Of a stretch of DNA of 37,256 nucleotides, positions 1 through 37,256 are shown in pieces. A program made the position numbers and the translations under genes. Where the stretch lies: positions 1-37,256 of the forward strand of contig SEAY01000022.1 in assembly GCA_004144865.1 (NCBI GenBank), given 5' to 3'. The notes below the pieces were generated by a model. That model searched no databases. It was given only the letters and a program-made list of their open reading frames with translations, and was not told where the DNA came from. This stretch comes from Comamonadaceae bacterium. Its GTDB lineage: Bacteria > Pseudomonadota > Gammaproteobacteria > Burkholderiales > Burkholderiaceae_C. The number at the start of each line of letters is the position of its first letter. Positions within the stretch are counted from its first letter, which is position 1.

Positions 1-2
1 TC

Positions 3-1919
3 CCTACGGCGGACGCAACGCTTTCCGGGGTCGCGGCCACCGGCGCGCCCTTCGCCGGCGCGACCGTGAGCGTGTACGACCGAGCTGGCACCCGGCTGGC
101 CACGACGACCACCGGTGCGGATGGTGGGTATTCGCTAACGATCCCGTCCAGCGCGCAGGCGCCACTCGTCCTGGAGGCGACGCGTGAGGACCAGACGCTG
201 GTCAGCACGTTCGCTGAGACCCGCACGACCCGCCTGAACATCACGCCGCTCACCAATCTGATCGCGGCGCGGCTGGCGCCCCAAGGGAACCCCCTGAACC
301 TGCGCGGCAACGTAGATGCCGTCACCTCGGCTGCCCTGCAGGCCAAGGTGGACGAAGTCATTGCCATCCTCAAGCCGCTGCTTGATGTGGTGGGCGACTC
401 CGCCAACCCGCTCACGGGCGTGTTCACCGCCGATGGCACGGGCCACGACAAGGTTCTTGACGCGCTGCAGGTGGACATCCGGCTGACCGCGGACAGCTCC
501 AACATCGAGATCACGGTCCGTGCCGCGACGGCGGAACCGATCCGCACCTCCTTCGCCAGCAATGACGCCTCGCCGCCGCCGCTGCCTTCCGGACAGATCA
601 CGGCCGCGGCGCTGCCCCCGGACAACATCGCTGGCATGCTCGCGGACTTCATCGCCCGCCAAAACGCCTGCTACGCACTTGCTCCCACGCAGCGCGCGAG
701 CGCCACCACGGGAGACGGTAGCGCCGTCACTGCAGCCGAATGCAGGACGCTGTTCCTGAACGACGATCCGACGACTTACCTCACCAACGGCGCTCGCGTG
801 GGATCGGGTGGCGCCTTCTCTAGTCTGTTCAACACGCCCGCCGGCGGCCTCGTCAGCGACGCGCCGCGGCTCGAGTTCCTGCGGAACAATCCCGAGCACG
901 ACATCGTCTTCACCTTCCGCTGGACGGCTGGCGGGAACGTGGGCTACGAGCAGCAGGTGGTGCGCAACGTTGGCGGCACGCTCAAGGCGGTGGGCAATCA
1001 GTACGCCTACAACGCGCGCGTGCGGGCGTTCATGCAGGAGCGGGAGTTCGTGAACCAGCCGGAGGCGGATTCGTTCTCCACCGGATACAACGTGGCGATC
1101 GTCAACCGGCTCGATTCCGGCAGCCCGGTGTTCAGCAAGGTACTGGTCACAGCGCCGAACGGCTCCGTGTTCACCTACAAACCAATCGGCGGCCGCAGCC
1201 AGCTGGTGATCGAGCGCTCCGATGGATCACTCACCGGCACCCCCGTCGTGCGACTCGCCGGCAAGTTCAAGAACGGCACCGCCGGCTCGCCCGAAGTGGA
1301 GACGGGCATCTTCTTCATGAGCCCGATGTACACGGACGAGCAGCTCCGTGCGATTCCGGAGCAGGGCGTGTGGAAGCTGGAGTTCTTCCACGCGGATACC
1401 TCCGTGGCCAATGTGGTACAGCATTACCGAACCACTTCCCGAGCGCCGACGCTGGCCGAGTTGGCAGTCACCAGCTTCGCCTCCTTGACCGACACAGCTA
1501 AGGCGGAGCTGCGCGCCGAGACGGGCACCACCGGCGCCGCCATCTTCGGTGCACCGAGCACGGCGGAGCCGAACGTCGCAGACCTGAGCACCGAGGGCGA
1601 CAAGGACTTCTGGACGGTGCCCGCCGGCGCCGTCACGCCCACGTATGTCACCATCTACGGCCGCGGTCCTGACCCGGACGGCTCTGGCCCGCAGGTCCCG
1701 GTCGCCTACGACGACGCAGTGGGCTTGACGCCGAGTGCGCGCAAGGCACTGATTACCTGCAGCCCGCTGGGCGTGTCGGACAACCATTGCGATTCCAGCA
1801 CCGGTGTCCAGCAATACGCGGAGAACACCACCATCACCTCCCTCGAGCTCTGGGGGAATACGCAGCGCTGGGTAGAGGCCAGCAAGGTCGTCAACTTGTT
1901 CCGGCTATCGCTGCCGTGA
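3..1919 (+). CDS. Exported protein with carboxypeptidase-regulatory-like N-terminal region (5' end outside window)
   Basis: The frame is open to the left edge, so the gene starts upstream; about 638 residues are inside the window. The first visible residues (TLSGVAATGAPFAGATVSVYD, then GADGGYSLTIP near residue 40) read as the beta-sandwich of a carboxypeptidase-regulatory-like (CarboxypepD_reg/SpaA-like) domain, which in exported bacterial proteins usually acts as a structural or adhesive module rather than an enzyme. A segment with TPLTNLIAARL follows, and this combination is common in large secreted Burkholderiales proteins of unknown role. The rest is rich in Thr, Ala, Asp and Gly, without membrane segments or catalytic motifs that I recognise. 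The protein ends at TGA 1917-1919, 22 bp before a strong hairpin terminator. A signal peptide is expected upstream but not visible. Function is unknown; surface or periplasmic location is inferred. Confidence 0.7.
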   Translation, partial: PTADATLSGVAATGAPFAGATVSVYDRAGTRLATTTTGADGGYSLTIPSSAQAPLVLEATREDQTLVSTFAETRTTRLNITPLTNLIAARLAPQGNPLNLRGNVDAVTSAALQAKVDEVIAILKPLLDVVGDSANPLTGVFTADGTGHDKVLDALQVDIRLTADSSNIEITVRAATAEPIRTSFASNDASPPPLPSGQITAAALPPDNIAGMLADFIARQNACYALAPTQRASATTGDGSAVTAAECRTLFLNDDPTTYLTNGARVGSGGAFSSLFNTPAGGLVSDAPRLEFLRNNPEHDIVFTFRWTAGGNVGYEQQVVRNVGGTLKAVGNQYAYNARVRAFMQEREFVNQPEADSFSTGYNVAIVNRLDSGSPVFSKVLVTAPNGSVFTYKPIGGRSQLVIERSDGSLTGTPVVRLAGKFKNGTAGSPEVETGIFFMSPMYTDEQLRAIPEQGVWKLEFFHADTSVANVVQHYRTTSRAPTLAELAVTSFASLTDTAKAELRAETGTTGAAIFGAPSTAEPNVADLSTEGDKDFWTVPAGAVTPTYVTIYGRGPDPDGSGPQVPVAYDDAVGLTPSARKALITCSPLGVSDNHCDSSTGVQQYAENTTITSLELWGNTQRWVEASKVVNLFRLSLP

Positions 1920-1941
1920 TCTGAGTCATCGGTGCATTCGC

Positions 1942-1965
1942 AAAGGCGGGCTGCGGCCCGCCTTT
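1942..1965 (+). terminator. Rho-independent-like terminator after the left-edge gene
   Basis: A perfect 10-bp stem, AAAGGCGGGC, a TGCG loop, then GCCCGCCTTT, is followed by GTCGTTTCC. It lies 22 bp after the stop codon of the left-edge gene. The A-run on the 5' side and T-run on the 3' side make it potentially bidirectional. Confidence 0.75.
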
Positions 1966-2899
1966 GTCGTTTCCACCCCAGCCGCCGCGGCAGTCAGGAC
2001 AACAAGCGTGGTCTAAATTTGCATGTCCGCACGCTCCGCTTTAGACCGCGCCAGGCAAAAGGGGACTCAGAGGAAAACGCCCCGAGCGTGGTCAGGACAA
2101 GGAAGCCCTGGTCTCCGGCGACTGCGGACGGCCATGTTGCCGTGCAGAACGGACCGTCTTGTTCGTTGGGGAAAAAGGCACTCTGGTCGTTGGTGCGTCG
2201 CTGAAGGCGGGCGAGTTGCCTACGCCGCTCGAACAAGCGCGGCGCCTGGGTGCCTGCTTAGATCCGACGCCTCGGGCCCCGCTGGTGCGCTGGTGGTGCC
2301 TAGCCCATCCCGATGCGCTAGCAATGTTGATCCAAGGTCGGCGATGGAGCACGTGTAGGGGAAGGGCTGCTATGGATCGAGAGCAGACTTGCACCCGAGC
2401 TCGATAAGTTCTCGGAACGCCTCTTGAGGGGGCGGGCGATGGAATCTGAACCAGTTTCGGGCGTGCAGCCTGCAGACAAGTACGAGGGGTGGCTGGATTG
2501 CTCCTTCGACGGGCAAATCGGAAATCGGAAGTTGCCTTGGTTGCCGTGGGTCGGCGCAGGATTCCGCGAGCAGACGGGTTCGTACTCGTGTCCTGCAAGA
2601 GAGCGTCTACGACTACTCAAAAGGCGACGCAGCCGAGCGGCCAACGATCCGTCGCCTGCACGGTCTGATGGCCTGCGTAAAGCCATCGACGGTCTCCTTC
2701 AAGAACGGCGTGCCAGACGACGGGACCCCATGGCGGCCGGAGTTAATCGTTCGTCGTAGTCCGGCGTGAGCGGCGAGCCTTCACGTTACAAGATGTATCG
2801 CGCGCAAGACAGCGTGTGAGCCGCAAGGCTGGCAGGCTGCCGTTCGCGCGAGATTCGCGTCGATACTCGCTGCTGAAGTACGAGGAGTCGGGAGCAGGA
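1966..2899. other. Gene-poor stretch of about 930 bp
   Basis: No convincing intact gene is seen here. Short open frames exist on both strands, but none has a good ribosome site, a family motif or sensible composition, and the stretch looks less GC-biased at third positions than its neighbours. A decayed plus-strand reading frame (listed separately) fills about 2337-2769. An imperfect direct repeat beginning GTCAGGACAA occurs near 1993 and 2092. The last 130 bp lead into the lipoprotein gene and should hold its promoter; I could not pick one confidently. Confidence 0.5.
2337..2769 (+). pseudogene. Possible frameshifted gene remnant
   Basis: One frame from about 2337 reads LLWIESRLAPELDKFSER, then KYEGWLDCSFDGQIG and LPWLPWVGAGFREQ up to about 2575. 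The adjacent frame then continues as TRVLQESVYDYSKGD, TIRRLHGLMACVKPSTV and NGVPDDGTPWRPELIVRR to a stop at 2767-2769. Both halves have protein-like composition that the out-of-frame readings lack, so a single +1 shift around 2575-2595 would join them. The pattern W-V-G followed by a hydrophobic strand and E-S-x-Y loosely recalls uracil-DNA-glycosylase-like hypothetical proteins, but this is a weak impression. There is no clear start, no ribosome site and no downstream domain. It is best read as a truncated relic; it may also be chance. Confidence 0.3.
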
Positions 2900-3976
2900 A
2901 TGAGCAAATCGTCGCGAGCGGAGTCCGGCAGGCGTGAAGAGCACGCCTTGCGGCGCAGGATGTCGATGTGGGCGGCCGCCGCGGCGACGGCCCTTTCCAT
3001 CGCGGGCTGCGTCACCATGCCCGCCGGCACAGCCACGCGAGCCGACCCGGCGCCAGCGGCCGGCGAGCCCGGCTACCGGCTGGTCGTCCCGAACCGCAAC
3101 GCAGGAACTCCGCGCACCGTCTATCTCGTGCGCACGGGGGAGAAGCACTGGGACCTGCATTTCGAGGCCCGCGACCTGGCCCAGGAGCAGGTCGAACGCA
3201 TCGCCTATTGGCCGGCGTCGCGGCAGATCGCCTTCGACTTCGAGCGCGGCGCACCGGCCCGCATCGACCAGATGACGCGGTGCAATCCCGCGCTGCAACA
3301 GCGCCGGCGCGGCAACTACTCGCCCTGCTCCACGCAGTTCAAGGTTCCGGACAATCCCCTGCTCGCCCGCGTCCTGGTGGGCGTCGCAAGCGGCGGAATG
3401 TCGGAGGCGGACATGGCCCTGAAGAACGAGGCCTTCTTCAAGCTGGACGCCCAAGGCCTGCTGGCCGTCGCGTCGCGCTTGCAGTTGCACGAACGCGTGG
3501 CCCGCCGAGCGTACCAGGAGGCGTATGCGCATGCCTCGGGTCGGGAGCAGCTGGCCGCGTTCGCCGCCGCCCATGTGGCCAACGATCCAGACGGACTGGC
3601 CGCGCAGGCCAGCCGCCGGGTGGCGGCCCTGGACGAGAACGCCGCGATCCTTCGCCAGGCGCGGGCGGGGCTGCCGGAACCGGGCGTCTACCGCAGCCGC
3701 TACACGCCGGCCGATCCGGTGCGCTACTGCAATCGCTTCCGGCGCGATGCGGAGGCCTTCGGCGTCTGCCGGCAAATGGCTCCGGCGGTGGTCGCCGAAC
3801 TGGCGCAGGCCCGCGCCGCGGTCGCGCAGCGTTTCGATCTCTGCACCCGGGTCTTCCGCTCGGTCGGCGGAGGCGCCAACCCGAACCTGTGCCGCCGCTA
3901 TGCAGCCAGCCAGGGCTGCACCGGCAGCGCAGCCGCGGAAACCCGCACCTGCAACGTCCTCCTTGGAAAGGGCTGA
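2900..3976 (+). CDS. Putative lipoprotein of unknown function
   Basis: This 358-residue protein has a basic N-terminus (RRR) followed by a short hydrophobic stretch ending in LSIAGC, a lipobox, so it is probably an outer-membrane-anchored lipoprotein. I chose ATG 2900 because GGAGCAGGA lies directly upstream; an internal ATG at 2960 just before the hydrophobic stretch is possible, while a longer open frame to 2816 lacks a ribosome site. The mature part has a predicted beta-rich region (residues about 60-130) and then a long alanine-rich helical region. Several cysteines in the last third (CNRF, GVCRQ, LCTRV, LCRRY, GCTG, TCNV) could form disulfides in the periplasm. The next gene starts one base after the stop, so the two are probably co-transcribed. 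I do not recognise the family. Confidence 0.75.
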   Translation: MSKSSRAESGRREEHALRRRMSMWAAAAATALSIAGCVTMPAGTATRADPAPAAGEPGYRLVVPNRNAGTPRTVYLVRTGEKHWDLHFEARDLAQEQVERIAYWPASRQIAFDFERGAPARIDQMTRCNPALQQRRRGNYSPCSTQFKVPDNPLLARVLVGVASGGMSEADMALKNEAFFKLDAQGLLAVASRLQLHERVARRAYQEAYAHASGREQLAAFAAAHVANDPDGLAAQASRRVAALDENAAILRQARAGLPEPGVYRSRYTPADPVRYCNRFRRDAEAFGVCRQMAPAVVAELAQARAAVAQRFDLCTRVFRSVGGGANPNLCRRYAASQGCTGSAAAETRTCNVLLGKG

Positions 3977-3977
3977 G

Positions 3978-4298
3978 ATGAACCGCTTCTTGGCGCTGGC
4001 CGCGCTGCTGTTTGCCGTCCAGGCGCAGGCCCAATGGGGCGGCGTCCTCGATCCGGAGATCATGCGGCAAGCTGGCGAAGCCGCAACCGGCAACATTGAC
4101 CTGGGCAACGTGGAAATGGACACCGTGCGCATCGGTCCTGACGCGGGCCGCGCTCCCACGGCGGCGGAGATCGCTGCGGAAATGCGGCGACAGGAACAAC
4201 AGCAAAAAGACGAAGCCGCCTGGCGGCGGCGGCAGGAGACGCAGTCGCGGGTGCGAGCAGGCATCCAGGAGGCGTACCAGGCCGACTTCGACCGCTAA
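3978..4298 (+). CDS. Small exported protein of unknown function
   Basis: A 106-residue protein begins MNRFLALAALLFAVQAQAQ, a clear Sec signal peptide with a likely cut after AQA. The mature chain is short and highly charged. Its second half (EIAAEMRRQEQQQKDEAAW onward) is rich in Glu, Gln and Arg and probably forms one long helix or coiled coil. It begins one base after the stop of the lipoprotein gene, so translational coupling and a shared role in the envelope are plausible. No family is recognised. ATG 3978 is chosen because it gives the complete signal peptide and because AAAGG lies about 8 bp upstream. Confidence 0.75.
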   Translation: MNRFLALAALLFAVQAQAQWGGVLDPEIMRQAGEAATGNIDLGNVEMDTVRIGPDAGRAPTAAEIAAEMRRQEQQQKDEAAWRRRQETQSRVRAGIQEAYQADFDR

Positions 4299-4387
4299 GC
4301 GGCCGGAAGCGGGGCGGAACCGCGCGAGCCGTGTTCTGGCTGGCGAGCCCCGCCGCGCCCGCGCGGGGCTCGTTGACGGGCGGGCTT

Positions 4388-5284
4388 CTAGTCGTCGTGA
4401 TACCGGTCGTTGTTGGGATTCAGCTTGTCTGTTCCCTGCAGTTGGACGCCGAGGGCCCCAACCAGTATCGCGGCGGCGCCGGTCCACTGGGCCGCGCTCA
4501 GACGTTGATCGAACGCGATGAAGTCAGTGATCATCGCGACGATGGGATAGATGAACGACAGGGCACCAGTCATCGCTGTCGGCAGCTTCTGGATCGCAGA
4601 ATAGAGAAGGATGAAGACCAGTGCCGTATAGATGAACCCCATCGCCGCAAACGAAGACCAGGCGCTTCCGGTGGCCGGAAACTCCGCTCTCAAGGCCCAA
4701 GGGGCGAACACCACGGCACCCACGCAAACGTGGATCAAGGTGATCAGCTGGGGCGGGGTGCCGTCCAGCTTCTTCGTCGTCAGGGCTGCCAGGGCATACA
4801 GGAAGGCGGCTCCGATGGACATCAGGATACCCAGGGAGTAGTCGCTGCCTGCGGCCGCGAGACTGGGCTTGCCGTTGGCGATCATCACAACTCCGCAGAA
4901 TGCCAACGACAGCCAGGCCAATCGCGCGGTGGTGATTCTCTCGCCCAGAAATGCAGCCCCGAATGCGAGAAGCATGAACGGTTGCGTGTTGTAGACCGCC
5001 GTGGCCACCGAGATCGGGACGTGCGAGAACGCCTCGAAGATGAGAACCCAGTTGAAGGCAATGGCCAGTGCACCACCCGCCGCCAGCGCGAAATCCCGCT
5101 TCGGCATGCGCCGCACGTAGCCGAATGCCAGGCAAAACGGCAGCAAGCCGACCGCGCCGAAGACACAGCGCCAGAACAACAGGTTGACGACGGTCTGGCC
5201 AGACCGGACGACGAACCAGCCGATGGTTCCCGAAATCGCCATCGCGGCCGTCATTTCGAGTGCGCCTGTCAGAGTCTTGCTCAT
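4388..5284 (-). CDS. EamA/DMT-family transporter
   Basis: This 298-residue protein is made of about ten hydrophobic segments in two similar halves, the layout of the drug/metabolite transporter superfamily (EamA domains, RhaT/YdcZ-like). Recognisable pieces are the N-terminal helix with SGTIGWFVVRSG, the helix-3/4 region with AVYNTQPFMLLAFGAAFLGE (the typical end of an EamA repeat before the GER loop), and the second-half SFIYPIVAMITDFIAFDQ followed by AAILVGALGV. It should sit in the inner membrane and export a small metabolite or amino acid; the substrate cannot be told. It lies 75 bp downstream of the MFS gene on the same strand and may be read from the same promoter. The C-terminus, with NPNNDRYHDD, is cytoplasmic and charged. 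Confidence 0.88.
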   Translation of the reverse strand: MSKTLTGALEMTAAMAISGTIGWFVVRSGQTVVNLLFWRCVFGAVGLLPFCLAFGYVRRMPKRDFALAAGGALAIAFNWVLIFEAFSHVPISVATAVYNTQPFMLLAFGAAFLGERITTARLAWLSLAFCGVVMIANGKPSLAAAGSDYSLGILMSIGAAFLYALAALTTKKLDGTPPQLITLIHVCVGAVVFAPWALRAEFPATGSAWSSFAAMGFIYTALVFILLYSAIQKLPTAMTGALSFIYPIVAMITDFIAFDQRLSAAQWTGAAAILVGALGVQLQGTDKLNPNNDRYHDD

Positions 5285-5359
5285 CGTTCGTTCCGACTGG
5301 TCCGCGACCGATCTTCGAGTTGCCCGACGCTTGGACGGATGCCATGCAAGTGGGGGTCG

Positions 5360-6565
5360 TTAGCTGTTGGCGACCGGCGTGCCACGCAGCCCGTGCACCT
5401 GCAGCCGCCGCGCCGCCCAGACGCTGAGTGTTAGTGCTGCCAACATCCAGGCCAGGGCGGCCGGACCGAGCGCCCCCAAACCGTGGGATGCCAACACCGC
5501 GCCCCCGCCGGCTGCGCCCATGGCCTGCCCCAGGTAGATCGCCGACGTGTTCATGGCCATCAGCGCCGGTGTCAACTGTGGCGCCAGGTGGCCGAGGCGC
5601 GCTTGCTGTGCGGAGTTGCTCGCGAAGCAGGCCAGGCCCCACGGGACTACCAGCAGCAGCAGCGCCGGCATGGTGGTGACCAGCGGCCATGCCGCGAGAC
5701 TCACCGCGATGCCGAACAGCACCAGGTTCACGCTGCGCGCGGGGCCCATCCGACCCACCAGCCGCACCAGCAGCACGTTCCCAGTCACTCCGAGCGCTCC
5801 AAACCACAGGTAGGCCAGACTGACTTCTGCCGCGGTGGCCTGCAGCATCTGCTTGCAGAAAGGCAAGAAGTACGACAGGACGGTGAACTGCCCGGCGCCC
5901 TGCAAAGCCGTGACCAGTACGATGGCCATCAGCGCCGGTTCGCGCAGCGCCGCCTTCCATGACGCGGCGGAGGCGGGTGGCGTGTTCACGCCCGAAGGCA
6001 TGCTCCGCCAAAGCACGGCCGCGGCGAGCAGGGCGAGACCGGCCACCAGGCCGAAGGCAAGGCGCCAGCCCAGAACCTCTCCCACGTAGCTGCTGATCGG
6101 CGCTCCGATCACCGCCGAGGCCGACCAGCCGATGAAGATGAAGGCAATGGCCGAAGAGCGCTCCTGCGGCGGGGTCATGACCGCGATAGCGGCTGCGGCC
6201 TGCGGCGTGAACAGCGCGGCGGCCAGCATCGACAGCGCGCGCGCCACGCCAAGCGTCAGGTAGCCGGGAGCCACCGCACAAGCGGCGTGGCCGATGCCAT
6301 ACCACAGCAACGCGAAGGCGAGCAGGCGTCGCATGTCGCGCCCACGCCCGAGCCATGCCGCCAACGGCGCAGCCACGCACACCACGATGGCGGCGATGGA
6401 GATGAGTTGCCCCGCCGTGGCGATGCTCACCCCCAGCGAGCGCGACAGGTCCTGCAGCGTGCCCGCGACGACCTGCAGGCCGGCGCCGATGACGAAGTTG
6501 CCGAACAGAAGGGCACGACGGGTGGAAGGCAGCCCGGCGCCGGCGGCGGTGTCGGTGATCCTCAT
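5360..6565 (-). CDS. MFS efflux transporter (DHA1-like)
   Basis: A 401-residue protein with about twelve hydrophobic segments, the size and layout of drug:H+ antiporters of the major facilitator superfamily. A charged loop after helix 2 (WLGRGRDMRR) corresponds to MFS motif A, and the second half holds the equivalent loop RLVGRMGPARSV. It should export small hydrophobic compounds from the inner membrane. It is transcribed away from the tetR-type gene; the 56-bp gap holds a dyad (6580-6595) that recurs in front of the MDR gene at 8962. By established TetR-family logic this pump is probably repressed by that regulator and induced by its ligand. The ATG is close to the dyad, leaving a short leader. 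Substrate is unknown; the MDR and hydrolase partners suggest an electrophilic or quinone-like compound. Confidence 0.88.
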   Translation of the reverse strand: MRITDTAAGAGLPSTRRALLFGNFVIGAGLQVVAGTLQDLSRSLGVSIATAGQLISIAAIVVCVAAPLAAWLGRGRDMRRLLAFALLWYGIGHAACAVAPGYLTLGVARALSMLAAALFTPQAAAAIAVMTPPQERSSAIAFIFIGWSASAVIGAPISSYVGEVLGWRLAFGLVAGLALLAAAVLWRSMPSGVNTPPASAASWKAALREPALMAIVLVTALQGAGQFTVLSYFLPFCKQMLQATAAEVSLAYLWFGALGVTGNVLLVRLVGRMGPARSVNLVLFGIAVSLAAWPLVTTMPALLLLVVPWGLACFASNSAQQARLGHLAPQLTPALMAMNTSAIYLGQAMGAAGGGAVLASHGLGALGPAALAWMLAALTLSVWAARRLQVHGLRGTPVANS

Positions 6566-6579
6566 GGCCGGCGTCCTTC

Positions 6580-6595
6580 GCTACCGACCTGTATC
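6580..6595. promoter_or_regulatory. Putative TetR-family operator, MFS/tetR intergenic region
   Basis: The sequence GCTAC-CGACCT-GTATC lies between the divergent MFS and TetR genes, 14 bp before the MFS start and 26 bp before the TetR start. It differs at only 2 of 16 positions from the perfect dyad GATAC-CGAACT-GTATC found in front of the MDR gene (8989-9004). Placement and repetition suggest an operator for autoregulation and control of the pump. Binding is inferred, not shown. Confidence 0.6.
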
Positions 6596-6621
6596 ATGGC
6601 TGGCACACCGAGGAATGCCCC

Positions 6622-7236
6622 GTGCCTGCAAGTGCCCCCACCAGAGCCAAGCGAGCCCCTGCGCAGGGGGAAGACTCCGCCCGCGACAAGGTGTTCGCGA
6701 CGGCGCGCGACCTGTTCTACCGCGAGGGATTTCGCGCGGTGGGCGTTGACGCGGTGGTCGCCGCCTCTGGCGTGGCCAAGACGACGCTCTACCGTTGGTT
6801 CCCGACGAAGGACGACCTCGTCCTGGCCGTCCTGGACTCGCGCAACGAGGAGTTCTGGGCGCAGTGGGAAGCCACCGCCGAGCGGCACATCGGACGTCCG
6901 CGCGAGGAACTTCTCGCGCAGGTCAAGTGGATCTCCCGCTACATCGGGAGCGAGGACTCCCGGGGCTGCGCGTTCCTGAATGCGGCGGCGGAGTTTCCCG
7001 ATCCGGCGCATGTCGTTCGCGACAAGGTCGCTCGCAACAAGCAGACGCTGCGCCGGCGGCTCCTGTCGCTGTGCATGGCGGCCGGCGCCGAAGACGCTGC
7101 CCTGCTCGCGGATCAACTGATGCTGATGATCGACGGTGCCTTCGCCGGAAGCGAAGCCCTGGGCAAGAACGGACCGGCGAAGGCGCTGCAGCGTGCCTCC
7201 CAAGCGGTGATCGACGCGGCACTGCCGCACAAGTAG
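6622..7236 (+). CDS. TetR/AcrR-family transcriptional regulator
   Basis: This 204-residue protein has the usual length of TetR regulators. The N-terminal DNA-binding domain covers about residues 18-65: RDKVFATARDLFYREGF, then the helix-turn-helix GVDAVVAASGVAKTTLYRWF and PTKDDLVLAVL. The remainder is a helical ligand-binding domain with a single conserved-looking ..SRGCAFLNAAAEFPDP stretch, typical of a subgroup that controls oxidoreductase and efflux genes. The start is GTG 6622 with GAGGA about 8 bp upstream; the nearby ATG at 6614 is in another frame. Near-identical dyads here and at 8989-9026 make it the likely repressor of the divergent MFS gene, itself, and the MDR-hydrolase pair. Its stop lies only 5 bp from the convergent hydrolase gene. 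The inducer is unknown. Confidence 0.9.
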   Translation: MPASAPTRAKRAPAQGEDSARDKVFATARDLFYREGFRAVGVDAVVAASGVAKTTLYRWFPTKDDLVLAVLDSRNEEFWAQWEATAERHIGRPREELLAQVKWISRYIGSEDSRGCAFLNAAAEFPDPAHVVRDKVARNKQTLRRRLLSLCMAAGAEDAALLADQLMLMIDGAFAGSEALGKNGPAKALQRASQAVIDAALPHK

Positions 7237-7241
7237 CGCAT

Positions 7242-7976
7242 TCATGCCGCCGCCTCGGCGATGTAGGCGGCCGTCTGCTCGGGATTCACCACCATCATGT
7301 CGTGGCCGCAGTCGATCTCGCGGCAGCTCCATTCGCCGCCTTGGCGCGCGATTTGGGCCACGCGCGGGTAGCCCATCGCCGTCGTCGGCGGGTTCGCGGC
7401 CATGACATACGTCTTGGGGATGCCGGAGGAGCCGCCATGGGGCAGGGCCACCGGGTCCAGCCAGGTGCGAAGCGGATGGGGACGCAGGCGCTGCTGCAGC
7501 CAGCGGGCGTCGTCGGGATCGCTCACGCCCACCATGGCAGGTGCAACCGGGGGAAGCCAGATTCCGTCCGGCGCCATCGAGCGGAATGCCGCCTCCCGCC
7601 GCATCACGTCTTCGGGTGCGATGCCGGGCACGAACGACGCGAAGGTTTGGCCGTCGGCCGGTACCGCGGCATCCAGGTACACCAGGTGGCGTATGCGATC
7701 GCGCAGCGCGTCGGCTGCGCCCGTGATGACCATGCCAGCGTAGGAGTGGCCCACCAGGACCAAGTCGCGAAGGTCCTCGGCCACCACCAGGTTCACGACG
7801 TCGGCCACGTGGGTGCGCAGGCTGGGGACGGGATGGCGCAGGTGCTCGCGCTCGCCCAGCCCGCTGAGGCTGGGTGTGAACACGCGATGGCCCGCCGCCT
7901 CGAGGCGGGGGCGTACCTTGTCCCAGCACCAACCGCCATGCCAGGCGCCGTGCACGAGAACGATGGGGGATGTCAT
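7242..7976 (-). CDS. Alpha/beta-fold hydrolase
   Basis: A 244-residue protein of the alpha/beta hydrolase fold. It opens with SPIVLVHGAWHGGWCW (the HG oxyanion-hole motif at residues 9-10), has the nucleophile elbow GHSYAG with Ser78, and a C-terminal catalytic His in DCGHDMMV; an acidic residue between them completes the triad. This shape matches the salicylate-esterase/hydroxynitrile-lyase-like branch of small esterases. ATG 7976 is chosen because AAGGAGAC sits just upstream; a TTG at 7997 would overlap the previous gene but lacks a ribosome site. It follows the MDR gene by 17 bp and is almost certainly co-transcribed with it under the dyad-bearing promoter. A role in hydrolysing the ester or lactone of the same compound handled by the MDR enzyme is inferred. 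Confidence 0.88.
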   Translation of the reverse strand: MTSPIVLVHGAWHGGWCWDKVRPRLEAAGHRVFTPSLSGLGEREHLRHPVPSLRTHVADVVNLVVAEDLRDLVLVGHSYAGMVITGAADALRDRIRHLVYLDAAVPADGQTFASFVPGIAPEDVMRREAAFRSMAPDGIWLPPVAPAMVGVSDPDDARWLQQRLRPHPLRTWLDPVALPHGGSSGIPKTYVMAANPPTTAMGYPRVAQIARQGGEWSCREIDCGHDMMVVNPEQTAAYIAEAAA

Positions 7977-7993
7977 GGGTGTCTCCTTCGGGC

Positions 7994-8962
7994 TCAATCG
8001 TTGGGGGCGGGCGGCACCAGGACCAGCTTGCCGTTCATGTGGCGTTCGGCGACGCGCCCATGCGCCTGGGCCACTTGGGCCAGCGGGAGCACGGCCGCGA
8101 CGTGCGGCTTCAGCCGTCCTTCGCGCACTAGCCTGGCGAGGGCTTCGAGAGCGCTGCCGCTCGGTTCGACCAGGTACCAGCTGGCGCGCACGCCCGCGGC
8201 CTGCGCGGCTTGCTGCAATCCGGGCGCCCAGGCAGCTTGGGCGCTGACCAGCAGCCCGCCGGGCCGCAACGTGCGCAGCATCGCCATGCAGGTGTCGCCC
8301 CCGACCAGTTCGATCACGACGTCCATGCCGGAAACCTGCTCTGCCACGGGTCCTGCCGTGTAGTCCACGATGCAGTCCGCGCCCAGCTGCCGCAGGAATC
8401 CATGTTTCTCGGGCCGTCCCGTGGCCGTGACCGAAGCACCTAGTGCCTTGGCCACCTGTACAGCGAGGTGGCCGACGCCGCCGGCGCCCCCGCTGACGAG
8501 CACCCGCATTCCAGCCTGCACGTGGGCGACCTCCACCAGCATCTGCCAGGCCGTCAGGCCGGCCAGCGGCAGGGCCGCGGCTTCCACGTGGGTGACCTTC
8601 GCAGGCTTGTGCGCCAAATGCCGCGCCGGCGCAGTGACGTACTGCGCATAGGCGCCGCCCTGGCGTGGGAACCAGGGCATGCCAAAGACAGCATCGCCCT
8701 TCCTGAAGCGCGTCACCCCATAGCCCACGGCTTCGACAACGCCGGAGACGTCCCAGCCCGGCACGTGCGGAAGCTCCAGCGCTCGGTTGTATGCCCGTCC
8801 CTCACAGGTGAACACATCCACGGGGTTGACGCCGGCGGCCTCGACTCGCACAAGCACCTCGGTGGGCAGCGGCTGCGGGCACGGGATGCGTGCGAGTGCC
8901 AGCGGACCGCCCCATTCGTGCAACTGCACGGCGGTCATCAATGGTTGGCGAGAATCAGTCAT
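7994..8962 (-). CDS. NADPH:quinone oxidoreductase-like MDR enzyme
   Basis: This 322-residue protein belongs to the medium-chain dehydrogenase/reductase superfamily, quinone-oxidoreductase branch. The N-terminal catalytic domain shows AAGVNPVDVF and PHVPGWDVSGVVEAVG; the Rossmann domain shows VLVSGGAGGVGHLAVQVAK, the NADPH-binding AGGVG motif, at about residues 155-175. Structural-zinc cysteines and catalytic zinc ligands of alcohol dehydrogenases are absent, so it is expected to be a zinc-independent reductase of quinones or enones using NADPH. It is the first gene of a pair with the downstream esterase-like gene, and its upstream region carries two dyads matching the one at the TetR/MFS junction. 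Control by that TetR protein is therefore likely. The C-terminal LPLAQVAQAHGRVAERH..GKLVL is the standard end of the family. Confidence 0.9.
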   Translation of the reverse strand: MTDSRQPLMTAVQLHEWGGPLALARIPCPQPLPTEVLVRVEAAGVNPVDVFTCEGRAYNRALELPHVPGWDVSGVVEAVGYGVTRFRKGDAVFGMPWFPRQGGAYAQYVTAPARHLAHKPAKVTHVEAAALPLAGLTAWQMLVEVAHVQAGMRVLVSGGAGGVGHLAVQVAKALGASVTATGRPEKHGFLRQLGADCIVDYTAGPVAEQVSGMDVVIELVGGDTCMAMLRTLRPGGLLVSAQAAWAPGLQQAAQAAGVRASWYLVEPSGSALEALARLVREGRLKPHVAAVLPLAQVAQAHGRVAERHMNGKLVLVPPAPND

Positions 8963-8988
8963 CGGAACACGGCCTCACTGACTAAAAC

Positions 8989-9026
8989 GATACCGAACTG
9001 TATCCTAAACGATACCTAATAGTAGC
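8989..9026 (-). promoter_or_regulatory. Tandem putative TetR-family operators upstream of the MDR-hydrolase pair
   Basis: Two dyads lie 26-64 bp before the MDR start. The first, GATAC-CGAACT-GTATC (8989-9004), is a perfect 5-bp inverted repeat with a 6-bp centre; the second, GATAC-CTAATA-GTAGC (9011-9026), has one arm mismatch. Their centres are 22 bp apart, about two helical turns, and both are preceded by AAACGATACC. The first matches the dyad at 6580-6595 in 14 of 16 bases. A tandem operator placed over the promoter fits repression by the TetR regulator encoded at 6622. Confidence 0.65.
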
Positions 9027-9075
9027 GCTCGCGTCGACGACCGCAATTCCCGCTGTGTCAGTCGGGCATATGTGT

Positions 9076-9741
9076 TCACGCATGCCGGCGAACGGCATCC
9101 GCCGCCAGCCGGCTGGCCAGCTCCTCCGCCGAATCCAGGGCACCTTGCAGCGAGGCCTGGTGGCGTTCGTCTCGGAACTCCTGGTACTCGATGGCCACGT
9201 GATGCACGTCGTCGCTCGCCACACCCAGGTAGCGCGCACAGGTGCGCACGTGCGGCTCCAGGTGCTCCCAGCTCTCGCGCAATCCGCCGCGGCCAAATTC
9301 AAACTCGCCCGAGGCAGACAGCAGCACCAGCTTCTTGCCGGAAAGCAGCGGCGACAGTGGCCAGGTCTTTTCCTCCGCGTCGAAGCTGAATGTCCGGTCG
9401 ATGCGGATCACCTGGTCGAACCAGGCCTTGAGAGCTGCTGGCATGCCGTAGTTGTAGCGGGGGGTTGCGATGATCACGACGTCCGCTCGCGCGAGTTCCT
9501 CGATGGCCGCGTCCGAGTAGGACAGGACGGCGCGCTGGACTGGCGTGCGCTCGTCGTCGGGAGTGAAGCACGCCGCGATCCATGCCTCGGTCAGCAGTGG
9601 CGGGTGGTCGATGCCGACGTCGCGTTCCACGACGACGTCGCGCGGTCGCAAGGCCAGCCACTTTGCGACGAAGGCAGTAGCCAGCTGCCGGGACAGCGAT
9701 CGCTCCCGACGGGGACTCGCGTTGATCAGGAGCAGTCTCAT
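9076..9741 (-). CDS. FMN-dependent NADH-azoreductase-like flavoprotein
   Basis: A 221-residue flavodoxin-fold protein of the AzoR/NQO group. It begins MRLLLINASPRRERSLS, where the SPR-x-x-S-x-S loop binds the FMN phosphate, continues with a strand ending in VVIIATPRYNYGMPAALKAW (the conserved P-x-Y-N-x-x-x-P flavin loop) and FDQVIRIDRTFSFD, and has LLSASGEFEFG in the third flavin loop. Known members reduce azo dyes and quinones by two-electron transfer from NAD(P)H. ATG 9741 is preceded by GGAGAACC; the open frame extends far upstream but that part has no protein-like composition. It lies 113 bp upstream of the MDR gene on the same strand, so some read-through into that pair is possible, though the dyads suggest a separate promoter. 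Together they look like a quinone/electrophile-handling neighbourhood. Confidence 0.85.
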   Translation of the reverse strand: MRLLLINASPRRERSLSRQLATAFVAKWLALRPRDVVVERDVGIDHPPLLTEAWIAACFTPDDERTPVQRAVLSYSDAAIEELARADVVIIATPRYNYGMPAALKAWFDQVIRIDRTFSFDAEEKTWPLSPLLSGKKLVLLSASGEFEFGRGGLRESWEHLEPHVRTCARYLGVASDDVHHVAIEYQEFRDERHQASLQGALDSAEELASRLAADAVRRHA

Positions 9742-9835
9742 GAGGTTCTCCGGGTGCGCGTCATGCGCGGTTTGAAGGTGGTCGAGGCCAGGACGCCCAC
9801 CGCCCAGCGTTGCATCCACCTGGGCCAAGGCGGCT

Positions 9836-11095
9836 TCACTTTGCCGAGGGTCCCAGCAGGTCGTGCATGTGGATGCTGTCCGCCATGGCGCGATAGCCCG
9901 CGTCACTTGGATGGAGGTGATCGCCGGAATCGAACTCCGCCCGCAGGCGGCTGGGACGGGATGCGTCGCGCAGCAAGCGATCGAAGTCGACCACCGCATC
10001 GAATGCACCGGAATGGCGGATCCATTCGTTGACGGCCAGGCGCACGGACTCCTTCTTCGGGCTGAAATGGCCTTCCAGCGGTGTTCCCTTCAGCGCATCC
10101 TCGAACGGCGTGAGGGTGGCCCCGATCACGCGCACGCCTCGCAAGTGCGCCTGCTCGATCAACTGGTGCAAGCCGTTCGTGATCTCTGACGCCTCCGGTA
10201 CGTTCTCGTCCGGCGCGAAGGCCCCGCCTGGCCAGCCGATGTCGTTCGTTCCGAGCATCACGATCAGCGCGCGCACTCCCCGGTGCTGCAGCACGTCGCG
10301 GTCGAGCCGCGCGAGCGCGCTGTCACCCATTCCGGCACGCAAGAGGCGATTGCCCGAGATGCCTGCGTTCAGCACGGCGATGCCATGCGGTTCGAGCCGG
10401 CGTGCGAGAAAGTCGGGCCACCGGTGATCTGCGCCTGGTGTGGAACCGTTCCCATCCGTGATCGAGTCCCCCAATGCGACGACCGTCACCGGCTCGCGCG
10501 CAGACTCCACCAGCACGGCGGAGAGGAAGGCGCGCGTGGCAAGCTTCTCGCCGCCTGCGGGCGCCGGACGCCCGGCGGCGTTCCCGGACAGCAGCAAGGC
10601 CCGGTCGCGGGCATCCCAGTGGAAGCCTGCGAGCTGCGTGCGTTCCGGCAGGTAGAGATCGACCTTCAGGCGCGCGCCTGGTGCAACCGGCAGCGTGACC
10701 GGATCGCTCACCGCCTTGGCGCCTGCCGCAACGACGACCTCCCTCGCGCCCTGGAACGTAACGTCCATGCCGCCGCCGGAGGATTCGAGCCCGACATGGC
10801 TGCTTCCAACCTTCAACGGCGCACGGCCGTACTCGTTGCTGACCATGACACGCAGGCGTTCGCCTCCGACGCTGATGCGCAGGTGCTGGCGCAGGGTCAC
10901 GTCGCGCAACAGCTGCGGCATGCCCAGCGGAAGCGCGAAGCCGCTCCCCCACGCTGGCTCGGCCGGCGCGATCCAGCTCGGGGCCCAGTACCGGGGCGCG
11001 GCGGAGGCGGAAGTCGGACCGGGCCCAGCGAAAGACAGGGCCGCAACCCCGGCCAGGAGCACGGCGAGGCCCAGCCGGGTGATGGATCTGCTCAT
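9836..11095 (-). CDS. Secreted SGNH/GDSL-family hydrolase
   Basis: This 419-residue protein starts with a Sec signal peptide (MSRSITRLGLAVLLAGVAAL, likely cut near ASA at residue 32). An N-terminal beta-rich region of about 150 residues precedes the SGNH domain, which shows block I GDSITDG (nucleophile Ser211), block II NAGISGNR (Gly248/Asn249), block III GTND (Asn284) and block V DHLHPSDAG (Asp392/His395). Family members are esterases or acyl/acetyl hydrolases on lipids or polysaccharides; this arrangement recalls exported SGNH esterases with an N-terminal carbohydrate- or wall-binding-like domain. It is divergent from a LysR gene, which probably regulates it through the dyad at 11116-11142. 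Location is periplasmic or extracellular. The substrate cannot be judged from sequence. Confidence 0.88.
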   Translation of the reverse strand: MSRSITRLGLAVLLAGVAALSFAGPGPTSASAAPRYWAPSWIAPAEPAWGSGFALPLGMPQLLRDVTLRQHLRISVGGERLRVMVSNEYGRAPLKVGSSHVGLESSGGGMDVTFQGAREVVVAAGAKAVSDPVTLPVAPGARLKVDLYLPERTQLAGFHWDARDRALLLSGNAAGRPAPAGGEKLATRAFLSAVLVESAREPVTVVALGDSITDGNGSTPGADHRWPDFLARRLEPHGIAVLNAGISGNRLLRAGMGDSALARLDRDVLQHRGVRALIVMLGTNDIGWPGGAFAPDENVPEASEITNGLHQLIEQAHLRGVRVIGATLTPFEDALKGTPLEGHFSPKKESVRLAVNEWIRHSGAFDAVVDFDRLLRDASRPSRLRAEFDSGDHLHPSDAGYRAMADSIHMHDLLGPSAK

Positions 11096-11115
11096 GAAAG
11101 TTCTGCTTGAAGGGT

Positions 11116-11142
11116 GGAATTGCCGTGACTTTCACGCATTCC
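11116..11142. promoter_or_regulatory. Nested dyad between SGNH hydrolase and LysR genes (candidate LysR site)
   Basis: A perfect palindrome CGTGA-CTT-TCACG (11124-11136) is flanked by GGAAT on the left (11116-11120) and ATTCC on the right (11138-11142), so two nested inverted repeats share roughly one centre. It lies 20-47 bp before the hydrolase start and 58 bp before the LysR start, a usual place for a LysR-type recognition site. It also contains the loose T-N11-A feature. Binding is inferred from position only. Confidence 0.4.
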
Positions 11143-11199
11143 AGAACGCATGCGAAGACGCGAGAATGGAAGACGACCTCTTCACGATCGGAATGGGTG

Positions 11200-12084
11200 A
11201 TGGATCGACTCAAGGCCATGGGCGCGTTCGTTCGCGCCGTTGAACTCGGCAGCCTCTCGGCCGTTGCGCGGGAGATGGCGACCACGCAACCGACGGTCAG
11301 CAAGATGGTGGCCTGGCTGGAGCGCGAGGTCGGAGCCCGGCTGCTGGAACGAAGCAGCCAGCGCGTGCTGCCCACCGAGGAAGGCGCGCGTTTCCTGGCG
11401 AGCGCCAAGCGGCTGCTGGAAGACTACGAGGAGGCCTTGGCCGAAGTGGCAAGCGGCGTGCGCGAGCCACGCGGGCTCGTGCGGCTCTCGGCCCCGGTGG
11501 CGCTCGGCGAGTTGCGGCTCAGCGCCCTGATGCTGGAAATGCTGGCGAAACTGCCGCACCTCCAGGTGGAACTGCTGCTCGAAGACCGCTTCGTCGATCC
11601 CCTCGAGGAGCGCGTGGACCTCACCATCCGCATCGGCGGCGTACTCCCGGCCGACCTGGTCGCGCGCCAGCTGGCCGTCTGGCCGCGCTATCTGGTGGCC
11701 TCACCCGAGTACGTGCGCCGCAAGGGCCGGCCACGGCGGCCGCAGGATCTGATCGCCCATGACTACTTGCGTTACGCGGGCCGGAGCGACGAAGCCGTCC
11801 ATTTGAGCAGCAGCGACGGCAGCATCGTCCTGGACCTGGCCTCCCGCTACCGGATCAACAGCGCGATCGCGCTGCTCGATGCCGTGCGTTCCGGCGCCGG
11901 CATCGCGCTGCAGCCTTGCTGGATGGTGGACGAAGCCTTGCGGCGGGGCGACCTGGTGCGGCTGCTGCCTCGCTGGACGGGGCCGGCGCAGACGGCACAC
12001 ATCGTCCATGCGCCGCGCCGGAGGTTGCCCGCGCGTGTGCAAGCCGTCATGGAGTACGTGGAGGCGGCCGTGGGGGCTTGGTAG
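11200..12084 (+). CDS. LysR-family transcriptional regulator
   Basis: A 294-residue protein of standard LysR length. The winged helix-turn-helix covers residues 1-60: MDRLKAMGAFVRAVELGSLS, then the recognition part TTQPTVSKMVAWLEREVGAR and LLERSSQRVLPTEEG. From about residue 90 the periplasmic-binding-protein-like effector domain follows, starting GLVRLSAPVALGE and including the DLTIRIG strand. The sequence resembles the CrgA/DsdC-unrelated LTTR group that starts M-D-R-L and often sits beside oxidoreductase or hydrolase genes. ATG 11200 is the natural start of the family; an open frame runs 93 bp further upstream through the dyad region but is not protein-like. It is divergent from the SGNH hydrolase gene, the likely target. 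The effector is unknown. Confidence 0.9.
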   Translation: MDRLKAMGAFVRAVELGSLSAVAREMATTQPTVSKMVAWLEREVGARLLERSSQRVLPTEEGARFLASAKRLLEDYEEALAEVASGVREPRGLVRLSAPVALGELRLSALMLEMLAKLPHLQVELLLEDRFVDPLEERVDLTIRIGGVLPADLVARQLAVWPRYLVASPEYVRRKGRPRRPQDLIAHDYLRYAGRSDEAVHLSSSDGSIVLDLASRYRINSAIALLDAVRSGAGIALQPCWMVDEALRRGDLVRLLPRWTGPAQTAHIVHAPRRRLPARVQAVMEYVEAAVGAW

Positions 12085-12119
12085 GCGCAGCGGCTCGCAT
12101 TGGCCCAGCACCTGGCGGC

Positions 12120-13112
12120 CTAGGCCACGGCGCCGGAGCGAAGAGCGGGCCGTGCACGCGCGGCGCTCGGCGGCGTGCCCATGATGCGCTTGTAGGCGCG
12201 GCTGAACGAAGCCTCTGACTCGTAGCCCAGGCGGTCCGCCGCCACGCTCACGCGCATGCCCCTGGCGGCGATCCATTCGCTGGCCTGGAACATCTGCAGT
12301 CGCGCGATGTACCGGGCCGGCGTCTGGCCGACAGCGTTCTTGAAGGCCGCAGCGAAGGCCGAGCGCGAGGTCCCCGCCAGGCGTGCCAGCGCCGGGATGG
12401 TCCATTTCCGCGCGGGGTCGGCATGGATCGCGGCGAGCGACTTGCCCACGATGGGGCAGCGCAGCGCCGCGATCCAGCCCGTGGTTTCGCCGCACACGCA
12501 TTCCACCCACGCGCGGATGGTGGTGGCCGCCACCACATCCGCCATCCGCGCGAGGATGCCGCAGGCGCCGACGCGCTGATGGGCGACCTCGCGCTCCATC
12601 GCCTCGAGCAGCGCGGGCACGGTGGCGTCGCGCCTGGCGAGTTCACCCGCGCGGATGACGTCCGGCATCATGGCCAGCAGCGGGTGCCGCGCTTCGAGGT
12701 TGAAGCGCAGTCCCGCGCAGAACAGGCCGTGCGTGGCTTCGCCGCCGCCGGGGCGCTCGCCGTCCACGAAATGGATGAAATCCGAAACCGGCACGCGCGG
12801 AAGCGACGCGATGGGCACCGCGGGGACGTCCGTCGCACTGGCCAGGATGTGAGGCGTGCCTCGGGGCAGCAGGACGGCGTCGCCCTGGCGCAGCAACACC
12901 CATTCGGCGTCGCCCGCCTGCAACCAGCAGTCGCCGTGCGCAACGAAGTGGAACCGCGCCGAGGGCTGGCCCGGGAACGCCACGGCCCATGGCGCATGCA
13001 AGTGGCAGCGGCCGTACTCCACCCCATCCAGCCTGAGGTTCAGGAGGATCTCCGTGAGCGGGTCGGGGCCGCGGGCGGAAGTGTCAAGTGATTTGGCGTT
13101 TGGGCCATTCAT
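12120..13112 (-). CDS. AraC-family transcriptional regulator with cupin sensor domain
   Basis: This 330-residue protein has an N-terminal cupin-type domain (Cupin_6-like, residues about 15-190) beginning DPLTEILLNLRLDGVEYGRC, with the cupin strands FHFVAHGDCWLQ and LRQGDAVLLPRGTPH. The C-terminal AraC domain has two helix-turn-helix units in the last 100 residues: WTIPALARLAGTSRSAFAAA and RVSVAADRLGYESEASFSRA followed by FKRxxG-like YKRIMGTPP. ATG 13112 is preferred because the family begins about 15 residues before the cupin; ATG 13148 is possible but has a weaker ribosome site. It is divergent from the MFS gene at 13170 with a 57-bp gap, a standard arrangement in which such regulators activate an efflux/oxidoreductase operon. 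The ligand is unknown. Confidence 0.9.
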   Translation of the reverse strand: MNGPNAKSLDTSARGPDPLTEILLNLRLDGVEYGRCHLHAPWAVAFPGQPSARFHFVAHGDCWLQAGDAEWVLLRQGDAVLLPRGTPHILASATDVPAVPIASLPRVPVSDFIHFVDGERPGGGEATHGLFCAGLRFNLEARHPLLAMMPDVIRAGELARRDATVPALLEAMEREVAHQRVGACGILARMADVVAATTIRAWVECVCGETTGWIAALRCPIVGKSLAAIHADPARKWTIPALARLAGTSRSAFAAAFKNAVGQTPARYIARLQMFQASEWIAARGMRVSVAADRLGYESEASFSRAYKRIMGTPPSAARARPALRSGAVA

Positions 13113-13169
13113 CGCGGCGGATGCTATTCCTAAGCTGGCCAACCTCACTCACCACAAGGTTTCAGTGCC

Positions 13170-14408
13170 ATGTCATCACCGTGCAGTGCCTGCCTTCCGC
13201 AGGCATCCGGCCCCGCGGCATCCGTAGCGCACCCTGACCGCTGGGCGGGCGTCGCTTCCCTGAGCCTGGGCGTGTTCGCGCTCGTCACCGCCGAATTCCT
13301 TCCCGCGAGCCTGCTGACCGCGATGGCGACCGACCTTGGCGTCACCGACGGCGCGGCGGGCCAGGCGGTCACCGCCACCGCGCTGGTGGCTGCCGTGGCT
13401 GCGCCCGTCATTCCCGTGGCCAGCCAGCGGCTGGACCGCAAGTGCGTGTTGCTCGCGCTGACGAGCCTGCTTCTCGTGTCCAACGTGCTGGCCGTGATGG
13501 CATCGTCCTTGCCCGTGCTGCTGGTGGCCCGTGTGCTGCTCGGCGTCGCGCTCGGCGGCTTCTGGGCGATGGCCGCCGCGCTCGCCATGCGACTGGTGCA
13601 GCAGCACCTCTTCGCACGCGCCATGTCCCTGGTGCTGACAGGCGTCTCGCTGGCCACGGTGTGCGCCGCGCCTATCGGGGCCTGGATGGGAGAGCTCTGG
13701 GGATGGCGCAGCGCCTTCGCGGCCTCCGCCATCCTGAGCGTGCTCACGCTCGCGGCGCAGTTCGCCGCGTTGCCGCACTTGCCGCCCCGCGACCGGCCCG
13801 ACGTGCGCGTCCTGCTCAAGCTTCTCGGGCGCCCCGGGGTGCGGGTGGCGCTGCTGGCCGTGCTGCTGGTGATCTCCGGGCACTTCGCGGGCTTCACCTA
13901 CATCCGGCCCCTGATGGAGAAGGTGACGCTCGCCAACGCGCACACGGTCGCGGCCGTGCTGCTCGGCTACGGCGTGGGAGGCTTCTTCGGGAACTTCGTC
14001 GGCGGCTGGATCGCCGACCGCAGCGAACGCTGGAGCATCGTGGCGGGTGGTTCGCTGATCGCGGTGCTGGCCTTCGCCTTGCTCGCCGGCGCCGGCTCGG
14101 CTGCCCTGACGGCCGTGGCCGTGACGCTGTGGGGCTTCGCGTTCGGCGCCTTCCCCGTCGGGTTCCAGACCTGGATCGTGCGCGCGGCCCCCGACCAGGC
14201 TGAGGGCGCGGGAGGCTTGCTGGTCGCCGCGTTCCAGGTCGCGATCGCGAGCGGCGCGGTCGGCGGCGGCCTGCTGGTCGACCGGGTCGGTCCGCTGGGA
14301 GCGACTGCTTTCATGGCGGCCGCGATGGTGCTCGGTACGCTAGTGACGTGGCGAAGCGGGCCACGCCGCGCTTCCGCGATCATCGAGGGAGGGAAGTCGC
14401 ATGCGTGA
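13170..14408 (+). CDS. MFS transporter (DHA1 sugar-efflux/AraJ-like)
   Basis: A 412-residue protein with about twelve membrane segments. The N-terminal helix reads SLGVFALVTAEFLPASLLTAMA, the E-F-LP signature of the AraJ/YdhP/NepI branch of MFS exporters, and helix 4 has LLGVALGGFWAMAAALAMRL. It ends in a basic tail. These pumps export sugars, nucleosides or small drugs from the inner membrane; the actual substrate is open. An AAGG ribosome site lies before ATG 13170. The stop overlaps the start of the next gene by 8 bp, so the pump and the CurA-like reductase are translationally coupled. Activation by the divergent AraC regulator is likely. Confidence 0.9.
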   Translation: MSSPCSACLPQASGPAASVAHPDRWAGVASLSLGVFALVTAEFLPASLLTAMATDLGVTDGAAGQAVTATALVAAVAAPVIPVASQRLDRKCVLLALTSLLLVSNVLAVMASSLPVLLVARVLLGVALGGFWAMAAALAMRLVQQHLFARAMSLVLTGVSLATVCAAPIGAWMGELWGWRSAFAASAILSVLTLAAQFAALPHLPPRDRPDVRVLLKLLGRPGVRVALLAVLLVISGHFAGFTYIRPLMEKVTLANAHTVAAVLLGYGVGGFFGNFVGGWIADRSERWSIVAGGSLIAVLAFALLAGAGSAALTAVAVTLWGFAFGAFPVGFQTWIVRAAPDQAEGAGGLLVAAFQVAIASGAVGGGLLVDRVGPLGATAFMAAAMVLGTLVTWRSGPRRASAIIEGGKSHA

Positions 14409-15426
14409 GCTCGTCAACCGACGCATCCTGCTGGCCGCCCGCCCGCGTGGCCGGCCGACCCGGGACAACTTCCACCTCGTGAGCGAACCCGTGCCGACGC
14501 CCGCGGACGGCGAATTGCTGCTGCGCACGCTGTACCTGTCCCTGGACCCCTACATGCGCAACCTGATGGACGAAGTCGGGCCGGGCTACGCCCCTCGGGT
14601 GGAACTGGGTGCGACGATGGTCGGCGCGACGGTCAGCCGCGTCGTGGCATCGCGCAATCGTGATTTCAGGGAGGGTGACCTGGTGCTGGCCAGCGCGGGC
14701 TGGCAGGAGTACGCGGTCTCCGACGGCAGCGGGCTGACGCCGCTGGGCGCCATGGACCATCCATCGCATGCGCTTTCCGGGCTGGGGATGCCTGCCTTCA
14801 CGGCCCACGTCGGCCTGCTGGACATCGGGCAGCCGCGCGAGGGCGAGACGGTGGTCGTGGCCGCAGCCACGGGCGCCGTCGGCGCCATCGTCGGCCAGCT
14901 CGCCAGGCTCGCCGGGGCGCGCGTGGTCGGCATCGCGGGAGGGGCCGACAAGTGCACGCATGCAGTCGAAGTGCTGGGATTCGATGCGTGCATCGATCGT
15001 CACGATCCGCAAATGCCTGCGAAGCTGGCTGCCGCTAGCCCACGGGGAATCGACGTGTACTTCGAGAACGTGGGCGGCGCGGTGCTGGAGGCCGTGCTGC
15101 CGCTGCTGAACATCGGTGCCCGCGTGCCTGTTTGCGGGTTCATCGCGCACTACAACGAGGCCGGCGCCTCGGATGGTGAAGACCACCTGCCGGCTCTGCT
15201 GGCTGCCGTGCTCCAGAAACGGGTCCGCATGCAGGGATTCATCATCCTCGACCACTACGGTGAGCGCTTCGAGACCTTTCGGCGGCAGATGCGCGAACTC
15301 GTGCGCGACGGGGCGATCCGCATCGACGAGGAGGTGGTGGTGGGACTCGAGAACGCGCCCTCTGCGTTCATGGACATGCTCGATGGACGGCACCTGGGGA
15401 AGGTGGTGGTCGCGATTCCGGAGTGA
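14401..15426 (+). CDS. NADP-dependent MDR oxidoreductase, CurA/leukotriene-B4-dehydrogenase type
   Basis: This 341-residue protein matches the zinc-independent MDR branch that includes CurA (curcumin/dihydrocurcumin reductase) and 12-hydroxydehydrogenase/15-oxo-prostaglandin reductases. Signatures are NRRILLAARPRGRPTRDNF at the N-terminus, LYLSLDPYMRNLM near residue 50 (a hallmark of this branch), GMPAFTAHVGLLDIG near residue 130 and the NADP loop AATGAVGAIVGQLA with AGGADKC after it; DVYFENVGG is also typical. Members reduce the C=C bond of alpha,beta-unsaturated ketones with NADPH. It overlaps the MFS gene by 8 bp, and AhpD-like and NQO-like genes follow, so a role in removing enones or quinones is consistent. 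The protein appears complete. Confidence 0.9.
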   Translation: MRELVNRRILLAARPRGRPTRDNFHLVSEPVPTPADGELLLRTLYLSLDPYMRNLMDEVGPGYAPRVELGATMVGATVSRVVASRNRDFREGDLVLASAGWQEYAVSDGSGLTPLGAMDHPSHALSGLGMPAFTAHVGLLDIGQPREGETVVVAAATGAVGAIVGQLARLAGARVVGIAGGADKCTHAVEVLGFDACIDRHDPQMPAKLAAASPRGIDVYFENVGGAVLEAVLPLLNIGARVPVCGFIAHYNEAGASDGEDHLPALLAAVLQKRVRMQGFIILDHYGERFETFRRQMRELVRDGAIRIDEEVVVGLENAPSAFMDMLDGRHLGKVVVAIPE

Positions 15427-15555
15427 GCGGGTGATCGGCCCGCACCGGCGAACTCGAAAAAAATCCGCCCGTGGCTGTCACAAGCCGCGGGGCAGGGCCG
15501 TCTAGGAGACGGAAGCATCACTTCCTTTCTCTTCAATCAACCAGGAGCATTTCCC

Positions 15556-16017
15556 ATGTCCGAACCGCGCCTCGATTTCCACACCCTCGCCCCCAAGGCC
15601 ACCCGCGCACTCACCCAGCTGTCGTTCGCCACCGGAGCAGCGCTCGACGAGCGGCTCAAGACCATCGTCGACCTGCGCATCAGCCAGATCAACGGCTGCG
15701 CCTTCTGCATCGACATGCACTGGGCGCACCTGCTGAAGCTGGACATGGATCCGCGCCACATCAACGCGGTGGCCGGCTGGCGCGAAGCGCACCGGTTCTT
15801 CGGCGACAAGGAACGGGCGGCCCTGAACTGGGCCGAGGCCGTCAACGCGATTCCGCACCGCAGCCCGAGCGATGCCGATTTCGACGCCGTGCGGCGTCAC
15901 TTCAGCGACGCCGCGATCGCGGAGCTCACCTACGCCGTCGGCGCCATTCGGGCCTGGAACATGCTCAATGCGAGCTTCCACACGCCGGTGCCTGAAACGC
16001 CGTACGTCGCGGGCTGA
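15556..16017 (+). CDS. Carboxymuconolactone decarboxylase family protein (AhpD-like)
   Basis: A 153-residue helical protein of the CMD/AhpD family. It carries the peroxidatic motif C-x2-C-x3-H (GCAFCIDMH: Cys48, Cys51, His55) after the typical LKTIVDLRISQINGC stretch, and GWREAHRFFGDKERAALNWAEAV follows as in the YnjA/AhpD-like group. With this motif the protein is expected to act as an alkyl-hydroperoxide-type thiol reductase rather than as the aromatic-pathway decarboxylase. CAGGAG lies 9 bp before ATG 15556. The 129-bp gap to the preceding MDR gene holds an A-run but no clear terminator, so it may be part of the same transcript. It fits an oxidative/electrophile-stress module. Confidence 0.9.
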   Translation: MSEPRLDFHTLAPKATRALTQLSFATGAALDERLKTIVDLRISQINGCAFCIDMHWAHLLKLDMDPRHINAVAGWREAHRFFGDKERAALNWAEAVNAIPHRSPSDADFDAVRRHFSDAAIAELTYAVGAIRAWNMLNASFHTPVPETPYVAG

Positions 16018-16056
16018 GCAGGCGGCCGCCGATCAGCCTCTTTCCAGGAACGTCAC

Positions 16057-16656
16057 ATGCACGCGCTCATCGTCGCCGCGCATCCCGATCCGCGATCTTT
16101 CACCCACGTTGTCGCGTCGGAACTGGCCCGTGCCGTCACGCAAGCCCTTGGCAGCCATACGGCGGAGGTCGCCGATCTGGCGGCCGAGGGGTTCCACCCG
16201 CGCTACAACGGCGCCGATCGAGCCAGTCATGACACGCAGTCGCTGACACCGGACGACGTCCTGCGTGAGCAGCAGAGGATCGACCGCTGCCACGCGCTCG
16301 TCCTGGTGTACCCGGTGTTCTGGTGGTCGTTTCCGGGTTTGCTCAAGGGCTGGATCGACCGCGTCTTCTCGAACGGATGGGCCTACCGCGAGACTCCTGG
16401 CGGGAAGCTGGTGAAATTGCTGGGACGACTGCCGGTGCACCTGGTCGCCATTGGCGGCGCGAATGCCGCAACCTACGATCGGCACGGCTACCTGCCCGCG
16501 ATCAAGACGCAGATCGAACATGGCATCTTCGACTACTGCGGCGCACGGGTGGTGAGCTCCGAGTTCCTGCTCGATGCGCATGCACCGGGTCGTGCGGCCC
16601 TGCTCGAGACCGCGCGCAATATGGGGAACGGACTGTTCGCCCAGTGTTCAGGCTGA
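16057..16656 (+). CDS. NAD(P)H-dependent oxidoreductase, NQO1/KefF-like flavodoxin fold
   Basis: This 199-residue flavodoxin-fold protein starts MHALIVAAHPDPRSFTH, where H-P-x-x-x-S-F forms the flavin/ADP loop of the DT-diaphorase family. The central strand and loop ALVLVYPVFWWSFPGLLKGW with IDRVFSNGWAY are diagnostic for NQO1/MdaB/KefF-type enzymes. They carry out two-electron reduction of quinones with NAD(P)H and FMN or FAD, avoiding semiquinones. AGGAACG lies before ATG 16057. It begins 39 bp after the AhpD-like gene and completes the efflux-reductase-peroxidatic-quinone reductase set controlled presumably by the AraC regulator. A small hairpin straddles the stop codon. Confidence 0.88.
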   Translation: MHALIVAAHPDPRSFTHVVASELARAVTQALGSHTAEVADLAAEGFHPRYNGADRASHDTQSLTPDDVLREQQRIDRCHALVLVYPVFWWSFPGLLKGWIDRVFSNGWAYRETPGGKLVKLLGRLPVHLVAIGGANAATYDRHGYLPAIKTQIEHGIFDYCGARVVSSEFLLDAHAPGRAALLETARNMGNGLFAQCSG

Positions 16657-16666
16657 GCCCCTGAAC
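16646..16666 (+). terminator. Weak hairpin over the stop of the NQO-like gene
   Basis: GTTCAGG (16646-16652) and CCTGAAC (16660-16666) form a perfect 7-bp stem with a 7-base loop that contains the TGA stop. CTCTTCATCTTC follows, which is pyrimidine-rich but not a real T-run. It may end the AraC-controlled transcript; support is modest. Confidence 0.35.
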
Positions 16667-16758
16667 CTCTTCATCTTCGCGCACATCGGCCGGCGTCTGT
16701 GAAGCCCGGAAAAGCGCCTGCCATGGCGCGCCGTGCCGTCAGATGCCTGCGCCGAATA

Positions 16759-16785
16759 GCTGCTTCGGGTCGAAAGCAGACTCTT
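16759..16785 (+). repeat. Dispersed short intergenic element, divergent copy
   Basis: GCTGCTTCGGGTCGAAAGCA followed by GACTCTT has the same skeleton (GCTTYCGG...AGCRGAC) as the copies at 16922 and 20131, but with a different centre (GGTCGAA). CTGCTT and AAGCAG could pair. Membership in the same family is inferred from the shared ends. Confidence 0.35.
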
Positions 16786-16921
16786 CCCCGGTGCGTCAAT
16801 TGAAGTGAATTAAAGCTCCGAGCCCTGATTCACGCAGTTGCCCGAGTGGCTCCCTTCGATCTTCGGGTGATTGGCCCCGCTCGCTGCGTCAGCGCGCGAC
16901 TATGGCCTTGAATGCGCGGAG

Positions 16922-16950
16922 GGCCGCTTTCGGCCAGGAGCAGACGTCCC
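16922..16950 (+). repeat. Dispersed short intergenic element
   Basis: The 29-base segment beginning GGCCGCTTTCGGCCAGGAGC matches the segment at 20132-20160 in 23 of 29 positions. GGCCG and CGGCC form a 5-bp stem over CTTT, and in the other copy the paired bases change together (GACTG/CGGTC, one G-U), which suggests that a hairpin is kept. Both copies are intergenic. Confidence 0.5.
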
Positions 16951-16997
16951 GATCGCCAGAAATCCAGGCGACAGTTCGACGGAGCCCGACCGGTCGC

Positions 16998-17444
16998 TCA
17001 GCGGGCTCGCTTCGGAGTTCGACGGCCTCCGGCAGTCTTGGCACGTGTCGGCGGCGCCAGTTTCCCTGCACCCGCGGCGCGCAGCAGACGCTTGAACGTG
17101 GGGCACTCGAAATGATTGGGCGCAGGGCAGACCGCCGCATGATGAAGGCCATTGCTCAGGGCCTGCAGGCGCTTGATGGTGGCGTCGATCTCGCAAGCCT
17201 TCGCCTCCAGCGCCCGCCGGTCGATCGAAGCGCGTCGTCCGCCTGCGAACATGTCCTTGATCTCGTCCAGCGAGAAGCCCGCGGCCTGTCCCAGCGCGAT
17301 CAGCGATAGCTGCTCCAGAACCTCCGGTGCGAAGGTGCGCCGCAACCCGGCGCGCCCCACCGACGCGATCAAGCCCTTCTGCTCGTAGTAGCGCAGCGCC
17401 GACGCCGCCACTCCGGACCGGGCAGCGACTTGCGAAATGTCCAT
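16998..17444 (-). CDS. MerR-family transcriptional regulator
   Basis: A 148-residue protein with the MerR N-terminal winged helix: MDISQVAARSGVAASALRYY, EQKGLIASVGRAGLRRTF and a long dimerisation helix (LEAKACEIDATIKRLQALS). The C-terminal part carries two cysteines, C-P-A-P-N-H-F-E-C-P-TF, together with nearby His residues in HHAAVC; this is not the C-x2-C-x-C-x5-C cluster of SoxR. It could bind a metal or act as a thiol sensor. ATG 17444 is the family start; ATG-like codons further upstream would run into the operator. It is divergent from DUF2938-flavodoxin-DUF2798 genes, and the promoter between them has the 19-bp spacer that MerR proteins untwist. The tail is very basic. Confidence 0.9.
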   Translation of the reverse strand: MDISQVAARSGVAASALRYYEQKGLIASVGRAGLRRTFAPEVLEQLSLIALGQAAGFSLDEIKDMFAGGRRASIDRRALEAKACEIDATIKRLQALSNGLHHAAVCPAPNHFECPTFKRLLRAAGAGKLAPPTRAKTAGGRRTPKRAR

Positions 17445-17455
17445 CCCAAAACCCC

Positions 17456-17486
17456 TTGACTTCAACTTGACTTGAGGTTGCATAGT
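17456..17486 (+). promoter_or_regulatory. MerR-type promoter with 19-bp spacer and SoxR-box-like dyad
   Basis: TTGACT (-35, 17456-17461) and CATAGT (-10, 17481-17486) are separated by exactly 19 bp, the over-long spacer typical of MerR-activated promoters. CTTCAACTTGACTTGAGG (17460-17477) between them matches 15 of 18 positions of the SoxR box CCTCAAGTTAACTTGAGG and is itself dyad-symmetric. It lies between the MerR-family gene and the DUF2938 gene and drives the latter. The consensus comparison is from memory. Confidence 0.7.
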
Positions 17487-17519
17487 GACGTCCAGACCCG
17501 CTCACGTCAACAGCACACC

Positions 17520-18017
17520 ATGATCATTTCACTCGAACACCTCGCCCGCGTCGTTGCCATCGGCGTCCTGGCCACTGCATGCATGGACGCATGGGTGCTT
17601 CTCCTGAACCGGCTCGGCGTGCCGTCGCTCAACTTTGCGATGGTCGGTCGCTGGATCGGTCATTGGCGGCAGGGGATCTTCCTGCATGGCTCGATTGCGA
17701 AGGCCCCGCCGGTGAGGCACGAGGCGGCCCTGGGCTGGACATTCCACTACGCCACCGGGATCGCTTTCGCAGCGCTATTGGTCGTCGTCACCGGCGTCGA
17801 GTGGACAGGCAGGCCGACACCCGGACCTGCCATCGTGTTGGGTGTAGTGACCGTGGTGGCGCCTTGGCTCGTCATGCAACCTGCCATGGGCGCAGGCATC
17901 GCGTCCTCCAGGACACCTTCGCCCGGAAAGAACCGGGCGAGAAGCCTTGCGAACCACTTCGTCTTCGGTCTTGGCCTCTACCTGGCCGCGCTCCTCGTCG
18001 CATGGATCTCGCGATGA
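17520..18017 (+). CDS. DUF2938 family membrane protein
   Basis: This 165-residue protein has four to five hydrophobic segments and the features of the DUF2938 family: ACMDAWVLLLNRLGVPSLNF near residue 20, VGRWIGHWRQG, GSIAKAPPVRHEAALGW, and MQPAMGAGIASSRTPSP, in the usual order and spacing. It should be an inner-membrane protein; the function of the family is not known. ATG 17520 is chosen because it gives the usual N-terminus and sits 34 bp after the -10 box of the MerR-type promoter; the longer open frame overlaps the promoter. It is first in a three-gene set with a flavodoxin-like and a DUF2798 gene, which suggests a redox-related membrane role. Confidence 0.88.
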   Translation: MIISLEHLARVVAIGVLATACMDAWVLLLNRLGVPSLNFAMVGRWIGHWRQGIFLHGSIAKAPPVRHEAALGWTFHYATGIAFAALLVVVTGVEWTGRPTPGPAIVLGVVTVVAPWLVMQPAMGAGIASSRTPSPGKNRARSLANHFVFGLGLYLAALLVAWISR

Positions 18018-18060
18018 GGACAGGAATTCTTGGGATCCGTCAATGAAAAGGAACAGTGAA

Positions 18061-18648
18061 ATGAAAAACCTGGCAGTCATCTATCACAGCGCCCACGGCA
18101 ACACCCAGCGCATTGCCCACCTGGTGACCGAAGGTGCCGCTTCGGTCCCGGGGGTGCGGGTTCAACTGCTGCGGGCCGAGGACCTGGTCGAGCATCCGGA
18201 GCAACTCCTCGCGTTCGACGGCTTCGTCTTCGGTTCGCCCACCTACCTGGGAGGTGTTTCGGGGACGTTCAAGTCGTTCATGGACGCGACCGGGCGGCTG
18301 TGGAAGACGCACGCGCTCAAGGGGAAGCTGGCTTCCGGGTTCACGGTGTCCGCGCTGCCTTCGGGCGACAAGCAATCGACCCTCATTTCCATGTTTGTCT
18401 TCGCCATGCAGCACGGTATGTACTGGGTCGGCAATGCCATCCTTCCAGAGCAGCATAGGGGCGTCCCTGTCGAGGAAGCGGCCAACCGACTCGGCTCCTG
18501 GTCGGGACTGATGGCGCAGGCCGGGCACTCGGCACCCGGGGGGAGAGGCTTTGCCCCCGGCGACCTGAAGACCGCGCGCCTGTTCGGCGAGAACATCGCG
18601 AAGGCGCTGGTGTGCGTATCCTGTGCGAGCGAAGTGGCGGCGGCCTGA
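18061..18648 (+). CDS. Flavodoxin-fold NAD(P)H:quinone oxidoreductase-like protein (WrbA-related)
   Basis: A 195-residue flavodoxin-like protein. It begins MKNLAVIYHSAHGNTQRIAH, where the S-x-H-G-N-T loop binds FMN phosphate, followed by FDGFVFGSPTYLGGVSGTF (second flavin loop, as in WrbA and related flavodoxins) and FTVSALPSGDKQSTL near residue 100. WrbA proteins are FMN enzymes that reduce quinones with NAD(P)H. ATG 18061 has AAAGGAACAG upstream; an in-frame ATG six codons earlier lacks a ribosome site. Its stop overlaps the start of the DUF2798 gene (TGATG), which indicates translational coupling. Control by the divergent MerR-family regulator is likely and fits a redox-stress signal. Confidence 0.88.
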   Translation: MKNLAVIYHSAHGNTQRIAHLVTEGAASVPGVRVQLLRAEDLVEHPEQLLAFDGFVFGSPTYLGGVSGTFKSFMDATGRLWKTHALKGKLASGFTVSALPSGDKQSTLISMFVFAMQHGMYWVGNAILPEQHRGVPVEEAANRLGSWSGLMAQAGHSAPGGRGFAPGDLKTARLFGENIAKALVCVSCASEVAAA

Positions 18649-18875
18649 TGATCCCGAAAAGATTCGAGCCGATTCTTTTCGGTCTGGTGCTCTCCGGTTT
18701 CATGTCCGTCATCGTGTCCGGCGTCTCGACGGCAGTCACCAGGGGCTTGGTACCTGGCTTTGCCGGTGCGTGGGCCATCGCATGGCTCAGTGCCTGGTTG
18801 CTGGCGTTTCCGGTGGTCCTCGTGCTGGCGCCGGTCACGCGTAAGCTTGTCCGGCTGCTGGTGAAGCCGTGCTGA
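18648..18875 (+). CDS. DUF2798 family small membrane protein
   Basis: This 75-residue protein has two membrane helices and the DUF2798 pattern: IPKRFEPILFGLVLSGFMS, VSGVSTAVTRGL, then WAIAWLSAWLLAFPVVLVLA and PVTRKLVRLL. Members are short inner-membrane proteins without assigned function, often found near regulators and oxidoreductases. The ATG at 18648 overlaps the preceding TGA by one base (TGATG), so it is translated by re-initiation; a GTG 12 codons upstream would overlap the flavodoxin-like gene and lengthen the N-terminus beyond the family's usual form. It is the last gene of the MerR-controlled set. Confidence 0.88.
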   Translation: MIPKRFEPILFGLVLSGFMSVIVSGVSTAVTRGLVPGFAGAWAIAWLSAWLLAFPVVLVLAPVTRKLVRLLVKPC

Positions 18876-19056
18876 CCGATCAGGCCTGTGGAGGCCCGTG
18901 CCTCCCGCGGCCGGTTAGAGTCGGGCTTGGCCTCTTGGGGTCGGGCCGCTGGCCGGGTGGGCTAGTGGTTTGGTGCTCGCAACATATAGGCTCCAAAGAA
19001 CCCCGGGTTGAAATGCAAACGCCCACCATCCGGTACTCGACTTGGCAGCTTGCGAC

Positions 19057-19644
19057 GTGATCACTGAGCGTGCCCGGCGTTCAATCGCCGCAGCGTTCTT
19101 GGCCTGCTTGCTGGCCGCGCATGAGCCGGCCGCCGGCGATCCGGCAGCCGGCGCACGGCTCGCTGCGGCGCGCTGTGCGGCTTGCCACTCGTCGAGCGAA
19201 ACGATCCACTCCACGGTTCCACTGCTGGAAGGGCAGCCGAAGGCGTTTTTCATTGCGCAGTGGCGTGCATTCCGCGAACGCAAACGTACCGCCCCGGTCA
19301 TGGTGAACCTCGCCCAGGAGCTGAGCGAGCAGGACGTCAGGGACCTCGCCGACCACTATGCGGCACGGGTGCCTCCTCCCGTGCAATCGCCTGGCAGCGA
19401 GGCCGGAAGTGCTTTGGCGGATCGCTTGCGATGTGCCGCCTGCCACGGTTCGGCGCTGCAGGGAACGAACGCCGGCGCGGCGCGGCTCGCCGGACAAAAG
19501 ATGCGTTACACCACCTGGTCTTTGCAGTTGATGCGCAGCGGCACGCGCTTGCACGGAACCGCCGCGAAGCCCGATCCGCTGCTTGCCGGCCTCAGCAATG
19601 CCGAGATCGAGTCGCTGGCGGCGCACTTCGCTTCGCTGCGCTGA
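19057..19644 (+). CDS. Periplasmic diheme cytochrome c (c4-like)
   Basis: Two CAACH heme-c sites lie at about residues 40-44 and 126-130 of a 195-residue protein, giving two tandem cytochrome c domains as in cytochrome c4 and related c-type cytochromes. Methionines in APVMVNL and in the QKMRY/LQLMRSG region are candidate distal ligands. A hydrophobic N-terminus (RRSIAAAFLACLLAA) is the signal peptide needed for export and heme attachment. The start is uncertain: GTG 19057 fits the signal peptide; TTG 19042 is an in-frame alternative, and neither has a strong ribosome site. It would carry electrons in the periplasm to a terminal oxidase or dehydrogenase; no partner gene is next to it. It stands alone between the MerR set and the DUF1810 gene. 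Confidence 0.85.
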   Translation: MITERARRSIAAAFLACLLAAHEPAAGDPAAGARLAAARCAACHSSSETIHSTVPLLEGQPKAFFIAQWRAFRERKRTAPVMVNLAQELSEQDVRDLADHYAARVPPPVQSPGSEAGSALADRLRCAACHGSALQGTNAGAARLAGQKMRYTTWSLQLMRSGTRLHGTAAKPDPLLAGLSNAEIESLAAHFASLR

Positions 19645-19703
19645 TCTCGGAGCCGCTGCTCACCGGCCTTTGCGGTGGGTCGAAGCAGCCGTATGCTCGC
19701 AAG

Positions 19704-20126
19704 ATGAGCCCCTTCAACCTTCAGCGCTTCGTGGATGCACAAGCGCCGGTGTGGGACGATGTGCGCGCCGAACTTGGTCAGGCCAACAAGCGCTCCCACT
19801 GGATGTGGTTCGTGTTTCCCCAGCTTGCAGCTCTCGGCCGCAGCGGCACCGCCAGGTTCTACGGAATCAGTGGAGCCGATGAAGCGCGCGCGTACCTTGA
19901 GCACCCGGTGCTCGGAGCGCGCTTGCACGAATGCTGTGCCCTGTTGTTGAGGGCGACTGGGGTCTCGGCGCGAGACGTTTTCGGCGAGATCGACGCGATG
20001 AAACTGCGGTCGTGTCTCACGTTGTTCGAGGCCGTGTCCCCGCAGACACCCATCTTCAAGGAATGCCTCGATCGTTACTTCGCCGGTGAGCGCGACCAGC
20101 TGACGAAGGAGTTGCTTGCCAGCTGA
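19704..20126 (+). CDS. DUF1810 family protein
   Basis: A 140-residue soluble protein with the DUF1810 signatures: FNLQRFVDAQAPVWDDVRAE, then KRSHWMWFVFPQLAALGRS, FYGISGADEARAYLEHPVLG and a C-terminal region with DAMKLRSCLTLFEAV and FKECLDRYFAGERDQLT. The family is widespread as single genes and has no established biochemical role; in some genomes it is fused to or found with ADP-ribose-handling or NADAR-like proteins, which is not the case here. ATG 19704 with GCAAG upstream is the family start. It converges with the glycine-zipper gene, with a hairpin at 20123-20164 between them. Confidence 0.88.
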   Translation: MSPFNLQRFVDAQAPVWDDVRAELGQANKRSHWMWFVFPQLAALGRSGTARFYGISGADEARAYLEHPVLGARLHECCALLLRATGVSARDVFGEIDAMKLRSCLTLFEAVSPQTPIFKECLDRYFAGERDQLTKELLAS

Positions 20127-20164
20127 GGGAGGACTGCTTCCGGTCAGGAGCGGACTTCCCTCAG
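20123..20164. terminator. Possible bidirectional terminator between convergent genes
   Basis: CTGAGGGA (20123-20130) and TCCCTCAG (20157-20164) form a perfect 8-bp outer stem around the short repeated element at 20131-20160, which can fold on its own. The structure starts inside the stop codon of the DUF1810 gene and ends 10 bp from the convergent glycine-zipper gene. There is no T-run, so termination is only inferred. Confidence 0.35.
20131..20160 (+). repeat. Dispersed short intergenic element
   Basis: The segment starting GGACTGCTTCCGGTCAGGAG is the closest relative of the element at 16922-16950 (23 of 29 positions) and keeps the potential stem (GACTG/CGGTC). It sits between convergent genes, a typical place for small palindromic elements. 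Confidence 0.5.
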
Positions 20165-20173
20165 CGAGTCGGA

Positions 20174-20725
20174 TCAGGAGTTGCCGGCGGGCCGCGCAGT
20201 GGTGACCACCTGTCCGTCCTTCACCGGCAGCTTCTCGCCGGGCTTGAAGGACATGCGCGCGACACCTTCCTTGCCATCGAGGCGATAGGTGACGTCGTAG
20301 CCGACCACCTTCCGGGATGTCTCGTTCACGGTCCGGCAGCGCTGCTCCGTCTTCGTGACGACATCGTTCTGCTGCATCTTCTTCTGGACCTGGTTGCCGG
20401 CGTAGCCGCCCGCCACGACCCCTGCGACGGTGGCGATCTTCTTGCCGCTTCCGCCGCCGATGGTGCTTCCAAGCAGCCCACCCGCCACTCCGCCCACCAC
20501 GGTTCCGGCAATCCGATGCTGGTCTTTCACGGGCGCCTGGTGCTGCACCTGGACGGTTTCGCACTTTTCCCGCGGCGTCACTATCGTCTGGACGACATCC
20601 TTCACTGCGACGACATCGGCGAACTGCGGCCCCTTCATCGCCTTGTAGCCGCCGACGGCGCCGGCGCCGACCACCACCATGGCGATACCGCCGACTGCCA
20701 TGCCCTTGACCATGGACGTGTTCAT
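20174..20725 (-). CDS. Glycine-zipper (SlyB/17-kDa-antigen-like) envelope protein
   Basis: This 183-residue protein has an N-terminal hydrophobic anchor (GMAVGGIAMVVVGAGAVGGY) and a glycine-zipper 2TM-type region, IAGTVVGGVAGGLLGSTIGG followed by KKIATVAGVVAGGYAGNQVQ, as in SlyB and Rickettsia 17-kDa antigen-related proteins. The C-terminal part has RCRTVNETSRKVVGYDVTYR, a periplasmic motif commonly seen with this domain. There is no lipobox, so it is probably membrane-anchored by the N-terminal helix. GAGGAGGG lies just upstream of ATG 20725, a strong ribosome site that suggests high expression. Such proteins are linked to envelope integrity, but their precise action is unclear. Confidence 0.88.
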   Translation of the reverse strand: MNTSMVKGMAVGGIAMVVVGAGAVGGYKAMKGPQFADVVAVKDVVQTIVTPREKCETVQVQHQAPVKDQHRIAGTVVGGVAGGLLGSTIGGGSGKKIATVAGVVAGGYAGNQVQKKMQQNDVVTKTEQRCRTVNETSRKVVGYDVTYRLDGKEGVARMSFKPGEKLPVKDGQVVTTARPAGNS

Positions 20726-20868
20726 GTGGCCCTCCTCGTTGTTGACCTAGCGGGAAATTCTCGCTGAACCACCGGCTGCTTCACCGCCATCTGTTTCCGT
20801 TAGGTATCAGCACGTACACCGCTCATCCGACGTCATCACGACATGACCCGCGCGACTATGATGCCCCG

Positions 20869-21291
20869 GTGGATGCGAAGCGAGTCGGTGGTTGCCTGTG
20901 CGGCGCGGTGCGCTACGAAGTGCGCGGCGAGATCACGCAGGAAACGCTTTGCCATTGCACCTCCTGCCGCCGCGCCAACGCCGCGCCGGTCGTCGCCTGG
21001 TTCTCGGTGCCGCCCGAAGCCTTTCGACTGACGAAAGGCATGTTGAAGTCTTTTTCATCTTCGCCCGGCGTCGTTCGCAGTTTCTGTGGCGAATGCGGCA
21101 CACCGATAACGTACCAGCGCGATGGACTCCATGAACTGGATGTCACGACGTGCAGCCTCGACGACCCCGAATCCGCGCCGCCGCGGGACCATACCTTCGT
21201 ACGGAGTGCGCTCGCATGGGCTCCCGTGGAAGATGGCTTGCCGCGGTACCCCGCGCTGAGGGACGAAGCAGAGGGATCTCCGCCAAAGTAG
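20869..21291 (+). CDS. GFA family protein (Mss4/CENP-V-like zinc fold)
   Basis: A 140-residue protein with the GFA zinc-site pattern: GGCLCGAVRYEV (Cys9, Cys11), LCHCTSCRR (Cys28, Cys30, Cys33) and FCGECGTPITY (Cys73, Cys76). The named family enzyme is glutathione-dependent formaldehyde-activating enzyme, but most single-domain members like this one are of unknown substrate, and formaldehyde activity should not be assumed. GTG 20869 is used since the nearby ATG codons are out of frame; the ribosome site is weak, so the start is uncertain by a few codons. It is convergent with the IclR regulator gene, 19 bp apart, and is probably monocistronic. Confidence 0.87.
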   Translation: MDAKRVGGCLCGAVRYEVRGEITQETLCHCTSCRRANAAPVVAWFSVPPEAFRLTKGMLKSFSSSPGVVRSFCGECGTPITYQRDGLHELDVTTCSLDDPESAPPRDHTFVRSALAWAPVEDGLPRYPALRDEAEGSPPK

Positions 21292-21310
21292 GAAGTCGTG
21301 CAGACCTTTC

Positions 21311-22090
21311 CTATTCGAAGCTCACGGTCGCCTTCAACTCGTCACGCGCCTCGCGGATCGCATCGAGGTGCGTCTGCCGAAAGGCGTTCATCGTCATCCG
21401 TTCAGCCCGCACCGACAGGCTCACGGCCGCCATCGTCTTGTCGGGGAAGCTGGAAACCGGAATCGCGATGGAGCGCACGCCGAGTTCCAGTTCTTCGTCG
21501 CATTCCGCCCACCCATGGGTACGGCAATGCTCCACCTGTTCGACGGCGGCTGCCACGTCCCGCACGGTCTTCGGCGTGTAGGCATCGAGCGGCGTGGCCT
21601 CGAGGTAGCGCACGACGTCCGCGCGGGGCAGGGTCGACAACACGGCGCGACCGATGGCCGAACAAAAGGCAGGAAGGCGGGAGCCGATACCCAAGCCGGT
21701 GGACAGCGTACGTCGGCCCGTCGACCGGGCGATGATCAACACCTCCTGGTCCAACAGCAATCCCAGGGATGCGGACTGCCGCGTGCGGTCGGCCAGTTTG
21801 TCGAGCACGGGCTGCGCGAGCTGCGGTGCCGGCCTCGACATGAGATACGGCCGGGCCAGCAGCAAGGTGCGAGGCGCCACCCAGAACCGCTTGCCATCGC
21901 TGTGAAGGTAGTCGAGCTCCTGCAGCGTCATCAGCAACCTGCGCGCCGTGGCGGGTGTGTAGCCCGTGAGGCGCGCCACTTCGGACAGGTTCAGCTTGGA
22001 GTGCTTGCGCTCGAAGCAGAGCAGCACCCTCAACCCCTTCTCCAGCGATGCCACGAAGTCGCGCGGGTGCGATCGGCCCTGGTCCGTCAT
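21311..22090 (-). CDS. IclR-family transcriptional regulator (PcaR/PobR-like)
   Basis: This 259-residue protein has the IclR winged helix-turn-helix at residues about 10-70: FVASLEKGLRVLLCFERKHS, LNLSEVARLTGYTPATARRL and LMTLQELDYLHSDGKRFWVA, followed by the C-terminal GAF-like effector domain (ASLGLLLDQEVLIIARS ... GSRLPAFCSAIGRAVLS ... SIAIPVSS). The opening F-x-x-S-L-x-K-G-L and the P-A-F-C-S-A-x-G-R-A-x-L motif place it with regulators of aromatic-acid catabolism (PcaR/PcaU/PobR). ATG 22090 is the family start; a longer frame upstream has no ribosome site. It is divergent from the Bug receptor-monooxygenase pair, its likely target, across 159 bp carrying a palindrome. An aromatic or heteroaromatic acid inducer is inferred. 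Confidence 0.9.
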   Translation of the reverse strand: MTDQGRSHPRDFVASLEKGLRVLLCFERKHSKLNLSEVARLTGYTPATARRLLMTLQELDYLHSDGKRFWVAPRTLLLARPYLMSRPAPQLAQPVLDKLADRTRQSASLGLLLDQEVLIIARSTGRRTLSTGLGIGSRLPAFCSAIGRAVLSTLPRADVVRYLEATPLDAYTPKTVRDVAAAVEQVEHCRTHGWAECDEELELGVRSIAIPVSSFPDKTMAAVSLSVRAERMTMNAFRQTHLDAIREARDELKATVSFE

Positions 22091-22102
22091 CGGGCCATTA
22101 TC

Positions 22103-22115
22103 TGCGCATTGCGCA
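22103..22115. promoter_or_regulatory. Palindrome in the IclR/Bug intergenic region (candidate IclR site)
   Basis: TGCGCA-T-TGCGCA is a symmetric 13-mer 12 bp upstream of the IclR start codon. A wider inverted repeat GATGCG (22166-22171) and CGCATC (22191-22196) lies nearer the receptor gene. One or both may be operator for the divergent genes; evidence is symmetry and position only. Confidence 0.35.
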
Positions 22116-22249
22116 AGAACCCGTTGTCCGGCACCTGCGGGCCCGCCAGAATCAGCGGCATCCTTGATGCGATCGCTTGCTTTCGCAGCGCGCATCTGGC
22201 AGGCGCGGTTCCGTGCCGATCCCTTCCGCAAACTTCAAGGCGCTGACCA

Positions 22250-23215
22250 ATGATCAAGAGACGAGACATCCTGGGATTCGCATCGCTTTCGGCGGTCCCT
22301 TTCCTGGCGCGTGCGAACGACTATCCCCGCATGCCCATCAACCTGGTCACGCCGCTGGCCGCTGGCGACGCCGCCGATCGCGCCGCACGCCTCATGGGGC
22401 AGGAGCTGGCGCGCCTGCTGGACACGACCATCACGGTCGTCAACCGGCCTGGCGCTGGAGGCTCGCTGGGCACGCAGTCCGTCATCCGCGCCCCGAAGGA
22501 CGGATACACGCTGCTCTATGCGCAGAACAGCCCGCTGACGATCCGGCGCGTCATCGAGCCGGACGCCGCCAACTACGATCCCCTGCAGGACCTGACGCCG
22601 CTGGGGCTGACGACCCGCAGCCCCTCCGTGCTGGTGGTGCGCAAGGATGCGCCCTTCAAGACCTTGAAGGAGATGATCGCGTACGCCCCCAAGGCCCCCA
22701 ACGGCCTGCGCGTGGGCAATGCCGGTCCCGGCTCCGTGGGCGAGATCAGCACGCAGTTGATCAATTCGACCGCCGGCGCCGCGCTGGTCCCGGTCAACTA
22801 CAAGGGCGCGGCACCGGCCATCACGGATCTTCTCGGCGGCCACATCGAGGGCGTGATGATCGCCCTGGGCGCGGTGAGCACGCATATCCGCAGCGGCAAC
22901 CTGCGCGCCGTGGCGATCTCCTCGCCCTTCCCGGAATTCCCGGACGTGCCGACGCTGCGCCAGCTGGGCTACAAGGCCGACATCCTGGGCGTGTGGTTCG
23001 GCTTCTTCATGCCGGCCGGCGTGCCCAAGGCGGTGGTCGACACGGTCGTCCCGGCGCTGGAGAAAGTCACCCGCAATGCCGACATCTCGGCCCAGCTGCT
23101 GCCGGCCGGGATCGTGCAGGAGTGGGGTTCGAGCCGTGCGCTGTCGGAGGAAATCGCCAGCGAGTTCCGGTCCGTGACCGAGTTGCTAGTCGCCAAGGGC
23201 AAGAACGCAAAATGA
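22250..23215 (+). CDS. Bug-family (TctC-like) periplasmic solute-binding protein
   Basis: A 321-residue receptor of the tripartite tricarboxylate transport family, which is greatly expanded in Burkholderiales. The N-terminus KRRDILGFASLSAVPFLARA is a signal peptide with a twin-arginine-like start. Family motifs are INLVTPLAAGDAADRAARL (ligand loop 1), ITVVNRPGAGGSLGT, PKDGYTLLYAQNSPL, and PVNYKGAAPAITDLLGGHI (loop 2), with FFMPAGVPKAVVDTV near the C-terminus. It should bind a carboxylate, probably aromatic given the next gene. No TctA/TctB membrane genes are in the window, which is usual for orphan Bug receptors. Its stop overlaps the start of the monooxygenase gene (ATGA), so the two are coupled. 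Confidence 0.92.
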   Translation: MIKRRDILGFASLSAVPFLARANDYPRMPINLVTPLAAGDAADRAARLMGQELARLLDTTITVVNRPGAGGSLGTQSVIRAPKDGYTLLYAQNSPLTIRRVIEPDAANYDPLQDLTPLGLTTRSPSVLVVRKDAPFKTLKEMIAYAPKAPNGLRVGNAGPGSVGEISTQLINSTAGAALVPVNYKGAAPAITDLLGGHIEGVMIALGAVSTHIRSGNLRAVAISSPFPEFPDVPTLRQLGYKADILGVWFGFFMPAGVPKAVVDTVVPALEKVTRNADISAQLLPAGIVQEWGSSRALSEEIASEFRSVTELLVAKGKNAK

Positions 23216-24441
23216 AGAATGAGGCTGTCATGGCAAAGCGTATTCATGTAGCCATCGTGGGCGGAGGCATGGGCGGCCTGGCTGCAGCCGTGGCCCTGAC
23301 CCATCGGGGCATCAGCGTCGCGGTGTACGAACAGTCGGGCGTGCTGCGCGAGGTGGGGGCCGGCGTTTTCATCTATCCCAACAGCCTGCGGCAGATGGAG
23401 CGCATGGGCCTGGGCGATGCGCTTGCGCGCGTCGGCGCCAAGGTGGGCTCCGGATCGGAGTACTACCGCATGGACGGCTCGGTCGTTGGAAAGATCCTCA
23501 CCACCGACTCCAGCGGCTGGAACGGCATGTACGGCATGCACCGCGCCGATATCCTGAAGGTGCTGGCCGATGCGCTTCCCGCAAGCGCCATCCATACCGG
23601 CCACCGATGCATCGGCTTCAGCCAGGACGAGGCCGGAGCCCACCTGACCTTCGAGAACGGCAACGTGGCGCACGCGGATGTCGTGATCGCGGCCGACGGC
23701 ATCAACTCGGTCCTGCAGAAGCACGTGGTGGAACCCTCGCCGCCCGAGTACGCCGGCTTCCGGGCCTACCGCGGACTGCTTCCCGCGGACAAGCTGCCCG
23801 AGTGGCGGCGCGAGGCTCACCAGGTGTGGATGGGGGACGGCAAGCACTTCATGGTGTTCCCCGTGCGCAGCGGCGAGTTGTTGAACTATGTCGGCTTCGT
23901 GCCGACCACCAGCGAGACGGCAGAGTCCTGGTCGGCCGTCGGCGACCGCGACGAGCTCGCCGCGTCCTTTGCCGGTTGGGACCCGCGCGTGACGTACCTG
24001 CTGGACAAGGTCGAGACCTGCTTCTGGTGGGGCCTCTACGATCGCAAGCCGCTCCGCACGTGGGTGAATGGGCGGCTGGCATTGCTCGGCGACGCCGCCC
24101 ATCCGATGCTTCCGCACCTGGGCCAGGGCGCCAACCAGGCCATCGAAGATGGCACGGCCCTGGCAGTGATCCTGCAGGCCTGCGCGCAGGATGCCTCGTT
24201 GTCGTTGGAAGATGCGCTCAAGAGGTACGAGGCGCTGCGGCAACCGCGGACTTCCATGGTGCAGGCCGAAGCCCGCAAGAACGGGATGCGCTACGACTCC
24301 AAGTACGCAGACCTGGCGCAACGTGACAGGGAAATTGCCAACTCCGCGCAGCTGCGCCGGTCCCTGTACGACTACGACATCGAGAAGGAAGCGCTCCAGT
24401 TCTTGAGCATGGAGGGGGCCACCACCCCGGATCGCGGATAG
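23212..24441 (+). CDS. FAD-dependent group A monooxygenase (aromatic hydroxylase-like)
   Basis: This 409-residue flavoprotein has the FAD-binding GxGxxG at the N-terminus (HVAIVGGGMGGLAAAVALTH), the internal D-G motif VVIAADGINSVLQ, and the second FAD motif LALLGDAAHPMLPHLGQGAN followed by QAIEDGTALA. This set defines single-component aromatic hydroxylases such as salicylate 1-hydroxylase, 3-hydroxybenzoate 6-hydroxylase and 6-hydroxynicotinate 3-monooxygenase; the sequence does not separate them by eye. ATG 23212 overlaps the preceding stop; ATG 23230 with GAGG upstream is an alternative that gives the same core. With the Bug receptor and IclR regulator it forms a minimal uptake-and-first-step module for an aromatic or heteroaromatic acid. 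Ring-cleavage genes are absent here and must lie elsewhere. Confidence 0.9.
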   Translation: MKNEAVMAKRIHVAIVGGGMGGLAAAVALTHRGISVAVYEQSGVLREVGAGVFIYPNSLRQMERMGLGDALARVGAKVGSGSEYYRMDGSVVGKILTTDSSGWNGMYGMHRADILKVLADALPASAIHTGHRCIGFSQDEAGAHLTFENGNVAHADVVIAADGINSVLQKHVVEPSPPEYAGFRAYRGLLPADKLPEWRREAHQVWMGDGKHFMVFPVRSGELLNYVGFVPTTSETAESWSAVGDRDELAASFAGWDPRVTYLLDKVETCFWWGLYDRKPLRTWVNGRLALLGDAAHPMLPHLGQGANQAIEDGTALAVILQACAQDASLSLEDALKRYEALRQPRTSMVQAEARKNGMRYDSKYADLAQRDREIANSAQLRRSLYDYDIEKEALQFLSMEGATTPDRG

Positions 24442-24561
24442 GCATGTCCGGCTGGGCATTGTTCGTATGCATTGCGTTGCGCCGGCGCATCGGCGCGAAG
24501 CCGTTGCGTGCCGAACGCCTCCATCCGAGTTCCGGCCTGCGCTGACCATGCCGACATTCGA

Positions 24562-24590
24562 TTGTCAGGGGGGGTGGCGCTTCTTACACT
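24562..24590 (+). promoter_or_regulatory. Sigma-70-like promoter for the unrecognised lipoprotein gene
   Basis: TTGTCA (24562-24567) and TACACT (24585-24590) are separated by exactly 17 bp, and the start codon with its GGAGGAGG ribosome site follows 25 bp later. It is a good match for this GC-rich background, although the -10 box is imperfect. Confidence 0.5.
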
Positions 24591-24615
24591 TGCGCCTTCG
24601 AATGGAGGAGGCAGT

Positions 24616-25521
24616 ATGAAATTTGGAGTGATTCTGTTTGCACCGGTCCTCGCATTGCTCGTGTCGGGATGCGGAAATCTGCAAGCACTCAAGGTTGCGG
24701 AAGTCCCGACCCCGCTGAAATCTGCACCGATCGCGCTGAGCGCGCAGCGGGCGCCGGCGAGGGTATCGCCAGGCGCGATTGAAATTCCGAATCGGTCGGT
24801 TTTCTTGAAGCAGACTGCCGGAGGGAGTCTCGCGGCCGGACTGCTGCTCGGCCCGATCGGTGGATTGGCAAATGCAGCGAACATCGAGCGACTGAGCAAG
24901 GAGTTGGCAGAAAACAGCAAGGGATCCACGATCTTGCAGCTTGACGCCATCGAAGAAGCGGCCGCAGCTTGGGGAGAGCAGTCGCTTCAGAAAGATGCGA
25001 AGTCGCTCCAACTTCGCCCCTACCTTGTCTTGTATCCGGACGACCGTCGCAAGAGCGTCACGATCATCGGAGGCGTGTTCGTAACGTCGACCCATGTCAT
25101 CGCGGGCGATAAGGTGTGGAACGCTGATTACCACTACGTGCTGCCCTCGGAGTTTGGCTTGGAGGTCCTAGAACGGCCAATGGACTCGGGGCAGGTCGCA
25201 CTGTTCAAGGAAGAGTTGAGGGAGGGCTTCCGGCAAATCCGCGCCGAGATGGTCCGTGACCTGTCAGCAGCGCAACCAAGCCGACGAGTCGCGCTCATCT
25301 GGGCCGAACCACTTCGGGTGAGCCTGATGGGATTCGCCGGGTTCGCCTCGGGAGATGTCGAGACCGAGCCTTCGGGCAGGCTCGTGATACGGACCAATAT
25401 GGAGAACTGGGGAGGCAGCGTAGGTGCAGCTTCGAGGGATACCCCGCATCAAGTTTGGATCTTCTCGAAGGCAAGCCAGTATCGATTCGACGCAGAACCT
25501 CAAGAGCGCAGGACGAAGTAG
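24616..25521 (+). CDS. Putative lipoprotein of unknown function
   Basis: A 301-residue protein with a lipoprotein signal (MKFGVILFAPVLALLVSGC). After the lipid-attachment cysteine comes a short linker, a glycine-rich hydrophobic stretch (TAGGSLAAGLLLGPIGGL, about residues 70-90) that may be a second membrane-associated or glycine-zipper-like element, and a soluble region with alternating strands (LRPYLVLYPDDRRKSVTIIG, VLPSEFGLEVLERP). A long helix follows (FKEELREGFRQIRAEMVRDL). ATG 24616 is strongly supported by GGAGGAGG just upstream. Codon use is less GC-rich than in neighbouring genes, hinting at a different origin. I do not recognise the family. It is convergent with the large HEFGH protein gene. 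Confidence 0.75.
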   Translation: MKFGVILFAPVLALLVSGCGNLQALKVAEVPTPLKSAPIALSAQRAPARVSPGAIEIPNRSVFLKQTAGGSLAAGLLLGPIGGLANAANIERLSKELAENSKGSTILQLDAIEEAAAAWGEQSLQKDAKSLQLRPYLVLYPDDRRKSVTIIGGVFVTSTHVIAGDKVWNADYHYVLPSEFGLEVLERPMDSGQVALFKEELREGFRQIRAEMVRDLSAAQPSRRVALIWAEPLRVSLMGFAGFASGDVETEPSGRLVIRTNMENWGGSVGAASRDTPHQVWIFSKASQYRFDAEPQERRTK

Positions 25522-25609
25522 CCTCTCGAGCGCCCAGATCCCGATGGCTGATACTGGCCGGCACCGGTCGTCGCGATGCCTTTGAAGTGATAGGGTCCTG
25601 AGTGGACGG

Positions 25610-28306
25610 CTAGATGGCGACCACGCGCAGCCCGAGGTTGTTGTCGTTGGCGACGAGGTCCACCAGAGGCGTGTCCACGTACGAGCAGGCGAGGGACAAG
25701 GCCGGATCCGTGTTCGCGCGGTCGTCGGCGCACGTGGCTTGCGCGAAGAGGAGGTAGACGCCGGGGCCCGGGGCAAAGTCGAAGGTGAACGATCCTGCGT
25801 CCGAAGGCGGGCCGGATGGGATGGCCTGCAGGGCGTCACCCGTGAGCTGGCATGGCGTCCATCCTGCGCCGCCCGGGCGCCAGGAGGGCGGAGGCGTGTT
25901 CGCGAGCCACTCCTGGTACCAGAGGCGCACGGCGACGTCGTTCGCCGTGGTGCTCCCGCGGTTGCCCACGCGCACCTCCACCTTCCCATCGCCATCCCGC
26001 CAGATGATGCCGGTGGCCGGGTCGGCTTGCCAGCGCGGTGCGTCGCCGGCAGCGGCGTCGTCACGAGCTTGCCAGTGCAGCGAGACGGGAACGTAGCTCC
26101 CGGGCCCGTAGTCGGTCCGGTCGTCCATGGCGTCGTCTTTCGTCGCGCGTCCATCTTCGATGTAGATGTCGACGGGCTCGGGCGAGCCGGGACCATCGCC
26201 GCTCCCATAGAGTCCCTGCGCCTCGAAGGCCCAGCGGATCACCTTGGATAGCGTTCCGCCGACACGCCGGAACACCAGCGGCGGAAACGCCGCCGTCCAC
26301 GCTCCGGGCTGCAGGTCGGCCTGCCGGAGCCAATGCACGAACATCGCCGGCGTGGAGGTGGCCTGGATGCGCGCGTCGCCCATCAGTTGCATCGCCTGCA
26401 TGATCAGGTAGAGGACGTAGTGCGACGCGCGGCGGCGCTCGTCGGCATCCGGCGTGGCCGGCGCATCGCGCTGGTGGGTATCGCCCCCGATGCAGCGGTA
26501 GAGCCGGAACAGCGAGGACGACAGGATCTGCTCGCTCGCGTAGCCCTTGCGCCGCGGATGAAGGGCCTCGGGCACCTGGGCCAGGGCCGCGTGCAGGGTG
26601 CCCGACCAGCTCCAGCCATGGTGCGCGCACCGGTCGTGCCGCCGCGGCAGGAACACGAAGGGGAACGTGGCGCCGCGCAGTTTCGCGGGCAGCTTCGAGT
26701 CCGGATCCGCAACGATGGCGGCCATCGCGTCGCCCGGACTGTGGGCGAAGCGGAACTCGAGCTCGCCGGTGCTCGCCACCAGCAGCACGTGGCCGAACTC
26801 GTGCCACATCCAGCGTCGGTCCGCGGCCAGGCCGAAAGGAATCGCCGGCGCGGGCGGTCCGCCGTGCGTCCACACCTTCCGCTCGCGCCGCCGCAGGTCG
26901 GCCGCCGCCAGGTGGATTTGGAGGGCTGGGCGCTGTGCGTTGGGCGGCATGCCCATCTCCTCGCGACGCCAACCTTCCGGGATCACGCGCGCATTCACGG
27001 TGCGCCCGTCCCCTCCGGGCCCGGGGGACACGCCGGACCGGTAGAAGATCTTGATCTCGGGGGCGGTGAGGCGGAAGTACGCCGCCGGATTCGTCCAGCC
27101 GTAGGCCTCGATGCGCTGCACCAGGTCGCGCCCGTGGAAGAACGCCTGGATGGCCGATGCATCGTCGTTGCGGATCGGCGGACCGTTCAACCCGGCGAGG
27201 TCCACCGGGCGCGGCCGCTTCGCGTCCAGCCCGTCATCGGACTGCACGAAGCGGGGGCAGGGCATCACCTTGACGATGGGCGCATCGGCCGGGTACTGCA
27301 AGGGCCCTTGTTCCTTGCCCACCGCGAAGATGCTTGCCGGGCGCCGGGACTCGTCCAGGCCTACCGGGCGGCGCGGCGGGCGGGCCTGCTCGTCGCGCGT
27401 GGGCCGCACCGGGCGCCCGCCGTGCGAACTCGGATCGGCGTCGAACACCCGCGGGTCCGCCGCGTGCGTGACGAGGGGAGAGACATGGGTGATCGTGTGG
27501 GTCGCCTCCGGCGCCGCCTTTCCACCCACGCTGAGCATGGTGACGGCATAGGGGACATCGACGCCGCCTCCACCCTCCGCTCCCACGGCAACGGTGCGGA
27601 CGCCGACACCGCGCCGTTCGATCCACCATTCCTGCTCGGAAGCCGCGATGCGGATGCTGCGCACGACGACGCGCGCCATGTTGGCTGCCCGCGCCATGGC
27701 CTCGACGGCCTCGTCGCGGTAGAGGCTGCGTTTCCTGAACACGTTCTCGAAGGTCGACAGGGCGGCGGCCGAGATCGGATGCTCGCGAAAGTGGGCGTAG
27801 GGCAGCCCCGCGGCCAAGCCCGTGAAACTCGCCTTGAGCGAGCCGGCGTCCTTGCGAATGTGCATGGCCAGCGCGAGCGCGAAGCCGGAGCCGGTGTAGT
27901 GGCGAGGCGAGATCCGGTCCGACGCGAACAGGACGGCCATGTGGTCGGACGCGGAGCGGAAGCGGAAGGATCCGCGCGGGCCGGCGAAGGTGTGCCCGCC
28001 CTCGTGATCCTCGAACGGGAGCCATCCGAAGTACGGCGTGACCGTTCCGGCAGCGGCCGCGGGGTCCAATGCGGGGATCCATTGGTCCTTGACCAGGCGC
28101 GGGAGCTGGCTGCCCAGGTGCGCATCGGCGGACAGGTTCCGCAGGTAGCCATGGGCCGCAGCGTACAACGCGAGATCGCCGTCGTCGTCCAGCACCGCCT
28201 CGTAGGGGTCGTTGAAGTGCTCGATCAGCAGGGAGCCCGGCCCCGCGTCCTGCGGGTCGAAGACCGTCTCGACGTGCGTGGCCAGTGGCGACGGCTTCCA
28301 GTCCAT
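25610..28306 (-). CDS. Large protein with zincin-like HEFGH motif
   Basis: This 898-residue protein carries HEFGH at residues 502-506 (RRWMWHEFGHVLLVASTGE), followed 15 residues later by FAHSPGDAMAAIV. HExxH with a downstream H-S-x-G-D is the pattern of zinc metalloproteases and related hypothetical proteins, so a zinc site formed by His502, His506 and possibly His522 is likely; peptidase activity is inferred. A second HEGGH occurs at residues 101-105. The last 160 residues read as a beta-sandwich of CARDB type (KVEVRVGNRGSTTANDVAVR, VDLVANDNNLGLRV). There is no signal peptide. The gene starts 19 bp after the haloperoxidase-like gene and is third in a minus-strand operon with the cyclase. It may process or bind the silk-like partner; that is a guess. 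Confidence 0.75.
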   Translation of the reverse strand: MDWKPSPLATHVETVFDPQDAGPGSLLIEHFNDPYEAVLDDDGDLALYAAAHGYLRNLSADAHLGSQLPRLVKDQWIPALDPAAAAGTVTPYFGWLPFEDHEGGHTFAGPRGSFRFRSASDHMAVLFASDRISPRHYTGSGFALALAMHIRKDAGSLKASFTGLAAGLPYAHFREHPISAAALSTFENVFRKRSLYRDEAVEAMARAANMARVVVRSIRIAASEQEWWIERRGVGVRTVAVGAEGGGGVDVPYAVTMLSVGGKAAPEATHTITHVSPLVTHAADPRVFDADPSSHGGRPVRPTRDEQARPPRRPVGLDESRRPASIFAVGKEQGPLQYPADAPIVKVMPCPRFVQSDDGLDAKRPRPVDLAGLNGPPIRNDDASAIQAFFHGRDLVQRIEAYGWTNPAAYFRLTAPEIKIFYRSGVSPGPGGDGRTVNARVIPEGWRREEMGMPPNAQRPALQIHLAAADLRRRERKVWTHGGPPAPAIPFGLAADRRWMWHEFGHVLLVASTGELEFRFAHSPGDAMAAIVADPDSKLPAKLRGATFPFVFLPRRHDRCAHHGWSWSGTLHAALAQVPEALHPRRKGYASEQILSSSLFRLYRCIGGDTHQRDAPATPDADERRRASHYVLYLIMQAMQLMGDARIQATSTPAMFVHWLRQADLQPGAWTAAFPPLVFRRVGGTLSKVIRWAFEAQGLYGSGDGPGSPEPVDIYIEDGRATKDDAMDDRTDYGPGSYVPVSLHWQARDDAAAGDAPRWQADPATGIIWRDGDGKVEVRVGNRGSTTANDVAVRLWYQEWLANTPPPSWRPGGAGWTPCQLTGDALQAIPSGPPSDAGSFTFDFAPGPGVYLLFAQATCADDRANTDPALSLACSYVDTPLVDLVANDNNLGLRVVAI

Positions 28307-28325
28307 GATGCGGCCTTCCGATGGC

Positions 28326-29582
28326 TCACTGGGGCCACTCGGCCTTCGCGCGCGCGAGGACGCTCAGCAGCGTCGGACAGGTGATCTTCTTGTTCACGTC
28401 CTTTTCGTGCAGCAGGGCGTGCCACATGTTCGCCGCGAGATGCCGGCCGGCGGCGGAGTCGGACGGGTAGTGCACGCCCAGGCGTTCGCGGTTCTTGGCC
28501 AGGCGCGCGGCGAGCCAGAGCAGCGGCGAGTTGATGGGTTGCGTCTTCTGGAGATCCGTCCGGGAGACGGGCCCGCCGCGGACGGCGGGGGCGCCTTGGG
28601 CATTCGCCTTGAAGAGCCCATAGCGCGCGCACAAGGCGGGGATCTCGAGCAGCAGCAAGGCGATCAGGTGGCCCAGCGTCGCATGGCCGCTGGGAAACGC
28701 CGGATGGCCCGGGGGGCCAAAGGGCGGCGCGAGCGCCGGACAGAGGAACGAGGGACGCACGCGGCGATACAGGCTCTTCCAGCGCATGTACGCGACGTTG
28801 CCCATGGCCAGGCCGCACTGGATGAGTTCTATGGTCCAGGGATGCCGCTCCTGGCTGGCGCCGATGAAGGCGATCACATAGCCGGGCAGTCCGTCCGCCT
28901 GCGCTTCGATCTCCGCCATGTAGCGGTCGCGGTCGTCCTGCATCAGTTGCTGCAGCTGCGCGATCTCCGATTCGATGTGGGCGAATCCTTTCGCGCCGAA
29001 CCGCCAGTCCAGGTCCTCGGTCTCGATCCAGTTGCCGTCGAGGAAAGCCGTGTCCTTGCCCCACCGCTCGTACTGGGCCGCGAATTCCCGCGCGGCCAGG
29101 ATGGAGGGTGAGGATGGATCCACGGACTTGAGCCACTCGGTCAGCTGCGAATCGAAGACCGGCAGGTCCCAGAAGCGCAGTGCCGGATCCCAATCCTCGG
29201 TGGTCCACTCCAGATGGGGATTGACTGCGTAGGGATCGACGATGACGTCGAACAGGAATGGAGGATTGCCCGCGTCGTCGGGCGTGACGTCCAGCGACCA
29301 CGGCTTGTAGCCCAGGTCCCAGGGGGTGGCGTAGTAGCTGCGCCGATAGCCGATGGAGGCCCCTGCGCCAGCTCCTGCACCAGCACCAGCGCCCGCACCA
29401 GCGCCCGCGCCGGCTCCTGCGCCTGCGCCAGCTCCTGCACCCGCACCAACTCCTGCGCCTGCGCCTGCGCCTGCGCCAGCGCCAGCGCCCGCACCAGCGC
29501 CGGCTCCTGCACCCGCACCCGCACCAGCTCCTGCGCCAGCACCCGCTCCTGCACCCGCACCTGCACCTGCACCGTAAGCCAT
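28326..29582 (-). CDS. Vanadium-haloperoxidase/PAP2-type protein with silk-like Gly-Ala N-terminus
   Basis: A 418-residue protein. Residues 4-75 are about 36 Gly-Ala dipeptides, broken by one Val, directly after MAY; residues 76 on form a conventional domain. The C-terminal half shows the three motifs of the PAP2/vanadium chloroperoxidase superfamily: K269-x6-R276-P, P297-S-G-H300 and R365-x5-H371-x3-D375 (RERLGVHYPSD). These coordinate phosphate or vanadate; His371 would be the vanadate ligand and His300 the acid-base residue. Proteins of this size with a helical N-terminal half are more like haloperoxidases than membrane lipid phosphatases, and no membrane helices are seen. ATG 29582 has AAGGAGAAT upstream. 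It lies 47 bp after the cyclase gene. No signal peptide is visible, so export, if any, is not Sec-dependent. Confidence 0.85.
   Translation of the reverse strand: MAYGAGAGAGAGAGAGAGAGAGAGAGAGAGAGAGAGAGAGAGAGVGAGAGAGAGAGAGAGAGAGAGAGAGAGAGASIGYRRSYYATPWDLGYKPWSLDVTPDDAGNPPFLFDVIVDPYAVNPHLEWTTEDWDPALRFWDLPVFDSQLTEWLKSVDPSSPSILAAREFAAQYERWGKDTAFLDGNWIETEDLDWRFGAKGFAHIESEIAQLQQLMQDDRDRYMAEIEAQADGLPGYVIAFIGASQERHPWTIELIQCGLAMGNVAYMRWKSLYRRVRPSFLCPALAPPFGPPGHPAFPSGHATLGHLIALLLLEIPALCARYGLFKANAQGAPAVRGGPVSRTDLQKTQPINSPLLWLAARLAKNRERLGVHYPSDSAAGRHLAANMWHALLHEKDVNKKITCPTLLSVLARAKAEWPQ
29358..29573 (-). repeat. Tandem hexanucleotide repeat encoding poly(Gly-Ala)
   Basis: Thirty-six units of the form GGNGCN on the minus strand (GCNCCN on the plus strand) run without length change. 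The wobble bases vary freely among all four bases, while the first two bases of each codon are kept, with one exception (AAC at 29448-29450, giving Val). This is the pattern of an old repeat held at protein level rather than a fresh microsatellite. The same bases read Ala-Pro repeats on the plus strand. Confidence 0.9.
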
Positions 29583-29629
29583 TGCGATTCTCCTTTTCTT
29601 CTTGGGAATGGCGTTGACCGACCTTGCAA

Positions 29630-31438
29630 TCAGTCCGGCAACCCGGCTGCGCGCAATCCCTTTTCCAGGCGCGCGAGATCCTCGGCGCGGCGCAGGGGGT
29701 ACCACTCGATGAACTTGCCGACGCGGAAGTTCGGCTCGACGGCGAGCAGTTGCTGGCCGACGGCGCGGGCGCCTTCCTCGTCCCCGGAGAGGGCCAGCGC
29801 GGCGGCCAGGGTCCGCATGGCGGCGATGAAGCGCGGATTGGCGCGGCTCGACTTGCGCGCCCACGCGATGCATTCCTCGTAGCGCTGCGCGACGAAAGCG
29901 GCGATGCCGGCGACGATCCAGAAGTAGAAGTTCATCGGGTCGTAGGGATTGAGGCGCCAGACGTTGCGCAGGCGCTCCGCGGCGTCGTCCGCCTCGCCCT
30001 GGTACGCACGGTTCAGCGCGCTCAGGCCCCAGGCGAACGCGGAGTTCTCGTTCAGCGCCAGGGCGCGGTCGTACAGGTCGCTGGCCAGGTCGAGGTCCTT
30101 GGCGGTGAAGCCATGGATGTGGGCCGCCACGCAGAGCACGAACGGGTCTTCCGGATCGAGTTCGAGCGCGCGCTGGGCAGCGGCGAGCGCACGCGCCCGG
30201 TCGCTGGCCGGATCCGGGGAGCGGTTCTCGCCCAGCACGAAGTTCAGGCGCCACGCGGTATACGCGTGCGCCTGGGCATAGCCCCGGTCGAGCGAGGTCG
30301 CGCGATCCAGCAGTTCCCCGCTCTCCCGGAAGCTCTCGTCGGTGAACCGGTACAACCGCGACATGGCCTTGAGGACGGAGTCGAAGGCGTCCAGGCTCTC
30401 GGTGGGCCGCTCCGCCGCGCGCGCCGCTTCCACGGCGCGCAGCCGCGGCTCCAGGGAGCCGATGATGCTGGCGGCGATCCGGTCCTGGAACTCGAACACG
30501 TCGGCGCCGCCGCCATCGAAGCGCTGCGACCAGAGCGACAGGTTCTCGTTGACGTCGAGGAGCTCCACCTTGATGCGCAGGCGGTCCTGCTGGCGCCAGA
30601 CGCTGCCGTCGAGAAGGAAGCGCACGTCGAGCTCCGCCGCGATCTGGCGCAGGTCGCTCTCGCCGGTGCGCTTGCTGTAGCGCAGTGTCGAATTGCGGGC
30701 GATGACGTACATCGAGCGGCTGCAGGACAGCCCCGTGATGATCGCGTCGGTGATGCCCTCGCCGAAGTAGCTGTCGCTGTCCTCGCCCGTTCCGCTGCGG
30801 AACGGGAGGACGGCCAGGGTGGGCCGCGACGTCCAGTGCAGGTGAGGCTGCGGCATCAGCCGCGCGCGTCCACTGTCATGCCACTCGATCTCGAAGACGC
30901 GCACGGGCTGCACGATGTTCTTCATCGCCGGCGTGCCGAGGTCGCGAAAGTTCAGGGGAAGGCGGTTGGTGACGAATTCGCGCACCCTCTGCGTGATGAC
31001 GATCTGCCCCGGCGCTCCCGCCTGGTGGATCCTGGCCGCGATGTTCACGCCGTCGCCCTGCAGGATGCCGTCGTCGTCGATCAGGTCGTCGACGTTGATG
31101 CCGACGCGAAGGTGCAGCGCGAACGGATCGGCCTTGTCCTGCAGCGCGTGCTGCACGCGCTGCACCTGCGTGGCCCATTGGACGGCATTGACGGCGCTGG
31201 CGAACTCGATGAGCACGGCGTCGCCGGCGATTTCGGCCACGCGTCCTCCGTGCTGCATCATGAGCGGCTCCATGACGTCGGTCCGCAGGGCCTTCCATCG
31301 ACGCACGGTCCCGGCGTCGTCGGCCGCCATGAGGCGCGAATAGCCGGCCACGTCCGCGAACGCCACCGCGGCAAGGCGCCTGCGGAGGGACGGAGCCCCC
31401 TCCAGCCTCTCGCCCGCTTCGGGTGTCGTGGTGCTCAT
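29630..31438 (-). CDS. Class III nucleotide cyclase with TolB-like and TPR regions
   Basis: This 602-residue protein has an N-terminal class III cyclase domain: Asp29 in FADVAGYSR and Asp73 in EIAGDAVLIEF (two metal ligands), and GDGVNIAARI with Asn132 and Arg136 (transition-state residues). The catalytic set is therefore intact. The substrate-selecting residues are unusual: Glu69 where adenylate cyclases have Lys, and Ile125 where they have Asp or Thr. A TolB-like beta-rich region follows (PTLAVLPFRSGTGEDSDSYF, FLLDGSVWRQQDRLRI), then TPR-like helices to the end. This layout is common in rhizobial and Burkholderiales cyclases. It is cytoplasmic; no membrane segment is seen. It is the first gene of a three-gene operon, and divergent from a Crp/Fnr-type regulator. 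Confidence 0.9.
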   Translation of the reverse strand: MSTTTPEAGERLEGAPSLRRRLAAVAFADVAGYSRLMAADDAGTVRRWKALRTDVMEPLMMQHGGRVAEIAGDAVLIEFASAVNAVQWATQVQRVQHALQDKADPFALHLRVGINVDDLIDDDGILQGDGVNIAARIHQAGAPGQIVITQRVREFVTNRLPLNFRDLGTPAMKNIVQPVRVFEIEWHDSGRARLMPQPHLHWTSRPTLAVLPFRSGTGEDSDSYFGEGITDAIITGLSCSRSMYVIARNSTLRYSKRTGESDLRQIAAELDVRFLLDGSVWRQQDRLRIKVELLDVNENLSLWSQRFDGGGADVFEFQDRIAASIIGSLEPRLRAVEAARAAERPTESLDAFDSVLKAMSRLYRFTDESFRESGELLDRATSLDRGYAQAHAYTAWRLNFVLGENRSPDPASDRARALAAAQRALELDPEDPFVLCVAAHIHGFTAKDLDLASDLYDRALALNENSAFAWGLSALNRAYQGEADDAAERLRNVWRLNPYDPMNFYFWIVAGIAAFVAQRYEECIAWARKSSRANPRFIAAMRTLAAALALSGDEEGARAVGQQLLAVEPNFRVGKFIEWYPLRRAEDLARLEKGLRAAGLPD

Positions 31439-31742
31439 CCCGTGACCCCGATCGGCTGCAGGCGAGCGGCCGGTGCGGCTGCCGCCGAGCGACTGGACGG
31501 TAGGCGGGGAGTGACCGGCATGTCCCCAGTATGTTCAAGCGCGAAGAGCCGTACAAGGGAGATTGCTGGGGGGTGTTCATGTTGCGCCGGCCCGCGCTTG
31601 CGAATCGTCGAGTTGCAGTTCGCGCAATGGCTGAGGCAGCCGGCGCCGCGCGCGGGGTGCAGACTTGACGCTGCGGCGGCCGGGAGTAGAACGGAGGCCT
31701 CGATCGGCGGGTGACCGCGCAAGGAATCCAGTGGAAATCCCC
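31439..31742. promoter_or_regulatory. Divergent intergenic region between cyclase and Crp/Fnr-type genes
   Basis: This 304-bp gap must hold the promoters of both the cyclase operon and the regulator gene. The best candidate for the regulator is TTGACG (31665-31670) and TAGAAC (31687-31692) with a 16-bp spacer. I found no clear CRP-type (TGTGA-N6-TCACA) or FNR-type (TTGAT-N4-ATCAA) box, so autoregulation cannot be claimed. No gene is seen inside the gap. Confidence 0.45.
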
Positions 31743-32450
31743 ATGCCCAAACCGGTGCAGCCATCCATCGTGGGCTTGCGAAGCGTGGAACTGCTTCACG
31801 GCCTGCCTTCCGAGCGCCTGCAGGAAATCAGCCACCAGTGCGTCTGGCGCCGCTTCGACGCGGGGCAGACGCTCATCGCGCGCGAGCAGGAAGACCGGGA
31901 CCTCCACCTGATCGTGGCGGGCGCGGTGCGCGTCACGAGCTATTCGCCGGGGGGACGCGAGACGAGTTTCCGCGAGCTGGCCGCCGGCGCTTCCTTCGGG
32001 GAGATCTCCGCGCTGGATGGCCGGCCGCGGTCCGCCGATGTCATCGCGCTGCGCCCGGGCTTGATCGCGTCCATGCCGCCGGCCGATTTCCGCGCACTGC
32101 TGCAGCGGGAATGGACCGTCAACGAACGGGTGCTGCTGCGGCTGGCCGACCTGGCCCGGGGCATGATCGACCGCGTGCTCGATCTCAGCACGCTGAGCGT
32201 GCAGCAGCGCGTGTGCATCGAGCTGCTGCGGCTTGCGCAATCCACCGGCGGCGCCGGCAACGAGGTGCGCATCGCGCCGGCACCGAAGCACGCCGACTTG
32301 GCGCACCTGGTGAGCAGCTACCGCGAGCAGGTCACGCGCGAGCTGTCGGCGCTGGCGCGGGCGGGCGTGCTCACCCGGGAGCACGGCGCGCTGGTGGTGC
32401 GCGACCTGGACCGGCTGAAGAAGATGGCCAGCCGGCAGGGCGCCCACTGA
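31743..32450 (+). CDS. Crp/Fnr-family transcriptional regulator
   Basis: A 235-residue protein with an N-terminal cyclic-nucleotide-binding beta-roll (residues about 15-130) and a C-terminal winged helix. The phosphate-binding cassette reads ASFGEISALDGRPRSADVIA, keeping the G-E and R-S residues that hold the cyclic phosphate in CRP, so nucleotide binding is plausible; there are no Fnr-type iron-sulfur cysteines. The helix-turn-helix is PKHADLAHLVSSYREQVTRE with LSALARAGVLTREHGALVV. ATG 31743 is used; GTG 31731, with AAGGA five bases upstream, is a good alternative adding four residues. Divergence from a nucleotide cyclase gene makes it a natural receptor for that enzyme's product. The targets are not known. 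Confidence 0.9.
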   Translation: MPKPVQPSIVGLRSVELLHGLPSERLQEISHQCVWRRFDAGQTLIAREQEDRDLHLIVAGAVRVTSYSPGGRETSFRELAAGASFGEISALDGRPRSADVIALRPGLIASMPPADFRALLQREWTVNERVLLRLADLARGMIDRVLDLSTLSVQQRVCIELLRLAQSTGGAGNEVRIAPAPKHADLAHLVSSYREQVTRELSALARAGVLTREHGALVVRDLDRLKKMASRQGAH

Positions 32451-32506
32451 ATCGCGGATCCGGTGCGCAAGCGCACTGATGCGGGGGCGGTGAATCTCCA
32501 GTATTC

Positions 32507-32542
32507 GTCCTGTCGGTGCCTGGTTCGCAGGTGCCGACGGAC
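32507..32542 (+). other. Stable hairpin in the leader of the DUF4148 gene
   Basis: GTCC-T-GTCGGTGCCTG, a GTTCG loop and CAGGTGCCGAC-GGAC pair into a stem of 15 bp with one bulged T and two G-U pairs. It ends 22 bp before the start codon and just ahead of the ribosome site. No T-run follows, so it is not a good terminator for the preceding gene; an mRNA-stabilising or regulatory leader structure is possible. Confidence 0.45.
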
Positions 32543-32564
32543 AACACCCCAACTGGAGTACACC

Positions 32565-32915
32565 ATGAACCGCACTTACGCCCTCTCCCTCGCGCTCGCA
32601 TTCGTCGCCGCCGGCAACGCCCTCGCGGATGACATCACGATCGACCCGCATCCCTTCGTCTCCACGGCCTCACGCGCCCAGGTGATGGAGGAGCTGAGGC
32701 AATACCGCCAGGCCGGCGTCAACCCGTGGAGCTACGAGTACAACCCGCTGGCGCACTTCCGCGGCAGCAAGACCCGCGCCGAAGTCACGGCCGAGTTCAT
32801 GGCCTCGCGCGAAGCGACCGTCGCTTTCAACTCGGAGGACAGCGGCTCCAGCTACCTCGCGCGCATGAACGCCCCGGCCATGCGCCGTGGCGTCGAACTC
32901 GCCCGCATGGAGTGA
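32565..32915 (+). CDS. DUF4148 family exported protein
   Basis: This 116-residue protein begins MNRTYALSLALAFVAAGNAL, a signal peptide cut after ALA, followed by a short mature chain with the DUF4148 features: a helical SRAQVMEELRQYRQAGVNPW and the repeat-like SKTRAEVTAEFMASREATVA. The T/S-R-A-E-V-x-x-E pattern, twice repeated, is typical of these small periplasmic proteins, which are found in large numbers in Burkholderiales and whose role is unknown. CTGGAG lies before ATG 32565. The leader carries a stable hairpin. The neighbouring gene at 32992 is also a small exported protein, on the same strand, 76 bp away. Confidence 0.88.
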   Translation: MNRTYALSLALAFVAAGNALADDITIDPHPFVSTASRAQVMEELRQYRQAGVNPWSYEYNPLAHFRGSKTRAEVTAEFMASREATVAFNSEDSGSSYLARMNAPAMRRGVELARME

Positions 32916-32991
32916 CGCCGTGAAGCCGCCCGCCCCCCGGCGGCGCAGAGCGCAACGGCCGGGGTGCCGGTTCACGGCCAAGGAGTCTGCC

Positions 32992-33336
32992 ATGAACAGC
33001 ATCACTTCCATCGCACAGTACTGCGTCACCGCGGGCGCGGCGGTTGCCTGCGCGGCCGTGTTCGCCATGCGCCCGCCGCACCAGACGGAGATGCCGAACC
33101 TCAGCAATGCGGAGCTGAAGGTGGCCTATCTCGACTGCGCACGCATCTCTGCCGCGTCGTTGCTCGAACCGGACCTGGTGACCATCTGCTCGACGGTCGC
33201 CAGTGCCTTGCTCCACCGTGAATTCGGCGGCAACCCCGACCTGCAGCAGCAGTGGTGGCGGAAAGCGCAGCACGATGCGAGCAGCATCCAGACCGCGTCC
33301 GCGTTGAAGAACCTGGACGCACTGCTGGCCCGCTGA
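32992..33336 (+). CDS. Small protein with N-terminal membrane segment, unknown function
   Basis: A 114-residue protein with a hydrophobic N-terminal segment (YCVTAGAAVACAAVFAM) that may be a signal anchor or a signal peptide, followed by a soluble helical domain. The mature chain has VAYLDCARISAASLLEPDLV and ICSTVASALLHREFGGNPDL, with two cysteines that could form a disulfide if exported. The pattern of a short C-terminal helical domain with LDCARIS and W-W-x-K resembles small hypothetical Burkholderiales proteins that accompany DUF4148 genes, but I cannot name a family. ATG 32992 has AAGGAG nine bases upstream. It is 76 bp after the DUF4148 gene, possibly co-transcribed. Confidence 0.72.
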   Translation: MNSITSIAQYCVTAGAAVACAAVFAMRPPHQTEMPNLSNAELKVAYLDCARISAASLLEPDLVTICSTVASALLHREFGGNPDLQQQWWRKAQHDASSIQTASALKNLDALLAR

Positions 33337-33483
33337 GGCGGGCGGCAGCCACCTGGCTGCGCGTCGACGGGCGGTGCCCGCCGATGCTGCGGCCAGGTCG
33401 CGCGCCGTGGCCCGCACACCGTACGCAGATCGCATGTCCGGAAGCGGCGCGCGGCGATTCCGCGGCGACGGCATGATCCGCAC

Positions 33484-34707
33484 ATGACGCACCGGCTCCC
33501 CCATGCCTTCCGGCTCCTGGCCGGCGCCAACCTGGGCGCGCAGTCCGCGGAACAACTGAGCCTGGCCGCCGTGCCGCTGGTGGCCGTGCTCGCGCTCGGC
33601 TCCGGGGCCGCGGAGATCGGGATGCTGGGCGCCATGCAGACGCTCCCCTTCCTGTTGCTGTCCATTCCCATGGGGCTGCTCACCGACCGGTTGCCGCGCC
33701 GCAGCGTCATGCTGTTCTCCGAGGTGGTGCGCGCGGTTTCCCTGTTGTTGTTGCTGGTGGTGGTGGCATCGGGCAGCACCAGTTTCGCCGCGCTCGCCGT
33801 GCTGGGCTTCATCGGCGCGGTGGGGACGGTCGGCTTCACCGTCGCGGCTCCCGCGCTCGTGCCCGCGCTGGTTCCCGTCAACCTCCACGCGCGCGCCAAT
33901 GGCCGGCTGGAGCTGGCGCGCAGCGCCGCCTACGCCGGAGGGCCTGCACTCGCGGGCGCGCTGGTGGCGTGGGCCGGCGCGGCTTCCGCCTTCGTGCTGG
34001 CGACCATCCTTTCCGTTGCCGCCGTCGCCCTGCTGTGGCGCGTGTCCGAACCGCCGCGCCCGCGGGTGCCTGCCCGGCATCCGCTGCACGATATCGGCGA
34101 AGGCCTGCGGTTCGTTTGGCGCGACACCTTGTTGCGCCCCGTGCTGCTGACGGGCATCGCCTGGAACATCGCCTGGTTCGTGCTGCAGGCCGCCTACGTG
34201 CCGTATGCCGTGCGCATCCTCGGCCTTTCGGCGCAGGCCGTCGGGGTGACCATGGGCTGCTACGGCGCGGGGATGGTGCTGGGAGCCTTGCTCGCGCCGC
34301 GCGTGATCGGCGCGATGCCTTTCGGCCGTGCGATCCAGCTGGGGCCGGCCGTATCGGTCTTCGCGATGGGCGCCATGGTCGCGACGGTGGCGGCGCCGAC
34401 CGGCCTGCTGGCGGGCCTGTCCTTCTTCCTGTTCGGCGCCGGGCCCATCATCTGGACCATCACCACGACGACGCTCCGCCAGGCGATGACCCCCGGCGCG
34501 ATGCTCGGGCGCGTGGGCGCGGTGTTCCTCACCGTCAACGCCGGCGCGCGGCCGGTGGGCGCGGGCATCGGCGCAGTCGTCGGCGGCCTGTGGGGCGAGA
34601 CCGCGTGCCTGTGGCTGGCGCTGGCGGGTTTCGTGCTGCAGGCGGGCATCATCCTGGCGTCGAGCATGAATGGACTGCAACGCTTGCCGGAGCTGAAAGG
34701 CACGTGA
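33484..34707 (+). CDS. MFS transporter (DHA3/EntS-like)
   Basis: This 407-residue protein has about twelve hydrophobic segments. The N-terminus FRLLAGANLGAQSAEQLSLA and the motif-A loop GLLTDRLPRRSVMLFSEVVR resemble the DHA3 branch that includes enterobactin exporter EntS and macrolide pumps. The central loop (RVSEPPRPRVPARHPLHDIG, ahead of LRFVWRDTLLRPVLL) is typical for this branch as well. It should export a small molecule from the inner membrane; no siderophore genes are nearby, so a siderophore role is not supported. ATG 33484 follows a GATCCGCAC stretch without a strong ribosome site. A VOC-family gene follows 48 bp later on the same strand, a combination often seen in resistance-type pairs. 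Confidence 0.88.
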   Translation: MTHRLPHAFRLLAGANLGAQSAEQLSLAAVPLVAVLALGSGAAEIGMLGAMQTLPFLLLSIPMGLLTDRLPRRSVMLFSEVVRAVSLLLLLVVVASGSTSFAALAVLGFIGAVGTVGFTVAAPALVPALVPVNLHARANGRLELARSAAYAGGPALAGALVAWAGAASAFVLATILSVAAVALLWRVSEPPRPRVPARHPLHDIGEGLRFVWRDTLLRPVLLTGIAWNIAWFVLQAAYVPYAVRILGLSAQAVGVTMGCYGAGMVLGALLAPRVIGAMPFGRAIQLGPAVSVFAMGAMVATVAAPTGLLAGLSFFLFGAGPIIWTITTTTLRQAMTPGAMLGRVGAVFLTVNAGARPVGAGIGAVVGGLWGETACLWLALAGFVLQAGIILASSMNGLQRLPELKGT

Positions 34708-34755
34708 TGAAGCGGCAGAATCCACGGCACGCCGACTTCTTCCAAGGAACCACGA

Positions 34756-35184
34756 ATGGAAACCCAGGAACTGCACCGCGGCCGCCTCATCGACCACGTC
34801 CAGCTGGTCGTGCGCGACCTTCGCGCTTCGCAGGCGTTCTACGCGGCCGTCTTCGAAGTGCTGGGTGTCCCCATGGGCGGCACCGGCGAAGGCTACTTCT
34901 GGGCGGATGAGTTGTTCGTCTCTTCGCCCGACAGCGCGGCCGCGCAGGGCGTGCTGACCGGCCGCCATCACCTGGCGTTCCAGGCCCGCGACCGCGCCAT
35001 GGTGGACGCCTTCCACAGGACGGCGCTGGCCCACGGCGGCAAGGACAACGGGGCGCCCGGTGAGCGCCCCTACCACCCCGGCTACTACGCGGCGTTCGTG
35101 CTGGACCCCGACGGCAACAACATCGAAGCCGTGTACCACGGAGAGGCCAAGCGCAGCGCGCCCTCCGTGCGCATCGAGTTCTAG
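34756..35184 (+). CDS. VOC-family (glyoxalase/dioxygenase-like) protein
   Basis: A 142-residue protein with the beta-alpha-beta-beta-beta repeat of the vicinal oxygen chelate fold. The first half starts RLIDHVQLVVRDLRASQAFY with the usual metal-ligand His in HVQL; the second half has HHLAFQARDRAMVDAFHRTA (second His) and ends YYAAFVLDPDGNNIEAVYHG, with the terminal Glu in NIEAV as a likely third ligand. Members include glyoxalase I, fosfomycin-resistance enzymes and extradiol dioxygenases; this generic single-domain form does not allow a choice. AAGGAACCACGA lies before ATG 34756. It follows the MFS exporter by 48 bp and may form a detoxification pair with it. Confidence 0.9.
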   Translation: METQELHRGRLIDHVQLVVRDLRASQAFYAAVFEVLGVPMGGTGEGYFWADELFVSSPDSAAAQGVLTGRHHLAFQARDRAMVDAFHRTALAHGGKDNGAPGERPYHPGYYAAFVLDPDGNNIEAVYHGEAKRSAPSVRIEF

Positions 35185-35300
35185 TCTCCAGCTCGGCGTC
35201 GTCCGGCGCCGACGCGAGCCAGCGCACTGCACCTACGGCTCCTTGTCGCCCCGGCGCGTTGCAGGGGTGGGCTTTTCGCCCGCACCGACAAGGACACTCC

Positions 35301-35747
35301 ATGAAAAAGCAACTGACGACCATCGCCCTCGCACTCAGCCTGGGCGTCGCCCTGGCCCCGGCCCTGGCTGCGGACGCGGCCATGAGCAAGGAGGCTTACA
35401 AGGCCGAGAAGGACAAGATCGAGGCGCAGTACAAGGCCGACAAGAAGGCCTGCGACGGAATGAAGGCCAACGCGAAAGATGTGTGCGGCGCCGAGGCCAA
35501 GGCCAAGGAAAAGGTTGCGAAGGCCGAGCTCGACGCCAAGCGCACGCCCGGTGCCAAGGCCGACGAGAAGGTGAGCATGGCCAAGGCCGACGCGGAATAC
35601 GACGTGGCCAAGGAAAAGTGCGACGACCAGGCCGCTGCGGCCAAGGCCACGTGCAAGAAGGAAGCCAAGACCGCGCACGACGCCGCTCGCAAGGCCGCGA
35701 AGCCCGCTGCAGCCGGCAAGGCGCCGGAGGGCGAGAAGAAGTCCTGA
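35301..35747 (+). CDS. Small Lys/Ala-rich exported protein
   Basis: This 148-residue protein has a signal peptide (MKKQLTTIALALSLGVALAP, cut after ALA) and a mature chain made mostly of Ala, Lys, Asp and Glu in helical stretches, e.g. KAEKDKIEAQYKADKKAC and EAKAKEKVAKAELDAKRTPG. Four cysteines (KKAC, DVCG, EKCDD, ATCKK) occur in pairs and could form disulfides in the periplasm. The long amphipathic helices suggest a coiled coil similar to a TolA-like linker, but no TolA C-terminal domain is present. Burkholderiales genomes often have such genes, without a known role. AAGGACACTCC lies before ATG 35301. It stands 67 bp before the rlpA-like gene and has no obvious functional partner. Confidence 0.78.
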   Translation: MKKQLTTIALALSLGVALAPALAADAAMSKEAYKAEKDKIEAQYKADKKACDGMKANAKDVCGAEAKAKEKVAKAELDAKRTPGAKADEKVSMAKADAEYDVAKEKCDDQAAAAKATCKKEAKTAHDAARKAAKPAAAGKAPEGEKKS

Positions 35748-35813
35748 CGGTCCTGGCGGCGGGCTGGGACTCGCCGCGGTGTAAGCTGCGCGTCCTATGC
35801 ATGAGAAGGTGAC

Positions 35814-36269
35814 ATGGCGCGGCTGACGGATCCGGTCCATCTGGGCCGGCGCCGCGAATACCTGGCCCGGGGGATGGCGATGGCCGTGGCGACGGCGCTG
35901 GCCGGGTGCTCCACGCTGCCGGATCGCGCCCGTCCGGAACCGGATGCGGATGCGCCGGCGCCGGCGGATTCGCCGGGTGCCGAAATCGATCGCGGCAAGG
36001 CCTCCTGGTACGGGCGGCGCTTTCACGGCAAGCGCACGGCGAGCGGCGAGCGCTTCGACATGAACGGCCTGACCGCGGCCCACCGGACACTCCCGTTCGG
36101 CACCCGCGTGCGCGTGCGCAATATCCGCAATGGCCGGGAGGTCGTCGTGCGCATCAACGATCGCGGCCCCCATGTCAGGGGCCGGATCCTCGACTTGAGT
36201 CAGGCAGCGGCCGCAGCGCTCGACCTGTTGCAGGCCGGCGAGGCGCCGGTGGTCCTGATCGGCCTTTGA
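35814..36269 (+). CDS. rlpA: RlpA-family septal ring lytic transglycosylase-like lipoprotein
   Basis: A 151-residue protein with a lipoprotein signal ending in ALAGC (cysteine near residue 32), a Pro/Ala/Asp-rich linker and a double-psi beta-barrel domain. The domain has the RlpA signature [19 protein letters not shown], then [40 protein letters not shown] and a C-terminal VVLIGL strand; the His and Asp of the RINDRGP region are the putative catalytic residues. RlpA proteins cleave naked glycan strands of peptidoglycan and localise to the septum. This one lacks the C-terminal SPOR domain, so it is a short form and may act outside the septum. AAGGTGAC lies before ATG 35814. It converges with the Bug receptor gene. 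Confidence 0.9.
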
Positions 36270-36378
36270 CGGGGGCGGCGCCCTCCGCTTTGCGGCGTGC
36301 CGTGCTGGGGTCGGCTGACGCCGAACCCAGCCTACGAATGGACGCCGGGTTCCGCGCCATGCATGCACCGCCAAAGAA

Positions 36379-36401
36379 AAAGCGGCTCCAGGAGCCGCTT
36401 T
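36379..36401 (-). terminator. Rho-independent terminator after the right-edge Bug gene
   Basis: A 9-bp stem, AAAGCGGCT, with loop CCAGG and AGCCGCTTT, lies 28 bp after the minus-strand stop. Read on the minus strand the stem is followed by TTTCTTTGG, a good T-run. It also lies 110 bp after the RlpA stop, and its plus-strand side (TTTCCTTG) may stop plus-strand transcription as well. Confidence 0.8.
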
Positions 36402-36429
36402 CCTTGCATGCGCCGTGAAAACGCGAAGC

Positions 36430-37256
36430 CTACTTCTCGTTCCAGGGCATTTCCTGCCACAGCTTCTTCAGTTGCGCCTCGGTCTCCTTCAGCTCCGTGG
36501 CATGCGCCGCGGGCGGCAGGTAGCGCAGCGGGGCGAAGTAGCCCGTGGCCTTGGCCTGGAATTCCGGGTCGGCGGCGGCCTTCTGCACGGCGGCGACCAG
36601 CTGGTCGCGCACCGCGGGCGGCAGGCCCTTGGGCGCGGCGACGCCGCGCAGCGATGCCGAGACGATGCTGAAGCCTTGCTCCTTGAAGGTGGGCACGTTG
36701 GGCGCGAGGTTCGAGCGCTTGTCGCTCATCTGGCCCAGGTGGCGCAGCGGCGTGCCGCCCTTCTCGTACTGCAGCGCCTCGCCGATGTTCATCGAGGCGA
36801 CCATCACTTCCTTGCTCGCGATGGCCCGGTGCACCTCGGCCGCGCCCTTGAACGGCACGTGCGTCAGCTTCACGCCGGCGACGCGCTCGAACATCATCGC
36901 GGCCAGGTGGTCGTCGGAACCGATGCCGGTCGTGCCGTAGGTCACCTTGCCCGGATTGGCCTTGGCGTACGCCACCAACTCGGCGAGGTTCTTGACGGGG
37001 GTGTCGGCATGCACCGAGAAGTTGCCCGGGTCGTCCACCACGTTGCCCAGCAGGTCGTACCCGCTCCAGTGGTAGTTCACCTTGCGCTCGATCGGGATCG
37101 ACAGCACGTTGGGCGTGTTGACGAAGCCGATGGTGTAGCCGTCCGGCTGCGCGTTGGCGATTTCGGCGAAGCCGATGCCGCCGCCCGCGCCCGGCCGGTT
37201 GACCACCACGATCGACGCGCTGCCGCCCATGTGCTTTTGCATGTACTGCGCCAGCA
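36430..37256 (-). CDS. Bug-family (TctC-like) periplasmic solute-binding protein (5' end outside window)
   Basis: About 275 residues are visible, open to the right edge; the signal peptide and first residues are outside. Family motifs present are LAQYMQKHMGGSASIVVVNR with PGAGGGIGFAEIANAQPDGY, then YGTTGIGSDDHLAAMMFERV and LTHVPFKGAAEVHRAIASKE (ligand loop 2), and a C-terminal APKGLPPAVRDQLVAAVQKA. It is the second Bug receptor in this window and differs strongly from the one at 22250. It should bind a carboxylate in the periplasm; no permease or catabolic gene is visible with it. A strong terminator follows. The first residue visible depends on the cut, so no start codon can be given. Confidence 0.9.
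   Translation of the reverse strand, partial: LAQYMQKHMGGSASIVVVNRPGAGGGIGFAEIANAQPDGYTIGFVNTPNVLSIPIERKVNYHWSGYDLLGNVVDDPGNFSVHADTPVKNLAELVAYAKANPGKVTYGTTGIGSDDHLAAMMFERVAGVKLTHVPFKGAAEVHRAIASKEVMVASMNIGEALQYEKGGTPLRHLGQMSDKRSNLAPNVPTFKEQGFSIVSASLRGVAAPKGLPPAVRDQLVAAVQKAAADPEFQAKATGYFAPLRYLPPAAHATELKETEAQLKKLWQEMPWNEK

Follow-up and report, generated by a model that had tools for sequence, protein, structure and literature searches.

Genes and features of the locus

The window, a stretch of 37,256 nucleotides from a Comamonadaceae bacterium, carries on its minus strand a coding sequence for a 418-residue protein (28326..29582), defined by the sequence and by its homologues and preceded by an AAGGAG ribosome-binding site (29590..29595, minus strand) 7 nt 5' of the ATG. 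The protein opens with MAY, continues with 36 Gly-X units (residues 4-75; 29358..29573) and ends in a PAP2-type catalytic part of 343 residues (28326..29357, stop codon included). About 36 Gly-Ala dipeptides had been reported here in an earlier note; the count and the position stand, and one unit, the twenty-first, is Gly-Val (GGAGTT, residue 45). Glycine is encoded in the tract by GGT (14), GGC (14), GGA (7) and GGG (1), and alanine by GCA (14), GCT (10), GCG (8) and GCC (3). In lag comparisons between units the third codon position differs in 48 of 70 cases, the second in 2 of 70 and the first in 0 of 70, and because third positions vary, Tandem Repeats Finder, which places the tract at 29362-29573, gives unit-to-unit matches of only 76-78%.

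An antisense ORF on the plus strand (29353-29577; MEAPAPAP...) mirrors the Gly-Ala tract as poly(Ala-Pro), and nothing marks it as a gene. Since this ORF shares the same wobble positions, the wobble of the window alone leaves the frame unfixed; it is the sequences of the relatives that decide, and they assign the reading frame of the tract to the minus strand. An antisense (Ala-Pro)n gene is ruled out by the codon positions over 73 tracts, described below, together with the conserved start, ribosome site and domain. The Gly-X tract is very likely translated, and it is under protein-level selection.

Behind the tract, as had been noted before, lie three PAP2-type motifs on the minus strand, KX6RP (28752..28778), PSGH (28683..28694) and RX5HX3D (28458..28490). 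The K, R and P of the first motif and the R, H and D of the third are invariant in 99 of 99 homologues, and in the second H is found in 99, P in 96, S in 91 and G in 90 of 99. The third PAP2 motif usually takes the form SRX5HX3D; in the window protein its first Ser is replaced by Asn. Over the PAP2 motifs as a whole, the residues K, R, P, H, R, G, H and D are kept in all 99 homologues, and the invariance of the catalytic K, R, H, R, H and D indicates that the enzyme has been kept. The window protein scores 26.8 bits against the Pfam PAP2 family (PF01569), just below the cut-off of 27.2, and 29.0 bits in the genome search. An AlphaFold2 model of the PAP2-type part (pLDDT 70.5, pTM 0.77) shows the PAP2 fold. 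From its motif residues and its fold, the window domain belongs to the PAP2 superfamily. Three homologues from the Bradyrhizobium genus (L055, L056, L057) carry an extra ~100-200 residues between motifs 2 and 3, with repeat-like pieces within the extra segment of L056.

The domain had been called haloperoxidase-type in the earlier note, and of this label the PAP2 part holds. The first 22 fold matches in the PDB are acid phosphatases (E 4e-4 to 4e-2, TM by target <=0.71), with class A enzymes nearest, whereas haloperoxidases match weakly, with E values of 0.17 or worse and a TM by query of <=0.41. A sequence profile search likewise gives E 4e-7 for acid phosphatases against E 0.003 for bromoperoxidases. 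Because predicted fold and sequence profile both favour acid phosphatases, the haloperoxidase label stays unproven, and the window enzyme is better described, provisionally, as a soluble phosphatase.

Upstream and co-directional lies a gene for a 602-residue protein with a class III nucleotide cyclase domain and TPRs (29630..31438, minus strand; PF00211 and TPR matches), which is a conserved neighbour. At the presumed catalytic positions of 65 aligned sequences, the two Asp are found in 58 and 54, the Asn in 42 and the Arg in 46. A divergent Crp/Fnr-type regulator with a cyclic-nucleotide-binding domain (31710..32450, plus strand; PF00027, PF13545) lies beyond. Crp/Fnr-like ORFs also occur in 4 of 24 other loci compared (L113, L219, L221, L224), and the PAP2 module may therefore signal through cAMP. 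Downstream, an 898-residue protein (25610..28306, minus strand) bears a HEFGH motif (26789..26803, minus strand) whose H, E and H are invariant in 8 aligned members; on its motif only, it is a candidate zincin-like metalloprotease. This protein matches no Pfam or NCBIfam family, its structure model is unusable (pLDDT 38.8) and its profile finds no PDB match up to E 1.

A PAP2 family with regular N-terminal repeats

Relatives were collected by several searches. The family search of 200 genomes gave 35 matches at E <= 1e-3, the window's own genome counted, and only one other of these is nearly full length (47% identity, residues 6-342). A scan of 84,980 species genomes with two short patterns yielded 7 loci, among them relatives in Bradyrhizobium valentinum (58% identity), Phaeobacter italicus (47%) and Aquabacterium humicola (43%), the last being the genome of the nearly full-length match. 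An N-terminal repeat is present in 7 of these 7 loci and its peptide varies: (GA)30 in Bradyrhizobium, (GLGLGN..) in Phaeobacter, and elsewhere (GQ)15, SPNFSGHA, PNYAAYSA (twice) and NVGAH/NVGAY. Thus orthologues at 43-58% identity keep the repeat, often with another peptide (GQ, GLGN, PNYAAYSA, NVGAH). In a phylum sample of 398 genomes, 41 match a GM-type query at E <= 1e-8, and the 30 loci read from it comprise 19 family members with a repeat and 11 other PAP2 proteins without. A plasmid search with the same type of protein gave 66 records, 62 of them from Rhizobium, and 12 were examined; one with the PAP2-type catalytic part of the window gave no match. Window-type queries found no relative in viral contigs and phages, and a mobile or phage origin was among the readings set aside.

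A domain profile was built from 74 enzyme domains with the repeats removed. Run over the collected loci, it finds 112 PAP2-like ORFs above 60 bits once duplicates are removed, and the family set used here consists of the 99 non-identical homologues above 100 bits from the sampled Pseudomonadota, L134 having been dropped as a duplicate of L006. A short-period tandem repeat stands at the N-terminus of 95 of the 99, compared with 0 of the 12 ORFs scoring 60-100 bits. The exceptions are L014, which has none, L021 and L119, which are degenerate by eye, and L128 (104 bits), which has neither repeat nor sensor gene. The earlier note had looked to relatives that lack the tract or bear it at out-of-frame lengths as evidence against its reading; these are largely absent, in that the in-frame repeat is kept in 95 of 99 and missing or degenerate in four. 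The same note had known of no comparable fusion, and the window protein is not unique, as its homologues carry repeats of many kinds. One of the 99 also has a repeat of score 14 inside its enzyme domain. Outside the set, the PAP2 gene on a plasmid of Bosea sp. NBC_00550 (L246) is split in the annotation into two overlapping hypothetical ORFs, lacks a repeat and looks like a decaying copy.

A script distinguishes 49 units in the 95 repeat proteins, or about 46 once near-variants such as PNYAAYSA/PNYAAYGA are merged; examples are GA, GM, GQ, GGY, GGW, TGT, DAR, NK, SLWPRA and PNYAAYSA. The period is 3 residues in 24 units, 4 in 7, 2 in 6, 8 in 5 and another length in 7. Over all tracts the composition is 45.7% Gly and 15.7% Ala, and D, E, K and R are absent from 41 of the 49 units. 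Counted from the chosen start, a median of 4 residues stands ahead of the repeat, and a ribosome-site-like motif precedes that start in 92 of 95, a figure that carries the preference for such a motif in choosing starts. Members of the NK clade have a long head of ~65 to 110 residues ahead of the repeat. The GA tail itself occurs in 7 of the 99, all in one clade that includes the window, with ~30-37 units; to the Bradyrhizobium valentinum copy, genus and family searches had added five genomes of that genus with ~29-37 units. A sister clade bears (GM)4-17, and the family of Phaeobacter uses GMGMGMGN, GQ and GLGN. Most homologues at ~25-38% identity are also repeat-bearing, with GGY, GGW, GGA, GGV, SGGY, SGGA, TGT, TSA, IQG, SSG, ANT, DAR, DF, GGGD, polyG, SLWPRA, GIGRTA and others. 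The sample is uneven, as most GGY and GM members come from Bradyrhizobium.

The neighbours recur as well. In 95 of the 99 homologues a TPR sensor gene (cyclase or SARP type) is found upstream in the same orientation, and repeat and sensor gene occur together in 92; for the AEN and QQT members no same-strand upstream sensor gene was found within the stretch read. In the NK-clade Rhizobium records the upstream TPR gene is annotated as a SARP family regulator. All 29 long loci from the clade that includes the window have a homologue of the HExxH-motif gene, by that motif a putative protease; this gene is co-directional with the PAP2 gene in the window and convergent with it in L035-L041 and L067-L081. 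A second clade, which includes Terrarubrum, has a subtilisin-type gene at 12 loci (PF00082 in five members scanned, one below the cut-off), and the NK clade has another S8 gene at 12 loci. In all, a homologue of the HExxH-motif gene (29) or an S8 subtilase (24) is found in 53 of 66 long loci, a total that includes 10 near-identical Rhizobium records. No homologue of either was found at the other 13, which comprise two GGY, two GGGD, one each of DF, DAR, TGN, AGN, ANT, polyG and GGNWF, the repeat-less L224 and the broken Bosea copy. A simple pattern search of 11 second-clade S8 loci gave both the His and the Ser motif in 5, one in 3 and neither in 3; as the two occur together in only 5 of 11, some of these subtilases may be inactive. 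At L219, a pattern-negative locus, all three subtilase motifs are visible by eye.

Taken together, these observations show that the window gene is a member of a PAP2-phosphatase-like family that almost always bears a regular N-terminal repeat, and they point to a module of three genes, for a TPR sensor, a repeat-tailed phosphatase and a protease-like protein, in the sampled Pseudomonadota, rhizobial megaplasmids included. Whether the repeat is instead a general trait of cyclase neighbourhoods was checked at the cyclase-TPR loci of Bradyrhizobium valentinum, where 20 of 21 matches were read, some at loci that are cut or masked. This idea was rejected, as only the PAP2-linked locus among the 20 has a peptide-repeat protein, and the other flagged runs are masked letters.

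Selection and turnover of the repeat units

The regularity of the repeats goes beyond chance: with the N-termini of the family shuffled, a repeat score of 9 is reached in 2 of 1980 trials, against 93 of the 99 real sequences. Between neighbouring copies in 73 tracts the mismatch is 2.4% at codon position 1, 2.3% at position 2 and 61.8% at position 3 (2296 comparisons per position). The tracts were picked by amino-acid regularity, which lowers the mismatch at positions 1 and 2 somewhat, but such a choice cannot yield 62% against 2%. It is therefore the peptide that is kept; the DNA of the arrays is old, and the protein copies that it encodes have been held identical. The earlier note had proposed, from wobble bases that vary while the dipeptide stays, that selection acts on the protein, and these comparisons bear it out over the family. 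A DNA-level slippage artefact without protein function, which might be suggested by the tandem arrays and by copy numbers that vary among close strains (NK 7 or 8; GM 4.5-17), is contradicted by this divergence of the wobble positions while the amino acids stay fixed, as well as by the lack of a repeat in the other PAP2 loci of the same genomes; we regard it as scarcely credible. Those loci come from seven genomes, in which the examination covered 30 PAP2 loci from a list of 35 places: the repeat is present in 10 of 10 family members and in 0 of 20 others.

A tree of the 99 domains, made without the repeats, shows the units to be clade-specific and calls for at least 49 changes for 49 units, and thus hardly any unit is reused; it is a quick tree, with 26 of 96 inner branches open and some long branches. 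The GA unit is kept along a long path, the window and Bradyrhizobium valentinum being separated by 0.78 changes per site. Copy number drifts (GGY 7.7-11.7, GM 4.5-17, GA 29.5-37), and among ten Rhizobium plasmid records seven have an NK tract of 7 copies and three have one of 8. Two repeat-bearing members were read in each of five genomes, and in all five their units differ (PNYAAYGA/GSQ, TSA/SHS, polyG/GGY, GM/GGY, GQ/HSGS); since paralogues of one genome belong to different subfamilies, different units are expected anyway. At the second paralogue locus of Aquabacterium humicola (L137), the GSQ repeat is accompanied, ~1.3 kb downstream of the sensor gene, by a further DNA repeat that reads (Gln-Val)n or (Leu-His)n in other frames. 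Repetitiveness is thus conserved in the family and the repeated letters are not; the unit is shown to be constant inside a clade, different between clades and kept at the amino-acid level. We tentatively suggest, at somewhat less than even odds, that selection acts on regularity itself while units are swapped wholesale, whether as an orthogonal self-assembly code or in unrecognised PAP2-fused peptide precursors with a dedicated protease.

Possible roles of the repeat

The reading that we prefer, at a rough probability of 0.38, is that the repeat is a homotypic assembly or latency tail, which the co-encoded protease would clip under the control of the sensor to free the enzyme. Through its many identical short units the tail would self-associate multivalently, as a beta ladder, a polyglycine helix or a condensate, gathering the cytoplasmic phosphatase into clusters and keeping it latent. 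A repeat of any kind would suffice if it is regular enough, and different units would keep paralogues apart. The cyclase- or SARP-TPR sensor would control the protease, of HExxH or subtilisin type, and clipping of the tail would release the enzyme. An assembly tail is favoured because strict regularity combined with a free choice of unit fits multivalent self-association, and copies that stay identical despite old DNA fit a function that needs regularity; clipping is favoured because protease-like genes of two kinds recur beside the PAP2 gene. Against assembly, the units are chemically very diverse (GA, DAR, NK, QQT), and self-association is not known for all of them. The whole reading is also weakened by the 13 long loci at which no homologue of the protease-like genes was found, by the two members for which no upstream sensor gene was found in the stretch read, and by the NK tracts, which stand behind a long head instead of at the very end.

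The strongest rival to such a tail is a fused multi-copy peptide substrate, in which the repeat would be a core peptide modified by co-encoded enzymes and excised by the co-encoded protease, as in RiPP biosynthesis. It is the main rival because the Rhizobium operon, in the order SARP regulator, PAP2 protein with (NK)7-8, S8 peptidase, aKG-HExxH hydroxylase, ThiF (PF00899) and small protein, includes a peptide beta-hydroxylase (TIGR04267, 73.5 bits against a cut-off of 40) beside the ThiF. Identical copies with lineage-specific units are also the pattern expected of a multi-core precursor, and hydroxylation of consecutive glutamines in RiPP precursors by related HEXXH enzymes is described in one report (PMC12636437). 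We nevertheless consider this reading less likely than the assembly tail: homologues of the hydroxylase and of ThiF are confined to 11 and 10 of 66 long loci, all in the NK clade, and the two genes flanking the window gene match no known modification family. The units GA, GGV, GGA, GGGA, polyG, AGV and GL consist of Gly, Ala, Val or Leu only, none of which has, to our knowledge, a side chain modified by RiPP-type enzymes. A multi-copy substrate may be true of the NK clade alone. The small protein at the end of that operon in a Rhizobium ruizarguesonis plasmid (L243, 9908-10105; 65 residues, a CC motif near its N-terminus) is a possible separate RiPP precursor.

An entropic or solubility tail, for which any low-complexity disordered stretch would serve, for instance by easing folding or translation start, accords with the Gly/Ala-rich tracts, with the 41 units free of charged D, E, K and R, and with the position of most tracts directly after the start codon; as disorder needs no regularity, the mismatch of ~2% at the first two codon positions against 62% at the third makes it less probable still. 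Two more specific roles are improbable, and about equally so. One, the silk-like anchor or fibre special to Gly-Ala that the earlier note had proposed, draws on the ~30-37 GA units of seven members of one clade, the window included, and is weakened by the finding that sister clades whose gene neighbourhood is the same carry GQ, GLGN, GMGN or octapeptides containing Asn: GA is the unit of 7 of 99 homologues beside 48 other units (GQ, GM, GGY, DAR, NK and more), so that Gly-Ala silk chemistry is not supported as the point of the tract, and no signal peptide was seen by eye ahead of it. The other, a decoy or recognition tag in an arms race, as part of a defence or effector module that drives unit turnover, would explain lineage-specific units, the cyclase and protease neighbours recall components of defence systems that work by signalling, and the cyclase has weak matches to PycC (6.7e-5, 4.9e-4). 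These are, however, the only matches to known cyclase and effector models of Pycsar/CBASS type, PADLOC has no match for two PAP2 proteins or the downstream protein, the phage and viral searches described above stayed empty, and units are constant over deep branches such as that from the window to Bradyrhizobium valentinum.

Relation to known systems

A literature search, in which subscription journals were mostly outside coverage, found no description of a repeat-tailed PAP2 family or of the module, and passages of a census of protein tandem repeats (PMC7230257) do not mention the trait. With about fifty natural repeat tails, which may be interchangeable, on a single enzyme scaffold, the family would allow a direct test of which repeats can stand in for one another, and for what reason.

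The nearest predicted fold is that of the class A non-specific acid phosphatases (PhoN/PhoC; PDB 7f17, 7f18, 1d2t), which share the PAP2 motifs at ~20% identity to the window enzyme. Those enzymes are secreted and are not known to have a repeat tail, whereas the window family carries an N-terminal tract and is accompanied by a sensor gene. Vanadium-dependent haloperoxidases have the same vanadate/phosphate-binding residues; compared with them the window enzyme is smaller, has a single PAP2 domain and gives the weaker fold match. With silk fibroin, known for its Gly-Ala crystalline repeats, the window protein shares a poly(GA) stretch, but its tract is 72 residues only, lacks the GAGAGS pattern and belongs to a family in which relatives swap the unit. 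Precursor-enzyme fusions are also known among RiPPs, as in the borosins and burpitides, which like the window family join a repeated peptide to an enzyme; they differ from it in that 55 of 66 long loci of the family have no homologue of the Rhizobium modification genes.
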